Both the position numbers and the translations under genes were made by a program. This document shows positions 1-64,000 of a DNA stretch of 64,000 nucleotides, piece by piece. How positions within the stretch are numbered: the first letter of the stretch is position 1; every line of letters starts with the position of its first letter. The stretch comes from Bdellovibrionota bacterium (GTDB lineage: Bacteria > Bdellovibrionota > Bdellovibrionia > Bdellovibrionales > Bdellovibrionaceae): contig CAUJGP010000024.1 in NCBI GenBank assembly GCA_963170155.1, forward strand, positions 1 to 64,000. The letters run 5' to 3'. The notes under the pieces are model-generated. The model searched no databases. It saw only the letters and a program-made list of their open reading frames with translations, and was not told the DNA's origin.

Positions 1-140
1 TAACGGAAGGTTTACATCGAAGAATAGATGAGATATTGAATCGAGCTTACGGAATGAGAAATTTTAATAATTTTAAAATCCGAGTAAAAGCCTATGCTGG
101 CTAACAAAAGTTCGACTGCCCCAGTCTTTGGCGTAGAGCC
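1..140 (+). mobile_element. 3' end of an ISL3-like insertion sequence
   Basis: The first 140 bases read as the tail of an insertion sequence cut by the window edge: the transposase C-terminus (3-104) followed by a short non-coding end. The reverse complement of the segment ending at 140 begins GGCTCTACGCCAAAG, which resembles ISL3-family terminal inverted repeats that start GGCTCT. I cannot see the other end or the target duplication, so the exact boundary near 140 is inferred. The IS lies within or at the edge of the integrative element that fills the first 11.8 kb. Confidence 0.55.
3..104 (+). CDS. transposase C-terminus, ISL3-like (partial)
   Basis: An open frame entering from the left edge and stopping at TAA 102-104 encodes about 33 residues. 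It reads TEGLHRRIDEILNRAYG and then a RNFNNFKIRVKAYAG-like ending. This pattern (TEG-N/H-xxI, AYGxRNFxxFxxR) is typical of the extreme C-terminus of IS204/IS1001/IS1165 (ISL3) DDE transposases, just after the catalytic glutamate. Only this tail is in the window, so intactness cannot be judged. The family call rests on motif memory and not on an alignment. Confidence 0.65.
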   Translation, partial: TEGLHRRIDEILNRAYGMRNFNNFKIRVKAYAG

Positions 141-188
141 CCCCGACATCCCCTACATCAAAACCCCTACGCACAAGCTTATAAGTTA

Positions 189-689
189 TTGATTTTATTG
201 GGTAATTCGGTAAAAAATGGCTCGCACCATGCGGCCAATAAGAACGGTCGTTCCTCCAAATTGTATATCTCTGATTTCACTGAGTTTCAAGTCATTCCCT
301 GGTATCAGAATCGGGCTTTCCTCCACCGGAAATATGTCACCGAGAGCATGTCTTCTAGGCAAATCGCCAAGTTGATAGGTTCCTCCAGATCGACAGTCAT
401 AACCCATCTAAAGACGCACGGCATTCGTCTGCGACGCCAAGAGGAAAGCCACGCCTTGAACCCAGGGCAAATCAGATTCGGCTCCAAACTACTTCACGGG
501 CGGTTGGTCGAAAATAAGGGTGAGACTCAAGTCATTCAAAAAATGATCGGTCTCCGCAAGCAGGGGTTTAGCTATTGGAAAATTGCCGCCGTCCTTAACT
601 CGATGGCGATACCGACGAAATCCAAAACTGCGAAATGGCAAGCCGCAACGGTTATGAAAATCGTCAAGGGTCTCCAGGATGGCCCATGA
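189..689 (+). CDS. HTH protein with recombinase-like C-terminal motif
   Basis: A 166-residue basic protein of unknown function. Residues about 55-85 (SSRQIAKLIGSSRSTVITHLKTHGI) look like a helix-turn-helix. The C-terminus (FSYWKIAAVLNSMAIPTKSKTAKWQAATVMKIV) matches the motif ending the Pfam Recombinase domain of serine recombinases, where it precedes the DNA-binding zinc region. No resolvase catalytic domain is present, so it may be a stand-alone DNA-binding protein or a recombinase remnant. The only long-frame start is TTG at 189 without a clear Shine-Dalgarno, so the start is uncertain. It sits immediately downstream of the IS end. Confidence 0.6.
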   Translation: MILLGNSVKNGSHHAANKNGRSSKLYISDFTEFQVIPWYQNRAFLHRKYVTESMSSRQIAKLIGSSRSTVITHLKTHGIRLRRQEESHALNPGQIRFGSKLLHGRLVENKGETQVIQKMIGLRKQGFSYWKIAAVLNSMAIPTKSKTAKWQAATVMKIVKGLQDGP

Positions 690-699
690 CTCGCATCTG

Positions 700-1248
700 T
701 CAAACGAGAGGCCATCTCACCGAGAAATAGTAAACCAGTAGGCCCATGAGCCAACCGTCTGCGGGGGCCAGCAAATACTTGTCTATCGTGAACGGCAAAA
801 AGGATTTCGTTAGGTCTCGGTAAATGAGATTCGTTCCAAAGTGGACAAACACCCAACCGCAAATTGCAGAGAATAGTGAAACGTCGGTCAGCTGGAAAAC
901 GCCAACAATGGGTTGGATCAAGTCTTGTCGTGAAAAGACAACGGATTGTCCGATCAAAAAAAATAAGAACCCGAACACGGGCATACTGAGGTTCGCTAAA
1001 AAGCTTATTGGATACTGTTTACCGAATGAACCCAACTCCGAGAGCTTGTAGTTGTTCTTGATAAACGCATAGGCCGACAGAAACGCCGCCAGGTAGATCG
1101 GAACAAATTCCTTCGGCGTCGGCGTGTGTCCATTCAAAATCAAATGTGCGGACAAAATTCCCAGAAAACTAGCACCGACTCGAACGGCAACAAGCTCCAA
1201 TGCCTTGTCACTGCTATTTGCATTCTTTGGCCCTTTGATGTTTTGCAT
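700..1248 (-). CDS. multi-spanning membrane protein, unknown
   Basis: A 182-residue hydrophobic protein with about four to five predicted membrane segments: around residues 25-40, 50-65, 83-105, 115-138 and 165-178. No enzymatic or transporter motif is recognisable. It is convergent with the HTH gene that ends at 689 and divergent from the lipoprotein gene at 1379. Start ATG at 1248; the sequence upstream shows only a weak Shine-Dalgarno. It lies in the higher-GC mobile region and is probably accessory cargo. Function not assigned. Confidence 0.6.
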   Translation of the reverse strand: MQNIKGPKNANSSDKALELVAVRVGASFLGILSAHLILNGHTPTPKEFVPIYLAAFLSAYAFIKNNYKLSELGSFGKQYPISFLANLSMPVFGFLFFLIGQSVVFSRQDLIQPIVGVFQLTDVSLFSAICGWVFVHFGTNLIYRDLTKSFLPFTIDKYLLAPADGWLMGLLVYYFSVRWPLV

Positions 1249-1378
1249 CCCATTAAGGTATGGCCTCCGCTTTTAAAATCCAACTGTTGAAACGGCCTCC
1301 CAAAACGCCGGACTCATTCAAAACCGATAATTCTTTCCGAGGCGGGCAATTTCGCACGTCCAAACCGAAAGGATCAGA

Positions 1379-2035
1379 ATGAGACAGTCCAAGAACCTAT
1401 TGGCCATACTTTTTTGTTTAACACTCGCCGCTTGCAGTGGAGGCGGAGGCTCGTCACGCTTGCCGTCGTCCGATACGGGCAGCGGGCCTGACGATGGCGG
1501 CGGTACACCGCCAGTCATGTCAACCGACTGGAGAGATTATAGTCCCATGTTTGATTGTGACCTTAGTTACGGCGGAGCGAATTTTTCGTTTGGGACTCAG
1601 TACAAGAAATTCGCTCAACCGATTGCCGTCACTCAAACAAGAGTCGGCGCAGCTATCACGGGCATTTATTATCCAAGCGGACAGACCGTCTCCCTGTACG
1701 ATGACCTTAGTGGAAACCCAGGCAATCTTTTGGCAACGGCCACGGACTCAAACTATTTTGATAAGACGAGCGGGTTTGGTTCCATGTGCTGCAATGATCG
1801 AACTTTTGTTTGGTACTTTCCAAGCTTCGTCAGCACAACTTCGGGGAGCACCTACTACATTGTAACGACGCCGATCAATCCGGCGGAATATACGAGCTTC
1901 AAGGTTGCATCACTCCAAGGAGCCGGATGCTATTCGACTCAACCGATGCAATGTCAGAAAATGGATGACACTTGGGAGACCTGTCAGATTTCAGGCGGTC
2001 AGTTTAACGTCCTCTTGCAAGATTTGCTTTATTGA
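1379..2035 (+). CDS. lipoprotein, unknown function
   Basis: A 218-residue protein with a classic lipoprotein signal: MRQSKN, a hydrophobic stretch, then lipobox LAAC with cysteine near residue 19. A Gly/Ser-rich linker (SGGGGSS and later GSGPDDGGG) follows, as in surface-exposed lipoproteins. The mature part (residues about 50-218) has several cysteines (FDCDL, MCCND, AGCYS, MQCQ, TCQ) and a predicted beta-rich character, compatible with disulfide-stabilised packing. No family recognised. It is transcribed alone, with a hairpin at 2060-2083 just downstream. Confidence 0.75.
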   Translation: MRQSKNLLAILFCLTLAACSGGGGSSRLPSSDTGSGPDDGGGTPPVMSTDWRDYSPMFDCDLSYGGANFSFGTQYKKFAQPIAVTQTRVGAAITGIYYPSGQTVSLYDDLSGNPGNLLATATDSNYFDKTSGFGSMCCNDRTFVWYFPSFVSTTSGSTYYIVTTPINPAEYTSFKVASLQGAGCYSTQPMQCQKMDDTWETCQISGGQFNVLLQDLLY

Positions 2036-2059
2036 AACTGTCGAGGCGTGATTTCGTTC

Positions 2060-2083
2060 GGGGCCATGTGCGTGCGTGGCCCC
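2060..2083. terminator. candidate hairpin terminator between convergent genes
   Basis: A 7-bp perfect stem (GGGGCCA 2060-2066 with TGGCCCC 2077-2083) and 10-nt loop lies between the convergent lipoprotein gene ending at 2035 and the membrane-protein gene ending at 2088. The following T-run is poor on both strands (TCCTTTA on plus), so termination strength is doubtful. Confidence 0.45.
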
Positions 2084-2087
2084 TCCT

Positions 2088-2597
2088 TTAAGACGCCACT
2101 TTCACAGGGCCTTGTCGTTCCTTGAGGATTGATCCTAATTGAGTCTCGAATTGGCTTGCCATGAAAGCCCACACGATTGCTCCGACGATGCCCCAAAATG
2201 TTGTGACGGCGAACAAGATGAAGCCAATTCCGACTATTCTCGCACCGACTCCCTGACTCGCTATCGCCAGATTCCAGGTCTGAAATCCTCTGTACCATGT
2301 TTTCGTAATATCAAAACGCTGAGGTGAAACCACGTTCCAAAGGTCTTCTTTTTCATCGGCCAAAAGGTCAGACAGCTTCAAAGTTGAAGCGGCCAACTCA
2401 AAAGAGATTTTCTTTCCATTTTTTCGGACGTTCTTGAGTTCGGCGGACCTTTTTTGAATCACCGACTCCGCATCGTTAGGGAGCGAATTTATTTCGTCCT
2501 CAAGTCGGCGCTTTGCTTTCAAGAAAAAATATCCGTGCATGAAAACAAGATTCAATAGAAATAACACGGCCCCTATCGCTAAGATTTTTTCTGTCAT
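2088..2597 (-). CDS. membrane protein with coiled-coil segment, unknown
   Basis: About 169 residues when started at ATG 2597, which is preceded by AAAGGA at a good distance. A longer frame from 2654 would overlap the upstream gene and is less likely. An N-terminal membrane helix (residues about 5-27) is followed by a charged helical segment with RRLEDEINSLP. A second hydrophobic stretch lies near residues 125-150 (GFILFAVTTFWGIVGAIVWAFMA). No known family. It is the last gene of a leftward run led by the XRE regulator at 4486. Confidence 0.65.
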   Translation of the reverse strand: MTEKILAIGAVLFLLNLVFMHGYFFLKAKRRLEDEINSLPNDAESVIQKRSAELKNVRKNGKKISFELAASTLKLSDLLADEKEDLWNVVSPQRFDITKTWYRGFQTWNLAIASQGVGARIVGIGFILFAVTTFWGIVGAIVWAFMASQFETQLGSILKERQGPVKVAS

Positions 2598-2637
2598 CTG
2601 GATGTCCTTTGCATAGTTGACTGTTTCTGTGCTCGAT

Positions 2638-3327
2638 TCATTGAAATGCCCCACTGATTTCTGACTCTTTTATGCAGCTAAAATTTGTAAGCTGGGGAGT
2701 GATGTCCGCATTTGAAATAGAAGCGTCGTGATATGTGTAAAGTCCTGGAGGATTGAAATTTAGAAGTTGAACCGTTCCGGTTGCAGTCCCAGACAGATCG
2801 AACAAATTGTGCTGATAAAAAGCTGACGCATTGACTGGCCGCTCAAAGCTAAAATAAGCCCTGCCTAAGTAATCGGGACTATTGAAGTTAACGGAGCAGT
2901 ATCCAACAACTCCGTGTGTGAAAACGTACGTTCCAACCCATAACTTAAAGCGGGGAATAGAGTTGCCATCGGCATAAGCCATAGCTACGCCCACGCAATT
3001 TCCGCTTGGAGAAAGCCAATCGGTCTTAAAGACTGACCAACGTTCAGCGGTTGGAACGTATGCAGCAATGCAGGTCTCGGTGCAAATTTCAAATTTTGGC
3101 GTACAAACAAGAATTTTGTTTTCCGATCCGTCGATTGGCGTTGAGCCGTCAAGTTTGACTAGCTTGTATGAAGCTGCTACCGCCGATTGGGATTCGGCAT
3201 TCAAGGCGCTATTGTACGCTTTAGGATTGGACCCGCTTGAGGCGTCCGATCCACTACCGCCTTGTTGACCAAGGCATGAAGTTAGACTGAGTGAAAGCGC
3301 AATCATCCAAAGATTCGTATTTTTCAT
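2638..3327 (-). CDS. lipoprotein, unknown function
   Basis: A 229-residue protein with signal MKNTNLWMIALSLSL and lipobox LTSC (cysteine at residue 18), followed by a Gly/Ser linker (GQQGGSGSDASSGS). The mature domain has six to eight cysteines and many aromatic and beta-prone stretches. No match recalled. It lies 20 bp after the exported Cys-rich protein gene and 40 bp before the membrane protein gene, all leftward, which suggests one transcript for an envelope module on the element. Confidence 0.72.
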   Translation of the reverse strand: MKNTNLWMIALSLSLTSCLGQQGGSGSDASSGSNPKAYNSALNAESQSAVAASYKLVKLDGSTPIDGSENKILVCTPKFEICTETCIAAYVPTAERWSVFKTDWLSPSGNCVGVAMAYADGNSIPRFKLWVGTYVFTHGVVGYCSVNFNSPDYLGRAYFSFERPVNASAFYQHNLFDLSGTATGTVQLLNFNPPGLYTYHDASISNADITPQLTNFSCIKESEISGAFQ

Positions 3328-3347
3328 CGAAATCCTCCTGTCTCATT

Positions 3348-4172
3348 TCATCGACAGCCTGTTTTGCACAGGTCGGCTTGACTGGCGATGTTCCGTTGAC
3401 ACGAAGAAATGCAGTTATTGCGTGCTACATGCCCACCGCTGCACCTTTGATGACATTGAACTTCCAGATTCATTCTCTGGGATTCGCACGTTTTGTTACA
3501 GGTCTTCGCTGACTCGGATATACCTCCATACTTGGCCTGATCAAGACAGCGGTTGTATGCTTCAAGTGAGTGATCTTTTGAATAGGTGTCATTGCACGCA
3601 AGTGTGGTTTTGAGTTGCGCATTTTGCTTTGCAGCTTGTTCGTTCATTTCACGGAGCGCATTAGCTCTAACTTGTTCCAGATATTCACGGTTCTTTCTGT
3701 CGGCCTCAGTTTCGACGGACTTAATTTTGTTCGTTTCAATTTTTGCCTGTTCGGTCTCTTGAGATTGCCGTTGCTGTTCCTGAGCCGCTTTACGTTCTTT
3801 AACGCCAATATCGAATTGTAGAGACATTTTTGTGCTTTGTTGGGTACCCGAAAACCCAAAATTCACTTGAGACAAAACGGCCTTGAAACAATCCTCAGTC
3901 TTTTGATCACGCTTCGGCGATAAAACAGACTTGCTATCCGTTGTTTTTCCGTCCTCTGAAACCTGAAAGCTTAGGTCCAATTTGCCATCGACAAAGCCAC
4001 ATGCTGCAAAGTCCTGTTTCTTTGCAGACATTGCTCTGCGTGCGGCCTCTCGATCTAATGTGCCATCCATTCGCAAATCGTTATAATCAACCTCGATTGA
4101 CATAGGCTTCACACCTTCGGCCCATGATATAAAACCCGACAGAATCACTAAACTAAATATGAGTGACCTCAC
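3348..4172 (-). CDS. exported protein, AgmX-like N-terminal part, coiled coil, Cys-rich tail
   Basis: A 274-residue secreted protein. The signal peptide (residues 1-19, cleavage near SWAEG) is followed by a domain (about 25-125) with paired cysteines in FAACGF and TEDCFKAV. This arrangement resembles the C-terminal domain of AgmX/TonB-like periplasmic proteins. A charged Gln/Glu/Lys coiled-coil (about 128-190) comes next, then a cysteine-rich tail (about 195-274) with repeated CNKTCESQ, CHQRC, CISSCQ and CKTGC pairs. The start ATG overlaps the stop of the XRE regulator (ATGA), so the two are translationally coupled. Function unknown. Confidence 0.68.
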   Translation of the reverse strand: MRSLIFSLVILSGFISWAEGVKPMSIEVDYNDLRMDGTLDREAARRAMSAKKQDFAACGFVDGKLDLSFQVSEDGKTTDSKSVLSPKRDQKTEDCFKAVLSQVNFGFSGTQQSTKMSLQFDIGVKERKAAQEQQRQSQETEQAKIETNKIKSVETEADRKNREYLEQVRANALREMNEQAAKQNAQLKTTLACNDTYSKDHSLEAYNRCLDQAKYGGISESAKTCNKTCESQRMNLEVQCHQRCSGGHVARNNCISSCQRNIASQADLCKTGCR

Positions 4173-4486
4173 TTTGAACCCCCCTCGTCATCAGGAATGG
4201 CTCGCTCAATTTTGACCTTCAGCCAACCGCTGAAGACCTCGGATGTTTTTAGTGAGTTCAATGAATTAAGTTTGGAGTTTTGCCCTGAAAGTAAAAAGTC
4301 AGTGGTCACGTTAAAATAGTCCGACAGCGCCAAGATATGATCTGGGTTGTAAGCAGCTTTTTTGCCATGAAGGTATGAAGCGACCGTTGAGGCGGGAATG
4401 CCCGTGGCCTTTGCGACCTGAGCAAGCTTCACGCCTTTGTCGTCGATCAACTTTTTTAAGATTTCGTTTAACTTAGCCTTCTTCAT
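4169..4486 (-). CDS. XRE/Cro-type HTH regulator
   Basis: A 105-residue protein. Residues about 8-68 form a lambda-repressor-like HTH: VKLAQVAKATGIPASTVASYLHGKKAAYNPDHILALSDYFNVTTDFLL. This fits the HTH_XRE family of element and phage repressors, which bind operator DNA as dimers. It heads a leftward run of envelope genes, and its stop overlaps the next start by four bases. It is divergent from the small gene at 4744, so the intervening 257 bp probably holds both promoters and its operators. Autoregulation is likely by analogy but not shown. Confidence 0.85.
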   Translation of the reverse strand: MKKAKLNEILKKLIDDKGVKLAQVAKATGIPASTVASYLHGKKAAYNPDHILALSDYFNVTTDFLLSGQNSKLNSLNSLKTSEVFSGWLKVKIERAIPDDEGGSK

Positions 4487-4705
4487 CCTTTTCCGTTTCG
4501 GATCAATTAGGCGCAGAGACTCGAAATCGCTACGATCATGTCGTGTTTTCTATGATGCTGTTGTGCCTCTTGCGTCTGCCTTGGAACCCAATACTCATGC
4601 GCCCTTTGCGCCTCCACTAACGTATTGAACTGGTTCATTTCTACGATCCTGTTGTTTTTATATTGACCCATGCTGTCAAAAATAGCAAACTGGAAATGAT
4701 AGCAA

Positions 4706-4718
4706 TGCTTGCAAAGCA
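4706..4718. promoter_or_regulatory. inverted repeat, candidate operator in the divergent region
   Basis: TGCTT-GCA-AAGCA, a 5-bp dyad around three bases, lies 26 bp before the ATG of the rightward gene at 4744. It is inside the 257-bp divergent region with the XRE regulator. Its place and symmetry suit an operator, but only one copy was found. The rest of 4487-4743 shows no convincing gene. Confidence 0.3.
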
Positions 4719-4743
4719 ATACATATTTAAGTAGGCTTAAAGC

Positions 4744-4998
4744 ATGTCTAAAAATGAGATTAAAAGCATTGCCGTTAGCTATCGTTTGGAACCGGAAATC
4801 TTGGCGCAATTATTCGTCATCACGAGTCTGCGCCCAGGTCGAACGGAAGTTGAAACGGTCAGGGAATTGATCACGAAGCGATATGAAGACGAATTGAAGT
4901 CTGACCGTGACCGAGTTTTGAAACAGAAAAAGGCGGCTGACGAAGAAATCTCGTCCAGGCTAACGGCGCTCGCAAAGGCGAGAAAACAAAAGAGATAG
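4744..4998 (+). CDS. small basic protein, possible RHH-type plasmid/element factor
   Basis: An 84-residue protein: a short beta-prone N-terminus (IKSIAVSYRLEPEILAQLFVITSLRPG), then helices and a strongly charged coiled C-terminus rich in Lys/Arg. The order strand, helix, helix is consistent with a ribbon-helix-helix-like DNA-binding protein, but no diagnostic residues are seen. It lies 31 bp before the RepA-like ATPase gene, probably in the same transcript. Its stop codon is inside a hairpin (4997-5017). Confidence 0.55.
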   Translation: MSKNEIKSIAVSYRLEPEILAQLFVITSLRPGRTEVETVRELITKRYEDELKSDRDRVLKQKKAADEEISSRLTALAKARKQKR

Positions 4999-5017
4999 GG
5001 AGCTATAACGGCTCCCT
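4997..5017 (+). promoter_or_regulatory. hairpin spanning a stop codon, before repA-like gene
   Basis: AGGGAGC (4997-5003) pairs with GCTCCCT (5011-5017) across a 7-nt loop. The first arm starts inside the TAG stop of the 84-aa gene. A third AGGGAG at 5020-5025 serves as the Shine-Dalgarno of the ATPase gene and is identical to the first arm, so it could compete for the GCTCCCT arm. This offers a possible translation switch. No U-run follows, so it is not a terminator. Confidence 0.4.
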
Positions 5018-5029
5018 GAAGGGAGTCGG

Positions 5030-5788
5030 ATGGCGCTCAAAATTTTCAGCCCTAACGAGCTACAGGCTCGACAGGAATCCAATCGTTTTCTAATCGACCG
5101 ATTTCTTCCTTCGTCTTCTGTTGGCGTGATCAGCGGGCCGCCAAAAGTTCGCAAAAGCTGGGTGTGCAGCGAAATTCTCGTCAGTCTCGCAACTGGCTCA
5201 AAATGCTTTCAAACTCACGACGTCATGGAGAAACAGTCTGTCTTGTATCTGCCACTTGAGGATTCTGCCGAAATCGTTCGATCAAGAATGGAACTTATGG
5301 CTCAGGGCAGAGGTCTCTCGCTTCGTGACTTGGACGAAATTCATATCTGCCCGACATACGATTTTCGCCTTGATGATCGCAGCACAATTTCTGATTTGAA
5401 AAAAACCGTCCTCGACCGTCAAATTCAACTGATCATCATTGACCCACTGGTTCGCTGTCTTGGTGACGTGTCGGAAAATCATTCAGGTCAGATCAATACG
5501 ATTCTTTCAAGCCTACGAAGTATCCAGATCGAATCTGGCGCAACGATTCTCTTGGTTCACCATAACAAGAAAGGCGGTAAAACTGGCGGTGAAAGTCTGC
5601 GTGGTAGCTCCAATCTTTTTAGCTGGATCGACTTCGGGTTGTATTGCTCGAAACCCGCTGAGACGGTCACTCAGATTGATTTGCAGTTCAAAGGATTCCC
5701 AGAAGCGTGCCCCGTGTTTTTTGAGCTTCGTAATTCTGGCGCTGGGATACTTCCGACATCATTAGGAGTTGAAAAGGCAGTCACATGA
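5030..5788 (+). CDS. RepA-like AAA ATPase (AAA_25, replicative helicase family)
   Basis: A 252-residue RecA-fold ATPase of the AAA_25/RepA type, used by plasmids and integrative elements as a DnaB-like helicase or replication factor. Walker A is GPPKVRKS (residues 36-43), with Arg in place of the usual second Gly, a variation I recall from this family. Walker B is LIIIDPL near residue 140, followed by LLVHHNKKG and a GESLRGSSNL segment near 190, all typical. Start ATG 5030 has AAGGGAG six bases upstream. No initiator Rep protein or origin is recognisable nearby. Confidence 0.8.
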   Translation: MALKIFSPNELQARQESNRFLIDRFLPSSSVGVISGPPKVRKSWVCSEILVSLATGSKCFQTHDVMEKQSVLYLPLEDSAEIVRSRMELMAQGRGLSLRDLDEIHICPTYDFRLDDRSTISDLKKTVLDRQIQLIIIDPLVRCLGDVSENHSGQINTILSSLRSIQIESGATILLVHHNKKGGKTGGESLRGSSNLFSWIDFGLYCSKPAETVTQIDLQFKGFPEACPVFFELRNSGAGILPTSLGVEKAVT

Positions 5789-5819
5789 TCAACAGTGGAC
5801 CAATTTACTCAACTATTTA

Positions 5820-5843
5820 TTTTCTGAAACTCAGAAAATTTTT
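5820..5843 (+). terminator. intrinsic terminator after the RepA-like gene
   Basis: TTTTCTGA (5820-5827) pairs with TCAGAAAA (5831-5838) over an AAC loop and is followed by TTTTTG. The stem is AT-rich but perfect. It lies 32 bp after the stop codon at 5788. A second, longer-looped dyad (GGAGCCT/AGGCTCC, about 5887-5918) precedes the resolvase gene. Confidence 0.55.
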
Positions 5844-5936
5844 GAAAAATAAAATTTTGCGGGACCGACCACTAAGCACTGAAATGGAGCCTCCTTTTCC
5901 TAGGCCAAACAGGCTCCCCCACACTGGAGGTTATTT

Positions 5937-6542
5937 ATGAAGCAACGAGCGTGCCTTTATTTGAGGGTTAGCTCTGATGAGCAATCCACGGATTTGCAAC
6001 GAGACGACCTCGTTAGATATGCCGACTTGCGGAGTTGGGAGGTCGTGGAAATTTTTGAGGATCATTGGACCGGAACGAATGATCAGAGGCCCGCTTTCCA
6101 ACGCATGATGAAAGCGGCTCACGAACGTCAATTCGATATTGTATGCTGTTGGCGATTCGACCGTTTCGGTCGGAATATCAGAAATCTCATTGAAAACATT
6201 CAGACCCTCGAAACACTAGGTATTCACTTTTGCTCGTTCAAGGATCAAGTTGATATGTCCACGCCACAAGGACGGCTGTTCGCACACTTGCTATTCTGTT
6301 TCAGCCAGTTCGAGGTGGAGTCTCTTAAACAACGGACAATCGCAGGTATGGCAGCGGCAAAGGCCCGTGGTGCCCAGATAGGCCGTCCACGCAAGGTTGA
6401 CCCAGGAAAGGTCATGGAGCTTCGAGGCCAAGGATTGTCGGTCTCTGAGGTCGCAAGGCGACTGGGTATCAGTAGGGCCTCGGTGTCTGAGACCGTCAAA
6501 AAGGGTATTTTAGAAGGGCCTGTTAAAAAGGGTGCGGGGTGA
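5937..6542 (+). CDS. small serine recombinase (resolvase/invertase family)
   Basis: A 201-residue resolvase/invertase. The catalytic N-terminal domain carries YLRVSSDEQST (nucleophile Ser near residue 12), CCWRFDRFGRN around residue 70, and QFEVESLKQRTIAGMAAAKARG at the E-helix end near 125-145. A C-terminal HTH follows: IGRPRKVDPGKVMELRGQGLSVSEVARRLGISRASVS. Length and order match Tn3-type resolvases. Its likely job is resolving dimers or inverting a segment of the element. The start is well supported by GGAGG six bases upstream. A res site may lie in 5789-5936 but was not delimited. Confidence 0.92.
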   Translation: MKQRACLYLRVSSDEQSTDLQRDDLVRYADLRSWEVVEIFEDHWTGTNDQRPAFQRMMKAAHERQFDIVCCWRFDRFGRNIRNLIENIQTLETLGIHFCSFKDQVDMSTPQGRLFAHLLFCFSQFEVESLKQRTIAGMAAAKARGAQIGRPRKVDPGKVMELRGQGLSVSEVARRLGISRASVSETVKKGILEGPVKKGAG

Positions 6543-6545
6543 TAT

Positions 6546-6827
6546 ATGAACAGCCATGATACCAAGTCAGGGAAGCTGTCGAAAAAAGATCCCTTGCTAA
6601 CACCTGCAATGGAGCGAATCTGGCGTCAGGCGGTCGATTGCGTGCGCCGTGCGCCCGATACAAGTATGGGCCTGGAATGGGAGACCCAGGTTCAAATGCT
6701 TCTGATAGCCCTCGACGTTGATATAACGCCCGCAATTCTGAATGCAGCGGTCATGTCGGCCCTGGAGGGTGAGTCTCTGTCCTGGCTGGTCTCACGAATC
6801 GAGCATGAACAGTCCAAAGCCTCGTGA
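6546..6827 (+). CDS. hypothetical protein coupled to resolvase
   Basis: A 93-residue protein beginning three bases after the resolvase stop, so probably co-translated with it. It is helical in character with a mixed charge pattern (AMERIWRQAVDCVRRAP, EWETQVQMLLIALDVDITPAILNAAVMSALEGESLSWLVSRIEHE). No motif is recognised and there is no signal peptide. It may be an accessory of the recombination unit, but this is only a neighbourhood inference. Confidence 0.55.
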   Translation: MNSHDTKSGKLSKKDPLLTPAMERIWRQAVDCVRRAPDTSMGLEWETQVQMLLIALDVDITPAILNAAVMSALEGESLSWLVSRIEHEQSKAS

Positions 6828-7032
6828 GCCGATCACGACATTGCTTCGGCGTCACTTTAAGAAAAAACCAGTACAACGATCAATCATTTGAATTTTACAA
6901 CTTGCGGTCGTTGCCGACGGAAGCTTTGCATCCAACGTGTTGGACCGGACACCCTACGACTACGCCAGAATAAAAATCCAACTCGCTGGAAACCTTGCGA
7001 ATAGTTGATTTTGTCTCAGACAGTTTTGACAG

Positions 7033-7245
7033 TTACCTGTCCGACATCAATTCAAGCGCCCTAGCGAGTCTGGCCCGATAGTTCATTTTGTCTTTTGTGA
7101 ATCTACCACGTCTGTAGTTCATCACAAGGCGCTCTATCAGCTCCGATTGATTCACTCCCAAGCCTTTGCACATTTCGTCGAGAATGGCTTTTGTCTGTCC
7201 TGATACTCTGACGCCTAATCTTGATTTGGGTTGATGTCCCATCAT
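7033..7245 (-). CDS. ribbon-helix-helix-like DNA-binding protein
   Basis: About 70 residues from ATG 7245, which has AGGAG five bases upstream. A second ATG at 7242 is possible. The long frame to 7326 overlaps the neighbouring gene and lacks this signal. The core SRLGVRVSGQTKAILDEMCKGLGVNQSELIERLVMNYR has the beta-alpha-alpha layout of RHH (MetJ/Arc) proteins, used by elements as repressors or mobilisation accessory factors. It directly follows the 209-aa gene, with 81 bp between. Function otherwise unknown. Confidence 0.6.
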   Translation of the reverse strand: MMGHQPKSRLGVRVSGQTKAILDEMCKGLGVNQSELIERLVMNYRRGRFTKDKMNYRARLARALELMSDR

Positions 7246-7326
7246 AACAACTCCTGGCCGCCACAAATGCGACGGCCTTGCTGTCATTCTAACAAATGTC
7301 GGATCAGATTTTCGGACGAAAACCAA

Positions 7327-7956
7327 CTACTCACGCCGAAAGCCTTTGCGCCTTGGAGGTGGATCGTCGTCGTCATTGTTATTGTAAGAAGACTTCCCGA
7401 TATTCTTGGCCGCTGGCTCCTGATCACTTTGCCTGTTGCGACCTTTTGATTGAAAGCGGTTTTCCACGTCAGCTCTCCATTCAAGAATGGGTTCGCTTTG
7501 ATGCTCGATCAAGTCAGCCTCACTCAAATTTAATTCCTGACATAAAAACTCAAGCATTCTCTTATCCGTGACCTGCCAGATCGCTGGGATATTCGGGGCC
7601 GATGTTCCTGGAGCGATTTCGTCCACGAATTGATCTTTCAAAGCCGCAATAATTCGATTGCGTTCCTTTGATGAAACGTCAGTCCTCACGGATTTTCTGT
7701 TTGGGTCTTTGTTGATCAAATCTTTGATGTCACTCGTTGATTTAAGAAACACGGCCTTCCTATGCGTGAGGATCGCATTCAGAATGCTTGCGATGGCCGA
7801 TTCAATAAAAAACTCCGATTGATACAACGGAATCAAGTCCAGCAAGATTTCTGGATGCTCACCCTGGGATAAGTCGGTCACGTCAGTTAGTCTGAAGCTA
7901 GACTGATTAAATTTTCTCATTTTGGCCTTAAAGTAGTTATTGCTATCGTCTTTCAT
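7327..7956 (-). CDS. hypothetical protein with acidic/proline-rich tail
   Basis: A 209-residue soluble protein. Residues about 1-150 are mixed helix (ESAIASILNAILTHRKAVFLKSTSDIKDLI and KMLEFL-type segments). The C-terminus is low complexity and charged (NNNDDDDPPPRRKGFRRE), suggesting a disordered tail. No recognised family. It is leftward, upstream of the RHH-like gene, and divergent from the 481-aa gene at 8305. It is possibly an RHH-associated element accessory. No function is assigned. Confidence 0.5.
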   Translation of the reverse strand: MKDDSNNYFKAKMRKFNQSSFRLTDVTDLSQGEHPEILLDLIPLYQSEFFIESAIASILNAILTHRKAVFLKSTSDIKDLINKDPNRKSVRTDVSSKERNRIIAALKDQFVDEIAPGTSAPNIPAIWQVTDKRMLEFLCQELNLSEADLIEHQSEPILEWRADVENRFQSKGRNRQSDQEPAAKNIGKSSYNNNDDDDPPPRRKGFRRE

Positions 7957-8304
7957 AAAATTCCTTTGTTAGCGGCGAAATCCAATTTTCCTTGGGCGGT
8001 TTTGGATTCAGCCAAGTGTGTTAGTTAGCTCGCCTCACCGTCAGGGTGAGGGAGCGGTTACTATTTCTATTCAATGTTTCGTTCCACTCTCTTTTGTTGG
8101 ATCGCCGAAAGATTCGTGAGTGGAGCGTTTGATTGGCTCATCCACTATCGTGTCTCATTTGCTAACCCTCCTGATTCCGTTTGGAATCTGTTGCCGCCGT
8201 TAATTCGGTGACAAAATCAGAATAGGGTTGGTCCTGGGGTGTGCCGTGGGGGGTTAGATAACCGCTGAATTTGACTGATGAAATGACGTGGGTGACAATG
8301 GGTA
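7957..8304. other. 348-bp divergent intergenic region
   Basis: This region separates the leftward 209-aa gene from the rightward 481-aa gene and likely holds both promoters. Visible structure includes a 7-bp dyad CCTCACC/GGTGAGG (8033-8051), which would lie in or near the leader of the leftward gene. It also includes a G-rich block at 8243-8255 (GCCGTGGGGGGTT) that has an inverted counterpart after the 481-aa gene. No gene, tRNA or repeat array is seen. Confidence 0.5.
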
Positions 8305-9789
8305 ATGGCGTCGGACTTAATTGATAAAATCAAACTTTCCATTCACGAAACGGCGTTGCGACTCATTAGCGAAAACAACAAGGCGCTTGGATCACCGGAC
8401 GTATTGATCCAGTCACTTCAGAGCCACACGGAAGACATTGAATCAAAGCTAAAATTTGAACTTAGTAATGACGATGATTTCGGCTCTACAGAAGACGAAG
8501 CCCTCCACGATATTATCCGTGAATTTTTTGACAAACTCGATTTAACAAGAGTTGTTTCCTCGACCAATCAACAGTCCATTCAAAAGATGGCTTCGCTAAT
8601 GGAGAGTAAAGATTCAAAATCTTTTTTGCGAGCGCAGCGCCTCTTTAGAATCTTTTGCGAATCGGGAGACATCCCATCATTTGATAACCTCACACAACAG
8701 CTTGTGGCTTTCACTGAAGGCGTTGGGCCGTCAGACGGCTTCACGTTTCTATCTGCTTTTGATTCTCGCTCCCCTCGATTGATCGGCTCACCCAAACTAC
8801 CGTCAGACCTAATCGGAACGACTGAGATTGACGTTGAATCAATACTCTCAAAAATTCGACCTCATTGGTCAGCATTCATTGAGCGAGTTGCGGAGGACCT
8901 TTGTCAGCTTGAGCGCACGGAAAATCTGAACTTTGCGAAAAGCCTCGTGAGCTACTTAGAGGAAAATCAAATTCAAAAAGATCACTTCAAATCGCTGTAT
9001 CGACTGGAGCATTCTCTCAAGTCATCGCATCAAACTCTTGGCGCTCCAAAAGTCCGAGGTGGAATTTCAGATCTGTTGAACCTTATAAAAGTGTCCTGCC
9101 AATCAAGATTCCAAAACTTATTTTCGGATGCCTGGGAGAGCGTCGGCGAAATTCTCGACACGACTTTGATAGGAAAACTAACGGACTCTGAATGGCTTCA
9201 ACATTTTGATCCTTATACTGTCTTGCTGTCCGCTTCAGGTGTGTCCAAAAGCAAAGCGGCATTGGTAGTTGAAAACGTGGACGAGGCCCTGGAGTCCTCA
9301 GAAAGTCTGTTTTCAGAATTGGCCGAAGATTTACGAGTCATGCTGAATGATTCTGACTGGATTAGCGAAAGCGGCTCTCTGACTTCATCTCGACCCTCAT
9401 TAGCCTCACCGTGGACGTTAGGTGATCTGACTTACAATCGAAACTACACAGAGGCTAAAATTTCTGACGTTACTTATTCTTTTTCGACGCCAATGCAACA
9501 GTCGGTTCTTGAATGGCTTATCGAAGACGCAAAACGTGGGCAACTTCCAATAGACGAAAAAGATTTGCTCGAAAAGTTGCAGCGAGTTCACAAGAAACGT
9601 GATCGGCAATTTAAGTCATTGAGAGATGCTGTTTTTAAGACTGGCGGTAAAGACCAGAAAAAGCATCCAGCTTGGGGCAAGCTGATCATTCTCAAAAATA
9701 AACAGATCTATCTAGTTACCGACAAAACGATATTTAGCGGCCAACCCTAGCCCTAGATAAGCCCCCCACGGAACCCCCCATGCCGTGGG
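8243..9789. repeat. inverted G-rich repeats flanking the 481-aa gene
   Basis: CCGTGGGGGG at about 8244-8253 recurs inverted as CCCCCCACGG at 9762-9771. A further CCCACGG/CCGTGGG hairpin (9765-9771 with 9783-9789) sits just before the zinc-ribbon gene. Only 10-13 bp are shared, so chance cannot be excluded, but the pair brackets the gene closely. The second copy also overlaps the start region of the 128-aa gene. Confidence 0.35.
8305..9750 (+). CDS. 481-aa cargo protein with winged-helix-like C-terminus
   Basis: A large soluble protein, mostly helical, of unrecognised family. The final about 80 residues (TPMQQSVLEWLIEDAKRGQLPIDEKDLLEKL through KHPAWGKLIILKNKQIYLV) resemble a C-terminal winged-helix-like module seen in many phage and element proteins, with the HPAWxxLI ending. 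The body (residues 1-390) has no catalytic motif that I can name. No signal peptide or membrane segment. It is the largest non-recombinase gene on the element and the best candidate for a cargo function. Start ATG 8305 lacks a strong Shine-Dalgarno. Confidence 0.6.
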   Translation: MASDLIDKIKLSIHETALRLISENNKALGSPDVLIQSLQSHTEDIESKLKFELSNDDDFGSTEDEALHDIIREFFDKLDLTRVVSSTNQQSIQKMASLMESKDSKSFLRAQRLFRIFCESGDIPSFDNLTQQLVAFTEGVGPSDGFTFLSAFDSRSPRLIGSPKLPSDLIGTTEIDVESILSKIRPHWSAFIERVAEDLCQLERTENLNFAKSLVSYLEENQIQKDHFKSLYRLEHSLKSSHQTLGAPKVRGGISDLLNLIKVSCQSRFQNLFSDAWESVGEILDTTLIGKLTDSEWLQHFDPYTVLLSASGVSKSKAALVVENVDEALESSESLFSELAEDLRVMLNDSDWISESGSLTSSRPSLASPWTLGDLTYNRNYTEAKISDVTYSFSTPMQQSVLEWLIEDAKRGQLPIDEKDLLEKLQRVHKKRDRQFKSLRDAVFKTGGKDQKKHPAWGKLIILKNKQIYLVTDKTIFSGQP

Positions 9790-10171
9790 TGATCCTGACT
9801 TCATGGAGTCGAGGATCATTTCAAAAACATGCTCTGTGCAGGAACGAGAGGAACCGAGTGTTCCGTCTCACAAGAAATGCACATGCTGCCTGTTAGAAAA
9901 GGTGATCACTGACTTTCATAGCAAGGGCGCAGGCCGCTGGGAGCCTCGTTGCAAGAAATGCAGCAACGACGTGAAAAATGAAAAGAATCGTGCTAGAAAA
10001 ATAAAAGCACAGAGCCGTAGCAAAAGACAAAAAGTCAGCGCCTACCTCATCGACGTTTCCACCCTTCGTCCGACAGAAATCTTCACTCAGGATTGCGTTG
10101 ATCAAAATGCGCTTGGAGCATTGTTGACTGATTTTGTTTTAGATACAGGGAGTTCAAATGAAAAAGACTAA
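9785..10171 (+). CDS. zinc-ribbon protein with two CxxC-like motifs
   Basis: At most 128 residues from GTG 9785; ATG 9803 is a likely alternative. Residues about 31-60 carry KKCTCCLLEKVITDF and RCKKCSNDVKNEKNR, two paired-cysteine motifs about 25 residues apart. This is a zinc ribbon like those before HNH domains in phage proteins, but no HNH residues follow. The C-terminus is Lys/Arg-rich and then a short acidic end. It overlaps the next gene by 14 bases, so the two are translationally coupled. Possibly a DNA-binding partner of the recombinase. Confidence 0.6.
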   Translation: MGDPDFMESRIISKTCSVQEREEPSVPSHKKCTCCLLEKVITDFHSKGAGRWEPRCKKCSNDVKNEKNRARKIKAQSRSKRQKVSAYLIDVSTLRPTEIFTQDCVDQNALGALLTDFVLDTGSSNEKD

Positions 10172-11918
10172 AGTAGGAACAAAGAAGGGTTGGGCGTGCG
10201 TTCGGGTATCAACAAAAGATCAGGGCAATGTCCAGCACGGTTCAAACGAGCAACAAAAGAACATGATCGAACGATTTCTAAAGGATCACTCGAAAAGAAA
10301 ATGCATTGATTATGTTTTAACTCGGACTATCGAGGAGGAACGAAGCGGCAATCAGGCAAAGCATCACTTGAGGACTGAGTTTAGAGAGCTACTGAATGCA
10401 GTTCGACAGCGGAAAATTGATTTTGTTATCGTCGAAAAACTTGATCGTCTCAGTCGGTCACAGGCCGCAAATCTGGATTTTGTCAGAGCAGCACACGAGA
10501 ATGATGTTGAACTTTTAATTGTCGAGGAAGGGCGAGAGTTCAATTATAAGGACCGTGGTAGCCGTCTTGTTTTCAATGCGAAAAATTCCTGGGCCGAAGA
10601 ATACTCTTTGGAACTGGAAGAAAAAATCACGAAGAAAATGCGTGAGGCCAGGGTCAACAATGGAAAGGATAGCTCAACAGCGCCAATTTTGGGGCTTGAT
10701 CCTCACCCATCAAAAGTCGGCTTTTATGTGATCAACTCTCAAGAACAAGAAACTGTGACCGATATTTTTAATCAATTCATTTTGACGGGAGAGCTTTTTG
10801 CAACCGCCAATTACTGCAATGCCAAGGGCTATCGAACAAAGGAACGCCTAACACGAGAAAAAATCGACAAAGATGGCAACAGAGTTCCAGCAAAGAAAGT
10901 CGGCGGAGAGCCGTTTGAGTCCAAAACTCTCCGCACGCTTTTAACCAGTTCCAAAATTCGGGGCTTCGATTTTTTTGAGGACACTTGGAATCAATTCCCA
11001 TCGCTTCAAGACGAAAACGGAATGGTTCGATGGGAGTACGGTCATTTCAAAGAGAGCGGGCCAGTCGTGCCGTTGGAACTATTCAATCAAGCCCAGGCCA
11101 TACTAGAAAAGAACAAACAGAAAATCTCAAAGCCCGAATCGAAAGGAGAGGTTTATTTGTTGTCTGGAATTTTGCAAAAATCCGATGGGACGATGCTAGT
11201 CGGCGCTTCTGGCAAGGGCGGCGAATACCGATATTATGAAGATCGAAAAAAAGGGGCGCAAACAAGCGTTCGCATTCCCAAAGAAGACATCGAAAAATTC
11301 ATCTCGGACAGAGTTCGTCAGTATTTGAAAGACGGCGGTCTATTGGAGCGCATCGTTCAAAGTTCCATCGGCAAGCGAGATAGTGAAGTTGAAAAGATAG
11401 ATCGTGAATTGATTTTGAAGAAAGAAAAGGTTGATGAATTGCAAGGGGCTGTCGAGGGCTTTCGTTCGCACCTACGGACGGCGGCTAAAGATGGGAGTTT
11501 GGACAAGGTTGTGGAAATGATTATGGATGAGCAGGCACGGGCAACGGCGGAGCTTGCCAATCTGCAAGACCAGATCGAGGCGTTGGAACACCGCAAACTT
11601 GCCTTGAAAGAACATTTCGAGAAAAAGACCCTTCAAGAAAAAATTCGTCAGGCGCTTTCCAATTTCTCTAAACGTTGCGACCTTCAAAAACAGCAAATCA
11701 TCCAGGCGATTATTCCGAAGGTCATCATTCACCCTGACAACAAGCTGGAAATTGTGATCAACCCACTATTTCGGGATACACCCGAAGGGGTTGATTCAAA
11801 AGGGTCTGTTAATGGAGGAAAAAAGTTCGTATTAGGTAAAAATGGCTCAGGCGGAGGGACTCGAACCCCCGACCAAGCGGTTAACAGCCGCTTGCTCTAC
11901 CAACTGAGCTACGCCTGA
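10158..11918 (+). CDS. large serine recombinase (integrase), C-terminus over tRNA
   Basis: A 586-residue large serine recombinase, the probable integrase of the element. The resolvase domain begins WACVRVSTKDQ (nucleophile S18), with EKLDRLSRSQAANLDF near residue 97 and SWAEEYSLELEEKITKKMREARVNNGKD near 155. A Recombinase domain (about 175-330) follows, then a zinc-ribbon region lacking obvious cysteines (YLLSGILQ... YRYYED) and a coiled-coil (about 415-500). The last about 25 residues (GGGTRTPDQAVNSRLLYQLSYA) are the antisense of tRNA-Asn, and the TGA stop is also tRNA sequence. Start ATG 10158 has GGGAG upstream. Confidence 0.9.
   Translation: MKKTKVGTKKGWACVRVSTKDQGNVQHGSNEQQKNMIERFLKDHSKRKCIDYVLTRTIEEERSGNQAKHHLRTEFRELLNAVRQRKIDFVIVEKLDRLSRSQAANLDFVRAAHENDVELLIVEEGREFNYKDRGSRLVFNAKNSWAEEYSLELEEKITKKMREARVNNGKDSSTAPILGLDPHPSKVGFYVINSQEQETVTDIFNQFILTGELFATANYCNAKGYRTKERLTREKIDKDGNRVPAKKVGGEPFESKTLRTLLTSSKIRGFDFFEDTWNQFPSLQDENGMVRWEYGHFKESGPVVPLELFNQAQAILEKNKQKISKPESKGEVYLLSGILQKSDGTMLVGASGKGGEYRYYEDRKKGAQTSVRIPKEDIEKFISDRVRQYLKDGGLLERIVQSSIGKRDSEVEKIDRELILKKEKVDELQGAVEGFRSHLRTAAKDGSLDKVVEMIMDEQARATAELANLQDQIEALEHRKLALKEHFEKKTLQEKIRQALSNFSKRCDLQKQQIIQAIIPKVIIHPDNKLEIVINPLFRDTPEGVDSKGSVNGGKKFVLGKNGSGGGTRTPDQAVNSRLLYQLSYA
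11843..11918 (-). tRNA. tRNA-Asn (anticodon GTT)
   Basis: A 76-nt cloverleaf read on the minus strand, 5' end at 11918. The acceptor stem TCAGGCG (11912-11918) pairs with CGCCTGA (11847-11853). The D-loop has AGTTGGTAGA, the anticodon loop CTGTTAA gives GTT, the T-loop has TTCGAGT, the discriminator base is G, and CCA is genome-encoded at 11843-11845. It is intact and probably functional. Its 3' half serves as the integration site of the element to the left, whose integrase reads through it in antisense. Confidence 0.97.
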
Positions 11919-11936
11919 ATACAGTGTTAAATGTAA

Positions 11937-11965
11937 GAATTAATAGTCTTTTGAAAAAGTGTCAA
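11937..11965 (-). promoter_or_regulatory. promoter of tRNA-Asn
   Basis: On the minus strand a perfect -35 TTGACA (11965-11960) is followed, after 17 bp, by TAATTC (11942-11937) as -10. Predicted transcription starts near 11930, about 12 bp before the mature 5' end. The -10 deviates from TATAAT at three positions, but spacing and position are right. Confidence 0.7.
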
Positions 11966-12130
11966 TAAGGTTTCTTGCTGACACAGGTTGTAGGGTTCAG
12001 GTTTGATGGTAGAGCTCGTGACTTAAGGCGACTCATTACTTCCACTAACCTATTCATTCTAACTCACACGAAGCACAAAAAAAATGTAAAGAATTTAAGC
12101 TTCAAAATATGCGATCATCACTCCAGCCCC

Positions 12131-12862
12131 TTAGTGGCGATAACCTAACTTTACAGAATAATGAGGAATAATATATCGATCCACTTCTGCTGCCAGAAAG
12201 AACCTTCCAAAAGGCCACTCTATCCCTATTAATTGATGGGGTAGAGAAAGCCTCTCTGTCTCCGTATTTTGAGATTCTGTAACCCCATTGCTACCTCCAA
12301 TAAAGCGTCCTGTATTTAAAAGCCTGCCAAGCCCGAGAAAGATAGAAACTCGATCTAAAATAACAGTTCCCACAACATCAAAGCCATAGTTTTGCATATT
12401 CAAGTGATTATTAATCGTGGAAGTACCTGCAAAGAGCAATCCGGACAGATGAAATACATTATTTTGTGATTTCCAAAACTGATATCGCAATTGAGTATTA
12501 AAATAATTTAAAGACTCAATATTGATGATGGGTATGATACTTAAAAATAGGTCAATATTATGAAAGAGCCCTTTGCCGACTGTGATTAAAGGATAATCAT
12601 AATCTTTTTGCTCGCTGAGAGCAGGATCTAGTTCAGATAAATAAGAAATTGGTAAATAGTGTTTTGAAAGCCCTATCTCAAACCCCTCCCATCCACCTAA
12701 AGGATAGGGAGACGATAATAATGTAGAACTCGTCGCCGGCCCCATAACTTGTAAGAGGCTCTTCATTTTAGTTCGATCCATTTGTTTTGGCAAAGTGAGC
12801 TCGGCAAAGGAAATTAGCGAAGAAAATAATATATAAATAAAAAGAAAAGAGCGACTTAGCAC
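12131..12862 (-). CDS. exported beta-barrel-like outer membrane protein
   Basis: A 243-residue protein with a signal peptide (MLSRSFLFIYILFSSLISFAE) and a mature part alternating aromatic and polar residues (FNTQLRYQFWKS, VFHLSGLLFAG, YGFDVVGTVILDRVSIFLGLGRLL). It ends YSVKLGYRH. The pattern suits an outer-membrane beta-barrel, though the C-terminal residue is not the usual phenylalanine. No family recognised. It is leftward and last before the tRNA. A perfect 20-bp palindrome lies about 195 bp upstream. The chromosomal base composition matches its right-hand neighbours. Confidence 0.65.
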   Translation of the reverse strand: MLSRSFLFIYILFSSLISFAELTLPKQMDRTKMKSLLQVMGPATSSTLLSSPYPLGGWEGFEIGLSKHYLPISYLSELDPALSEQKDYDYPLITVGKGLFHNIDLFLSIIPIINIESLNYFNTQLRYQFWKSQNNVFHLSGLLFAGTSTINNHLNMQNYGFDVVGTVILDRVSIFLGLGRLLNTGRFIGGSNGVTESQNTETERLSLPHQLIGIEWPFGRFFLAAEVDRYIIPHYSVKLGYRH

Positions 12863-13055
12863 CTTATTAAACCCCTTTCAAAATTGAATGCAAGATCATC
12901 CATTTTGCCAATAAGATCGTACCCCCTCAATCCCTAAAACTGAAATAATAATCTCCAAATGCGCCTTGAACAATCATATCTACAAAAAATAAATGGCTGG
13001 TGTCGCGAAATTAGAAAACAGGCTTCGTGGATTGGCTCAAATTCCACTTCAACAC

Positions 13056-13075
13056 ATAGGAGGTATACCTCCTAT
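13056..13075. repeat. perfect 20-bp palindrome ATAGGAGGTATACCTCCTAT
   Basis: The sequence equals its own reverse complement over 20 bases. It lies in the 329-bp gap 12863-13191, about 195 bp upstream of the leftward barrel gene and inside no supported gene. It may be an operator, a site-specific recombinase site or a cruciform. It contains AGGAGG on both strands, but no good start codon follows at proper spacing. The rest of the gap holds only a doubtful 68-codon frame (12959-13165). Confidence 0.75.
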
Positions 13076-13191
13076 TCCATGAGAACTAAGAACACATTGC
13101 CTCTTTCTAACTTAGTGATACCAAAAAAGAATTTTGTAACAGCAAATAAAAATATACAATTTTAAAAAAGAGATTGTCTTGTAAAAAAAGG

Positions 13192-14304
13192 CTAAAAAGA
13201 ATTGGAATCGACTGTGGAAGAGAGTTCAACGCCACTACTCGCAGGAGGATGATAATTGATCTCTTTTAAAGTTTCCCGAGCGGCAAATGCAATTTGATGG
13301 TTTTTGGAATCTTGTAAAGATCCTAACATTTTAATGATAAGAATGATCTCTCCCTTGGGTCTACGATGAGCAGGGCCTCTTTGAGCTCTTTCATCTTCAG
13401 GAGAAGGATTGGAATCAGAAGACCAAGCGGTTAATTGACTTCCAACCTTACTAATGATGGGCATGACTCCTAAAACGACTGAGCTATCACCACTATTTAA
13501 AGCCATAGTGAGAAGCTTCAATTTATCTTCTTTTTCATACTGAGATAAAACCGTTTGATACATGGACGGCTGGGTAAAATAAGCATCCTTATGTTTTAAT
13601 AAAAAACTCAACGTATCGTAAGTGGGGACATCAGATAAACCATAAAGTGTTAATGCGTGTATCTCAGCATCACGTTCATTCACTAATTCATCCATCACTC
13701 TATAAAACACATCTCTTGTAATGTTTTCCATTTCAAACTCATAAACAAATTCATTCATCACTTCACGAGTTGGATTTGACAAAATTCTTGATTTCCAATC
13801 ATTCACCTGAGCATCAACCGTCGTTGTTTCTTCGGGACCTTTAGGATTGGGTTGCAGGGGTTCTTGATAACCTGAATTCACGCCCACTAAAGGCGTCCCA
13901 GCATGAGAATCATCTCCGTTGACTCTGTCAGTTGAGCTGCCACGGGGATCAGCCTTAGCAGAAGAAGCTCCAGAAGGATTGTTGTTCTGGGTTGGAGAGT
14001 TTGCAGGCTTGCCTTTGGCTGCTACAGCAGGATTAGGGGGAAGGTTATTTTTTGCTTGCTGAGCTTTTGTATCATGAGCCGAATCAGATGCTTTCGGTGC
14101 GAGCTTTTTTCTTTTATCAATAAAAGTTCTATCAAAAAGAGAAAACTTAGGAACATATTGGCTTAACTTGGGCATAATATAAGTAAAAAGTTCGTCGGAT
14201 GAGTAGGGTGCCGTTTTTTTCATTTTAAAGAGGTGTGTCCCTCCCCAAAAAATAAAAAATCCAAATAAGGCGGCAAAAATAAGAGTTGGTTTTTTTAAAT
14301 CCAT
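13192..14304 (-). CDS. membrane-anchored protein with repeat-like helical domain
   Basis: About 370 residues from ATG 14304, chosen because AAGGAGG precedes it by five bases. An N-terminal membrane helix (residues about 6-22: LIFAALFGFFIFWGGTHLF) is followed by a low-complexity, disordered Pro/Asn/Ser linker (about 60-150). A C-terminal domain of short helices with HEAT-like character (NERDAEIHALTLYGLSDVPTYDTLSFLL, MYQTVLSQYEKEDKLKLL) follows. Topology is inner membrane with a periplasmic domain. No family recognised. It is divergent from dusC at 14510. Confidence 0.65.
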   Translation of the reverse strand: MDLKKPTLIFAALFGFFIFWGGTHLFKMKKTAPYSSDELFTYIMPKLSQYVPKFSLFDRTFIDKRKKLAPKASDSAHDTKAQQAKNNLPPNPAVAAKGKPANSPTQNNNPSGASSAKADPRGSSTDRVNGDDSHAGTPLVGVNSGYQEPLQPNPKGPEETTTVDAQVNDWKSRILSNPTREVMNEFVYEFEMENITRDVFYRVMDELVNERDAEIHALTLYGLSDVPTYDTLSFLLKHKDAYFTQPSMYQTVLSQYEKEDKLKLLTMALNSGDSSVVLGVMPIISKVGSQLTAWSSDSNPSPEDERAQRGPAHRRPKGEIILIIKMLGSLQDSKNHQIAFAARETLKEINYHPPASSGVELSSTVDSNSF

Positions 14305-14509
14305 ATTTGCCTCCTTACCTTTACTTCTGGCACAAACCATGCCAGCCACTCCCTAGCAGAAAGGCTCTCTAAACGTATTAATTTGGTATTTCCTTAATTT
14401 TTTTCAAAAAACTGCACTTGAGTGTTTAGAGTTTAGACAGTATGAAAGGGCTCACTGTGTCTGTCAGAGGTTCATGAGGCTTCACCAGACGTAACGTCAC
14501 AAAATAAAG

Positions 14510-15586
14510 ATGAGTGTTATGATCCACCTGTTAAGTTCTACAAGTGAAGACCCCAATCCTCTCTGCCTTTCTCTGGCTCCGATGGAAGGAGTTACTGATT
14601 GGATCATGCGTGATATTTTAACCTCTCTGGGTGGCATTGATTTTTGTGTGACGGAATTTTTAAGGGTAACAAAAAATCTACATCCCAATAAAGTTTTTTA
14701 TCGTCACTGCCCTGAGCTCTTAACAGAAAGTAAAACTTCGGTAGGCACGCCCGTCATTTTGCAACTCTTGGGTGGAGATCCTCTTCCCATGGGAGAAAAC
14801 GCACAACGAGCGGCCGAGCTCGGAGCAGCTGGAATCGACCTTAATTTTGGTTGTCCAGCAAAGACTGTGAACCGGCATGATGGAGGAGCTGTGCTTCTCA
14901 AAGCTTCCCATCGACTGTATGATATCACAAAGTCTGTGAGACAGTCTGTTCCTGCAACAATTCCCGTCTCCGGCAAGATTCGCCTGGGGTTTGAAGACGC
15001 TTCTCTTTTTGTGGAAAATGCTTTGGCCCTCCAAGAAGCAGGGGCCAGTTGGATCACAGTTCATTGTCGAACAAAATCACAAGGCTATCGTCCTCCTGCC
15101 CATTGGCATTTTATTTCTCACTTAAAACACAAGATTCATATCCCTGTCATTGCCAATGGAGATATTGATAGTGTCCATAGCTTCAATGCCTGTAAAGAGA
15201 TAACCCAAGGCCATGCCTTTATGATCGGACGAGCTGGCCTTTCTAATCCTTTTTTATTTAAAAAAATAAAAAATCTGAACGTCGTTGCTTTTTCTGAAGA
15301 AGAGGAATGGAATCAAATTGAAGAATTGATCACTCATTTTTATTCACGATGTGCTCATCATATTAACGGTTATTTTGCTACTGCAAGAACCAAACAATGG
15401 TTAAAATTCCTATTAACGAAAAAACCCCCATCCATCGAGCTTTTCAATAAAATAAAAATATACAAAGATCCCTCAGAGTTCCATTATCACTTATTGAAAA
15501 ATTTAAAATCAAACAATAATGACACGCCCTTGCTCAGTGGCATGGAAGTAAATAAAGACAAGACCCCCCATGAAGCCATCTGTTGA
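14510..15586 (+). CDS. dusC: tRNA-dihydrouridine synthase, DusC-type
   Basis: A 358-residue flavin enzyme that reduces a specific uridine in tRNA; E. coli DusC acts on U16. The TIM-barrel motifs are LAPMEGVTD (about 24-32), VTEFLRV, QLLGGDP, LNFGCPAKTVN with catalytic Cys near residue 116, GKIRLGF, ITVHCRTKSQGYR, IPVIANGDI and MIGRAGLSNP. TEFLRV...VFYRHCPEL matches DusC more than DusB/DusA. The start could be ATG 14510 or ATG 14519. The stop overlaps the next gene by 17 bp, suggesting co-transcription with the phospholipase D gene. Confidence 0.9.
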   Translation: MSVMIHLLSSTSEDPNPLCLSLAPMEGVTDWIMRDILTSLGGIDFCVTEFLRVTKNLHPNKVFYRHCPELLTESKTSVGTPVILQLLGGDPLPMGENAQRAAELGAAGIDLNFGCPAKTVNRHDGGAVLLKASHRLYDITKSVRQSVPATIPVSGKIRLGFEDASLFVENALALQEAGASWITVHCRTKSQGYRPPAHWHFISHLKHKIHIPVIANGDIDSVHSFNACKEITQGHAFMIGRAGLSNPFLFKKIKNLNVVAFSEEEEWNQIEELITHFYSRCAHHINGYFATARTKQWLKFLLTKKPPSIELFNKIKIYKDPSEFHYHLLKNLKSNNNDTPLLSGMEVNKDKTPHEAIC

Positions 15587-16733
15587 GTATGAAGTCATTA
15601 ACATATTTGAAAATGGAGACTCCTATTTAAAGGCTCTTTTGGACGCCATTTCTAAAGCCAAGAAATCTATTTACGTTGAAAGTTATATCTTTGAGCTTCC
15701 ACATCCGAGCGAAGAATTGCTTTCTCTTCTAAAAGAAAAATACTCCCAGGGTATTGACGTTAAATTGATGGCTGATGGAGTTGGAAGCTTTAGAGATATC
15801 AAAGAACTACAAGCCTGGAGTGAAGAAACTTGGATCCCCCTACGAATTTACAATCCACTGCCCTGGCGTCGCCAATGGAGATTTTTATTCTTTCCTCTTT
15901 TCTTAATTCATCTTCTTTGGCACAGCCGACGTCTCAATAAAAGAAATCATCGAAAAGTAGTGGTTATTGATGGTTACTCCGCCTTCATTGGCAGCATTAA
16001 CTTCGCAAGATCACATTTTTCTATTTATAACTCTCTTCCCTGGTTCGACCTTGTCGCTCAAATTCAAGGGGAGTCAGTCTCTATCCTGGATCGAGCATTC
16101 CTCCGTGAATTCTACAAATCCCAACCAAACTCTCTCAATTTTTGGAGTAGTCTTAACCTCAGCTTTAAAAATTATCCTAAATGGATTCCTCTTAAGCATA
16201 AAATTCGTCTCAATCATAACTTTGTACTGCGTTTCTTATACTGGAGAGATCTCCTTCAAAGAATCAGAACAGCACATTCTAGAGTCTATATCATGAACGC
16301 CTACTTTGTACCCCATAAAACTCTTTTAAGAAGCCTTCAAGTTGCGGCGAGAAAAGGGGTAGAGGTGGTTATTCTTTTACCCTCCACCACTGATGTACCT
16401 GTCGTGAAGTGGTTTGCACCCATCTTTTACAGAAAATTAATCCATCGCGGAATTGTGATACGAGAAATTCAAAATCAAATGATTCATACAAAATCAATTA
16501 TCATTGATGATTGGGCCATTATCGGCTCTAGCAATTTGAACTATCGAAGCCTTATTCATGACCTTGAGGTTGAAGCGGTGATTGATACCGCTCCCATGCT
16601 TCAAAAACTACTCGTTATTTGGCAAGCCAAAATAGCCCAGAGCAGAGTGATTCATCTAAATGAAGTTTTAAAACTCTCTTGGATCTCATGGTTGCGTTAT
16701 CGAATGGTTCTATTGATTCGATATTTCTTTTAA
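15570..16733 (+). CDS. phospholipase D family, cardiolipin-synthase-like
   Basis: A 387-residue protein with two PLDc motifs: NHRKVVVIDGYSAFIGSIN near residue 125-145 and IHTKSIIIDDWAIIGSSNLNYRS near 305-330. Both have the HxK...D pattern that forms a phosphatidyl-His intermediate. Length and order resemble ClsB/YbhO-type cardiolipin synthases, which join two phosphatidylglycerols or transfer phosphatidyl groups. It overlaps dusC by 17 bases. Hydrophobic stretches between the motifs (FLFFPLFLIHLLWHS) suggest membrane association. The exact phospholipid product is inferred. Confidence 0.85.
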   Translation: MKPSVEYEVINIFENGDSYLKALLDAISKAKKSIYVESYIFELPHPSEELLSLLKEKYSQGIDVKLMADGVGSFRDIKELQAWSEETWIPLRIYNPLPWRRQWRFLFFPLFLIHLLWHSRRLNKRNHRKVVVIDGYSAFIGSINFARSHFSIYNSLPWFDLVAQIQGESVSILDRAFLREFYKSQPNSLNFWSSLNLSFKNYPKWIPLKHKIRLNHNFVLRFLYWRDLLQRIRTAHSRVYIMNAYFVPHKTLLRSLQVAARKGVEVVILLPSTTDVPVVKWFAPIFYRKLIHRGIVIREIQNQMIHTKSIIIDDWAIIGSSNLNYRSLIHDLEVEAVIDTAPMLQKLLVIWQAKIAQSRVIHLNEVLKLSWISWLRYRMVLLIRYFF

Positions 16734-16757
16734 AAATGAAGGCTACAGGATCACTCT

Positions 16758-18830
16758 TCAAAGTCCCAAGCTTTTAAAAAAGGCTTTGTTATTAGGTTCT
16801 CTACCTAAAAAGTTTTTAATTAAAATGAGAGGATCTTTCATATTACCTTGTTCTAAAATATCTCTCCGATACTTCATCCCTATTCCAGAATTAAGAATCC
16901 CTTTTTTTTCAAATTCAGAATACATGTCTTCGGCATAAACCTTTGACCATAGATAACCATAATATCCCGCTGCATACCCATGCATCATATGACCAAAGGT
17001 TGCAGGAAAATGAGTTCCGGCTAAAGGAGCGATTCCTGTTAATTCTTTTTGAATTTTACCGTAGATTTCAGTGACATCCAATTTTGGATTAGTGTGAATC
17101 GTCATATCAAAAAAGCCAAAAACCAATTGTCGAGTATTTTGAATACCGCTATTAAATAATTTTAGTTTTTGCATCTTGTTCACTAAATCTGTTGGAATTT
17201 GTTTTTTAGGGTCTGAATAATGTTGAGACATTCTTTTGAGAACATTTTTATCCCAAACCCAATTTTCTAACATTTGCGAAGGCGCTTCAACATAGTCTTG
17301 CTTAACATTGAATCCCGCAAGGCTTGCATAGGGTGCTTTTGTTAAAATAAAGTGCATAATATGGCCAAACTCATGAAAGTAGGTTTCAATTTCATCGTGG
17401 CTCAACAGCACAGGTTTACCCGGGGCTGCTGGAGAAAAGTTCGCAACCATAGCAGCCACAGGGGTTTGGTATTCCTCTATGTTATCGACGTTCGAAATCT
17501 TTCTTCCCACCACTAAGCCAAAGGCCGCAGCATGCCCATACTTTCCTTCTCGAGGAATCAAATCAGAATAAAAATAAGCAATGACCTTTTTACTTTCTGC
17601 ATCTGTGACTTCAAACAAATCAACGTCTTTAGCCCAAACAGGTGCTTGTTCAATGTGTTTGAATTGAACCCCTAATAATTGAGCGTAAATATCCATCGTG
17701 GTGTTAATTACATGACGAGCGGGAAAATATTCTCTCACTAGATCTTGATCTAACTGGTATTTTTTAATCTTCAACTGATTAGAGACATACGAAATGTCCC
17801 ATGGGGCTAATGGAGTGGAATCTTTTAATTCCTCTTTTTTAAATTTTTGTAAAACAGCCATTTCTGTTTTATTTTTACTAGATAATTTCTTTTTAAGGCC
17901 ATTTAAAAAATCAAATACTGTCTTACTATTGCCTGCCATTTTTTCTCTTAAAGAATAATCGGCATAAGTTTCGCTCCCCATAAGCTTACCCATTTCAGAA
18001 CGAATTTGGATTGCTTGTTGCAAAATAGCCGTATTTTTCTCAGCTTGTCGGTTGTTATAGGCAAAAAGCATTTTTTTTCTTGTTTCGGAATGGGTTGCAT
18101 TCTCCATCACATGAATGTAATCAGGTGATTTTGTTGTAACAATATACTGGCCACCAGCATTCTTTTTAAGTCGACCCAAGAAATCAGCTTTTACGCCTTG
18201 TAATTCCGCTTCCGTAAACGTCAACGTTGAGACATCCCCATTCAAATTCTGGTCAAATTGAGTGGATAATTGTGAGAGCTGGTCTGCCAACAATTTATAT
18301 TTTTTGAGGTCTTCATCACTCAAACTCATTCCATTCATTTCAAATTGCGTCAGTGTTTCTGAAAGTAATCGCTCCTCGCCTGGTGAAATCGCTTTAGTTT
18401 GTTTTAAAATCCTATAGTAATCACGTGTTGTTAAAATTTCATTTTGAAGGTTTTGTGCTTTATCTTTACATTGAAAAGCCTCTTGGCGTAATTTTTCAAC
18501 CGGAGAAACATTCGACATAAAAATCAATGGAGACGTTTGATCTGAAAAATCAGCTAAGATGGATTCAAAATCCAGCAACGCCTGTGCCCCCTGTGACATC
18601 GTTCCGTATTTGACTCTCCAATCTTTGAGCTGATTTTTAACATTCTTTAACTGATCATCGCACAATTCAGTGATTTCTTTATCTTTGTAATCGTAACGAA
18701 TGAGGGCTTCTGACTCCAAAGAATCAGGGATCCGGATTCCCATCTTTGCTGAAGTGTTGACTGTGGATTTATGAGCACAAGCTGTAAAAAATATAAAAAT
18801 AAATATGGTACTGAAAATTTGAACTCTCAT
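16758..18830 (-). CDS. M3-family oligopeptidase, lipoprotein
   Basis: About 690 residues from ATG 18830, which has GGGAGG upstream; the longer frame to 18857 is unlikely. The N-terminal hydrophobic signal ends FFTAC, a lipobox, so the protein is probably anchored to a membrane. The C-terminal half holds YFHEFGHIMH (HEFGH zinc motif, about residue 485), as in thimet oligopeptidase, oligopeptidase A and Dcp, with a downstream E (SQMLENWV) as the third ligand. It cleaves short peptides by a zinc water mechanism. Most M3 enzymes are cytosolic, so the lipid-anchored form is noteworthy. Confidence 0.9.
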   Translation of the reverse strand: MRVQIFSTIFIFIFFTACAHKSTVNTSAKMGIRIPDSLESEALIRYDYKDKEITELCDDQLKNVKNQLKDWRVKYGTMSQGAQALLDFESILADFSDQTSPLIFMSNVSPVEKLRQEAFQCKDKAQNLQNEILTTRDYYRILKQTKAISPGEERLLSETLTQFEMNGMSLSDEDLKKYKLLADQLSQLSTQFDQNLNGDVSTLTFTEAELQGVKADFLGRLKKNAGGQYIVTTKSPDYIHVMENATHSETRKKMLFAYNNRQAEKNTAILQQAIQIRSEMGKLMGSETYADYSLREKMAGNSKTVFDFLNGLKKKLSSKNKTEMAVLQKFKKEELKDSTPLAPWDISYVSNQLKIKKYQLDQDLVREYFPARHVINTTMDIYAQLLGVQFKHIEQAPVWAKDVDLFEVTDAESKKVIAYFYSDLIPREGKYGHAAAFGLVVGRKISNVDNIEEYQTPVAAMVANFSPAAPGKPVLLSHDEIETYFHEFGHIMHFILTKAPYASLAGFNVKQDYVEAPSQMLENWVWDKNVLKRMSQHYSDPKKQIPTDLVNKMQKLKLFNSGIQNTRQLVFGFFDMTIHTNPKLDVTEIYGKIQKELTGIAPLAGTHFPATFGHMMHGYAAGYYGYLWSKVYAEDMYSEFEKKGILNSGIGMKYRRDILEQGNMKDPLILIKNFLGREPNNKAFFKSLGL

Positions 18831-19175
18831 AAGTTCCTCCCTTAAGGACCAGTTCACATAAATTTACCTTGTCTTGCAATATAAATTATAATTGTCTGAA
18901 TACAATTTTCTATGACTTAGGTCTGGGTTCAACAAGACTTCTATGAAAAAAAGATCTACTCAAGCCTTATTAAAGCATTGATGGCTCACTAAAAAATTGA
19001 ATACAGAAGAGCTTTGGTTGATTTAAATGAGTAAGCAACAGGGCCTTGTGTCGAGTTGAAGAATCCAGAGAAAGAAAGGAAAAACTAGCCTTAAGTAATA
19101 CGGACTTTTGACGATGAAAACCTTAGTCGAGTGAGAATTTCAATATTTTCAACTCCCTCGAGAAAGGGTGATCTC
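18831..19175. other. 345-bp divergent intergenic region
   Basis: The region between the M3 peptidase start and the exported hydrolase start is AT-rich. On the minus strand a TATAAT occurs at 18885-18890, about 48 bp upstream of the peptidase start codon, and may be its -10 element; no good -35 was found. GAAAGGG is the Shine-Dalgarno for the rightward gene. No gene or RNA is recognisable. Confidence 0.4.
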
Positions 19176-20930
19176 ATGATTAAAAATTATTTTATAACCC
19201 CATTGATCATTTCTCTGGTTTTAATGAGCCAAAAATCTAAAGCTAATGAAAATGAATCTCAGGATTTTCTAAAAATAATAAGCCAAGAACTTTTTAAAAA
19301 TTTGAAAACACAAACTCAATCTCAAGAAGAAGCCCTTCGTTCTTTTCTTGAAAACATTCCGCTAGGAACATCTAGCCATCCCATTCCACCAGAATGCAAT
19401 CCCCATGAATTCACAACTCATTCTTTGGCCTCATACCAAGATGCCAACAAATTCGCTCAACTCACCAAAGAGTATTTTAACAAATGCTCTTCTTATTTAA
19501 CTCGCGGCAATCTCAAAGGGCTGCTGGGGCTGATCCAATTTGCAACCGTGCAATACGATTTGAAAAAAAATCCTTCGATTCAATTCGTAAATTTGAATTT
19601 GTCAGATGGTTCAAAATTAGAAGCCTACATTGGTGTTAAAGATCTTACGACTCCAAGACCTTGGGTCATTATCAAATGTGGTGTTTTTTGTGATGTCACA
19701 TCCAGTCCTTCAATGACAAATTTTGTAATTCATTTCTTTGATCAATCTCCTTTTAATATTATTTTGGTCAGCAACTATACTGGCCACAATTATATCAAAA
19801 ATAATTATTCCCTGCGTATGGGTGGATTTTATGAAGCTTATGATCTCTATGACATTGGCCGATGGCTCAAAAACGAAAGCCCTTATAAAGAAACCATCGA
19901 TAGCCTCCATGCCGTGGGTATCAGTCTCGGTGGATCCGCCGCTTTAGGTGTCAGTCGCTTGCAGAACCTGTTTCAAGCCGCTGGTGAAAAGGCTCTGTTT
20001 AACTCTTCTACTGCCATTTGCCCCGTTGTAAATTTGGGACCCACTTTGAAAGATATGTATGCTCCCACTAAAAAAGGAAAAATTTTCACCGCTGTGACTT
20101 GGAAGTATTTTAAAGATGCAGCTCCTTACTTGAATGAAGCGCAGGATTATCTTGATTCGTATTTTCCTCCCAAAGCAGAATTGTTTCCTCAGATGTTAAC
20201 AGATATTGTTTTGCGCTACGGTGAAATATGGGAACGGACTTCTCCTCCCGGTCGTACAGCACCAATTCCAACGGGGACAAGCGATTTTCTCGATAAAAAT
20301 CAATTCTCACAATCGGGTGAAATACCTCTTGAAATCCCAACTTTTGCCTGGGCCAGCGCTGATGATAATGTTGTGAACTTTGATCTTAATACCAAGACGC
20401 TTATTGATGCCTCTAACTCGCCATCAACTCTAGGAGCTCTCGGCCTAGCCTACGGGGATCACTGTGGTTTTGCAACAGCGTATGGTTACGCAACGACAAC
20501 AGCTGTTTTGCAATCTTTTGTAATCAACAACAGCCCTCACTTCAAATCAAAATTTCAAATGATCCAAAGAGATTTACCTTCAAACAATAAACTTCCATTT
20601 TCTAAAAAAGAAGTTCATCTAAGACAATGGTGGGTTGCACAAAAAAACTCATCTGATGTGAACCTCTATTACGAAACTTTTGATCCCTCTCGCCATTTCA
20701 GTTGTCGATTCAAAAAACCTTATAGTGATGGGTCTCTGTGCCATCGTCGTTATTCTCAGAGTATTCCATTGAATATTTTTGATTCTGCCTCCCTGAAGGC
20801 TCCTACAACTTCCACAGAAGCTCAAATTCTCACTCGCAGACTGAATGGTTCAATCCGAATCACCAATACATCCCAGCCTATTGACGGTACAAATCTGAGT
20901 CCTACACATCTTTCGTGGAGGAACTTTTAA
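19176..20930 (+). CDS. exported alpha/beta-hydrolase-like protein
   Basis: About 584 residues from ATG 19176 (a GTG at 19131 would extend it). The signal peptide is MIKNYFITPLIISLVLMSQKSKA. The GxSxG-type nucleophile elbow is GISLGGSAALG near residue 248. An acid (SADDNVVNFD, about 395) and GDHCGF (about 430) supply plausible Asp and His. The fold suits an esterase/lipase of the YheT-like type. The last 100 residues are beyond the hydrolase core and unidentified. Periplasmic or secreted; substrate unknown. It is followed by the small Zn-ribbon gene at 20988. Confidence 0.7.
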   Translation: MIKNYFITPLIISLVLMSQKSKANENESQDFLKIISQELFKNLKTQTQSQEEALRSFLENIPLGTSSHPIPPECNPHEFTTHSLASYQDANKFAQLTKEYFNKCSSYLTRGNLKGLLGLIQFATVQYDLKKNPSIQFVNLNLSDGSKLEAYIGVKDLTTPRPWVIIKCGVFCDVTSSPSMTNFVIHFFDQSPFNIILVSNYTGHNYIKNNYSLRMGGFYEAYDLYDIGRWLKNESPYKETIDSLHAVGISLGGSAALGVSRLQNLFQAAGEKALFNSSTAICPVVNLGPTLKDMYAPTKKGKIFTAVTWKYFKDAAPYLNEAQDYLDSYFPPKAELFPQMLTDIVLRYGEIWERTSPPGRTAPIPTGTSDFLDKNQFSQSGEIPLEIPTFAWASADDNVVNFDLNTKTLIDASNSPSTLGALGLAYGDHCGFATAYGYATTTAVLQSFVINNSPHFKSKFQMIQRDLPSNNKLPFSKKEVHLRQWWVAQKNSSDVNLYYETFDPSRHFSCRFKKPYSDGSLCHRRYSQSIPLNIFDSASLKAPTTSTEAQILTRRLNGSIRITNTSQPIDGTNLSPTHLSWRNF

Positions 20931-20987
20931 ATCACCTTCTTAAGTCTGTGAATCAGTTTTGCATATGCATAAAATTCCGGAGGTTTT

Positions 20988-21227
20988 ATGCATAGCAATT
21001 TTTCAGATGATCCAGGCAATAACAATTTAAAAGAATTTCTCAAAACTAAAGATAATGAGTTCGAAAAATACAATGAAATTTTATCTTTAATGAAAAACTG
21101 CTCTCTTTGCGGTACACCTTTGGACTTCACGTACACGGTGGAACATCCCAAAGAACTCATTAGGGAAGAAGCCAGTTGTCGCCATTGCGAAATCCGCATT
21201 CGTAACAAACTTTTTAACATTCAATAA
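20988..21227 (+). CDS. small protein with zinc-ribbon CxxC pair
   Basis: 79 residues. CSLCGTPL near residue 38 and CRHCEIR near 63 form two CxxC knuckles typical of a zinc ribbon, in a charged, probably cytosolic protein. Shine-Dalgarno CCGGAGG precedes ATG at seven bases, so the start is firm. It lies 57 bp after the exported hydrolase stop and may share its transcript. Possibly a regulator or nucleic-acid-binding accessory; no family is recognised. Confidence 0.65.
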   Translation: MHSNFSDDPGNNNLKEFLKTKDNEFEKYNEILSLMKNCSLCGTPLDFTYTVEHPKELIREEASCRHCEIRIRNKLFNIQ

Positions 21228-21338
21228 AAATTATTTTAAAGATCGTGAGTCGAGACACAACTTTGACAGTCAGCGATTGATCTTTGACTCAGTGCTGTTT
21301 ATTTTTGCAGGACTTTCGTTGCTTTGCTTTAAAAAGAA

Positions 21339-21363
21339 AGGGCGAAGTCAATGGCTTCGCCCT
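21339..21363 (-). terminator. intrinsic terminator
   Basis: A 9-bp stem AGGGCGAAG (21339-21347) with CTTCGCCCT (21355-21363) and a 7-nt loop. On the minus strand TTCTTTTT follows, making a good terminator for leftward transcription from the HIT gene region or the candidate RNA. On plus the follow-up is AAGGTTTT, weaker, but it could also act for the Zn-ribbon gene. Confidence 0.75.
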
Positions 21364-21433
21364 AAGGTTTTAACAAAAGTTCAGGCCTAAGAGACCCTCA
21401 CCTCCGCGTTGGTTAAACTACATAAGTCACATA

Positions 21434-21481
21434 TCACCAAACACCACCTCCTTCCCAACCCTTGATAGGTTTAGAGTTCAT
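21434..21481 (-). CDS. candidate 15-residue peptide
   Basis: A 15-codon frame encodes MNSKPIKGWEGGGVW. It has AGGGAG (21489-21494) seven bases before ATG at 21481 and stops with TGA. The start codon is in one arm of a 7-bp inverted repeat GAGTTCA/TGAACTC (21474-21491) that also overlaps the Shine-Dalgarno, so initiation may be controlled by folding. Peptides this short often occur by chance; there is no evidence of translation. Confidence 0.3.
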   Translation of the reverse strand: MNSKPIKGWEGGGVW

Positions 21482-21684
21482 AATTGAACTCCCTAGGTAC
21501 TATTTTACTTTAATTTTTTTCATAAAAAAACAAATTTTATAGATATTAAGCAAAATATTTAATCAAATAATCCTTATTTTTCAAAAATGAGCTGATTTTT
21601 GAGTACAAACACTAGTGTTTGTTTGCTGGAATCCGGGCTAGCCCATCATCTTAAAGAGTCTGAGCCACAGAGATAAGATATGCA

Positions 21685-22074
21685 TTATAAAAAAGAAATA
21701 ATCTTATTTTGTATTTCTGTCATTTCTTCAGGAGTTTTTCTTTGAGCTCTAGCAAAATTAAGATCTGGGATGCTCCACGCAGGGATCAAATGATAATGAA
21801 AATGAGGAACTTCAAACCCAGCAATAATGGTTCCCACTCTTGGGCACTGTGTAGCCTTTTGAATAGCTTGGGCAATTATTTTAGCATTTGTAAAAACAGC
21901 AGAATAATAAGGTTCTGGTAAATCCATAAAAGAATCAATCTCAAGCTTTGGAATTACCAAAGTATGCCCAAGATTGACCTGATCCAACGCTAAAATAGAA
22001 AAAGTATGTTCATCCTCTTGTATTTTATAAGAAGGAAGCTCTCCATTTATAATTCGAGTAAAAATAGAAGTCAC
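21685..22074 (-). CDS. HIT family nucleotide hydrolase
   Basis: A 129-residue histidine-triad protein. HFHYHLIPAW near residue 91 is the HxHxHxx catalytic motif. IFTRIINGELPSYKI and LVIPKLEIDS are typical of bacterial HinT-like proteins, which hydrolyse AMP-lysine or other nucleotide phosphoramidates. It lies three bases downstream of the citrate synthase gene and is surely in the same operon, an association I cannot explain functionally. Length is typical for the family. Confidence 0.92.
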   Translation of the reverse strand: MTSIFTRIINGELPSYKIQEDEHTFSILALDQVNLGHTLVIPKLEIDSFMDLPEPYYSAVFTNAKIIAQAIQKATQCPRVGTIIAGFEVPHFHYHLIPAWSIPDLNFARAQRKTPEEMTEIQNKIISFL

Positions 22075-22077
22075 AAA

Positions 22078-23217
22078 CTAACCTCTACGTTGTTCGATTT
22101 GAGTGTATTTTAAACCCTGTCTTCCCACCCATTGCCCTCGAGGACGATAAATCCGATTATTAGCATACTGCTCAAAAGCATGAGCGACCCAACCCGAAAT
22201 CCTTGAAGCTGCAAAAATGGGTGTGTAAAGATCAATAGGAATCCCCATGCTGTAATAAACAGTGGCAGAGTAAAAATCAACGTTCGGTAAAAGACCTTTT
22301 TCATTTTGAACGGTATCATCGATTAAAGAAGACATCTCATACCAATGACCTTCACCTATCTTATTTGTAAGTTTCTCACTCATTTTCTTGAGTATCGCTG
22401 CTCGAGGATCTCCATGCTTATAAACACGGTGACCAAAACCCATGATCTTCTCTTTATTGGCAAGGGCATCCTTCACAAAGCGACGTGCTTGTTCTACCGT
22501 TCCAATTTGTTTTAGCATCAGCATAACTTGCTCGTTAGCTCCCCCATGTAAAGGTCCTTTGAGGGCACCAATGGCACTAACAATCGCAGAATGCATGTCA
22601 CTCAAAGATGAAGCGGTTACGCGTGTTGCAAATGCAGAACAATTAAGTTCATGATCGGCATGTAAAACTAAACAAATATCAAAAACTTTCACCATTTCGG
22701 CATCAGGCTCTTTTCCTGTCAGCATGTAAAGGAAGTTCCAAGCGAGGCTCTTCCCCTTAACGGGAGATAAAGGCTCTCTTCCCTGACGAAGGCTCTCAAA
22801 CGCTGTAATAAGAGTGCCCATTCTAGCAAGCAATCGAGTGGCTTTGCGCCGATTGGCCTCAACTGAATTGTCTTGTGCTTCAGAGTCAAAATGAGCAAGT
22901 AGAGAGACTGCCGTTCTCAACCATGCCATAGGATGAACATCTTTCGCTGGTATTTTTTTAATGACTTCAATTAATTGAGGGTCTAAGGACATGCTTTCTG
23001 AGATTTCTGACTTAAAACTTTCCAACTCTGTAGCTGTAGGCAACTTATCGTTCCACAATAAAAAAGCCGTTTCTTCAAAATGACTATTTTCTGCTAAATC
23101 TTCCACCGTGTAGCCACGATAACAAAGTGTTACATCCATAATGGAAGACACCGCGGTCGTACATGCAACCACTCCCTCAAGCCCCTTATCAACTGCTGCA
23201 GTGTAAATTTCAACCAT
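22078..23217 (-). CDS. gltA: citrate synthase
   Basis: About 379 residues from ATG 23217 (AAAGGG upstream; a seven-codon longer frame is unlikely). It condenses oxaloacetate and acetyl-CoA at the entry of the TCA cycle. Conserved features are YRGYTVEDLAE, LHADHELNCSAFATR (catalytic His region), GALKGPLHGGANEQV with active-site His, GFGHRVYKHGDPRA, and the late Asp region NVDFYSATVYYSMGIP. The short form is of the Gram-positive/archaeal-type (CS-II) class, not the 430-aa NADH-regulated form. Co-transcribed with the HIT gene; mdh and sucCD are elsewhere in the window. Confidence 0.96.
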   Translation of the reverse strand: MVEIYTAAVDKGLEGVVACTTAVSSIMDVTLCYRGYTVEDLAENSHFEETAFLLWNDKLPTATELESFKSEISESMSLDPQLIEVIKKIPAKDVHPMAWLRTAVSLLAHFDSEAQDNSVEANRRKATRLLARMGTLITAFESLRQGREPLSPVKGKSLAWNFLYMLTGKEPDAEMVKVFDICLVLHADHELNCSAFATRVTASSLSDMHSAIVSAIGALKGPLHGGANEQVMLMLKQIGTVEQARRFVKDALANKEKIMGFGHRVYKHGDPRAAILKKMSEKLTNKIGEGHWYEMSSLIDDTVQNEKGLLPNVDFYSATVYYSMGIPIDLYTPIFAASRISGWVAHAFEQYANNRIYRPRGQWVGRQGLKYTQIEQRRG

Positions 23218-23342
23218 CGATGATCCCTTTCTTGTCATTCAAGCTCAAAAACCCATTGAGAAACCTGTGTATCGATGCTCTGACTATGAAAATAGCCCTC
23301 TGATCTTTTCAACTTGCTTCGGATGGGTCTTTACTGAGCTTT

Positions 23343-24239
23343 TTAGTTTCTTGCTAGTTTTAAAATCCGTTCTTTAACCTCAGTTACCACAATCGTAAGA
23401 TCCTCAGAAAACTCTGTGGATTCAGCAAACTTTTCAAGCTGGTATAAGATTTCATTTCTCATTTCATGAACTCCTGATTGAGGAGCTCCTAACACAGCTT
23501 GACTCAAGCGATCCAACCCAAAGGATTCTCCATTAAGGTTTGTTGTCCGGACCACTCCCTCGCTTGCAATAATAAGGCGATCACAGGGATTTAATACAAC
23601 GGTCTGACAAGTCAACTGATGACTGTATCCTTTAACAATAGGAGGGGCTTCACTGCGAAGTGCCGTCATTTTGCCCGTCTCACCATCAACAGCTAAGATC
23701 AAATTGTTGCCAACCTGACAATATTGCATTTCAAAAGTGCGACGATCAATGACTCCATAAAATAAACTGGCTCGATCTTTACCATGCTGCATATGTGGCA
23801 TCAGCTCTTGAACCATTTTAGTGATTACAAGATGCGGTTCTGCTCCACGTCGCGCCTCCATTTGGCCTGCCATCTTCAGCAAGACTGACAAAAATAAAGC
23901 TGACATCGTGTAACCTGATGAACATGAAACTAAAATTCCAAACTTAAGCTTATCATCATGCTCAAAAATATCAAAATAGTCTCCTCCTCGTTGAGTTCCC
24001 GGAATAAATTTAGTGCTAAATTCCACACCTTGAATATTCGGATAAGTTGTTGGAACTAACACTTTTTGTATTTGAGCCGCCACTCGAAGCTCTTGAGTGA
24101 CTTGATGGATGAGTTTTTCTAATACATGATTAGCTTTTGTGAGTTCTGTTTTATAACGTAAAAGATCTTGTTCTTTCAAAACAAGTTCCTTCTCTAACTC
24201 CACAATTTTATTTTCCAAAATTAAAGTTTTCGAATCCAT
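23343..24239 (-). CDS. SpoIIE/RsbU-type PP2C phosphatase-like protein, degenerate
   Basis: 298 residues. A coiled coil (about 1-50) is followed by a SpoIIE-like domain (about 55-290) with the landmarks QIQKVLVP and GGDYFDIF. The usual ADVSGHG is VSCSSGYT here, TDG is SEG (IIASEGVV), and the final DDxT is EDLT. The metal-binding aspartates are therefore partly missing, and it may be a non-catalytic binding partner of anti-sigma factor antagonists. No receiver or HAMP domain is attached. It lies 125 bp beyond the citrate synthase start, same strand. Confidence 0.8.
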   Translation of the reverse strand: MDSKTLILENKIVELEKELVLKEQDLLRYKTELTKANHVLEKLIHQVTQELRVAAQIQKVLVPTTYPNIQGVEFSTKFIPGTQRGGDYFDIFEHDDKLKFGILVSCSSGYTMSALFLSVLLKMAGQMEARRGAEPHLVITKMVQELMPHMQHGKDRASLFYGVIDRRTFEMQYCQVGNNLILAVDGETGKMTALRSEAPPIVKGYSHQLTCQTVVLNPCDRLIIASEGVVRTTNLNGESFGLDRLSQAVLGAPQSGVHEMRNEILYQLEKFAESTEFSEDLTIVVTEVKERILKLARN

Positions 24240-24475
24240 TCGACAATTCTAATGGTATTCATCAAGAATGGCTCTTTTTTTTTATGGAACCAAAGAAGTT
24301 CCGACAAAGGTCTAGACCTCTTTTTCTTGCGACGGCAACGCCTCATTTTAACTGCATGATACAAAAAATATAAACCTAACAGTAAAACCTTCAGAATTTA
24401 AGGTAGCTCATTAGAACACTGCACTAAGGGATTCTATTGAAAAGTAAGTGAAGTTTATTCAAACTAACGCGTATT

Positions 24476-25243
24476 GTGGTAACATCAATCGAACAAATTA
24501 GAAAATTAGAAGAAATTTTAAGAGCTGTGAAGAGTAAAGAGATTGGTGTCCTCGATGCTTTCTTTCAACTAAGACAAATTTTGCAAACAGAGGATGCACA
24601 AGGAAACCATCTCACTCAGGATTCTATCGAAAAACTAAAAAAACGCTTTCAATTTTGGTCCTTCGAGTTAAGTTCTGTTAACCTTAACGCTCTGGCACCC
24701 AAAGAACGTCTGCTTTTTCTCCGCCAATATTTTTTTGAAGATAAGGCCAAGATCCTAAAGAAGGCTGTTGCACCTCAGATTTTAATGGGATTAGCTCTAC
24801 AAAATTTTGCTCACCTCACAGGCCTTTCTCTCAACTTTGTTTTGCTAGGAAAGCATTTAGCCCTTAAAACTGAAATTGAAGGCGAATTTCAGTATATTTC
24901 TCTTGATGAAAATGGTCGTCTTCTCGATACACAAGAAGTTCTCGATCTTATTTTTAACTTTGGTAAAATTCGTCGTATTGATTTTTCAGATCTTGTTCTC
25001 GCCTATTTGGAGTATTTTCAAAATCAGTTAGACCCCAAAAAAGCTTCAAGACAAATTCTCAGGATCTATGACCTTATTTTATCTTTAAGAACCTCTGATC
25101 CTAAAACTTTACTTCGTCGGGCCTATCTTTATAAAGAACTCGGTTATATCTCCGAAGCCTTAGCGGACCTTAAACGATATCTTAATTTTCAACCTACAGA
25201 GCCTTTTACTAAATCCATCCGAAAATTCTACTCACAGCTTTGA
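24476..25243 (+). CDS. SirB1/transglutaminase-like protein with TPR C-terminus
   Basis: 255 residues from GTG 24476. The middle (FVLLGKHLALKTEIEGEFQYISLDENGRLLDTQE, about 122-158) has the layout of SirB1/UPF0162 proteins, where a transglutaminase-like region is followed by C-terminal TPR helices (DPKTLLRRAYLYKELGYISEALADLKRYLNFQP, about 212-244). The catalytic Cys of functional transglutaminases is not evident. Role unknown; homologues occur near peptide-chain-release genes in other bacteria. It is followed by a strong terminator shared with the convergent barrel gene. Confidence 0.6.
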   Translation: MVTSIEQIRKLEEILRAVKSKEIGVLDAFFQLRQILQTEDAQGNHLTQDSIEKLKKRFQFWSFELSSVNLNALAPKERLLFLRQYFFEDKAKILKKAVAPQILMGLALQNFAHLTGLSLNFVLLGKHLALKTEIEGEFQYISLDENGRLLDTQEVLDLIFNFGKIRRIDFSDLVLAYLEYFQNQLDPKKASRQILRIYDLILSLRTSDPKTLLRRAYLYKELGYISEALADLKRYLNFQPTEPFTKSIRKFYSQL

Positions 25244-25424
25244 GATTATTTAGAATTTTGGTCGAAGTATAAATGAACACGCATCAGTGATTTTTCAATT
25301 TTATTCATTTTCTTTCTCTCCCCAATCACTGGGCCTGTAACCTACTGTAAACAAACCTTCCCTCACTTTGAAGCTAGGGCCTTGACCCAATAAAAGGAAT
25401 AAAAAACCGATGAAAATAAAAAAG

Positions 25425-25449
25425 CCCCTCGAAGTTCAACCTCGAGGGG
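25425..25449. terminator. bidirectional intrinsic terminator
   Basis: CCCCTCGA (25425-25432) pairs with TCGAGGGG (25442-25449) around a 9-nt loop. TTTTTGAG follows on plus, and a T-run (CTTTTTTTATTTT) follows on minus. It separates the SirB1-like gene from the convergent barrel gene at 25478. Confidence 0.9.
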
Positions 25450-25477
25450 TTTTTGAGATAAACAATTTATTTCTTAA

Positions 25478-26500
25478 TTAAAATAAATAAGTCATACCAG
25501 CATTAGCACCGAAAGAAGATCCATCGATAACACCAGTTGCTGCAGACGTAAGAGCAATATCTAATGTTGCTTTAGTGAACTTGAAGCCCATACCAGCATT
25601 CACTGTTGTATTGTGATTTACTGTATTAGCACCAGAAGGAGTTCCTCCTGTTGTCTTCTCACTGCTCAACAGAACGTTTTGAGTAACAGAACCTCTAAGA
25701 GTTAACCAAGAAGCTGCATCTGCTTCGATACCAAAAATGATTGGTAAATACATTTCACTTGTTTTACCACCATCAGGCTTAATTTCATTCATCTCTAATG
25801 CTAATCCATAAAAGAAGTCAGCGCCTTCACTCTTCATTGCATGAACAGCTCCGAGTTCCATGCTGCTAGAAGTCGTTTTTGCTTCTGTAGCTGTCTTAAC
25901 TTTTTCTGTATTGGCTCCATAAGTGAAATAAGCAGTCCAATCACTCAACTTGTGGTACACACCCAACTCCATAGGAGCTTGTGTCACTTCATTAGATTCA
26001 GATGTTCCATCACCTTTTGCTTTATCAACAAGGCCCAAACCTAAAGCTACTGTCGTGTCACCCATAACTATTGAACCTGTAAGATTCATTAGACTTTGAG
26101 TTTGATCATCCGTAGCAGCACTTGTGTTCTTTTTATCTGAAGCTGAGTAGCTAAACAAAACACCCCAAGCCATATCACCCGCTTTTGCACTGTAAGCAAC
26201 GGAGAATGGGTTTTCAGCTCCTAAATAATTGCCTCTTGCTTTATCGCCAGCACCTAGAAAAAATCCAAGACGAGCCTCGTCCATAGCTTTGATCATACCG
26301 CCATCAGTATTGCTACCAACAGTTGTGTTACCAAAGTTAAATTCCATAGATTCTGGAAGCAACATCATGTCGCTGGGGATAGCAAAAACAGTTCGCATAT
26401 CAGTTAAGTGCTTAGCTCCACCAAGAGCTCCATATCTAGCTTGAGTAGCAAACGCCGTACTTCCTGCAATAATTAACGCTAAACTTAACATCTTTTTCAT
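25478..26500 (-). CDS. outer membrane beta-barrel protein, paralogue 1
   Basis: A 340-residue exported protein: signal MKKMLSLALIIAGSTAFA, then beta-strand-rich sequence ending in TYLF, a terminal aromatic typical of outer-membrane barrels. It shares with the upstream 373-aa gene the motifs SxSDKKNTxAxTDDxxQS, SWxxLRGSVxQN, NTVxHNTT and a similar C-terminus, so the pair arose by tandem duplication. No porin family is named; it could be a diffusion pore or surface antigen. It is second in order and 54 bp after its paralogue. AGAAAGG is a weak Shine-Dalgarno. Confidence 0.8.
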   Translation of the reverse strand: MKKMLSLALIIAGSTAFATQARYGALGGAKHLTDMRTVFAIPSDMMLLPESMEFNFGNTTVGSNTDGGMIKAMDEARLGFFLGAGDKARGNYLGAENPFSVAYSAKAGDMAWGVLFSYSASDKKNTSAATDDQTQSLMNLTGSIVMGDTTVALGLGLVDKAKGDGTSESNEVTQAPMELGVYHKLSDWTAYFTYGANTEKVKTATEAKTTSSSMELGAVHAMKSEGADFFYGLALEMNEIKPDGGKTSEMYLPIIFGIEADAASWLTLRGSVTQNVLLSSEKTTGGTPSGANTVNHNTTVNAGMGFKFTKATLDIALTSAATGVIDGSSFGANAGMTYLF

Positions 26501-26554
26501 AAATTATACCTTTCTTATCTTAATTTATTTATTAATTTTCTAATATTTACTTTT

Positions 26555-27676
26555 TTAAAACATATAAGTGTAAGAAGCATCTGTTCCAAAAGCAGCTGTA
26601 TCAAGCGTTCCAGATGTTCCCATTGTCATCACGATATCAAGATTGTTTTTTCCCCAAACAAATCCCGCACCAGCAGCTGTTGTGGTGTTGTGATCAACTG
26701 TATTTGTATCGTTAGGAGTCTCTTTTTTTGAACTCATGAAAAAATTCTGGCTTACAGAACCACGAAGCTTCATCCAAGAAGTTGCCAATACTTCCGCACC
26801 AATAGTAAATGGCATAGAAGTTGTTTCAAACTTATAGTCATTAGCAACAGGCGTGTTAATAATAGGCAAGTTAGTCATAGCACCAACTTCTTTATATTTC
26901 TCAGACTTCATTTTATAAGCTAAGCCGTAGAAAGCCATGCTGCCTTCACTTTTCCAAGCATTGGTAAATCCAATAGTTGTTTCAGCAAGATCGTAATCAA
27001 ACACATCTCCTGTTGTATTATCTGCTTTGGCACCAGCCATATCGTGTCTAAGAATAATTTTTATTGAATCCATAAAGTAATGACCACCAAGAGAAAGTCC
27101 TGATTTGCCTTTGTACTTCGTATCTCCAGACTCAGCTGTACTGCTCAATCCCACATTTGCAAAAGCTCCCCAGATATCGTTTTTAACACCTAAGCGAATA
27201 CCCATTGCAGATTGTTTTTCATCATCAGTAGGTGCATCAGTATTTTTCTTGTCAGAATTAGAGTAATTGAAGCTTACTGCCCAATTTTGATCCCCAGCTT
27301 TTGCACCATAAAAAATCTCGAATGGATTTTCATGACTTAAAAATGCTGTTCCAGCAGCGGTACCAGCTAATGTTCTCAGCCATGTAACGTTAGGGCTTGT
27401 CTTGCCTAAATAAAGACCTAGTTTAGCGTCTCCCATTGTGTACAAAAATCCGCCTTCAGCATCTGGATTACTTGTAAGGCTACCATTTGTTGCTGTTTCT
27501 CCCATTTCAAAAGTCGCAAAGTCACCAACGTAGTGAACATCAGCTGGATTTACAAAAATACCTTGGATATCTGTAATCGCTGTCGTATTGCTAAGTGCCT
27601 TTTGGCGAGCCTTAGATGCCATCACGGGAGATGCGGCCAAAGAAACTGCCGCAACAAGATAAAGAGCCTTTTTCAT
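26555..27676 (-). CDS. outer membrane beta-barrel protein, paralogue 2
   Basis: A 373-residue exported protein: signal MKKALYLVAAVSLAASPVMA, beta-rich body, final YMF. It is the promoter-proximal copy of the tandem pair and slightly longer, with an insertion around residues 90-110 (TSPNVTWLRTLAGTAAGT). Shared blocks with the 340-aa paralogue are AGDxxWxVxFxYSxSDKKNT and SWMKLRGSVSQN. It is translated from ATG 27676. The upstream 460 bp hold two hairpins that could lie in its leader. Confidence 0.8.
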   Translation of the reverse strand: MKKALYLVAAVSLAASPVMASKARQKALSNTTAITDIQGIFVNPADVHYVGDFATFEMGETATNGSLTSNPDAEGGFLYTMGDAKLGLYLGKTSPNVTWLRTLAGTAAGTAFLSHENPFEIFYGAKAGDQNWAVSFNYSNSDKKNTDAPTDDEKQSAMGIRLGVKNDIWGAFANVGLSSTAESGDTKYKGKSGLSLGGHYFMDSIKIILRHDMAGAKADNTTGDVFDYDLAETTIGFTNAWKSEGSMAFYGLAYKMKSEKYKEVGAMTNLPIINTPVANDYKFETTSMPFTIGAEVLATSWMKLRGSVSQNFFMSSKKETPNDTNTVDHNTTTAAGAGFVWGKNNLDIVMTMGTSGTLDTAAFGTDASYTYMF

Positions 27677-28137
27677 AACTTGTTCCTTTCGTTAAAGACT
27701 TGCGTCCATAAGTTTTTTTGTTATTTTCCAATATCTAGACTGTAATAAGGCCCATATACTGAAGCAATGGATTTTTATTTGCGAGCCATTGCTTCTCGAA
27801 AGTTTTTTTAAAAAAATAGATTCCTGTTTATAAGTGCACTGAAAACAATCACCACAAAAACAAGACCTGAAGCCTTTTTGCTGGCGATTGTTTCCTATTT
27901 CACACACACCTTCACCTTTTGAAGACTAACTAATTCTTGTTGATTCATTGCGTCGATTCTCTTCTTTACTGATATACTTAAGGAATTCTCTGCTTAAAAA
28001 ATAAATTATTTCAAATTTGCTTACTCAATGATCTTATTTTTGTGAGATAAAAATGAACCTCAAAAAGTATACCTCAGCTCCGCTTTATACTTTGATTTGT
28101 CTGGCCTTTTGTAAAGACCCTGTTAGTATTTACGGCA
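27677..28137. other. 461-bp divergent intergenic region with two hairpins
   Basis: Between the leftward barrel gene and rightward rnr. Hairpin A: GAAGCAATGG/CCATTGCTTC, a perfect 10-bp stem with 15-nt loop (27761-27795), followed on plus by a seven-T run after six bases. Hairpin B: AACAATC...GATTGTT (27843-27892) with a long loop. On minus they would lie in the leader of the barrel gene if its promoter is further upstream. Near 28120 there is TAGTAT, about 9 bp before the rnr ATG, with no good Shine-Dalgarno in front of rnr. Confidence 0.45.
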
Positions 28138-30333
28138 ATGACAAAAGAAAATAAAAAACTTATTACTGGTATTATCAAACGACACGCTGATGGATTTGGA
28201 TTTTTAATTCCTGATAATCCTGAACACGCTGATGTCTATATTTCTAAACATTCTATGGTTGGTGTTATGACCAATGATAGAGTCTTTATTGAAGTATTTA
28301 AATCAAAAGGTGAAGACCGATACCACGGAGAAATCATCCGCATCATGAACCGAGGGATGAAGACACTGGTCGGCCGCATTACAATTCTCAATGACCAATG
28401 GTATCTAATACCTGATGACTCCAAAGCTTGGGGTCAAGATCTTAAAATTAAAAGGAGTGATTCTCCATCTGTGAAAGAGGGAGATCTCGTACACATTGAG
28501 ATTCTCACCTATCCTGAAGAAGGAACACCCTTCACTGGTAAAATCGTAGAGGTGATTGGAAATGCCGAAGACCCCCTGAATGACGTCAAACGTGTTTTAA
28601 GAACACAAAATGTCCCCGAAGCTTTTTCGGCCCAAACACTAAAAGAAACCCATGGGCTCAAGGAAGATCCTGTTCCTGCTGATTGGAAAACACGCAAAGA
28701 TATCACGCATCTTCCTCTCATTACTATTGATGGTGTCACCGCCAAAGACTTTGATGATGCTGTTTTTGTTGAAACAACAAAACAAGGTTTTCATCTGTTG
28801 GTGGCTATCGCTGATGTCAGTCACTATGTGAAACCAGGAACCTCTTTAGACCATGATGCTTATGATCGGGGAACCAGCGTGTACTTTCCCAACTATGTTG
28901 TCCCCATGTTGCCAGAGGTTCTTAGTAATGGCCTCTGCTCTTTAAAGCCTCAAGTTCCCCGTCTTTGTTTAGTCGCTGATATGCAATTCACCTTTCAAGG
29001 AGAACCCTTAGCTGCTCATTTCTATGAAGCTGTCATGAAAAGCATGGCTCGCGTTACCTACGGCGAAGCACAAGAAATCATTGATGGCACTCCTATTGAA
29101 AAGTTAAAACCCGTGCAAGACACCATCCTCAAATGCTCAGACCTAGCAAAAGTACTGATGAATCGTCGCTTCAAAGAAGGTTCCCTCGATTTAAATATTG
29201 CCCAGACAGAACTTAAGATCGATGCCAGCGGTAATCCTGTCGATGTTCAAAAGTCAGAGCGTTTATTTGCTCACCGTTTGATTGAAGAACTCATGTTAGC
29301 CGCCAATGTTGCTGTTTCCACATTTCTCGAATCCAAAGAGAACCCCTCTCTTTTTCGGATTCATGATGAGCCCAGCCCCGATTCTATTAAATCACTCGAA
29401 GTCTATCTTCACAATCTAGGCTCTAAAATTCGTTTCAATGGCAGTGGTTCATTACAAAAAAAACTTTCCAAAGCTCTCGAGCATTTCGCAGATCACTCTG
29501 AAGGGCAAATCATTAACATTTTGACCCTTCGATCTTTAAGTCAAGCCAAGTACAGCTCTAACAATATTGGCCACTTTGGATTGGGATTCAAATCCTACAC
29601 ACACTTCACTTCACCCATTCGTAGATACCCCGACCTCATTGTACATCGACTCCTCAAACATTATGTCGTATCAAGTACCAGCTACCCCATGCCTTCTCTG
29701 GATGAACTCACCACCGCTGGGAACATCTTATCGGCTTCCGAACAACGGGCTGTAAAATGTGAACGCCAGTTCATGAGCATCAAAAAAGCACGATTTTTAT
29801 CTCGTTTTGTTGGCCAGGAGTTCAATGGCATGATCAGCTCGGTCGCTCGATTCGGAGTTTTCGTTCTTCTCCGAGAATTCGACATTGATGGTTTAGTCAA
29901 ACTCGAAAACTTAGGGAACGACCGCTGGGTTTTTGATGAGGATAATTTAAGGATCATTGGTGATCGCTCTAAAATGATTTTCAAGTTAGGGCAATCGGTC
30001 AAAGTTATTCTGGTAAGCGTGGATGTTGAATTAGGACAAATTAATTTTGATTTACAAGAAGACAGCAAAGTCCATCAAAGACCATTATCCATCAAATCTC
30101 ACAATAACAAAAATTCGCCGAAAAAAGAGGAAGAGCGGCAATCACGTCGTCCAAAAACGAAAGACTCACCAAAGCCCTCTCCAAATAAAAAGAAATCAAA
30201 ACTTTCTCGTTTACTAGAAAAAATAAAATCCAAGGAGGAGCCTTCACGTGAGGATCATCGAAACCGGAAAGACTCTAGGAAAAACAATAAAAAACGCGGG
30301 AAGGCTAAGAACCATTCTCGCAGTCTTCGCTAA
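28138..30333 (+). CDS. rnr: ribonuclease R
   Basis: A 731-residue 3'-5' exoribonuclease degrading structured RNA. N-terminal cold-shock-like OB domains (GFGFLIPD, VFIE) are followed by the RNB domain with ITIDGVTAKDFDDAVFVE (metal-binding Asp cluster, about 198-213) and DVSHYVKPGTSLDHDAYDRGTSVYFPNYVVPMLPEVLSNGLCSL. An S1 domain (about 560-640, GMISSVARFGVFV) follows, and then a Lys/Arg-rich tail. The tail overlaps the next gene by 86 bases. ATG 28138 lacks a Shine-Dalgarno. Confidence 0.96.
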   Translation: MTKENKKLITGIIKRHADGFGFLIPDNPEHADVYISKHSMVGVMTNDRVFIEVFKSKGEDRYHGEIIRIMNRGMKTLVGRITILNDQWYLIPDDSKAWGQDLKIKRSDSPSVKEGDLVHIEILTYPEEGTPFTGKIVEVIGNAEDPLNDVKRVLRTQNVPEAFSAQTLKETHGLKEDPVPADWKTRKDITHLPLITIDGVTAKDFDDAVFVETTKQGFHLLVAIADVSHYVKPGTSLDHDAYDRGTSVYFPNYVVPMLPEVLSNGLCSLKPQVPRLCLVADMQFTFQGEPLAAHFYEAVMKSMARVTYGEAQEIIDGTPIEKLKPVQDTILKCSDLAKVLMNRRFKEGSLDLNIAQTELKIDASGNPVDVQKSERLFAHRLIEELMLAANVAVSTFLESKENPSLFRIHDEPSPDSIKSLEVYLHNLGSKIRFNGSGSLQKKLSKALEHFADHSEGQIINILTLRSLSQAKYSSNNIGHFGLGFKSYTHFTSPIRRYPDLIVHRLLKHYVVSSTSYPMPSLDELTTAGNILSASEQRAVKCERQFMSIKKARFLSRFVGQEFNGMISSVARFGVFVLLREFDIDGLVKLENLGNDRWVFDEDNLRIIGDRSKMIFKLGQSVKVILVSVDVELGQINFDLQEDSKVHQRPLSIKSHNNKNSPKKEEERQSRRPKTKDSPKPSPNKKKSKLSRLLEKIKSKEEPSREDHRNRKDSRKNNKKRGKAKNHSRSLR

Positions 30334-31918
30334 ACACGGTCTACATAATGTACTCGAGCGTTTGCAGTTAGGTCGTTATCTCCTCGAGAAATTCACGACC
30401 TCCGAAGAAATTGATAAATACACCATCCCTCAGCGCATTCGAATGAGTTTTGAAGAACTCGGCCCCACCTATGTTAAATTAGGTCAGTTGTTAGCCACGC
30501 GTCCTGATTTGATTCCTCCTTCATGGGTAGGAGAATTTGAAAGATTACACGCCTCTGTACAAACATTGAATTTTGAGGTGATTGAACACGTTTTACGGGA
30601 TGAGTTTGGCAGCCAACTCTATGAAATTTTTGAATCGATTGACTCGAAACCCCTGGGATCAGCGAGTATTGCTCAGGTGCACAAAGCCACGCTCATTGAC
30701 GGAACCAGTGTGGTCATCAAGGTGCAAAGGCCCGGAATTGTAGATACCATTAATGACGACTTGAATGTTTTGTACTTTTTAGCGGAACTGCTTGAAAAAT
30801 ATATTGAAGAGACTCGCCCCTTCAATCCTGTGGGGATTGTCGACGAATATTTTAAAACACTGGAGCTTGAAACCAATTTTTTGATTGAAGCTAATAATAT
30901 CCGACGATTTTCAGAAAATTTCAAAAACGACCCTCACATTATTATTCCCAAAGTCTATCTTGAATTGTCCACAGAACGTGTTTTAGTTTTAGAAGCCCTT
31001 GAAGGAACACCACTCAGCGCTTCTGAAAAAACCCTCGATGAACTGACGGTAGATCGAGAAGCCATTGTGAAAGCCGGCCTACGGTGCTACATGCAAATGG
31101 TTTTTCACTACGGTTTTTTTCACGGTGATCTACACGCCGGTAACTTTTTTATTTTACCCGAAAATAAAATCGGTTTGATTGATTTTGGAGTGGTCGGACG
31201 CCTCAACCGTAAAACTCAAACGGCCATAGCGAACATGCTTTTGGCCATGGCTATGGAAGACTATGACCGTCTGGCTGAAGAATACATCAATCTGGCTCCC
31301 TTTAACGAGAAAATAGATCAGGATCAATTTGCACGGGAATTGAGAGATGTCATAGCTCCTTACTACGGCCTCACTCTCAAAGGCGTCAATCTAGGGCGCA
31401 TTTTGATGAACTCTTCTTCTATTGCCACTAAAAACCATATCTCCCTTCCCACAGAATTAATGATGTTTTTTAAATCCATCGTGACGATTGAAGGTTTAAG
31501 TCGGCGAATTATCAAAGATTTTGATTTTTTACAATACGCTCTGGAATTTGCCACCCAACTGGCAAAAGCCCAATACGATCCCGAAAAAATCACTCAAGAA
31601 ATCATGGAAGTACTTCGAGATTCTAAAAATCTCTTTTACACTCTTCCACGACAAATACGACAAACTTTCCGCAAGCTCAATCATCCAAGTTTTGCTTTAA
31701 AAATCCAACTTCTTGGTATGAAAGAGATGCCACAGGCCATTGATCGCTTTGGTGTTATCCTTTATTGGGGACTTATTGTTTCTAGCCTTATTATCAGTGC
31801 CACGATCATGTTAGGGCAACCTACCTCCCGTTTTATTTTTGGAGTTCCCATGCCTAGTTTTATTGGATACACTTTAGCTATTCTCTTTGGCGCTTGGGCT
31901 TATTGGAAAAAACGTTAG
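30248..31918 (+). CDS. UbiB/ABC1 (ADCK-type) kinase-like protein
   Basis: A 556-residue atypical kinase of the UbiB family, linked to quinone biosynthesis. Motifs: KLGQLLATRPDLIP (KxGQ, about 78-90), LGSASIAQVHKA (A-rich loop, about 137-148), VIKVQRPGI, ETNFLIEANNI, FHGDLHAGNFFI and LIDFGVVG. Two C-terminal membrane helices (about 505-528, 535-552) anchor it. GTG 30248 is well supported by AAGGAGGAG about seven bases upstream. The gene overlaps rnr by 86 bp in another frame. No quinone biosynthesis gene is next to it. Confidence 0.9.
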   Translation: MRIIETGKTLGKTIKNAGRLRTILAVFAKHGLHNVLERLQLGRYLLEKFTTSEEIDKYTIPQRIRMSFEELGPTYVKLGQLLATRPDLIPPSWVGEFERLHASVQTLNFEVIEHVLRDEFGSQLYEIFESIDSKPLGSASIAQVHKATLIDGTSVVIKVQRPGIVDTINDDLNVLYFLAELLEKYIEETRPFNPVGIVDEYFKTLELETNFLIEANNIRRFSENFKNDPHIIIPKVYLELSTERVLVLEALEGTPLSASEKTLDELTVDREAIVKAGLRCYMQMVFHYGFFHGDLHAGNFFILPENKIGLIDFGVVGRLNRKTQTAIANMLLAMAMEDYDRLAEEYINLAPFNEKIDQDQFARELRDVIAPYYGLTLKGVNLGRILMNSSSIATKNHISLPTELMMFFKSIVTIEGLSRRIIKDFDFLQYALEFATQLAKAQYDPEKITQEIMEVLRDSKNLFYTLPRQIRQTFRKLNHPSFALKIQLLGMKEMPQAIDRFGVILYWGLIVSSLIISATIMLGQPTSRFIFGVPMPSFIGYTLAILFGAWAYWKKR

Positions 31919-31957
31919 TTCCTTTAAAAATAACCATCAAAAGAAAGGCTCCCGATC

Positions 31958-32548
31958 ATGCCGTTTTTGGATCCAAAAACTCAATTTAAAAACAGTGTTT
32001 CTTTTTTTATGAATATCTTGATGGTTTGCTTTCTCACCCTACCACTCTCCTCCCTGGGATCTCCGATTCCAGGGATGGGTTCTTCAGAAGTTTCACAACT
32101 GCTCAAAAATATTGTCGTCTCGGAATACGGCTTCAGAATTGGAAACTCCAAACAAACTTTTTGGAACCTTAAACAAGATATTCAATCTAACACCACTAAT
32201 ACATTTGAATACTTTGCAGCCGATCCTCTAAAAAAATCGGCTCGCTTCACCATCAATATCGATAAATTCACTTCTCCTACGAATTTTGATTCCTACGTTA
32301 AAAAATGGGTGAAAGAATATCCCTACTTTGGATTTGAAATACTGAACACTCAGAAAATGAAGTTGGATGATGAGCCCTGTTATTTAGTGGACTTGACTCA
32401 CCCTAAAAAAAATAAACAAATTCGGCAGTTTGTTGTGGTCAAAAAAGAATTTGCCGTTGTCATGACCTGCGCTGATGAAATCAATAAATTTAATGAAACA
32501 GCTCTTCAGTGTGCGGAATTAATTAAAAACTTTCAATGGATCCAATGA
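31958..32548 (+). CDS. exported protein, unknown function
   Basis: 196 residues. After a short N-terminal extension a hydrophobic signal (SFFMNILMVCFLTLPLSSLGSP, about 14-36) is seen. The mature protein (about 37-196) is mixed alpha/beta with two cysteines (DEPCYLV, MTCAD, plus LQCAEL). No recognised family; the pattern FTINIDKFTSPTNFDSYVKKWVKEYPYFGFEIL suggests a small periplasmic domain. It is preceded by the UbiB-like gene, gap 39 bp, likely the same transcript. Role unclear. Confidence 0.6.
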   Translation: MPFLDPKTQFKNSVSFFMNILMVCFLTLPLSSLGSPIPGMGSSEVSQLLKNIVVSEYGFRIGNSKQTFWNLKQDIQSNTTNTFEYFAADPLKKSARFTINIDKFTSPTNFDSYVKKWVKEYPYFGFEILNTQKMKLDDEPCYLVDLTHPKKNKQIRQFVVVKKEFAVVMTCADEINKFNETALQCAELIKNFQWIQ

Positions 32549-32644
32549 TCGCTTTTCCTTATAGTTAAGAACCCGTCACTATACCCATGATACGATTAAA
32601 CGAAAATAAAAAATAATTTATATTTATTTCACTGGAGCAAAAGC

Positions 32645-34270
32645 TTAAGTGTTTTTAAAGAACTTCTTCACAACACGGACCATTCGCGTCCACAAAGTAA
32701 CTTTATAAACAACGGGTTTTGTAGCAGCCCGATGCTTGTAATGCCCCTTATTGTTATGAGAACGATGTTTTGTTTGACGAGCAGCCGTTGGGTTTATAGC
32801 CGATGACGAACTTGCATTGGGCCGGTGCTTATATTGCACCTTTGGCTCCGATGAACCCTCATGTCTTTTTGATTCACTTCTATTATTAGCGCCATATCTC
32901 GTCGAGCGATCTTTCTTATAATCGCCGCCAGAACGACGAGAAGAACGATCCTCACGATAATCGCCCTCTCCTTTACGAAAAGGTTTTGAACCTTTAAAGT
33001 CCCGAGGAGACTCTCCATTAAACGCCCGTGGTCTTCGTTCCATAGAATCATAAGATGACTTTAAAGGAATAAAATCTCTTACAAGTTGACTATCATCAAA
33101 CCAACTCGATTCCAGTTTATGCTTCAAATAATCTTCAATCCGTTGCAAAGATTCCACGTCTTTATCACTCACAAAACTAAAAGCTTTGCCCGTTTGCCCC
33201 GCTCGACCTGTCCGACCAATGCGATGAACGTAGGATTCAGCATCCGTGGGCAACTCAAAATTGACTACCATATCCACACCCTGAATATCCAACCCTCTCG
33301 CGGCCACATCAGTGGCGACCAATACATTCGTTGTATTATCCGCTTTAAATTGCGCGATCACACGATTGCGTTGAGCCTGATTTAATAAACTTGAAATACC
33401 CACAGCAGGAATGTTATTGGCTCTTAAAAAATTGACGATGGGTTCAATTTGATTTTTAAAATTACTAAAAATGACTGTTTGCCGAGGACTATGATTTTTA
33501 AATAAAGAAAGCAGATATTGAGACTTCTCTTCTTGGCCCAAATGAAAAATAGAGTCCTCTACATTTTCAGCCTTAGCCTGATCGCGGCTAACATTAATTT
33601 CGACAGGAGAAGCTCCATATTGATAAGCGGTGTTCAAGACATCCAAATTCAAGGTAGCGCTGAAAACTAAAAACTGTCGATCCTTGGGAATGCGATCCAA
33701 GATATATTTCATATCATCTTTAAATCCCATATCAAACATCCGGTCAGCTTCATCAAAAATGATGGCTCGAACGAGTTTCAAATCCACATTATGTTCTTTG
33801 TAAAGATCAATCAAACGACCCGGAGTCGCTACAACAAAAGTAACGCCTCTCTTTAAGGCTTCTTTTTGTTTTTCATAGCCTGTTCCACCATAAATAGAAC
33901 ACCCTTCCAAACCTGAATCAAAGCCATAAGTTTTAATATTTTGTAACACTTGCTCGGCTAGTTCTCGTGTGGGCACTAAAATTAGAATCCAATGAAAAGG
34001 CTTCCAATCGGGAAATCCTCTGACTTTGTGCAAATCTATGATTTCTTCAGTGGCTCCCTCAGGTACTTTTTGAGAACGTAAAACTCTTTCCATCAAAGGA
34101 AGAAGAAATGCCGCCGTTTTTCCAGTTCCCGTCTGAGCTAAGCCCGCCAAATCTTTGCCCTCCAGAACATGAGGCATTGCTTGCTCCTGAATGGGCGTGC
34201 ACTCCGTGTAATTCAGTTTTTGTATAGGAGCTAAAAGGGACGGAGTTAATTTTAAGTCTTCAAATTTCAA
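32645..34270 (-). CDS. DEAD-box RNA helicase, RhlE-like
   Basis: About 541 residues when started at TTG 34270, which gives MKFEDLKLTPSLL and has GATGAGG a few bases upstream; the upstream frame to 34369 is not conserved helicase sequence. Motifs: AQTGTGKTAAF (Walker A), VPTRELAEQ, ATPGRLIDL, FDEADRMFDMGF (DEAD), SATL (motif III), VATDVAARGLDIQGVDMV and HRIGRTGRAGQTG (VI). The C-terminal about 150 residues are an Arg/Ser/His-rich disordered tail with RRSGGDYKK-like repeats, probably RNA-binding. It likely works in ribosome assembly or RNA decay. Confidence 0.93.
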   Translation of the reverse strand: MKFEDLKLTPSLLAPIQKLNYTECTPIQEQAMPHVLEGKDLAGLAQTGTGKTAAFLLPLMERVLRSQKVPEGATEEIIDLHKVRGFPDWKPFHWILILVPTRELAEQVLQNIKTYGFDSGLEGCSIYGGTGYEKQKEALKRGVTFVVATPGRLIDLYKEHNVDLKLVRAIIFDEADRMFDMGFKDDMKYILDRIPKDRQFLVFSATLNLDVLNTAYQYGASPVEINVSRDQAKAENVEDSIFHLGQEEKSQYLLSLFKNHSPRQTVIFSNFKNQIEPIVNFLRANNIPAVGISSLLNQAQRNRVIAQFKADNTTNVLVATDVAARGLDIQGVDMVVNFELPTDAESYVHRIGRTGRAGQTGKAFSFVSDKDVESLQRIEDYLKHKLESSWFDDSQLVRDFIPLKSSYDSMERRPRAFNGESPRDFKGSKPFRKGEGDYREDRSSRRSGGDYKKDRSTRYGANNRSESKRHEGSSEPKVQYKHRPNASSSSAINPTAARQTKHRSHNNKGHYKHRAATKPVVYKVTLWTRMVRVVKKFFKNT

Positions 34271-34439
34271 TTTATAAACCTCATCTAGAAAGGAGCTCAC
34301 GCTTATGACAACGATAATACCATTTGCTTTACCTGAAACCCAAAAGTTTAAGACTGGTATTAATGCCAATTAAAGGTTGTACTCAGCTCATTTTGGACAC
34401 TATCGTTGCTAATCATACACAGGAATCCAAAACCCAAAC

Positions 34440-35312
34440 TTAATCGGAACTCCTTCGAAAGTCAAAGTTTGGTCTTAAAATCTCGGCCTCCTCTGAATCT
34501 AAAAATTGCTGGAGAATCTGCGTGAACTCTTCGGGGCGATCAAAGTGAACCCAATGACCAGCTTCACTCACTTCAACTCCTCGACTCAAAGAGTTTCGTT
34601 TCAACATTTCTAAATAAATTTCAGATGTTAAGTCCTCTGATTTTTTTCCACGAATAATGAGTGTTGGCATTTCCAAAGCCTCCCACTCTTCCCAACGATC
34701 CTTTTTACGCCCATCTTTTAAGCTTTCTATAATGGCATCTAGATTAAATCGCCAGCTCACCTGGCCTTGTTCATTTTCAATCATGTTAGAGTAAAAATAA
34801 GATCCTAGCGTCTGTGCCTGAGCATTATGAGAAATTAGCTTTGGAAATGTATTCATAAAGAATTCCTTAGCCTCTAATTTGCTCGCAAAAGGAACGGGCA
34901 CTACGTGAATTAAATTTTGAATCCGCTCCAAAGATCCTGGAGCGGCCTCGGGTCCAATATCTTCAATCACAAAACGACGCACTCGATGAGGAAAACGAGA
35001 GGCGAAATTCAATGCATTTCTTCCTCCCATGGAGTGTCCCACTAAATCAATTTTTTCCCACCCCAAAGCTGTAATCAAAAGTGCTAAATCATCAGCATAA
35101 TCTTCAGGACTATAGCCTTTTTCAGGATGAAAAGATTTTCCATGCCCCCTCTGATCAAAAATAAGCACCTGTCTGCTCTTTTGAAAGGCGTTTGCAATGC
35201 GCCTCCAATTTAAAGCGTAGCCCATCAACCCATGCAGAAAGACAAGAGGCTGCTGAGAAGAAGAGCTAGACGATCCTAAAACCTGATAGTGAAGCTGATC
35301 TAATATATTCAC
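34440..35312 (-). CDS. alpha/beta hydrolase (YbfF-like)
   Basis: About 290 residues from GTG 35312, with AAAGGA upstream; an ATG at 35363 would overlap the divergent gene. VFLHGLMGYALNW (oxyanion region), DQRGHGKS, LVGHSMGGRNALNFAS (nucleophile Ser in GHSMGG), and GHWVHFDRPEEF (catalytic His) identify an alpha/beta hydrolase. YbfF-type esterases act on short acyl esters. Cytosolic; no signal peptide. The Asp of the triad is not assigned. It is divergent from the pcnB-like gene, with starts only about 60 bp apart. Confidence 0.9.
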   Translation of the reverse strand: MNILDQLHYQVLGSSSSSSQQPLVFLHGLMGYALNWRRIANAFQKSRQVLIFDQRGHGKSFHPEKGYSPEDYADDLALLITALGWEKIDLVGHSMGGRNALNFASRFPHRVRRFVIEDIGPEAAPGSLERIQNLIHVVPVPFASKLEAKEFFMNTFPKLISHNAQAQTLGSYFYSNMIENEQGQVSWRFNLDAIIESLKDGRKKDRWEEWEALEMPTLIIRGKKSEDLTSEIYLEMLKRNSLSRGVEVSEAGHWVHFDRPEEFTQILQQFLDSEEAEILRPNFDFRRSSD

Positions 35313-35375
35313 AAGAATCCTTTTATAATTGCTAGATTGACCAAGCCATGGGTTCCGGTTCATTATTCTATTTTA

Positions 35376-36581
35376 ATGGAAAAACGTCAAAAACCATCAC
35401 TTCATTTTAACTGGATCGATCCAGAAGCCACTTTAATCATCGAACGGCTTCAAAAGGCTAACTTTACAACCTATCTTGTTGGAGGTTGTGTTCGAGATCT
35501 TCTCGCTGGTATCTATCCCAAAGACTTTGATATCGCCACTTCGGCCTCACCAGAACAAGTACGTAAGCACGTTAGAGGCTCTTATATCATAGGAAAACGC
35601 TTTCCTCTGGTGCTTGTGAAGCGAGGATCTCGTCAATTTGAAATTGCAACATTCAGACGAAGTGCCCTCCCTGAAGAACTAGAAGGCAACGATCAATCTT
35701 TTATCGATAACTTTTATGGTTCTCCCATGGAAGACGCTCAACGTCGTGATTTCACAGTCAACGGTCTTTTCTATGATCCCATCCATGACGAACTCATCGA
35801 TTATGTGGGAGGCAGAAAAGATATCGAAAATGGTTTTATTAAAATGATCGGCAACCCGGAACAACGCCTCAAAGAAGATCCCATTCGCATCTTAAGAGCC
35901 ATTCGCCTGTCTCATAAACTTCGATTTAGTATTGAAGAATCTCTACGTTTGGCCATTGAAACTCACTCCCAAGAGCTTACGCGATCCATTCTGCCAAGAA
36001 AACGAGAAGAGTACTTTAAGTTGATGCGTTTAGATGACCCTAGCTTGGTCTTTGAAGAACTTCATGATCTCAAAATATTAGAACATATCTTACCAACTCT
36101 CGCGTCTCTTTGGTCTCAAGAAGACAACGCCAAAATTTTAATGCATTATCTCGCACGAACCCATGAACTCTCGATCGACACCAGCAACACGACCCAATTA
36201 ATGCTGCCCTTATTATTAGCTTTAAATAAAATTCTGAGTTTTCCCAGAAAACCTCGTCCTGCCCATTCCCTTCCACAACCCTCTACTCCTGGAGAAAATT
36301 CTGAGAATGAAGGATCATCATCTTATCAACTGACAGAGACTCTTTTTAAAGCGGAATGGGGCCTTTTTAAGACAGAACAACAATCTTTATATGAAGCCCT
36401 CGAGATTTTAAATCAAATACAACCCATCGAAAATTTGCTAAGAAAAGGCAACCGTCGTCTTAAAAATCTTTTTTCACGTGAAAATACCCATCTTGCTTTG
36501 CTTATGGCTAAAACTGATTATTTATTTAGCGGAGAACAGTGGTTAAAAATAGAAGCTTTACAAAAACAACTCGACCCTTAG
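35376..36581 (+). CDS. poly(A) polymerase / CCA-adding-like nucleotidyltransferase (PcnB type)
   Basis: About 401 residues from ATG 35376; a TTG at 35337 is possible. The class II nucleotidyltransferase head carries YLVGGCVRDLLAGIYPKDFDIAT (GG...DxD), FEIATFRR, RRDFTVNGLFYDP and LKEDPIRILRAIRLSHKLRF. These features suit PcnB poly(A) polymerases or CCA-adding enzymes, which cannot be told apart by reading alone. The C-terminus has a Pro/Ser-rich segment. tRNA-Asn in this window has encoded CCA, so CCA repair is not essential for that tRNA. Confidence 0.88.
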   Translation: MEKRQKPSLHFNWIDPEATLIIERLQKANFTTYLVGGCVRDLLAGIYPKDFDIATSASPEQVRKHVRGSYIIGKRFPLVLVKRGSRQFEIATFRRSALPEELEGNDQSFIDNFYGSPMEDAQRRDFTVNGLFYDPIHDELIDYVGGRKDIENGFIKMIGNPEQRLKEDPIRILRAIRLSHKLRFSIEESLRLAIETHSQELTRSILPRKREEYFKLMRLDDPSLVFEELHDLKILEHILPTLASLWSQEDNAKILMHYLARTHELSIDTSNTTQLMLPLLLALNKILSFPRKPRPAHSLPQPSTPGENSENEGSSSYQLTETLFKAEWGLFKTEQQSLYEALEILNQIQPIENLLRKGNRRLKNLFSRENTHLALLMAKTDYLFSGEQWLKIEALQKQLDP

Positions 36582-36620
36582 GTAATTGAAAAACGCCACC
36601 TGTCTTTAAACATTATGCCG

Positions 36621-36830
36621 TTAAGAATCTGAATTTTCTTTTGAATTCTTTTTTAACTGTGCTTGGCGAGAAGATTCTGTGACATCAATCTCTTCATCCT
36701 TGATCCCTTTTTTAAACTCCTTCGCTGTTTGCCCAAGTGCTTTGCCCAACTCTGGCAACTTACGAGCACCAAAAAATAAGAGTACAACTCCTAAGATGAT
36801 GAGCAATTCAAATACCCCTAATCCAAACAT
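36621..36830 (-). CDS. tatA: Sec-independent translocase subunit TatA
   Basis: 69 residues from ATG 36830, chosen because AAGGA lies at the right spacing; the ATG at 36839 directly abuts it. The single membrane helix is FGLGVFELLIILGVVLLFF, followed by the FGARKLPELGKALGQTAKEFKKGIK amphipathic helix typical of TatA/E, then a polar tail. It forms the folded-protein translocation channel together with TatC, which is not in this window. It is convergent with the pcnB-like gene. Confidence 0.95.
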   Translation of the reverse strand: MFGLGVFELLIILGVVLLFFGARKLPELGKALGQTAKEFKKGIKDEEIDVTESSRQAQLKKNSKENSDS

Positions 36831-36871
36831 AAAAAGCATCCTTTCTTTCGTGTTGATTCAGGTTTAAAAAA

Positions 36872-37852
36872 TCAAAATCCCCGATTAATAATAAATGAAG
36901 TGTCCTTCAATCTTTGGCTGAGCTGATCGCTACACTCAAAATTGAGTAGAGATTCCAATGAAAATAAAAGAGCCTCTTTTGTGTAATGGGCTTCAACCAC
37001 TCGTGTACTCATAATTGTATTGGACTTATTAAAATATTTCGACAATTTCTTTTGAAAATGCTGTTGAGATGCACAACTAAAAAGACCAAAAACCATTGGT
37101 TTTGTAGTAACTTGATTTAATTGTGCTAATAAAAACTTTAAACCCGGCTGGTTTTTACGATACCAGGGGTAATCCACAGTCTCATTTTTATTGGATCGCG
37201 GAGGTGAAAAATCAGGACCTCCACCATCCCTTGAATGGCCCTCATAAAAAACAACATCGGCTTGTTGCAAAGCCCATCCATAAAAACTTTGAACTCTTTC
37301 ACTTTTGAGACGTTGCTCTTCTTGATAAGTCGTCAAGTTATCCTCATGAGACATATCATAGCTGCTGTTCATGATATACAAATTCACCAAAAGTTTTCGT
37401 TGATCCGAAGTCAAAAGCTCACGGGAGTAAAGTTGAACTTCATGAGGCTCTGAATACTGTTTTATAAATTCACAAAAACCCTGCCCGGAGTACTGACAAC
37501 CTTTAGTTAACTGCGTGACCACGGTCTTTAAAACCCACTGATCAGTCACCAAGTTAAAACCTTCATCAATCGTGTCACTGTACCCTAGTGCCACCGCAAT
37601 ATTCAGAACCCCCGGAGTTTTTAAACGTGTTAGGTAATCGGCCTCACAAGAGCGAACATCCTCAGGTTGGGCGGAGGGTTGATATTGGAGTACAAAGGAC
37701 TCTATCATCTGGGCTTGAAGACCATGAATATTCAAAAAGAACGTGAAAAAGACTGCCAATAAAGAGAATACCACCAAGGACTCACCCCACTTCCCACAAC
37801 GGAAGAATGCAAAATATACAATTCCTTGGTATAAATCAAGGCAGAAGACCAT
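36872..37852 (-). CDS. exported caspase-fold-like cysteine peptidase candidate
   Basis: At most 326 residues; the start may be nearer 37777. A hydrophobic signal (SLVVFSLLAVFFTFFLNIHGLQAQ) precedes the mature part. VVFYEGHSRDGGG (His-Gly, about residue 205) and MVFGLFSCASQQ (Cys, about 262) have the H-G...C spacing of clan CD peptidases (caspase, gingipain, legumain). Between them lies a Pro-rich loop. No pro-domain cleavage site is recognised. It may act on surface or prey proteins. It lies downstream of the BamE-like lipoprotein gene and just before tatA, all leftward. Confidence 0.65.
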   Translation of the reverse strand: MVFCLDLYQGIVYFAFFRCGKWGESLVVFSLLAVFFTFFLNIHGLQAQMIESFVLQYQPSAQPEDVRSCEADYLTRLKTPGVLNIAVALGYSDTIDEGFNLVTDQWVLKTVVTQLTKGCQYSGQGFCEFIKQYSEPHEVQLYSRELLTSDQRKLLVNLYIMNSSYDMSHEDNLTTYQEEQRLKSERVQSFYGWALQQADVVFYEGHSRDGGGPDFSPPRSNKNETVDYPWYRKNQPGLKFLLAQLNQVTTKPMVFGLFSCASQQHFQKKLSKYFNKSNTIMSTRVVEAHYTKEALLFSLESLLNFECSDQLSQRLKDTSFIINRGF

Positions 37853-37885
37853 TCAATCAACCACGATGATTGATACAACCTCTCA

Positions 37886-38374
37886 TTATTTTGACTGCAA
37901 GGCTCGTTCTGATGATTTCTTAGTATTTGATGACAATTCCTCTATCGGAACTGTTTTTTCTCCTGGGAAAAGAGAAGAGCGGCGGCTATTGGAATGAGGG
38001 GCGGAAGAAACGGCCCTCTCCATTCGATCCAATTCTTTATTTTTTTCAGCGTTTATCAAATCCTGCTCCTCAGCGCTAATGAATGGCTCGATGGGATCTC
38101 CAACGTAAGCCACAATTCCATCAGCAAAGAGAACCTGTCTTTCTAATCTGACACCATCTTGGAATAAAATATAAGTCCAACGATCCATACCATTTTTTCG
38201 GTCTTTCCACGAAGGGCCTCCAGCGTGCTCAATCACGTCCGACTTATCTTGCCCTAAATTAATTCGCGAAAACTCTACGATGGGTGATGTCTGACACCCT
38301 AAGAACAACAAACATACAAAATACCATGGACAGGCACGCAAAAGGGTTTGATTCAATGACTTCATTAAATCCAT
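37886..38374 (-). CDS. BamE/SmpA-like lipoprotein
   Basis: 162 residues with signal ending FLGC (lipobox, Cys near residue 27). INLGQDKSDVIEHAGGPSWKDRKNGMDRWTYILFQDGVRLERQVLFADGIVAYVG is the SmpA/OmlA-like fold: GqskdeV...lG.P, then a Trp-Tyr strand and an f.dG.v strand. Such lipoproteins assist the BAM complex assembling outer-membrane proteins. A charged Ser/Lys-rich extension follows. Co-directional with the caspase-like gene. Confidence 0.72.
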   Translation of the reverse strand: MDLMKSLNQTLLRACPWYFVCLLFLGCQTSPIVEFSRINLGQDKSDVIEHAGGPSWKDRKNGMDRWTYILFQDGVRLERQVLFADGIVAYVGDPIEPFISAEEQDLINAEKNKELDRMERAVSSAPHSNSRRSSLFPGEKTVPIEELSSNTKKSSERALQSK

Positions 38375-38477
38375 TTTGAATGAAAATTTAAAAAGATGCG
38401 ATTAAAATTTTTGAGAATAAAGCCATAAAGTCCTATTTGCTTCCGATTGTCTCAACCCGAGACACTCGGAAGAGTCC

Positions 38478-39152
38478 TCATTTTTTTAAAAGAAGAGGAT
38501 GAGAAAAATCCTCAGAATTTTGCTGATTCGCACCCTCAGAAGAATTTATTTTTTCAGAACTTTTAGGATCCTCAACAATATTGGCTGGCGCTCTCTCACT
38601 TAAATGAGATTGGCCTGACTCTGACAGGGATGGAACCAAACCCTTGTAATGGGTATCTACTAATTTCAAAAGTTCTTTAACTTTTTTTTCAACCACTTCA
38701 TCTACAGTGATCTCTTCAATATTTTGTTCTTTCATTTTTTCACCGCTTTTAACCAAGCTTCTCTCTGGAAAACGATGTCTCAACAATGTTTTTTTCTTTT
38801 CAATGTTATCCAACAAATCTTTAATTTCCCTGTATTCAATTTCTATTTGCTTGATGATGTCTTTAAAAGCCAATGAATCTTTAACATTATCTTTATCTAA
38901 AAGTAATTTTTTTAAATTTTCATTTTTAGTCTTAACCTTGGCACTGAGTTGTTCTACTGCGGCGTTAAGCTCCAAGTATTCATCTTTTTTAATAAAACCA
39001 CCAGAAGACTCTTTTTCTGTCGTCTCTTTAGATTCTCCCACCGCATGATCTACCCTAAAAAAGACGCTCATAAAAATTCCTGTTATTAAGAAAATAAAGA
39101 AATTCAAAGCTTTAAATATCCCCTGTGGAGTCTGTTGATTCTTCTCTTCCAT
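38478..39152 (-). CDS. membrane-anchored coiled-coil protein
   Basis: 224 residues. One membrane helix near residues 14-32 (LNFFIFLITGIFMSVFF) precedes a long charged region, a coiled coil (about 55-115: LELNAAVEQLSAKVKTKNENLKKLLLDKDNVKDS...REIKDLLDNIEKKK), then a disordered acidic tail. No enzymatic domain. Probably inner-membrane with a periplasmic coiled coil. Its start overlaps the end of the upstream zinc-ribbon gene by 41 bp, so they are probably an operon. Confidence 0.6.
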   Translation of the reverse strand: MEEKNQQTPQGIFKALNFFIFLITGIFMSVFFRVDHAVGESKETTEKESSGGFIKKDEYLELNAAVEQLSAKVKTKNENLKKLLLDKDNVKDSLAFKDIIKQIEIEYREIKDLLDNIEKKKTLLRHRFPERSLVKSGEKMKEQNIEEITVDEVVEKKVKELLKLVDTHYKGLVPSLSESGQSHLSERAPANIVEDPKSSEKINSSEGANQQNSEDFSHPLLLKK

Positions 39153-39900
39153 ACAATTTCCAGTCTATCTCAAGAGACAATTCTTTTAAAGTATTCATTA
39201 ATACACTGGCTTTAACCGGATTGAGGCCCGTAATGACCAATTGCCCCTGCTCAATTTTATCAGAAATTTCACCACCAACTAGACCTAGACGTTTGTCACT
39301 TAAAGCACTTAAAACCGAAACTCTTAAATGGGCTGTATCAATACCTTTAATTTGAATGGTGTAATTCATAGGACCTACAGGACCCGAAGATAAATCAGAA
39401 TGTATTGGATCAACCGGAAATAAAGGTTCCTCTGGAGCTTGTAAAACTTCATCTTCTACTGGGGTTCCTGGTTCTGGAGCTGGAGCTGGAGCTGCCCAAG
39501 AAGGAGCATTTTCAACCTCTCCACTTCCATCGTTTGAGATGTTCCCAAATTCTTCCGTATGAACAGCAGAATATTCATGCGTTGTTAATTCAATATCACC
39601 TACATCCGTATCTTCTTCTGATTCGATCCCAGAAATTTTTTCACCCTCTGATGGCTCAGAAACCATAAAGCCTTCTACGAAGGCTTCCTGTGAAGCCAGA
39701 TTTTTTTGAGGATCGTTAAGCATGTCATCAGACGAATCTTGATCCTCTGATTCAGAGCCACCAACAATAATGTTTCCCGCGAAATCAACAAATAAAATCG
39801 ATTGACAATGGCCACATTGAAACATGCCAAAAACACTCTCAATTTGACTGTGACAAACAGGACAATGTGTTGAAGGCACTACACCACTCTCCGCTTTCAT
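39112..39900 (-). CDS. zinc-ribbon protein with acidic linker
   Basis: About 262 residues from ATG 39900 (a longer frame to 39927 is possible). N-terminal CPVCHSQIESVFGMFQCGHCQSILFVD is a zinc ribbon (two CxxC about 16 residues apart), followed by FAGNIIVGG. A long acidic, Ser/Glu-rich and Pro-rich linker follows. A C-terminal alpha/beta domain (YTIQIKGIDTAHLRVSVLSALSDKRLGLVGGEISDKIEQGQLVITGLNPVKASVLMNTLKEL) is of unknown family. It resembles MJ0042-type ribbon proteins of delta-like bacteria. Probably cytosolic; role unknown. Confidence 0.62.
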   Translation of the reverse strand: MKAESGVVPSTHCPVCHSQIESVFGMFQCGHCQSILFVDFAGNIIVGGSESEDQDSSDDMLNDPQKNLASQEAFVEGFMVSEPSEGEKISGIESEEDTDVGDIELTTHEYSAVHTEEFGNISNDGSGEVENAPSWAAPAPAPEPGTPVEDEVLQAPEEPLFPVDPIHSDLSSGPVGPMNYTIQIKGIDTAHLRVSVLSALSDKRLGLVGGEISDKIEQGQLVITGLNPVKASVLMNTLKELSLEIDWKLYGREESTDSTGDI

Positions 39901-39977
39901 AAGCGCCGCAAGCCCCCAAAGGGCCAACTATGGGTTCCGGCGCTAAAATACTAGGGATCCATTAGTTGGCGTTGGTG

Positions 39978-42668
39978 CTATTTTCTCTTTTCAAGTTTCC
40001 GGCGATCAGCACGATTTAATTTTGAACCCTCAGACTGCCGAGAGGGGCCCGCTTGCCAACTCATTTTCTTTTTAGCAGGACCTGAGGGGGAGGATTCATG
40101 CACTTGTGTCATTCCCGCAAAAGACTCTCCCATCGGCTCTTCCGAGGGTGATTGATAAACAAGATCAGTTTGATCCTGCTCATCTAACATCATGTCTTGA
40201 ATTTCTTCTTGTTGTCCTTGCTCTAGCACGAGTTGAATTTTCATCAATTTTTCGATGGATTCAGATTGAATCAGATTATTCAAATTTTCAAATGCCATAA
40301 ACGCTTCTTTTTTATATTCAATCAATGGATCTTTTTGAGCATAACCTCGAAGTCCAATGCCTTCCTTAAGATGATCGATTAAAGCAAGATGCTCTTTCCA
40401 TCGCTGATCAATGGTTTGAAGCACAATCATTTTTTGAACTTGTTCAAAGAGTGGACCTATTGTTTGTTTTTGTTTTTCATAAATAGTCTTCACGCCCTGG
40501 CTAGCCATATTATTAATATCATTTAACGCCGGCTGAGGTTGTGAATCAAAATCAATGGTCAGACCAAACTGGCGTTGCAAAGCTGCAGATAGCCCTTTAA
40601 GATCCCATTGCCCGGTCTTACCATCTTCTGGAACATGAGCATCTAAGGTTACAGAGACAACGTCTCCTAGCATATCTAAGATCGTTCTCTCTAAATTAAC
40701 ACCCTCCAAAATACTCTTTCGAAGTGCATAAATAGCCTGACGCTGCTGATTCATCACATTGTCATAGTCTAACAGATGTTTACGAATGTCGAAGTTATGA
40801 GCTTCAACCTTTCGCTGAGCGCCCTCGATAGCGCGAGTGACCATGCCTGCCGTAATTGGCTCATCTTCTGGAACATTGAGAGTGTTCATAATTTTTTGAA
40901 TCCTCTCTCCGTTAAAAATTCTCATTAAGTTATCTTCCAGAGAAAGATAAAACTTGGATTCCCCTGGATCTCCTTGTCGTCCTGCACGACCCCTTAGCTG
41001 ATTATCAATACGACGAGATTCATGTCTTTCCGTTCCAATAATATAAAGTCCCCCGGCTTCAATGACATCTTTTTTCTCAGCGTCACACACCTCTTTGAAC
41101 TTCATAAGACCTTTTTGAAACTCTTCGCTGGTCTCATCCTTGATAATCTGACGAGTCATTACTTCAGGATTACCTCCCAATAAAATATCCGTTCCCCGTC
41201 CGGCCATATTCGTAGCAATCGTGACGGCTCCCTTTCTCCCTGCTTGCGCGATAATATCCGCCTCACGAGCATGATGTTTAGCATTCAAAACCTCGTGCGG
41301 AATATTTTCTTTTCTCAGAGCCTGACTCAAAGCTTCAGATCGCTCAATACTTACAGTTCCAACCAATACAGGTTGATATTTTTTGCGTCTTTCTCGAATG
41401 TCTTCAGTGATCGCTTTAAATTTCGCATTTTGAGTTTTATAAACGACATCATCTAAATCTTTTCGGCTGATTATTTTATTTGTTGGAATAACAGAGACTT
41501 CTAAATTGTAAATCTTATGAAATTCCACCGCTTCCGTATCAGCGGTTCCGGTCATACCGGCAATTTTATTGTATAACTTGAAAAAATTTTGAAAAGTAAT
41601 TGTCGCTAATGTTTGATTTTCATTTTTAACTTTAACGCCTTCTTTGGCTTCTATGGCCTGATGCAAACCATCACTCCACCGACGCCCAGGCATTAAACGG
41701 CCTGTAAATTCATCGACGATGACAATCTCGCCATCCTTGATCATGTAATCCACATCCAGTCGATACAAATGATGGGCTTTTAAAGCTTGATAAATATGAT
41801 GAAGCAACTCGATATTTCTCGGATCAAATAAATTTTCAATGTTGAGTAACTGCTCAACCTTCGTATTTCCTTCTTCCGTAAGGGATGCGGTCTTAGTCTT
41901 CTCTTCCATTGTAAAGTGCTTCTCTTTGACTAATTTAGGAATAATTTCATTCACTAAATAGTATTTGTCTGTAGAGGCCTCCGCTGGACCCGAGATAATC
42001 AAAGGAGTCCGCGCCTCATCGACTAAAATAGAATCACACTCATCAATGATGGCGTAATTCAATTCACGCTGAGCGAAGTCTTTTATGTCAAACTTCATGT
42101 TATCGCGAAGGTAATCGAACCCCAATTCATTATTGGTGGCATAGGTAATGTCACATCGATAGTTTTCGCGTCTTTGCCTATCACTTAAATCATGAACAAT
42201 AATTCCTGTTGATAACCCTAAAAATTGATACAGCTTTCCCATCCACTCGGCATCACGACGAGCCAAGTAGTCATTCACTGTAACCACATGCACGCCCTTG
42301 CCAGACAGGGCATTCAAATAAACAGGCAAAGTGGCAACAAGAGTTTTTCCTTCTCCTGTTCGCATCTCAGAAATACGACCACGATGAAGCATAATTCCAC
42401 CAATCATCTGAACATCGTAATGCCGCATCCCTAATGCTCTCTTACCCGCCTCCCGGCAAACAGCAAAAGCTTCAGGAAGTAAATCATCAAGAGTTTCTCC
42501 TTTTGAAACTCTCTCTTTAAACTCTGAAGTTTTTGCTTGAATTTGAGCATCAGTGAGACTTTGAAGCGAAGGTTCAAAGCTATTAATTTTTTCAACGAGA
42601 GGCATGACTGCTTTAATCTCTCGCTCGTTCTTAGTACCAAATATTTTTGCAAGAATTTGATTTAACAT
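39978..42668 (-). CDS. secA: preprotein translocase ATPase SecA
   Basis: An 896-residue motor of the Sec pathway. Walker A MRTGEGKTLVATLP (about 101-114), DECDSILVDEARTPLIISG, GMTGTADTEA, TNMAGRGTDILLGGNP and RRIDNQLRGRAGRQGDPG are seen. The preprotein-crosslinking and scaffold helices are complete. The C-terminus ends in a basic SKLNRADRRKLEKRK tail. It lacks the CxCxSGxxxxxCH zinc tail of E. coli SecA, so SecB or ribosome contact may differ. ATG 42668 has no strong Shine-Dalgarno. Confidence 0.97.
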   Translation of the reverse strand: MLNQILAKIFGTKNEREIKAVMPLVEKINSFEPSLQSLTDAQIQAKTSEFKERVSKGETLDDLLPEAFAVCREAGKRALGMRHYDVQMIGGIMLHRGRISEMRTGEGKTLVATLPVYLNALSGKGVHVVTVNDYLARRDAEWMGKLYQFLGLSTGIIVHDLSDRQRRENYRCDITYATNNELGFDYLRDNMKFDIKDFAQRELNYAIIDECDSILVDEARTPLIISGPAEASTDKYYLVNEIIPKLVKEKHFTMEEKTKTASLTEEGNTKVEQLLNIENLFDPRNIELLHHIYQALKAHHLYRLDVDYMIKDGEIVIVDEFTGRLMPGRRWSDGLHQAIEAKEGVKVKNENQTLATITFQNFFKLYNKIAGMTGTADTEAVEFHKIYNLEVSVIPTNKIISRKDLDDVVYKTQNAKFKAITEDIRERRKKYQPVLVGTVSIERSEALSQALRKENIPHEVLNAKHHAREADIIAQAGRKGAVTIATNMAGRGTDILLGGNPEVMTRQIIKDETSEEFQKGLMKFKEVCDAEKKDVIEAGGLYIIGTERHESRRIDNQLRGRAGRQGDPGESKFYLSLEDNLMRIFNGERIQKIMNTLNVPEDEPITAGMVTRAIEGAQRKVEAHNFDIRKHLLDYDNVMNQQRQAIYALRKSILEGVNLERTILDMLGDVVSVTLDAHVPEDGKTGQWDLKGLSAALQRQFGLTIDFDSQPQPALNDINNMASQGVKTIYEKQKQTIGPLFEQVQKMIVLQTIDQRWKEHLALIDHLKEGIGLRGYAQKDPLIEYKKEAFMAFENLNNLIQSESIEKLMKIQLVLEQGQQEEIQDMMLDEQDQTDLVYQSPSEEPMGESFAGMTQVHESSPSGPAKKKMSWQAGPSRQSEGSKLNRADRRKLEKRK

Positions 42669-42802
42669 TTTTTAAGTCTACTACCTCTCTCTTGAAATCG
42701 ACAATGAAAATTTCAGTCTGAAGGGGGTCCAACACAAAATCTCTTCTAAATTCGTGACAGTAAATCATCCAGGAGAATTCAACTTCTAAAACTTCCTATT
42801 CT

Positions 42803-43285
42803 CTATTGCTTGATTTGTCGTAACCCTTCATAAAGAGCGATCGCAACAGCCGTTGCAACATTTAAAGATCGAATAGGCCCATACTGTGGGATTTGCACAA
42901 ATTTTTCTGGATATTTTTCATGTAGCTCTAAGGGTAACCCTTTAGTTTCTCTGCCAAAAACCAAGGAGTCGCCCAATTTATAATCAACTTCAAAGTACGA
43001 CTTCGTAGCCTTGGTACTAAAAAAGAAAACCCGATCCCAATTCTCAACCTGAGTTTCCCAAGAAGTAATATTAGGATAAGTTGACCACTTGAGATGTTGC
43101 CAATAATCAAGCCCCGCTCTTTTTAAGTTCTTATCACTGAGTTCAAATCCAAAAGGCTCGATCAAATGGAGTTCAGACTGAGTCCCCACACATGTTCGAC
43201 CAATATTTCCTGTATTTTGAGGAATTTCTGGTTCAACAAGAACGACCTTAAAAGAAGAATGACTCGTAGCAATGTTTTTTAACAT
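42803..43285 (-). CDS. trmL: tRNA (cytidine/uridine-34-2'-O)-methyltransferase TrmL-like
   Basis: A 160-residue SPOUT methyltransferase. VVLVEPEIPQNTGNIGRTCVGTQSELHLIEPFGF, LVFGRETKGLP and IPQYGPIRSLNVATAVAIALYEGLRQ are the trefoil-knot motifs of TrmL, which methylates the wobble base of certain tRNA-Leu. Length is typical. It follows the GGCT-like gene with two bases between, suggesting coupled translation. Confidence 0.93.
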   Translation of the reverse strand: MLKNIATSHSSFKVVLVEPEIPQNTGNIGRTCVGTQSELHLIEPFGFELSDKNLKRAGLDYWQHLKWSTYPNITSWETQVENWDRVFFFSTKATKSYFEVDYKLGDSLVFGRETKGLPLELHEKYPEKFVQIPQYGPIRSLNVATAVAIALYEGLRQIKQ

Positions 43286-43287
43286 GA

Positions 43288-43884
43288 TTATTTTAAGTGC
43301 CGATACAATTCTTGACCAAATTGCGAAAGAGCCAACCTACGTCCTTTATCTACAATGAGTTCCAAGCTCATGAGTTCCCTATAAAGAGTCATATCAATGG
43401 GAACAATTTCACGGCTTGAAGACGCTCCTAATTTTAATACATAATTTTTTTGTTTATCCGTCAATCGATCGCAAAGAGGAGGAAGACTACGTAAAGCCTC
43501 TTGCCAATCGCCCCCCGGAATAAGCTGTGCATTCGCTGGTATTTTTTCTATGCTTGTAACATATAGACTTGCAGGAGTGATCTCGCCATCAACTAAGACT
43601 TCTGCTGATTCTCGACGATAAAAACTTTTACATGGATCTTGCCTATTACAACCATAAAACTCATCAAGTAGATGCCATAAAATATCGCTCGTATTTAACT
43701 CCAAAAGATTCCCCTGAATTAAATCCTGACCTGTTAAGACCATCACCGGATACCCAACCTTAAGCCGATAGATTGTTCCGTATGCTGTTGCTGTTCGTAT
43801 AGATTTAATAAAATTTTTGACTTTTTCAAAATGAACCATACCCTCAGCCATGGATCCATATACGAAAAGACACTGCTGATTCAT
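43288..43884 (-). CDS. gamma-glutamylcyclotransferase-like (AIG2) protein
   Basis: About 198 residues from ATG 43884; the 26-residue upstream extension is doubtful. LFVYGSMAEGM is the nucleotide-like YGS loop of GGCT/AIG2 proteins, followed by GTIYRLKVGYPVMVLTGQDLIQGNLLEL and a small-protein barrel core. The general acid Glu of active cyclotransferases is around DEFYGC. It may cleave gamma-glutamyl peptides, but the substrate is uncertain. The C-terminal about 60 residues extend beyond the fold. Confidence 0.68.
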   Translation of the reverse strand: MNQQCLFVYGSMAEGMVHFEKVKNFIKSIRTATAYGTIYRLKVGYPVMVLTGQDLIQGNLLELNTSDILWHLLDEFYGCNRQDPCKSFYRRESAEVLVDGEITPASLYVTSIEKIPANAQLIPGGDWQEALRSLPPLCDRLTDKQKNYVLKLGASSSREIVPIDMTLYRELMSLELIVDKGRRLALSQFGQELYRHLK

Positions 43885-44053
43885 TACCTCTGCCCCCCAC
43901 AAGTTATGAAACATAAAAAGATATAAAATAAAGGACTCTGTTGGCACCCTCCATATAACCAAAATTTAAATCAACCGGTTTTATATCAAACGCTTTCCTG
44001 ATGCGCAAGCCAAGGGATAAGAAATAACGCCACGAAGCTTGTTAATGCTAAAC

Positions 44054-45259
44054 TCAATCCACATAAAAATGATTCGTGTACAACCAAGGAATCCATCGTG
44101 TCTGATCTGGCAAAGGAAGCTCTACTTTTAATCGCACCACAAATCGATACACTCCAACTTGTTCAATAGGTATTTCTGTTGTTTCTCCGGGGAGCTTTTG
44201 AAACTCTTCACCATTTCTATATACGATAACCTCTGCTGGATTTTCTACTTGAGGCAATTCAATTCTAAATTTTAATTTATTTTTAAATTTAATTCGATTT
44301 CCCATCAAATAAAACTGATCTTGATCCTGCAATAAAATATTAAATCCTTTTGGATTACCGAGAACATCCAAAGCAAAATAAAATTCTCCGCGCCTTAAAG
44401 CTCTCAAAATTTTGACCTTGTCACTCTTCATGCTGCCCGTCAGTTCCGAACGCAACAGCACATGCTCTGAACCCAAGCGAAATAAAGTTTCATAACTTGG
44501 AAACTTAATCACAGAACCCGTAAAAGGAATGGCCCTTGCTGTTGCCTCAAGACCTAAATGACCAACAACCGGTTTTTTTTGATTTAATGAACTCCATAGT
44601 TGAATTTCATTCTCAGGCTCTTTAAACAATCGAATAAAAGCCAGCTCTGGATTAAATGGATAAATCAAAAGGCTCCAAATAAAAGAAGCTTTAGACTCTT
44701 CTAAATGTTGTTGTTGCACACGTTTAAAGTTGATGATCTCCAAACCATCAAGACCCACGGGCCACTCACCAGTCCAACTGTAACCTTTCAAAAAAGGATG
44801 CGCCAACACTACCGAAGCTTCTCCTCTCGACTCTAATGGCTGAGTTAAGAAATCAGTTAAGTGAACTTGAATCTCACCTAAAGATTTGGCTTGTGGAAAC
44901 CCGTCCACACGATAATAAAGAAGCCTAGAATCAAGATAACTGTATTTTGCTCCCCTTAAAACCAATAAATTACCATAATAGGACTCTGTTGAAGAACTAT
45001 CATCCAAAAGATTATAATCCGTAATAATGACGTAATCTAAATCCGCCTGCTTGGCATCTTCTATGATTTCATTATCTTCACCACTACCTAGGGTTCTAAT
45101 GGAAGACACGTTAGTCACTCCACGATAGTCATAAAACGGATAAGGATGATTTTGATCTATCGATAAAGATCTTTTATTGACGTTGTAAGTAGAGACCATG
45201 AAACCGTAAATTAAGTAAAGAATCAGCACGGCAAAAAAAACCATTGTTGATTTTATCAT
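44054..45259 (-). CDS. membrane-anchored PHP-like protein, probably inactive
   Basis: 401 residues. One N-terminal membrane helix (about 6-24) precedes a PHP-domain-like body, where AKQADLDYVIITDYN (about 73-87) matches AxxxGLDxxAITDHN. The metal-binding HxH near the N-terminus is replaced by NVSS, the TDH by TDY, and the later histidines are partly missing (VVLAHPF, GHLGLEA remain). A beta-sandwich-like C-terminus (about 300-400) follows. It overlaps the glycosyltransferase gene by four bases, so a role in its surface glycan product is possible. Confidence 0.6.
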   Translation of the reverse strand: MIKSTMVFFAVLILYLIYGFMVSTYNVNKRSLSIDQNHPYPFYDYRGVTNVSSIRTLGSGEDNEIIEDAKQADLDYVIITDYNLLDDSSSTESYYGNLLVLRGAKYSYLDSRLLYYRVDGFPQAKSLGEIQVHLTDFLTQPLESRGEASVVLAHPFLKGYSWTGEWPVGLDGLEIINFKRVQQQHLEESKASFIWSLLIYPFNPELAFIRLFKEPENEIQLWSSLNQKKPVVGHLGLEATARAIPFTGSVIKFPSYETLFRLGSEHVLLRSELTGSMKSDKVKILRALRRGEFYFALDVLGNPKGFNILLQDQDQFYLMGNRIKFKNKLKFRIELPQVENPAEVIVYRNGEEFQKLPGETTEIPIEQVGVYRFVVRLKVELPLPDQTRWIPWLYTNHFYVD

Positions 45260-46563
45260 CGATAAAACCTCAACAAGACTAAATCTTCATCAATATTTTT
45301 AATAAGCTCCGCTTGATAACCTTGATCTTTCACCCACAAAGGCACATCTGTTTGACTGTGTTTAACTAAATAAAATTCATGGGCCCCTGGAGACGGCTTG
45401 CTTTCTGGCAAGGTATCATAAAAATCCGTCCGACTCATGTCGTAGAGCTTATAGATAGGCCTTTTGGTATTGAACCACAAATATGATGCCATTTGGTAGC
45501 TCGATGCAAAAAAGGGACGATAGTTTTGTTCAACTTCCAGAACTCTTTCATATCTTTTCGGTTCACAAAGTTTTTCAGGACAGTTTTCAAAACGAGGCTG
45601 TCTCCAAAAAAATAACAAAATGATTAAACTCACTCCCCAAAACAACGTGAAGCTTTTGATTCTCCAAGATTTATCATCATAAAAGGCCAAGAGAGACATT
45701 GTAGGTAAAAATGCCAGCTGACTCCAATTACCTTCAACTTTCGCGCTAAAAGATGAATACAAAAAGAAAGCAAAAATAGGGACCGAAAGATATATTAGTA
45801 ATTTTTGTTTGTTTTCTCGCAATGCTTTGAAAAAAAGAACCCAGTAAGCAGGGAATATGAAAATTAAAACCGTTAGCAAATAATCAATAGGCCAGTGAAG
45901 TTTCCAATCTTTTTTCCCAAATCCATGGTCCATTTGAAAACGGAAAGAAATCCAGTCATGTTCAAAATTCCAATAAAGCACCGGCAAAGCCCCAATAATC
46001 ATAAAAACAAGGCTTACTCCCACCCAAGTCCAGCGAATTTTATTAAAAAGCTTTTGCATGAAGAGATACGCTAACAAACAAGGCAAGATCAAAATAATAT
46101 GATACTTCGCTGTAAATCCCACACCCACGCCTAAGCCAAAAAGGATATAGTAACTTAACTTCTGCGTCGTCAGAGCCCTTTCAAAAGCAAATAGAGCTAA
46201 GGTATAAAAAAATAAAACTGGGAGATCAGGAGTCAAAATCAAACTCGCCATACCCACTAGAGGCGCAAAGAGAGAAAGAACAAACCATTTTTTACATTGC
46301 TGTTCATCAAAGCCTATGTTTTTAAGAAAATAATACCAGAAGATAAATGAAATGTGACCAAATAAAACCGCTGGCCACTTCAACATGATCTCAGGAAAAA
46401 AATGACCCAACTTAAACAACCAAGCCACAAACGGAGGGTGATCAAAATAAGACAAAGACAAGTTTTGCGACCAAACCCAATAATAATTTTCATCCGCCGT
46501 TAAAGGAATAAAACTGACTAATACACACTTTATAAGAAGGGCAATCCACCAAAGCTTAATCAT
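45256..46563 (-). CDS. PMT-family glycosyltransferase (membrane)
   Basis: 435 residues with about eight to ten membrane helices. Near the N-terminus ADENYYWVWSQNLSLSYFDHPPFVAWLF holds the acidic residue and the YxDHPP signature of ArnT/PMT-like GT-C enzymes (PMT_2), which use lipid-linked sugar donors in the periplasm. A periplasmic C-terminal domain follows (about 330-435). Acceptor unknown: lipid A, protein or other glycan. It is four bases overlapped with the PHP-like gene and five bases after rodZ. Confidence 0.85.
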   Translation of the reverse strand: MIKLWWIALLIKCVLVSFIPLTADENYYWVWSQNLSLSYFDHPPFVAWLFKLGHFFPEIMLKWPAVLFGHISFIFWYYFLKNIGFDEQQCKKWFVLSLFAPLVGMASLILTPDLPVLFFYTLALFAFERALTTQKLSYYILFGLGVGVGFTAKYHIILILPCLLAYLFMQKLFNKIRWTWVGVSLVFMIIGALPVLYWNFEHDWISFRFQMDHGFGKKDWKLHWPIDYLLTVLIFIFPAYWVLFFKALRENKQKLLIYLSVPIFAFFLYSSFSAKVEGNWSQLAFLPTMSLLAFYDDKSWRIKSFTLFWGVSLIILLFFWRQPRFENCPEKLCEPKRYERVLEVEQNYRPFFASSYQMASYLWFNTKRPIYKLYDMSRTDFYDTLPESKPSPGAHEFYLVKHSQTDVPLWVKDQGYQAELIKNIDEDLVLLRFYR

Positions 46564-46567
46564 TCAC

Positions 46568-47752
46568 TTACTCTGGAAATTTTAATTGCAACGGCTTCCC
46601 GAGATGCCCAGGAACGCCTCTATCTTTTCCATTATGAATAATATTAATTGAGCCACCATCGCTAAAACTAAAAGACAGCTTTTTATCTCCCCTGAAAGTA
46701 TGAACTTTTTCTGCGCTCAAAACAAGTGTCGCCTTGGCTTTATCATCAATACTATACTCTATAGTGACTTTATCTAAAGCCTCGATAATCACTTCTTGCG
46801 GACGACTTTGGGGAGTTGGCTCAACTACGGCTTCTTTTTTTTCTGCATTTTGCACCTCCGTCACAACAGTTGTGGCCGCTGCAGCTGGTGGTGGCGGAGA
46901 AGGCGGAACCGCACTCCCTTCCGCAGGTGGTTTTGACGGCTCTACTGCTTTTACAGAGGCACTCTGTGAATGGGTCAATGACGCCGACTCACTCGAAACC
47001 TTCTCTGGCTCCGTTGTTTTTAAATCTACAGCTTCTCCATTGGTCATACTCTCTTTATTCTCAGCAGTCCCATCTTGAAGAGGAGGCTCTGAACTCACTG
47101 GGAGAGAAAGCGCTTCAGGTTCTGTCCTTGGAAGCACTTCTAACTCAGATTCAGGCTTTACAATCGTCGCTTCGCGCTCGTATTTTTCTATCGTTTTGAT
47201 AACACCATAAATAATTGCACCAATAAGTATAATAATGGCCAAAGTGCCAATTTTCATAGATCTTGACCATGTTTTTTGATCTACAGAAAGGCTTGGAACA
47301 AGTGGCTCTTGAACGACAGGTATAATCTCTTCCTTTTTAATTGGAAGAGCAGCCACGGCCTCCTCTGTCCGTGTCGATACTGAATGGGGAGAGGTTACCT
47401 TTGATCCTGCAACAGCGGTGAATCCCTCTTTTTCATTTTCTTCATTATTATGAATCATCACCTCATTATGGCTCTCTGAAGTATTTTCTGACGCTTTTAT
47501 AATGGTTTTTGGATGAGTGCTTCCCATTTCTGATTGAAACAACTCAAGCACTTCCGTTCCATCTAAACGCAAAAATTGAGCATAACTTTGAACAAAACCA
47601 CGCAAAAAGGTTTTAGCTGGTAATTGCTCCATATCTCCATCTTCAAGCGCTTTTAAAATACGACTGTTGATTTTTAAATGAATTGAAACTTCTTGAAGTG
47701 AAATTCTTCTAGATTCTCTAGCTTCTCTTAATAGCTGACCTGTTTTTTTCAT
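46568..47752 (-). CDS. rodZ: RodZ-like cytoskeletal membrane protein
   Basis: 394 residues. N-terminal HTH (GQLLREARESRRISLQEVSIHLKINSRILKALEDGD, about 5-42) is followed by RGFVQSYAQFLRLDG as in the HTH_25 of RodZ. A membrane helix lies near residues 170-190 (IGTLAIIILIGAIIYGVI), followed by a Pro/Glu/Ala-rich disordered periplasmic linker. A C-terminal beta domain (about 315-394: EALDKVTIEYSIDDKAKATLVLSAEKVHTFRGDKK) is of the DUF4115 type. It links MreB to the wall-synthesis machinery. Shine-Dalgarno AAGGAAG is at spacing seven. Confidence 0.85.
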   Translation of the reverse strand: MKKTGQLLREARESRRISLQEVSIHLKINSRILKALEDGDMEQLPAKTFLRGFVQSYAQFLRLDGTEVLELFQSEMGSTHPKTIIKASENTSESHNEVMIHNNEENEKEGFTAVAGSKVTSPHSVSTRTEEAVAALPIKKEEIIPVVQEPLVPSLSVDQKTWSRSMKIGTLAIIILIGAIIYGVIKTIEKYEREATIVKPESELEVLPRTEPEALSLPVSSEPPLQDGTAENKESMTNGEAVDLKTTEPEKVSSESASLTHSQSASVKAVEPSKPPAEGSAVPPSPPPPAAAATTVVTEVQNAEKKEAVVEPTPQSRPQEVIIEALDKVTIEYSIDDKAKATLVLSAEKVHTFRGDKKLSFSFSDGGSINIIHNGKDRGVPGHLGKPLQLKFPE

Positions 47753-47755
47753 TGA

Positions 47756-48589
47756 TTACTTCCTTAGAATTTCTAACATCGATTCTGCTTTATCTTTAAG
47801 GGAACTGTTTTTCTGCACTAAAGCTTCTAATCGCGCCCGAGCTTTCATTGAATCTCCCATACGATAATAGGCAATCGCACTGAAGTAAATGGGCTCATCA
47901 AAATTAACTTTTAAACAATAAGCAGAAGCCTTATCAAGAACCTGAATAGAACGCTGAAGTTCCTTCATCTCTAACAAGCTTCTACCATAATAACTCTGAG
48001 CTAAACAATTTTCTCTATCGTAGTTGACGGCCTTAAGGAAAGCTTCTCTAGATTCGGAGTATTTTTGCTCTTTAAAATAAGATAAACCTAAATTAATAAA
48101 AACCTTAGCCGGCTGCGTGTAAGTTAAATCTTCCAGTACTTTTTTTATTTGTTCACGAGCCTCTCTATATTTGCCTCTCTCCACCAATACTCTTGATAAA
48201 TTATTTCGACCTTCTGTAAAATTAGGATTGAGTGAAATCGCCTTTTTAAAATTGATTTCTGACTGTTCATATCTCTCTAACATAAAATAGGTCATACCCA
48301 AATTATTATAAATTAAGGGATTATTTGTTTTGTAAGATTCTGCCTGTAGCAACTCCTTGAGTGCTTCAGGAAAATTTCCTTTTTCTAAATGCGCAGATCC
48401 CACTCTGAAATGAAGATCTGCATAATCTTTTGTCGTTGCTCCAGGGCTTACGCAACCACTCAAATAAAAACCATAGAAAAACAACAGGGCTAGCGTTATT
48501 CCTCGCCTTATTTTTTTTCGATACAAGATATTGTGAAAACGTATGAAAAAAACACTGATATCAAATATCGTTTTATCTCGTACTTCCAA
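47756..48589 (-). CDS. TPR lipoprotein (PilF-like)
   Basis: About 277 residues from TTG 48589, supported by GGGAGG five bases before it; a longer GTG frame to 48640 overlaps the methyltransferase gene. Signal ends FYLSGC (lipobox), then about six TPR units (AHLEKGNFPEALKELLQAE, MFERYEQSEINFKKAISLNP, LVERGKYREAREQIKKVLED, YFKEQKYSESREAFLKAVNYD). Resembles PilF/PilW pilotins that aid type IV pilus secretin assembly. Possibly instead an envelope scaffold. The gene is close to rodZ (3 bp). Confidence 0.78.
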   Translation of the reverse strand: MEVRDKTIFDISVFFIRFHNILYRKKIRRGITLALLFFYGFYLSGCVSPGATTKDYADLHFRVGSAHLEKGNFPEALKELLQAESYKTNNPLIYNNLGMTYFMLERYEQSEINFKKAISLNPNFTEGRNNLSRVLVERGKYREAREQIKKVLEDLTYTQPAKVFINLGLSYFKEQKYSESREAFLKAVNYDRENCLAQSYYGRSLLEMKELQRSIQVLDKASAYCLKVNFDEPIYFSAIAYYRMGDSMKARARLEALVQKNSSLKDKAESMLEILRK

Positions 48590-48632
48590 AAAATCCCTCC
48601 CAGATCCTGATGAAAGTTTTAATTCTCTCTTT

Positions 48633-49817
48633 TCAAACACGCTCTAAGACACTAAATACTTCAATATGATCGGTCTGAGGAAACATGTCGAGCCCCTGTA
48701 TAGTCGCTATGCGGTATTTAAATCCATTTTGCCTAGCGCCATCGAGAAATCGTTTTAAATCACGCCCCCAAGTCATGGGGTCACAACTGACAGAAACCAA
48801 CCATCTTGGAGCTTGAATCGCCAGTTCCTGAATAACCGCTGTGTCACAACCATCACGAGAAGGATCAATGATGACAAAACTCTCTGTGGGTAAATGGAGT
48901 CTCTGAAGATAAGATTTCACATCCATATTGATAAATCGCAGATTATGAATCGATTGTTCCTGTGCGAGTTCTAACCCCATCGTAATAGAATCATAACTCC
49001 ATTCCACGCACTCCACAGTGGCTTGAGGATAACGTTTTGCGAGTGGAAGAGATAAGTTTCCATAACCTCCATAAAGATCAAAAATGGGATATCCTTGGAG
49101 CTCGCTGTAATATTTTAATACTTTGGCTTGTAGGTGTTCATTCTGGGAATGATTGATTTGCGCAAAACCTAAGGGCTCTTCCTGAGTTTCCACGAAAGTT
49201 CTTGTAAGATTATTGTTAAGACCTACTTGTAGTCTGTACTTTCCCGGCTCTAATTTTTTTTGTTTCATTTTTTGAATCTCAAGATTCAAGGGCTCTTCAG
49301 CAATAGCACATGATTCAATTTCTACTAAATTATGACTTCCTTTTTCAAAAAATCCAAGCTTACCTTCTTTATCCACGCGTACTTGAATGCGATTCCGATA
49401 ATGATAAAAATGAGAACTCTGGTGAAAGGGCTCAAATTGCATTTCTTCATTCGGTAAAAACCTTTTAACGATCTCTTCTAAAATATTTTGTTTGCTTTTG
49501 ACCTGTTCTTCATAACGGATATGTTGCCATTGGCATCCACCACATTGACCAAAGACTTTACACTGAGGATGGGTTCGCCCATGACCTTCACTCAAAATTC
49601 TTAGAATTTTGCCCTTTGAAAAATTTTTCTTTACCTCAAAAACTTCAACTTCTAAATGATCTCCTGGGGCAGAGTAATCAACAAAAATCACTTGACCATT
49701 ATAACGCCCCAGCCCCATTCCTCCATAAATGAGTTTATCAATTTTGAGCTCAAGGACATCTCCCTTTTTTACAGAAGGAGCCATCAGCGCGATTGATCCA
49801 TTATTGTCATCATTCAT
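48633..49817 (-). CDS. 23S rRNA (uracil-5-)-methyltransferase, RlmD/TrmA family
   Basis: About 394 residues from ATG 49817. TRAM domain (about 20-70), then CKVFGQCGGCQWQHI (4Fe-4S ligands), HYRNRIQ, FDLYGGYGNLSLPLAKRYP (SAM motif), VIIDPSRDGC and LVSVSCDPMTWGRDLKRFL with nucleophile Cys. The enzyme methylates C5 of a uridine in 23S rRNA or tRNA; the RlmC/RlmD/TrmA choice cannot be made by reading. Shine-Dalgarno AGGGAG stands unusually close to the ATG. It is 43 bp from the TPR lipoprotein gene, and probably in an operon with it. Confidence 0.88.
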   Translation of the reverse strand: MNDDNNGSIALMAPSVKKGDVLELKIDKLIYGGMGLGRYNGQVIFVDYSAPGDHLEVEVFEVKKNFSKGKILRILSEGHGRTHPQCKVFGQCGGCQWQHIRYEEQVKSKQNILEEIVKRFLPNEEMQFEPFHQSSHFYHYRNRIQVRVDKEGKLGFFEKGSHNLVEIESCAIAEEPLNLEIQKMKQKKLEPGKYRLQVGLNNNLTRTFVETQEEPLGFAQINHSQNEHLQAKVLKYYSELQGYPIFDLYGGYGNLSLPLAKRYPQATVECVEWSYDSITMGLELAQEQSIHNLRFINMDVKSYLQRLHLPTESFVIIDPSRDGCDTAVIQELAIQAPRWLVSVSCDPMTWGRDLKRFLDGARQNGFKYRIATIQGLDMFPQTDHIEVFSVLERV

Positions 49818-49894
49818 TTCTCCCTGCAATTTGTGAAAAAAGAATCCAATTGATATTTTTCGAGACTTTGTTTGAATTATCTTTCAAATTATTT

Positions 49895-49923
49895 TTGGTC
49901 ATTCATTAATTTATTCATATACT
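49895..49923 (+). promoter_or_regulatory. sigma-70-like promoter of a candidate small RNA
   Basis: TTGGTC (49895-49900), a 17-bp spacer, then TATACT (49918-49923). Predicted start near 49930, exactly the A of an ATG. No annotated gene follows before the hairpin at 49988-50018. It lies between the methyltransferase gene (minus) and ndk (minus), so its rightward transcript is antisense to the ndk 3' end. Confidence 0.6.
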
Positions 49924-49929
49924 ACACTC

Positions 49930-50018
49930 ATGAATTGCTACCGCGATACCGAAAAATGCGCGCTCGAGCATCAACAGAATATTAAAAAGAAAAAGCCTGG
50001 TCTTTCCAGGCTTTTTCT
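49930..50018 (+). ncRNA. candidate small RNA, about 90 nt
   Basis: The segment from the predicted start 49930 to the terminator end 50018 is about 89 nt with no conserved gene. It begins with ATG and reads through a 50-residue frame, so a leaderless peptide is possible, but that frame runs through the terminator hairpin and on to about 50082. The A-rich stretch and U-rich tail suit an Hfq-like or antisense RNA. No known family is recognised. Confidence 0.4.
49988..50018. terminator. bidirectional intrinsic terminator
   Basis: AGAAAAAGCCTGG (49988-50000) pairs with CCAGGCTTTTTCT (50006-50018), a 13-bp perfect stem with five-base loop. Flanking A and T runs allow function on both strands: for leftward ndk (stop at 50047) and for the rightward candidate RNA. 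Confidence 0.92.
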
Positions 50019-50046
50019 GAGCTTATTGATTTTGAAAAAAGCTTCT

Positions 50047-50472
50047 TTATTCATTGCAAATTTCATGTTTTTCAAAAAATAAATTAATCTCGCGCGCAGC
50101 AGAGACAGGGCTATCACTTCCATGAACAGCATTCTCACCAACACTATCTCCATAAATAGCACGAATGGTCCCTACTGCTGCTTTTTTAGGATCTGTTGCA
50201 CCCATGATCTCACGATTTTTCACGACAGCATTCTCACCTGATAGAACCATTACCATCACAGGTCCTGAGGTCATAAAACTCACAAGTTCACCAAAAAAAG
50301 GACGCTCTTTATGTTCAGCATAAAACTCTTGGCATTTATCTTTAGAGATTACCATTAATTTTGCTGCCGCAATCTTTAATCCATTTTTTTCAAATGTTTC
50401 AATCACATCCCCAATGACATTTTTTTTCATTGCATTGGGTTTAATAATACTAAACGTTAATTCTTTTGCCAT
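50047..50472 (-). CDS. ndk: nucleoside diphosphate kinase
   Basis: A 141-residue enzyme balancing NTP pools by ping-pong phosphotransfer through His. [67 protein letters not shown] and [20 protein letters not shown] (active His) are all as in the family. Length is standard. It lies 204 bp downstream of sucD, with a 16-bp palindrome (50506-50521) just before its start. Confidence 0.97.
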
Positions 50473-50676
50473 ATCAGCTCCTTATTCTAAAAAAGAAATC
50501 CTCGAGTTTTTTATAAAAAACCCGTTGATTCTTAGAATGTGATCATTAGATTATTTAATGCCAACAAAGGAATTCCATCATTAGCATTTATTGAGAAACC
50601 TATAAAATAGACTTTACTTCAAGTCACCAAAATTTCCTTTTTTCTTTCAATCACTTCCGCAAAGCCTAATCGCTTA

Positions 50677-51543
50677 TTACAATGAGTTTTTTAAAGTGGT
50701 CCCTAAGTCTGCTGGGCTACGAGCAATCTTACATCCTGCCGACTCAAGTGCTTGAAATTTTGCTTCGGCCGTTCCTTTACCACCACTAATAATCGCACCC
50801 GCATGGCCCATTCTCTTGCCCTTGGGAGCCGTAGCCCCAGCAATAAAGCAAGTGACTGGCTTTTTAAATTCTCGCTTAATATATTCAGCAGCTTCTTCTT
50901 CTGCTGTTCCACCAATCTCACCAATCATAATCACAGCATCAGTATTAGGGTCTTTTTGAAAAAGCTCGAGGACATCGATAAAATTGGTTCCATTTACTGG
51001 ATCGCCACCAATTCCCACGCATGTCGACTGGCCTAAACCCAAGCCTGTTAGCTGATGAACTGCTTCGTAAGTCAGGGTTCCAGAGCGAGAGAGAACACCT
51101 ATACGGCCCGGTTTATGAATATGACCAGGCATGATTCCAATCTTACATTGCCCTGGAGTGATCACACCCGGGCAATTAGGACCGATAAGACGAGATCCTT
51201 TTCCTTGCATAAATCGTTTTACTTTAACCATATCTAAAACAGGAATTCCTTCCGTGATGCAAATCACTAATTCAATGCCTGCATCGACAGCCTCCATGAT
51301 CGAATCCGCCGCAAAAGCCGGAGGCACAAAAATAACAGATGCGTTGGCTCCGGTTCTTTCCCGAGCTTCATACATTGAATTATAAACGGGAAGATTCAAA
51401 TGAGTTGTTCCACCTTTGCCCGGAGTAACCCCACCAACAACCTTTGTACCATACGCTAAACACTGTTCGGCATGAAATGTTCCTTGAGAACCTGTAAAAC
51501 CCTGAACTAAAACCTTCGTTTCTGAATTAACTAAAATGGCCAC
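50677..51543 (-). CDS. sucD: succinyl-CoA synthetase subunit alpha
   Basis: A 288-residue alpha subunit. [33 protein letters not shown] is the CoA-binding Rossmann part. The active His, phosphorylated during catalysis, is in [22 protein letters not shown] near residue 247. It pairs with the SucC beta subunit encoded immediately upstream (12 bp) to make succinate and NTP in the TCA cycle. Confidence 0.97.
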
Positions 51544-51555
51544 GGTATCTCCTTC

Positions 51556-52722
51556 TTATCTCTTATTAATAGCATTGACGATTTTCTGAGCGGCATCGGT
51601 GAGAGTATCTGCGGGAATAATATTAAGCCCGCTTTCAGCCAAGATCTTCTTACCTAGGTCAACATTGGTCCCTTGCAAACGAACCACCAACGGAACTTTC
51701 AAGCCAACTTCTTTAGACGCGGCAATAACACCTTCTGCGATAATATCGCACTTCATAATTCCACCGAAAATATTCACCAGAATGCCTTGAACATTTGGAT
51801 CTTTTAAAATGATTTTAAAAGCGGCCGTCACTTTTTCCCGACTTGCGCCTCCACCTACATCCAAAAAGTTGGCTGGAGTGCCACCGTGAAGCTTAATAAT
51901 ATCCATGGTACTCATGGCTAATCCAGCTCCATTGACTAAACAACCGATGTTTCCATCCAGCTTGATAAAAGCTAATTCATACTTACTCGCTTCGATTTCC
52001 GTTGGATTTTCCTCGGTTAAGTCACGCATTTCAACAATGTCGGAGTGACGATAAAGCGCATTGGAATCAAAATTCATTTTAGCATCAAGAGCAAAAACCT
52101 CACCTTCTTTTGTTAAAACAAGAGGATTGATTTCTGCAATGGAGCAATCTGTTTCCACAAAAGCTTTGTAAAGCGCCATAAAAAATTGTGCCGCCTTATT
52201 GACGTTAGCGGCGGGTATCCCAATTTCATAAGCCAAGCGCCTCGCTTGAAAAACTCCCAAACCGATCACAGGATCCACATCTATTTTTTTAATAGCCTCC
52301 GGTTTATGAGCAGCAACTTCCTCGATATCCATCCCGCCTTCACTGGATCCCATCATTGCAACACGCCCTGTCGCTCGATCAACTAAAGCAGCCACATAAT
52401 ATTCTTTTTGAATATTACATCCTTGTTCAATGAAAATTTTGTGAACCTTTTTACCTTCAGGGCCTGTTTGATGAGTCACCAGGTTCATTCCTAAAATTTG
52501 GCCGGCTAAAGCTTTGACTTCATCCAGAGATTTAGCGAGCTTAACCCCACCGCCTTTTCCCCTTCCTCCGGCATGAATCTGAGCTTTAACAACCCACAGA
52601 GAACCTCCTACATCCCGAGCCGCTTGCACAGCCTCCTCGGGAGTATCAGCTACTTTTCCTTTTAAAGTAGCAACTCCGTATCTTCTAAGAACTTCCTTGG
52701 CCTGGTATTCATGAATATTCAT
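51556..52722 (-). CDS. sucC: succinyl-CoA synthetase subunit beta
   Basis: A 388-residue beta subunit with ATP-grasp domain. [100 protein letters not shown] and [11 protein letters not shown] are conserved. It forms the nucleotide-binding half of the heterodimer with SucD. It is 28 bp downstream of mdh, so mdh-sucC-sucD form one TCA operon. Confidence 0.97.
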
Positions 52723-52750
52723 GGTTGATCACCTTTTTTACTTGTTTAAA

Positions 52751-53695
52751 TTAATATTGAATTGTTTTTAGAGCTGTCACAAGGCCTTCAACTGATTTAA
52801 TTGAGTTTTGAAGACCTGCTTTTTCGGACTCATTCAATTGAAGTTCAAAAACCTTTTCCATACCTTTACCTGTCAGCTTACAAAGAACTCCTACAAAAAG
52901 CCCTTTCACTCCGTATTCACCTTGAAGCTCTACTGCACAAGGCAAAATACGACGCTGGTCTTTTACAATGGCTTCCGCCATCTGCACAGCACTCGCAGAA
53001 GGAGCATAAAAAGCGGATCCCGTTTGTAAAAGACCAACAATTTCCGCTCCACCCTTTCTTGTTCTTTCAACAATAGCTTCAATTCTGTCTTTTGGAAGAA
53101 TTTCCGTCAATGGTACGCCACCAACAGAGCAATGTCTGGGCATTGGTACCATGTCATCACCATGCCCCCCTAAAACGATCGCATGAATGTCTTTCACTGA
53201 CACTTGAAGCTCTTCAGAGATAAATGTTTTCATTCGAGCTGTATCTAAAACCCCCGCCATTCCAATCACTCTCTCTCGAGGAAAGCCTGTCACTTGCTTA
53301 GCAACGTATGCCATAGCATCCAGTGGGTTTGAAACAACGATAAGGACAGAGTTCGGAGCGTATTCTCGAATTCCCTCACAACAAGCTTTTACAATTTTCG
53401 CATTCGTTGCTAAAAGATCATCGCGGCTCATTCCTGGCTTACGAGGAAGTCCCGCCGTCAAAATCACAACATCACTTCCAGCAATGTCTTTATAGTCTTT
53501 GGTCCCGACAATACGAGAATCATACAACTCTACGGGCGCCGCCTCATAAAGATCAAGAGCCTTACCTTTAGCGACTCCCTCATTAATATCTAATAAAACA
53601 ACATCTCCTAGTTCTTTTGCTGCGGCCCAATGAGCACAGGTTGATCCTACAAAACCAGCCCCGATCACCGCGATCTTTTTTCTTGTGTGTACCAT
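52751..53695 (-). CDS. mdh: malate dehydrogenase (LDH-like)
   Basis: 314 residues. [18 protein letters not shown] is the NAD-binding loop, [18 protein letters not shown] carries the substrate-loop Arg of malate (not lactate) enzymes, [13 protein letters not shown] and [20 protein letters not shown] hold the catalytic His. It oxidises malate to oxaloacetate for the citrate synthase. First in the mdh-sucC-sucD run and divergent from the Mla-type operon. Confidence 0.97.
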
Positions 53696-53813
53696 AAAAT
53701 CTCCTCATCATATTTTATAGAGAGTGCATGAACGCACTTTTATTGATTGCAACTTATCGAGTATTAACGAATCGACTCGCTGGAGTCATGAACTTCACTG
53801 ATGGAGGATTTTT

Positions 53814-54581
53814 TTGGACGTAGCGTCACCATCCCTTGAACTCAAGAATGTCGACGTCCACTTCCGTGGTGAGCCTATTCTCTCCGCAATCAACCTACAA
53901 ATCCAACCAGGAGAACGCGTTTCGATTATTGGTCCCAGCGGCCAAGGTAAATCAGTTTTATTGAAAACTCTCGCAGGACTCATTATACCCACCCGTGGAC
54001 ATGTTTTTATTCAAGGCTGCGATTGGCATCATACTCCCAAAGACACCAAGATTCCGCTGTTAAAAAACCTGGGGATGCTTTTTCAAAAAAATGCTCTTTT
54101 TGACTCTCTCTCCTGCGGAGAAAATATTGCTTTTCCGCTCAGGGAAGTGAACCATCTTCCTGAAGAAGATATTCAAAAGCTTGTGGCTTATTTTTTAGAA
54201 GCCGTCGCGATTCCTCATGCAAAAAATCTCTACCCAGATGAAATCAGTGGCGGTATGCAAAAAAGACTGGGCATTGCGCGTGCTCTTGCATTAGACCCTC
54301 AAATCTTATTTTACGATGACCCCACAGCAGGTCTTGATCCCATTACAAGTCGCAAAATCGTGGACCTCATTTGCGAATTGCAAAAAAAGAAAAACTCTAC
54401 TCTTGTCGCGATTACCAATGATATGAACCGAGCATACCAAATGTCAGACCGCATCCTGATGGTCGTAGATCAAGCAGTTCTTGAAGCAGGATCACCTCAG
54501 TCCATTCGATCCAATCAAGATCCGCGCATTCAACAATTTATCAACGGTAAGCTCAGCGGGCCCCTCACGGTGATGGCATGA
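53814..54581 (+). CDS. MlaF-like ABC ATPase A, with degenerate catalytic residues
   Basis: 255 residues from TTG 53814 (GGAGG six bases upstream). Walker A GPSGQGKS (40-47), Q-loop F-Q91, signature ISGGMQKR (144-151) intact, Walker B LFYDD (D168, D169 in place of the usual D-E), H-loop AITND with N202 for the His. So its own catalytic site looks impaired while its signature is normal. It is one half of a lipid-transport (Mla/MCE-type) ABC complex. Stop overlaps the next ATPase gene. Confidence 0.88.
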   Translation: MDVASPSLELKNVDVHFRGEPILSAINLQIQPGERVSIIGPSGQGKSVLLKTLAGLIIPTRGHVFIQGCDWHHTPKDTKIPLLKNLGMLFQKNALFDSLSCGENIAFPLREVNHLPEEDIQKLVAYFLEAVAIPHAKNLYPDEISGGMQKRLGIARALALDPQILFYDDPTAGLDPITSRKIVDLICELQKKKNSTLVAITNDMNRAYQMSDRILMVVDQAVLEAGSPQSIRSNQDPRIQQFINGKLSGPLTVMA

Positions 54582-55321
54582 TTCATTTTAAAAATGTGGT
54601 AAAACGTTTTGGTGATCGCACCATTCTTAAAGGAATTTCTTTTGATCTCGATGAAGGAGAAATTTTATTCATTCTGGGTACCTCTGGCACCGGGAAATCT
54701 GTTTTATTAAAAACTATTGTAGGGCTTTTGAGGTCTGATGAAGGAGAAATTTATATTGACCATCAAGAGGTCACAAAACTTTCAGAAGCCGATTTTGCTC
54801 CCATACGGAAAAAATGTGGCATGGTTTTTCAACATCCAGCTCTTTTCGACTCCATGACTATTTTTGATAATGTTGCTTTTGGTCTAAGAAAACATTTTAA
54901 AATGTCCGAAGCAGAAATTAAGGTCAAAGTTCGCAATGCACTGACCATGGTTCATCTCACAGGCATTGAAAACAAATATCCTTCTGAAATTTCTTATGGG
55001 ATGCAAAAACGTGTGAGTCTCGCAAGAACCGTCGCCATTGTCCCTCGAGTGCTCTTGTTTGATGAACCCACAACAGGCCTTGATCCTGTCACAACAAATG
55101 CTGTTAACATGCTTATTAGAGATCTTTCGCACACCTTAGGAGCAACCTCGATTGTCGTTAGTCATGACATGGCCTGTGCCTTGGCCATTGCCAATAAGAT
55201 CATTGTTTTGGATCAAGGAAATATCGTCGCTCAAGGCACACCTCAAGAAATACTCCAATGCCGAGTCCCTTTGGTCGAAGATTTTCTCATTGAGGTGAAA
55301 AATGACTCCCAACTCCTTTAG
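54578..55321 (+). CDS. MlaF-like ABC ATPase B, with degenerate signature
   Basis: 247 residues. Walker A GTSGTGKS (34-41), Q-loop FQ85, signature ISYGMQKR with Y140 for the first signature Gly, Walker B LLFDEPTTG (D162, E163), H-loop VSHD (H196). The catalytic residues are intact and the signature is unusual, the converse of the first ATPase. It overlaps the first ATPase by four bases and the permease by 20. Suggests an obligate heterodimer for lipid transport; homodimeric MlaF is the E. coli rule. Confidence 0.88.
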   Translation: MIHFKNVVKRFGDRTILKGISFDLDEGEILFILGTSGTGKSVLLKTIVGLLRSDEGEIYIDHQEVTKLSEADFAPIRKKCGMVFQHPALFDSMTIFDNVAFGLRKHFKMSEAEIKVKVRNALTMVHLTGIENKYPSEISYGMQKRVSLARTVAIVPRVLLFDEPTTGLDPVTTNAVNMLIRDLSHTLGATSIVVSHDMACALAIANKIIVLDQGNIVAQGTPQEILQCRVPLVEDFLIEVKNDSQLL

Positions 55322-56099
55322 TCATTACATCCTAAATATTTTTTCTGAAATTGGTTCACTCATTCTCTTTTTAAAAGAAGTCCTTATAACCTCCATCAAG
55401 TATCCTTCCTCACGACAACAGATTTTAGAACAAATTTGGCAGGTCACCATGCAAAGTGTTTCCACAACTTCCATGGCGGGTTTTTTTGTGGGAGCAATTA
55501 TGGCGATTCAATTTGCCATGCAAATGAGTGAATTCGGAGCGATTGGTTATTTAGGGGGTCTCACCACCAGCGGAACCATTCGTGAAGTAGGGCCGCTACT
55601 CATTGCTTTTTTACTCAGTGGAAAGATCGGTGCCTACACCTCTGCAGAATTGGGAACTATGCGTGTGACAGAACAAATCGATGCGATTCGCTGCCTTGGG
55701 GCTAATCCCATCCAAGAGCTTATTGTGCCACGGTTCATTGCCATTGTTATTTCCAGCTTTTTTCTTTTGGGTGCGGGTTTAATCATGTCTGTTTTTGGCG
55801 GAGCACTCATGGGATATCTTTTTGCAGGAGTGAGTTACGAACAATACGTCCGCTACATTCCCTCATTGATCACTCTTCCTTCTATTATCAGCGGAACCTT
55901 CAAAAGCTTTGTTTTTGCTTTTATTCTTGGAAGTATTTGCACTTATCAAGGCTATAAGACCACTGGGGGCGCTAAAGGCGTTGGCCGTTCTGTAGTCAAT
56001 ACCGCTGTCCTCACAATGATGTGCATCGTTGTCGCCGATTGGATTACAAGCACATTAAGCGATCTTATTCTTAAGATGATTACAGAGACTATCCACTAG
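55302..56099 (+). CDS. MlaE-like permease
   Basis: 265 residues with about five membrane helices. GFFVGAIMAIQFAMQMSEFGAIGYLGGLTTSGTIREVGPLLIAFLLSGKIGAYTSAELGTMRVTEQIDAI is the MlaE/YrbE signature with the conserved acidic and Arg residues; LIMSVFGGALMGYLF and GSICTYQGYKTTGGAKGVGRSVVNTAVL follow. It is the inner-membrane permease for phospholipid trafficking with the two ATPases. No MCE (MlaD) gene is seen in the next positions. Shine-Dalgarno GAGG five bases before ATG. Confidence 0.9.
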   Translation: MTPNSFSHYILNIFSEIGSLILFLKEVLITSIKYPSSRQQILEQIWQVTMQSVSTTSMAGFFVGAIMAIQFAMQMSEFGAIGYLGGLTTSGTIREVGPLLIAFLLSGKIGAYTSAELGTMRVTEQIDAIRCLGANPIQELIVPRFIAIVISSFFLLGAGLIMSVFGGALMGYLFAGVSYEQYVRYIPSLITLPSIISGTFKSFVFAFILGSICTYQGYKTTGGAKGVGRSVVNTAVLTMMCIVVADWITSTLSDLILKMITETIH

Positions 56100-56146
56100 A
56101 CTAAATATTTGCTCTTTTCAAGATTCTCGATTAGGAATAAAATTCC

Positions 56147-56941
56147 ATGGTTATTATTCGAATTTTCAGACTTTTTCGTTTAATCACAGTCGTAGCCCTT
56201 TTTTTTATAAAGGCTGTTCTCATTCATATCACAACCGCTGATCCTCACTTACGGAGAAAGCGATTCGAACAAAATGTGACAGACCACAGTGACCTGGCTT
56301 TAAAGGCACTCAATGTCGAACTCAAAGTAACCAATCCTCCAATGCAAGATCAAACTTATTTGATTGTTTCCAATCACCTTGGATACCTTGATATTTTTGC
56401 TATTGCCGCTGCAATCCCCAGCCTTTTTGTAACCTCTGTAGAGATGAAGGAAACCCCATTTTTGGGTTGGCTTACAGAAATGGGTGGCTGTATGTACGTA
56501 GAGCGCCGAAATCGTAATAATATTTTAAGTGAGATTAAAGAAATTGAAGCGGCTCTAAATGACGGCTTTAATGTCGTTTTGTACCCAGAAGGACGATCCA
56601 CAAATGGTGAAAAAGTTTTGCCCTTTAAAAAATCGCTTCTCATGGCTTGTGCTGACAGCAATGCACACGTGATGCCTGCAGTGGTGAATTTCAGATTTGT
56701 AAATGGTGAGCCCGTTCAAAGTAAACATCGAGATTGGCTCTGTTGGTATGATGATATGCCCTTTATAACATCTATCTGGAATGCCACTCAAATCAATCAT
56801 TGCCTAATGACCTTGGACTTTCTTGATGTTGTTCATGTCAACGGAGACTCCAATCACAAAGATATTGCCACTAAGGCCCAGAACCAAATCGAAGCACGAT
56901 TTATTCCGCTCTCCACTGCTGACTTACAAGGTATAAGTTGA
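56147..56941 (+). CDS. 1-acyl-glycerol-3-phosphate acyltransferase (PlsC-like)
   Basis: 264 residues. One N-terminal membrane segment (about 8-25). Motif I SNHLGYLDIFAI (NHxxxxD, about 79-90), motif III YPEGRSTNGEKVLPFKKS (about 148-165) and a VMPAVVNFRF motif IV are as in lysophosphatidate acyltransferases. It makes phosphatidic acid from lysoPA. Its 47-bp gap after the permease gene suggests the same operon, so lipid synthesis and lipid transport are linked here. The end overlaps the convergent Sua5-like gene by 18 bp. Confidence 0.9.
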   Translation: MVIIRIFRLFRLITVVALFFIKAVLIHITTADPHLRRKRFEQNVTDHSDLALKALNVELKVTNPPMQDQTYLIVSNHLGYLDIFAIAAAIPSLFVTSVEMKETPFLGWLTEMGGCMYVERRNRNNILSEIKEIEAALNDGFNVVLYPEGRSTNGEKVLPFKKSLLMACADSNAHVMPAVVNFRFVNGEPVQSKHRDWLCWYDDMPFITSIWNATQINHCLMTLDFLDVVHVNGDSNHKDIATKAQNQIEARFIPLSTADLQGIS

Positions 56942-57901
56942 AGCCCGTTGCAAACGATCTAAAATAGCATTCCAAAAATCGCCTCTATGCTTCTCTTCTT
57001 TCACAAAAATCAATAAATCATGAGATTTCTCACTCATAATTCGCAAGTGACCATAGAGTTCTCGTGCGGCTTGTTCTGGTTCCGAACTTAAATGCAAGAC
57101 TCCAGGATTTATAAACTGTGTCTTCAAGCGATCATTGATTAATCCCATTTCTCCTCTCATTGTTTGCCACAAGACGCTCTCAATCGTTAAAAGCGGAATT
57201 GGCGGCATATAATGATGTTTGACTTGTCCCGGCGACTCAATAGCAGAGTCTTTATCCTGAGATCGAACAAATTCAATTTTTTTACTTTGTTTTTGCAATG
57301 CTTTTTGAAGTTCTGATTCACCAATGGCTCCAAAGCGAAGAAACTGAATATGAAGAGTGCTCTCTGTTTCGTTTATTTTTATAATTGTAGATTCGATGCC
57401 AACCTCACAAGGTCCTCCATCCACAACTAGAACATTGTCACCAAACTCTTGCCTGACATGTCTTGCTTCCGAAGGACTTGTTTTACCAAACTGATTTGCA
57501 CTCGGTGCCGCTACAGGCTCCCCTAAATCCTTAAGCATTTTCAAGGTCATGGAATGTCTAGGAATTCGAATGGCCACCGTATCAAGACCAGACGTGATTA
57601 AATCGCTTACTTTTTTTGATTTAGGTAGAACAAGGGTCAATGGTCCCGGCCAAAAAGCCTCTGCCAATATCTGCGCGCTATGAGGCCAAAATGTCGTTAG
57701 AGTTTTAGCTCCATCGATAGAATCCGTATGCACAATGAGAGGATCAAAAAAAGGTCTGTTTTTCATGGTAAAAATAGAGCGCAAAGCCCTCTCGCTAGAA
57801 ATCTTAGCGGCTAATCCATAAACTGTTTCTGTTGGGATCGCCACCAAGCCTTCACTTCGAAGAATCTCAACGGCTCTTTGTAATTCAGTTATTTGACTCA
57901 T
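56924..57901 (-). CDS. threonylcarbamoyl-AMP synthase, Sua5-type
   Basis: 325 residues. VAIPTETVYGLAA, FTMKNRPFFDPLIVH, AFWPGPLTLVLP, VAIRIPRH and APSANQFGKTSPSEA are YrdC/Sua5 signatures; the C-terminal about 120 residues form the Sua5 domain. The enzyme makes the threonylcarbamoyl-AMP used for t6A in tRNAs. GAGG precedes ATG at seven bases. It overlaps the end of the PlsC-like gene on the opposite strand. Confidence 0.93.
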   Translation of the reverse strand: MSQITELQRAVEILRSEGLVAIPTETVYGLAAKISSERALRSIFTMKNRPFFDPLIVHTDSIDGAKTLTTFWPHSAQILAEAFWPGPLTLVLPKSKKVSDLITSGLDTVAIRIPRHSMTLKMLKDLGEPVAAPSANQFGKTSPSEARHVRQEFGDNVLVVDGGPCEVGIESTIIKINETESTLHIQFLRFGAIGESELQKALQKQSKKIEFVRSQDKDSAIESPGQVKHHYMPPIPLLTIESVLWQTMRGEMGLINDRLKTQFINPGVLHLSSEPEQAARELYGHLRIMSEKSHDLLIFVKEEKHRGDFWNAILDRLQRASTYTL

Positions 57902-57972
57902 CCATTATCCTCTATAACTTGCCGATGGGGTAAGATTAAAAATTGAGTTTTTTAACCTCCTCAAATCTTACT

Positions 57973-58974
57973 TCAAGGTACGAAAAGTACGTCTCCATTC
58001 AATTTGAGTGTTGAACGCTCCATCCTTTTCAAGCTTGGCAACAATGGAAAGAACTTTGCGATAGCGACTCCCCTATTTATATCAAGACGAGTGGTTATGC
58101 CTTTTTCTTTTAAGTAATCCAACAAATCCTTGGGATTATCTGTAATAATTCCATCAACGCCTTTTTGAATGAGGCTTTGCCAATCTTTTCGAGTGTTCGC
58201 TGTCCAAGGGATCACTCGAACTCCTATTTGATGAAGATGAATAATATCTTGAGCCGTAATCCATTTGAAGTTTGGAGACAAAATCTGAGCTTTATATTCC
58301 TTCATCAAATCAACTAAGTTTACGGATGGCGAAGGACGGTCTGCAAGCAACAGAGAAAGAGATAAATTCGAATCGGCGTCCCGAGCAGCCTTTAAGCAAC
58401 GAAAATCAAAAGACTGTAAAGTGACTCTTTTCAAGAGCCCGTGCTTCTTCACTTCCTCCAAAATTAATTTCACGAATTCTGCTGGTTCGGGCGAAAATTC
58501 AGGACGACGTGGATCACTCTTAGCTTCAATATTAAAAAGAACTTTTTCAGCTGATGCATGCTTGGATTTTTTAACCCAATCAAAAACCTCTTCCAAAGTG
58601 GGAATGGACGTTTTAGGTTGAGCAACTTGGTCTGGAAAACGCGGATTTACCAAAGTACCACAGTCATAAGACTTTAACTCCTTCAACGTCAAAGAACGAA
58701 TAGGAATGGATTTTTTAATTTTTTTTCCATCCGCAGTTAAGCAAATAGACGAATTTAAGGTTTGATCGTGATAAACAACAACTTTTCCATCTTTGGTTAC
58801 CAACGTATCCAACTCTAAAGTGTTTACTCCCACTTGGAGAGCGTATTCAAACGCGGGGATCGTGTTTTCTGGCCGTACCCAACGAGCTCCCCTATGGCCT
58901 TGAACCTCTAAAGCATAAACTGAAGAGAGTGAGAAAAAACCAAGCATACTAAAAAGAATAAAAACTTTCTTCAT
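57973..58974 (-). CDS. exported glycerophosphodiester phosphodiesterase
   Basis: 333 residues with signal peptide MKKVFILFSMLGFFSLSSVYA. QGHRGARWVRPENTIPAFEYAL (catalytic His and NT), LELDTLVTKDGKVVVYHDQTL (metal ligands E, D, H) and IPWTANTRKDWQSLIQKGVDGIITDNPKDLL mark the GDPD TIM-barrel family. It hydrolyses glycerophosphodiesters in the periplasm, perhaps recovering glycerol-3-phosphate from phospholipids. AAGGAA precedes ATG. Confidence 0.93.
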   Translation of the reverse strand: MKKVFILFSMLGFFSLSSVYALEVQGHRGARWVRPENTIPAFEYALQVGVNTLELDTLVTKDGKVVVYHDQTLNSSICLTADGKKIKKSIPIRSLTLKELKSYDCGTLVNPRFPDQVAQPKTSIPTLEEVFDWVKKSKHASAEKVLFNIEAKSDPRRPEFSPEPAEFVKLILEEVKKHGLLKRVTLQSFDFRCLKAARDADSNLSLSLLLADRPSPSVNLVDLMKEYKAQILSPNFKWITAQDIIHLHQIGVRVIPWTANTRKDWQSLIQKGVDGIITDNPKDLLDYLKEKGITTRLDINRGVAIAKFFPLLPSLKRMERSTLKLNGDVLFVP

Positions 58975-59038
58975 ATTTTTGTTCCTTGCTCTTAAAGCTC
59001 GTCATTAAATTAAAAAATATTGGAAGAATACTACTCAT

Positions 59039-60670
59039 TTAAGCAACAGATCCTGTCGCTTTACTTTCTTTAGAAGAAATGTATCTCTCCAAAATCCATT
59101 TGCGGATGTATTTTAGATATTTATCTGTAATTCCAAAAAATACAAAGTGATTAATAAAATAATCATTTTTTTTCTCATAATAAAAACAAGCAGCCAGAAG
59201 TTCGAGTTTTTCTTCTCCTTCTCTGGATGGCAAACAAAAACGGCGAAAGGAATGAAACGAAATAGAGCGGTAATACTTCATGGTTAAAACAGCTTCTGAA
59301 ATAGAAGTAATGGCAATAGGATTGGCCACTCGAATAATTTCGTTTGTACTCATACTCAAGATATCCGTCGTTTCTAATCGAGGCTGAATATCAGGAAATA
59401 GTGTTATCAACCGTTTGTTCAAGTGAGGTCGATCAGAAGGAGTGTAAATAATATCTGTCACTATTTCTGACCAAGCTCTTAATTTTTCCTCTGGTATTTC
59501 ATGATGACTGGTCAAGATCAGTTTGGGTCGTGCCGTGACTTCTAAAGAAAACTGTTTGCGATTAAAATCTTCAATTTGCGCTAAAACCTTAGCCCACATT
59601 GCAAGGCCATTTCCTCCAGCGAGTGCGTCAGCGCTTGTTACCAAACCATGAACTGGTTTAAGAGCTAAGGGACTCATGTCATTTCTTCCCATGGCTTCAA
59701 GAAAAAGAGAGAGATTGCGGTGAATGGCCACAGACACATTGGATAAATTTTGTTCTATGGCATCTTTTAACTCCAAGCTGGGGTCAGAACCTGGTTTTAA
59801 AAAAATCATAAAATGAGTCGTTAAGTTGGCGTCCAAGAGATCTTTTTTAATGGCGCGCGGATAAGTTTTTTTGGAAAGTCCTTCGGAGCGGCCATCTCCA
59901 TGTTGGATGGTAAAAAAAGTCTGTCGCAATTCCCTCACCTGATGATTCGTAATCCCAAAGTAACGAAATTCTGCTTGAAACTCATCCGGAAGACGAGGAT
60001 GAGGACGACATGATATACAACGAGCCAAAACACTGATCTTTCCTTTTGCTTCAAAATAATGGCTATAATATTTTGAAACATCGTTCACTTTTAACTCTCG
60101 ATTGCTGCGAGTGATGAAACCCAACTCTGTAAATGACTCAAGCTGCACTTCTTTCAACATTTCCGCGGTGGATTCCATTTTTTGCGTATATACGACAGAA
60201 TCATTCATTGGTTTTTGATGGGCCAAGGCTATTTTCAATTGCTGTTTTAAAATAGGGATATCAAAAGGTTTAAATACAATATTAGTGATGATACGACTTT
60301 CAATTTGCTTTAAATCCATATGAGGCGTCTCAAAAGCAGTTAAAAGAATGGCTAATTCGTCTTCGCTCTTAAGCAAGCCTCTACGCACCATTAATTTTCT
60401 CAATTTTTCAATGAGCGTAAAGTAATTAGGACCGAGAAATTGTATGTCTCCCATGAGAAGTTTTAATTTCAAGCCTTCTACATTAATTTTATTTATTGTC
60501 CCAGAAGAAGAATCTGAATTTTTTTTATTGAGAATACCTGTAAACCACTGGTAAAAACCCTCTAAATCACCAAAAGACAACACTTCCAGTTGAGGATCTA
60601 CCTCCTTAAGGGTTTTTTCCATTAATTTTAAAGTTTGAGCGTCTTGCTCAATAAGACATGCTGTACTCAT
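59039..60670 (-). CDS. receiver-like domain protein, unknown output
   Basis: About 543 residues from ATG 60670. N-terminal part has a receiver-like alternation (STACLIEQDAQTLKLMEKTLKEV; KLKLLMGDIQFLGPNYFTLIEKLRKL; LAILLTAFETP; NIVFKPFDIPILKQQL, with Lys-Pro of the receiver fold). The phospho-acceptor Asp is perhaps in MGD. The C-terminal two-thirds (about 155-543) contain a PilZ-like or unknown domain without recognisable catalysis, and a receiver-like second half near KLILTSHHE...IIYTPSD. It may be a tandem-receiver regulator. Confidence 0.5.
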   Translation of the reverse strand: MSTACLIEQDAQTLKLMEKTLKEVDPQLEVLSFGDLEGFYQWFTGILNKKNSDSSSGTINKINVEGLKLKLLMGDIQFLGPNYFTLIEKLRKLMVRRGLLKSEDELAILLTAFETPHMDLKQIESRIITNIVFKPFDIPILKQQLKIALAHQKPMNDSVVYTQKMESTAEMLKEVQLESFTELGFITRSNRELKVNDVSKYYSHYFEAKGKISVLARCISCRPHPRLPDEFQAEFRYFGITNHQVRELRQTFFTIQHGDGRSEGLSKKTYPRAIKKDLLDANLTTHFMIFLKPGSDPSLELKDAIEQNLSNVSVAIHRNLSLFLEAMGRNDMSPLALKPVHGLVTSADALAGGNGLAMWAKVLAQIEDFNRKQFSLEVTARPKLILTSHHEIPEEKLRAWSEIVTDIIYTPSDRPHLNKRLITLFPDIQPRLETTDILSMSTNEIIRVANPIAITSISEAVLTMKYYRSISFHSFRRFCLPSREGEEKLELLAACFYYEKKNDYFINHFVFFGITDKYLKYIRKWILERYISSKESKATGSVA

Positions 60671-60717
60671 CACATTAATTGTAACATGGATCCTAATCCA
60701 AGAGTCACGAAAAAGAA

Positions 60718-60740
60718 AAGGGCCGAGTTCCTCGGCCCTT
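60718..60740. terminator. intrinsic terminator
   Basis: AAGGGCCGAG (60718-60727) pairs with CTCGGCCCTT (60731-60740), loop TTC. On minus it is followed by TTCTTTT, serving the RRM gene (stop 60770). On plus the run is poorer. Confidence 0.9.
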
Positions 60741-60769
60741 TGTCTTAAATTGAGATTAAAACTCCAATT

Positions 60770-61132
60770 TTATTCATCGCCAAATCGACGTGGAGGTCGA
60801 TTTCCATGAGGGCGTCCACCGCCTCCACCGCGTGGTCCACCACCATTACGGCCTCTGAATCCACCGCCACCTCCTGTGCGAGGGCCAGGATCACGAGCCT
60901 CAGAAACACTGACATCTCTACCGCCAAGTTGGGTGCCATTCATTGAACCCATTGCGTTTTGAGCTTCCTCATCTGTGGCCATTTCAACAAAACCGAAGCC
61001 TTTGCTTCTTCCAGAATCTCTGTCCATAATAACTTTGGCCGACATAACTTGGCCATAGCTCGAGAACGCCTGGTGCAATTGTTGATCATCTATCGAAAAA
61101 GGCAAATTGCCTACATATAACTTCTTACCCAC
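60770..61132 (-). CDS. RNA-binding protein, RRM domain with Gly/Arg-rich tail
   Basis: About 120 residues from GTG 61132, chosen for AAGGAGG about six bases upstream (a TTG frame to 61207 is unlikely). KKLYVGNLPFSIDDQQL (RNP2) and SKGFGFVEM (RNP1) define an RRM; residues about 82-120 are Gly/Arg-rich. Similar to cyanobacterial and proteobacterial cold-induced Rbp proteins that bind RNA. It is 78 bp after the yajQ stop, same strand. Confidence 0.9.
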   Translation of the reverse strand: MGKKLYVGNLPFSIDDQQLHQAFSSYGQVMSAKVIMDRDSGRSKGFGFVEMATDEEAQNAMGSMNGTQLGGRDVSVSEARDPGPRTGGGGGFRGRNGGGPRGGGGGRPHGNRPPRRFGDE

Positions 61133-61210
61133 TTGGGCCTCCTTATAAACCTCCTCAGAAAACCTGAGGCTAAGTTTTATTTTATAAATGATTAGCAACA
61201 AATGCAAACA

Positions 61211-61696
61211 TCATGATCGCATATTATTGAATTGAAGCGGAATTCCGAAATCCTTGGAACGTAGTAAATTCATAACTTCTTGAAGAGTATCAATACTTTT
61301 GGATGTGATCCTCACTTTGTCATCAATCACTTGTGGTTGAATCTTCAATTTCAAATCTTTTAGATACGTGGTAATATCCTTTGCGTTTTCCTTGCTGATC
61401 CCCTGATTCAAAGTGATTTTCTGCTTCAGCATTCGCCCACCGGCTTCTTCTATCTTGCCATAGTTGAGTGCGCGAATATCAATCCCTCTTCGATGAAACT
61501 TAGTTTGAAGAATGTCTTTCATCGTATTAATTTTATAATCATCTTCAGCATTTAGGGTGATTTCTTTTTTATCCCAGAGCAATTGGCACTGGCTTCCCTT
61601 AAAATCATAACGCCCTTCAATCTCTTTAAGGGTCTGATTAACGGCATTATCGGCTTCTTGAGTGTTGATTTCTGAAACAATATCAAATGATGGCAT
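61211..61696 (-). CDS. yajQ: YajQ-family nucleotide-binding protein
   Basis: 161 residues. PSFDIVSEINTQEADNAVNQTLKEIEGRYDFKGS and KFHRRGIDIRALNYGKIEEAGGRMLKQKITLNQGISKENAKDITTYLKDLKLKIQPQV are the UPF0234 signatures. Such proteins bind nucleotides, and in Xanthomonas a homologue binds cyclic-di-GMP. Length is standard. The role here is not established. Confidence 0.95.
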   Translation of the reverse strand: MPSFDIVSEINTQEADNAVNQTLKEIEGRYDFKGSQCQLLWDKKEITLNAEDDYKINTMKDILQTKFHRRGIDIRALNYGKIEEAGGRMLKQKITLNQGISKENAKDITTYLKDLKLKIQPQVIDDKVRITSKSIDTLQEVMNLLRSKDFGIPLQFNNMRS

Positions 61697-61805
61697 AAAT
61701 ATTTCTTATATCCTGCTAAAAAACATTAGAATGACCTCAGGTCTTGCAAATTCGTCGGCAAATTAACTACAATAATAGAAGTAATGTCAACGAGTAGACG
61801 GAGGC

Positions 61806-62357
61806 ATGGTCAAAGAAAATTTCAAAACGAACCAAAATAGATCCGCCTTACTTTTAAACGCTTCCTACGAAGCGATGAAAGTCATTAGTTGGCAAAAAGC
61901 CATCGTCCTTTGGCTTTCCGATAAAGTGGATGTCATCGAGTTTCATAATATCTACATCCACTCCGCCAAAGCCCGATTCCCAATACCAAGCGTTATCAAA
62001 TTACGAACCTATATTTCTTCCGTGGCTTTTCGACGTGTCCGTTTTTCCAAGCAAAACGTTTATCTCCGCGATGGATATATTTGCCAGTACTGCGCAAAGC
62101 GATGCTCCAATAAAGAATTAACCATCGATCATGTGATTCCTATTTCAAAACAAGGCCCTGAAAATTGGAATAATGTGGTTACAGCTTGCCGTCACTGCAA
62201 TCAAAGAAAAGGAAATCGAACCCCTGCCACTGCAGGAATGCCTCTTCTTAAAGAACCAGAAGCCCCACACTGGATTACCCTTGTAGAACTGGAGTTACAA
62301 AACGATATGACAGTACCTCTGCTGTGGCAAAATTACTTGAACCATAAAGCTGGTTAA
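61806..62357 (+). CDS. HNH endonuclease-like protein
   Basis: 183 residues. YICQYCAKRC (zinc knuckle), KELTIDHVIPISKQG, NWNNVVTACRHCNQRKGNRTP (HNH core with His and Asn, second zinc pair) fit the HNH_5-type nuclease common in bacteria. The N-terminus (residues 1-80) is not recognised. There is no clear partner. ATG 61806 has GGAGG only one base upstream, an unusually short spacing. Divergent from yajQ. Confidence 0.85.
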   Translation: MVKENFKTNQNRSALLLNASYEAMKVISWQKAIVLWLSDKVDVIEFHNIYIHSAKARFPIPSVIKLRTYISSVAFRRVRFSKQNVYLRDGYICQYCAKRCSNKELTIDHVIPISKQGPENWNNVVTACRHCNQRKGNRTPATAGMPLLKEPEAPHWITLVELELQNDMTVPLLWQNYLNHKAG

Positions 62358-62489
62358 TGAATCAATTTTCTGATCCTGGATAGAAAAAGAACGCTTGAAC
62401 AAAATCAATGCACTCAGCCAAAAGGCACCCTCACTCGAATAAATAGAAATAAGTTAGACAGAACAGAACGAGAAGGTTAGTCTAATCTC

Positions 62490-64000
62490 ATGTTTGCTCG
62501 ACAAGATAAAATCATTCATGATCTAACAAAGTGGCTAACTGGAATTATTAGTGAAACCAATGGGATATCTCTCATGGATACCCTCGATCTTTTACTCCAA
62601 AGCGACCTTAAGGAACAAAATGAAAGCGCTTACAATTACGTAAAAGAATTTCGGGAACTTCTCGCTGATTTTCAGCAGGATCGAGTGACAATTAACACTC
62701 TCCTTGAACATCCTGTCTCCAAATCCTTGTTTGAATTTTTCAAACACTTTCCTATTAAATACAACGAAGAGCACATTCACCTTACAGGCTCCCTCAATGC
62801 GGATTTTATTTTTCCACGCATTCAAAAACTTCTTGATGGGCCCAATCGAACTCTTTATGAAAGAAAAATAAAAGACGTTTATGGAAACGATTCTCTCCCC
62901 ATCGAAAAACCTTTCGATGTTGATAACTTGATTCGACTGAGAGAAAATGAAGGATTTAACTCTTATCTCAAGATCCTTTACTTAGCAAAATTGATTCTCG
63001 TCAATCAAGAAGCCCATAAAGAATCGGCTTATCACATGGCTAATGATCTTTACCATCGCTATAATGTTGGTAAAATTCGGCTTAAATTCACCTTAGCAAG
63101 AACCAGCTCAGCTTCAGGAGAGAATATTCCTGGATCTGATGATGTTTCTTCAGAGCAAGTAATCATGGGTCTTTACGAAGGCTTCATGGCTTTTAAAAAG
63201 GAACGACCTGACTTTGATTTTGTATTGTCGCCCTCCTTCAGAAAAGAACGGGATTTCTTCGATTCAAATAAATTCTCAAATCGAACAGACCAATTTATGG
63301 AGCAAGTGAACACGCTCATTTACATGCTGGAAAAACATCCTGAACTCGAATCACACATGACTGATGTCGATACGGTCGGAAGTGAATTGGATCTTTACCG
63401 AAAAGAACATTTCAATGAGATGTTCTCTGGATTTCGTAAACTGCAATACCGTGGCTTCAAAATCAGATCCCATCATGGAGAGGTTTGGCATACTTTAAAA
63501 AAGGGAATTCAAGCCGTTGATAATGCCATGAATATTTGGCATATCGACACTCTAGAACATGGAGTCAGTTTGGGAATTAACCCCAATTTTTATTTTCATC
63601 GCATTTTTCAAAGTATTATTAATATGAATAAATCACGTCAACATGTACCGATTGGTTCTGAATTTTACAAAGAGCTCATCGATATGGACTGGGGTCAACA
63701 CCAAGGTGTTTGTGATAAATTACTTCGGGGCCAACCTCTCAATGAATCCGAAACCACTCTTTTTTTAAAAGCCAAGTTTCATACGGCCAGAGAAGTCGAG
63801 CACTATCAGCACGACGTTCTTAATCGCCTGATCGACAAAGGTGTTTCTTTAGTGGCCCTGCCCTCATCGAACAACAAACTCACCGGAAAATTTCAAGATT
63901 ACAAAGACCATCCTTTTTCATGGTGGGAAAAAAAGAGTGTCCAACTCGGCGTCGGAACCGATAATTACATCACTCTCAACACTAATTTCATCAGGGAAAT
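62490..64000 (+). CDS. adenosine/AMP deaminase-like protein (3' end outside)
   Basis: The frame is open from ATG 62490 to the end, about 503 residues visible. EEHIHLTGSLNADF (HxH metal motif, about residue 91), RSHHGEVWHTL (HAGE-like, about 328), IDTLEHGVSLGI (about 349), LPSSNNKLTGKF and GVGTDNY (about 487) order as in adenosine deaminase. The common TDD is TDN here. Compared with a 330-aa ADA it has a large N-terminal and middle insertion. It likely deaminates a purine compound; the substrate is uncertain. Confidence 0.75.
   Translation, partial: MFARQDKIIHDLTKWLTGIISETNGISLMDTLDLLLQSDLKEQNESAYNYVKEFRELLADFQQDRVTINTLLEHPVSKSLFEFFKHFPIKYNEEHIHLTGSLNADFIFPRIQKLLDGPNRTLYERKIKDVYGNDSLPIEKPFDVDNLIRLRENEGFNSYLKILYLAKLILVNQEAHKESAYHMANDLYHRYNVGKIRLKFTLARTSSASGENIPGSDDVSSEQVIMGLYEGFMAFKKERPDFDFVLSPSFRKERDFFDSNKFSNRTDQFMEQVNTLIYMLEKHPELESHMTDVDTVGSELDLYRKEHFNEMFSGFRKLQYRGFKIRSHHGEVWHTLKKGIQAVDNAMNIWHIDTLEHGVSLGINPNFYFHRIFQSIINMNKSRQHVPIGSEFYKELIDMDWGQHQGVCDKLLRGQPLNESETTLFLKAKFHTAREVEHYQHDVLNRLIDKGVSLVALPSSNNKLTGKFQDYKDHPFSWWEKKSVQLGVGTDNYITLNTNFIRE

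Follow-up and report, generated by a model that had tools for sequence, protein, structure and literature searches.

The window analysed here was the 64,000-nucleotide stretch at positions 1 to 64,000 of contig CAUJGP010000024.1 (assembly GCA_963170155.1, Bdellovibrionaceae), and coordinates refer to this stretch unless another contig or locus is named. Two ATPase genes and a permease gene lie next to each other on the forward strand. ATPase A (53814-54581, + strand, 255 aa) and ATPase B (54578-55321, + strand, 247 aa) overlap by 4 bp; both are MlaF-type nucleotide-binding domains (NBDs) matching Pfam ABC_tran, and the closest solved structures to both were those of MlaF (9.4e-51 for A, 1e-52 for B). 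The permease MlaE1 (55302-56099, + strand) overlaps B and belongs to the MlaE family (PF02405, 3.8e-61). The start codon of A is TTG, and a non-ATG start (read as L) was also found at the equivalent place in the relatives L015 and L017. Single-chain structure prediction of A gave a confident NBD fold (mean pLDDT 88.7).

The two ATPases depart from the canonical motifs at different places. In A, the Walker A motif (GPSGQGKS, at residue 40), the Q-loop and the signature SGGM (residues 145-148, 54246-54257, + strand, within E-I-S-G-G-M at 143-148) are normal, and two positions are degenerate: Asp169 (54318-54320, + strand, in FYD-D169-P) replaces the catalytic Glu at the position of MlaF E170, and Asn202 (54417-54419, + strand, in T-N202-D) replaces the H-loop His. 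B carries Walker A GTSGTGKS at residue 34, the canonical catalytic Glu163 (55064-55066, + strand, in LFD-E163-P) and the canonical H-loop His196 (55163-55165, + strand, in S-H196-D), and its signature is SYGM instead of SGGM, with Tyr140 (54995-54997, + strand, in E-I-S-Y140-G-M). E. coli MlaF is canonical at the aligned positions (K,T,Q,S,G,G,M,D,E,H). The coordinates, the residues D169, N202, E163, H196 and Y140 and the two signatures had been given in the original prediction, and re-reading of the sequence confirmed them.

In ABC transporters, each ATP site is formed by the Walker motifs of one NBD and the signature of its partner (PMC7756269), and in the closed MlaF dimer the Walker A and signature motifs meet (PMC7784689). 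Because the sites are shared in this way, a canonical site and a degenerate site would be obtained together only in an A/B heterodimer, in which the A signature is predicted to complete the canonical site with B. Residue mapping gave two defective sites and no canonical site for either homodimer (A/A or B/B). It had been proposed that one composite site holds all canonical residues and the other only unusual ones; the first part holds across the relatives described below, and the second was overstated, as A retains the Walker A Lys/Ser, the Q-loop Gln and the Walker B Asp. The site on the A side should, for this reason, still be able to bind ATP.

Conservation was assessed on related loci, taken both from a species-level collection and from whole genomes belonging to the family and the wider phylum. 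After removal of identical sequences, 102 distinct loci carrying both A and B were obtained across Bdellovibrionota; these A+B pairs share descent and are not independent events. The SGG signature of A and the catalytic Glu of B were kept in all 102 pairs, and the B signature was changed to Tyr or Phe in the same 102. The H-loop His of B was present in 101/101 readable pairs, and the complete site formed by the K/Q/D/E/H residues of B and the SGG of A was canonical in these 101, the His being unreadable in the remaining pair. On the A side, the catalytic residue and/or the H-loop His was altered in 101/101 readable pairs (H-loop unreadable in the remaining one). The commonest state was D,N in A with SYG in B (75 of 102 pairs). 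The pairing of D169/N202 with Y140, for which conservation in related genomes had been in question, is thus not specific to one strain: it recurs across the phylum, and the complementary pattern was found in 102 distinct pairs.

The altered residues of A are not uniform. Its catalytic position is D in most pairs and E or S in deep branches, where A may be E,N or E,S (D-E-N, D-E-S; also DET) and so retains the catalytic Glu. The H-loop position is N, S or T except in two readable pairs with His (D-D-H and D-S-H), both of which have an altered catalytic residue. The deepest member and outlier, L082 (labelled Deltaproteobacteria), combines S,H with SFG. The extent of activity loss at the second site would therefore be expected to vary among lineages, given the deep-branching A proteins with Glu and the two pairs with His. 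On the ATPase tree, A and B formed separate clades (values of 94 and 97); a single step accounted for the change of the signature Gly, and at least 4 steps were needed for the H-loop His and at least 7 for the catalytic residue.

Other ATPases linked to MlaE or MCE genes were fetched from the same family as a control and had SGGM, D-E and H in 20/20 cases. Since these 20 proteins and E. coli MlaF are canonical, the complementary pattern is not a general property of the MlaF proteins of this lineage. The other MlaE-linked ATPases in the Bdellovibrionota genomes studied were mostly canonical. Ortholog-level matches to B were found in 107/241 genomes sampled over the phylum, a count whose few weakest matches are canonical single-ATPase systems (L207-L209, L216). 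Outside Bdellovibrionota, occurrence was sampled weakly, through the best 80 loci of a single pattern scan.

Among 66 family genomes, 47 had both A and B, 17 had neither and 2 were discordant (Fisher p 1.3e-13, a value that serves only as a guide because the genomes are related). Both discordant cases seem to reflect gaps in the assembly: in G021 a B fragment lies at a contig end, and in G059 the contig stops upstream of B. The paralogues thus co-occur in relatives, as the original prediction demanded, with concordance in 64/66 genomes and loss of both together. The permease MlaE2 and the MCE gene track the presence of A/B, and A, B, MlaE2 and MCE are all missing in the genera g15 and g17.

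These two further genes lie beyond the window. In relatives the operon order is A-B-MlaE1-MlaE2-MCE; MlaE1, MlaE2 and MCE accompany A-B in 51/62 long loci, and the A/B overlap is mostly 4 bp. In the genome studied here, MlaE1 has no adjoining MCE gene, and a second permease, MlaE2 (contig C24:444232-445002, - strand; PF02405, 7e-58), adjoins a gene for a single-MCE-domain protein (contig C24:443446-444219, - strand) about 390 kb from A-B-MlaE1 on one contig, with no adjoining ATPase gene. Lacking an MCE gene and an ATPase gene, respectively, the two loci complement each other. MlaE1 and MlaE2 each formed one clade (100 and 99), into which the two permeases of this genome fall one apiece; together with the single operon of the relatives, this shows that the operon has been split here into two unlinked halves. 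The closest solved matches to both permeases were MlaE of MlaFEDB, and the permease is most likely an MlaE1/MlaE2 heterodimer, as judged from the two sequence families. Single-chain prediction of the MCE protein gave a confident MCE domain, and low confidence for the C-terminal helices/half. The genome contains 5 MlaE and 4 MCE genes in total. Separation is also found elsewhere: in G057, A, B-E1 and E2-MCE lie on three contigs, and in G040, A lies at a distance from B-E1-E2-MCE. Gene separation has left the residue pattern intact in G000, G057 and G040.

Taken together, the best explanation, and one that we hold to be very likely, is an MCE-type lipid transporter with a heterodimeric A/B ATPase, a heterodimeric permease, one catalytic and one degenerate ATP site. 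One ABC transporter of the MCE type (type VIII, MlaFE-like) would contain A and B as its two unlike nucleotide-binding subunits, an MlaE1/MlaE2 heterodimer as its permease and, as its periplasmic part, the single-MCE-domain protein encoded beside MlaE2. With A and B arranged head-to-tail, the Walker A/B motifs and H-loop of B would act with the SGGM of A to hydrolyse ATP, and the site formed by the Walker A/B motifs of A (D169, N202) and the SYGM of B would bind ATP with little or no hydrolysis. Degenerate sites of known exporters often couple a change of the catalytic Glu with one of the H-loop; they hold unhydrolysed ATP and may serve as lasting glue (PMC7756269). The degenerate site of A/B probably prevents the NBDs from separating during the cycle, a role that has been proposed in heterodimeric exporters. 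The expected cargo is a phospholipid-like lipid, which would pass between inner membrane and MCE ring; the label of lipid transporter follows from family membership. An asymmetric lipid transporter had been put forward before, and the conserved pairing and co-loss of A and B support it; that account was incomplete, having overlooked the second permease MlaE2 and the MCE protein.

An A/B heterodimer could also hydrolyse ATP at both sites at unequal rates, with Asp169 as a weaker base, so that the asymmetry would be kinetic and not on/off. This would fit the intact Walker A Lys, Q-loop Gln and Walker B Asp of A and the catalytic Glu kept by several deep-branching A proteins (DEN/DES/DET), but only two readable pairs have retained the H-loop His, and in 102/102 the signature of the partner has changed. 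With these two changes besides that of the catalytic residue, three features are affected in most pairs, and in E. coli MlaF the single substitution E170Q lowered ATPase activity by about 80% (PMC7784689); we therefore consider two working sites unlikely. Less likely still, at long odds, are separate homodimers (e.g. A2 and B2, each with its own permease), whose complementary residues would be coincidental. Two permeases and two ATPases are indeed present, and A is sometimes encoded away from B-E1-E2-MCE (G057, G040). However, a canonical site would be missing from either homodimer, although the composite site is unchanged in 101/101 readable pairs; moreover, A adjoins B in most operons, the two are lost together, and a single MCE gene accompanies the pair. 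Decay of A, as a degenerating gene or a duplicate under relaxed selection, which would leave the pattern with little meaning, is scarcely credible: A does vary more than B (mean column identity 56% vs 64%), but throughout the phylum neither its signature nor its Walker A Lys varies, the residues that have changed are conserved in turn (D/N in most pairs), its frames are open and its predicted fold is confident.

The preferred reading, a heterodimeric ATPase on a heterodimeric permease, was compared with known transporters. An MlaE-family permease, an MlaF-type SGGM ATPase and an MCE-domain partner are likewise found in MlaFEDB (type VIII) of E. coli, Pseudomonas and Acinetobacter, and the Bdellovibrionota system has the features of the MCE/MlaFE class: the MlaE-family permease, the MCE partner gene and the MlaF/MceG-like ATPase. 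MlaF and MlaE of MlaFEDB are both homodimers (PMC7784689), and a single ATPase gene there gives two canonical sites, whereas the Bdellovibrionota system has two ATPases with complementary substitutions, two permeases and one degenerate site. No match to PF05494, PF04333 or PF13466 (MlaC, MlaA and the STAS_2 protein MlaB) was found in the genome studied here, and for this reason the Mla pathway of E. coli is not directly transferable. An operon with two unlike MlaE-family permeases, as in the relatives, is also known from mycobacterial Mce1 (YrbE1A/YrbE1B + MceG), in which YrbE1A/YrbE1B form a heterodimer and MceG is a homodimeric ATPase, with six different MCE proteins (PMC9882608). In contrast to actinobacterial Mce operons with six MCE genes and one ATPase, the Bdellovibrionota operon has one MCE gene and two ATPases; the permease tree did not resolve the kinship of E1/E2 with YrbEA/B.

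By sequence, the substitutions in the two NBDs spare one composite site and alter the other, as in degenerate-site ABC transporters. TM287/288, TAP1/2, BmrCD and CFTR likewise combine one canonical with one degenerate composite site. In such heterodimeric exporters, the catalytic Glu and H-loop changes lie on one NBD and the signature change on the other (PMC7756269). The Bdellovibrionota system differs from them in its MlaE permease family, its MCE periplasmic partner and its separate NBD and TMD chains, instead of the fused TMD-NBD chains of type I (type IV fold) exporters; a B-MlaE1 fusion was found in a single genome only. The MlaE fold is related to that of ABCG/ABCA, and the sterol transporter ABCG5/ABCG8 is likewise a heterodimeric lipid transporter with a degenerate site. 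That site has signature changes and a Walker A Lys-to-Arg change (PMC7756269), whereas Walker A is intact in both A and B.

The MCE transporter kind, the permease heterodimer (Mce1) and the degenerate sites of exporters are already known. In the open-access literature, where most matches were judged by title or abstract, no description of a heterodimeric MlaF or MCE ATPase was found, nor do we know from it of a described relative built as an Mla/MCE transporter with two ATPases and two permeases; as far as these sources reach, this architecture appears to be new. It is also probable, with somewhat less assurance than for the transporter itself, that these loci represent a phylum-wide class of MCE lipid transporters whose ABC core would be asymmetric throughout, with one catalytic and one structural ATP site, and which would work without MlaA, MlaC and MlaB. 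If this is true, a degenerate site would for the first time have been shown at work in a type VIII ABC transporter. Such ATP sites have been described chiefly in CFTR/TAP/TM287-type exporters, and the reason for their persistence is debated; an MCE/Mla-type transporter with an equivalent residue pattern on a different permease family offers an independent test of their role, in a class of lipid transporters whose direction of transport is itself disputed. As every ABC subunit is different, each could be mutated separately, unlike in the homodimeric Mla system. The finding suggests that Bdellovibrionota, some of which are predators that live inside the periplasm of other bacteria, have a characteristic envelope-lipid system.

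Several minor observations concern the operon. The natural B-MlaE1 fusion, which counts in favour of the proposed transporter, is one 570-aa frame (L045:5747-7459, also read as L218). An alignment that mixed it with separate B and E1 rows was discarded, the B rows being misaligned at about 20% identity. An apparent E1-E2 fusion in G042 (open frame of 513 aa) was rejected: the E2 ORF overlaps E1 in a different frame. No natural A-B fusion was found among the loci read. In the window, a PlsC-type acyltransferase gene (56147-56941, + strand) follows MlaE1 at a distance of 47 bp, in the place that MlaE2 occupies in relatives; the nearest named models were those of lyso-ornithine lipid O-acyltransferase, below their cut-offs, and no PlsC match was present in the A-B-E1-E2-MCE loci of relatives. 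This gene is possibly a passenger of the broken operon, outside the conserved cassette. Two proteins without Pfam match, encoded downstream of MCE in the genome studied here (L013:2912-4125), recur at that place in several relatives and are possible extra components. L055, on a contig titled as a Streptomyces griseus MAG, has a typical Bdellovibrionota A-B-E1-E2 operon, and this label is most likely wrong.

Two other unusual ATPases were seen. The first is a third ATPase in a second MlaE/MCE locus (G000:C15:5779-6486; L012:3277-3987, - strand), with Arg for the Walker A Lys, Asp at the Q-loop position and a PGG signature; the catalytic Glu and the H-loop His are replaced by Asp and Tyr, respectively. 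Its relatives occur in 49/66 family genomes; among the 20 that were read, the Q-loop Asp and the catalytic Asp recur and the signature Pro is usual, and the protein is an apparent conserved pseudo-ATPase of an MCE system. The second is a solitary paralogue of A, here called A' (G000:C23:128376-129113; L124:4868-5626, - strand; 48% identical to A), sporadic in the family, with no permease or B adjoining, D for the catalytic Glu and His at the H-loop. A' was rejected as a partner of the third ATPase, as their distributions differ. On the ATPase tree A' is nested inside the A clade, and for this reason its H-loop His looks regained after separation from B.
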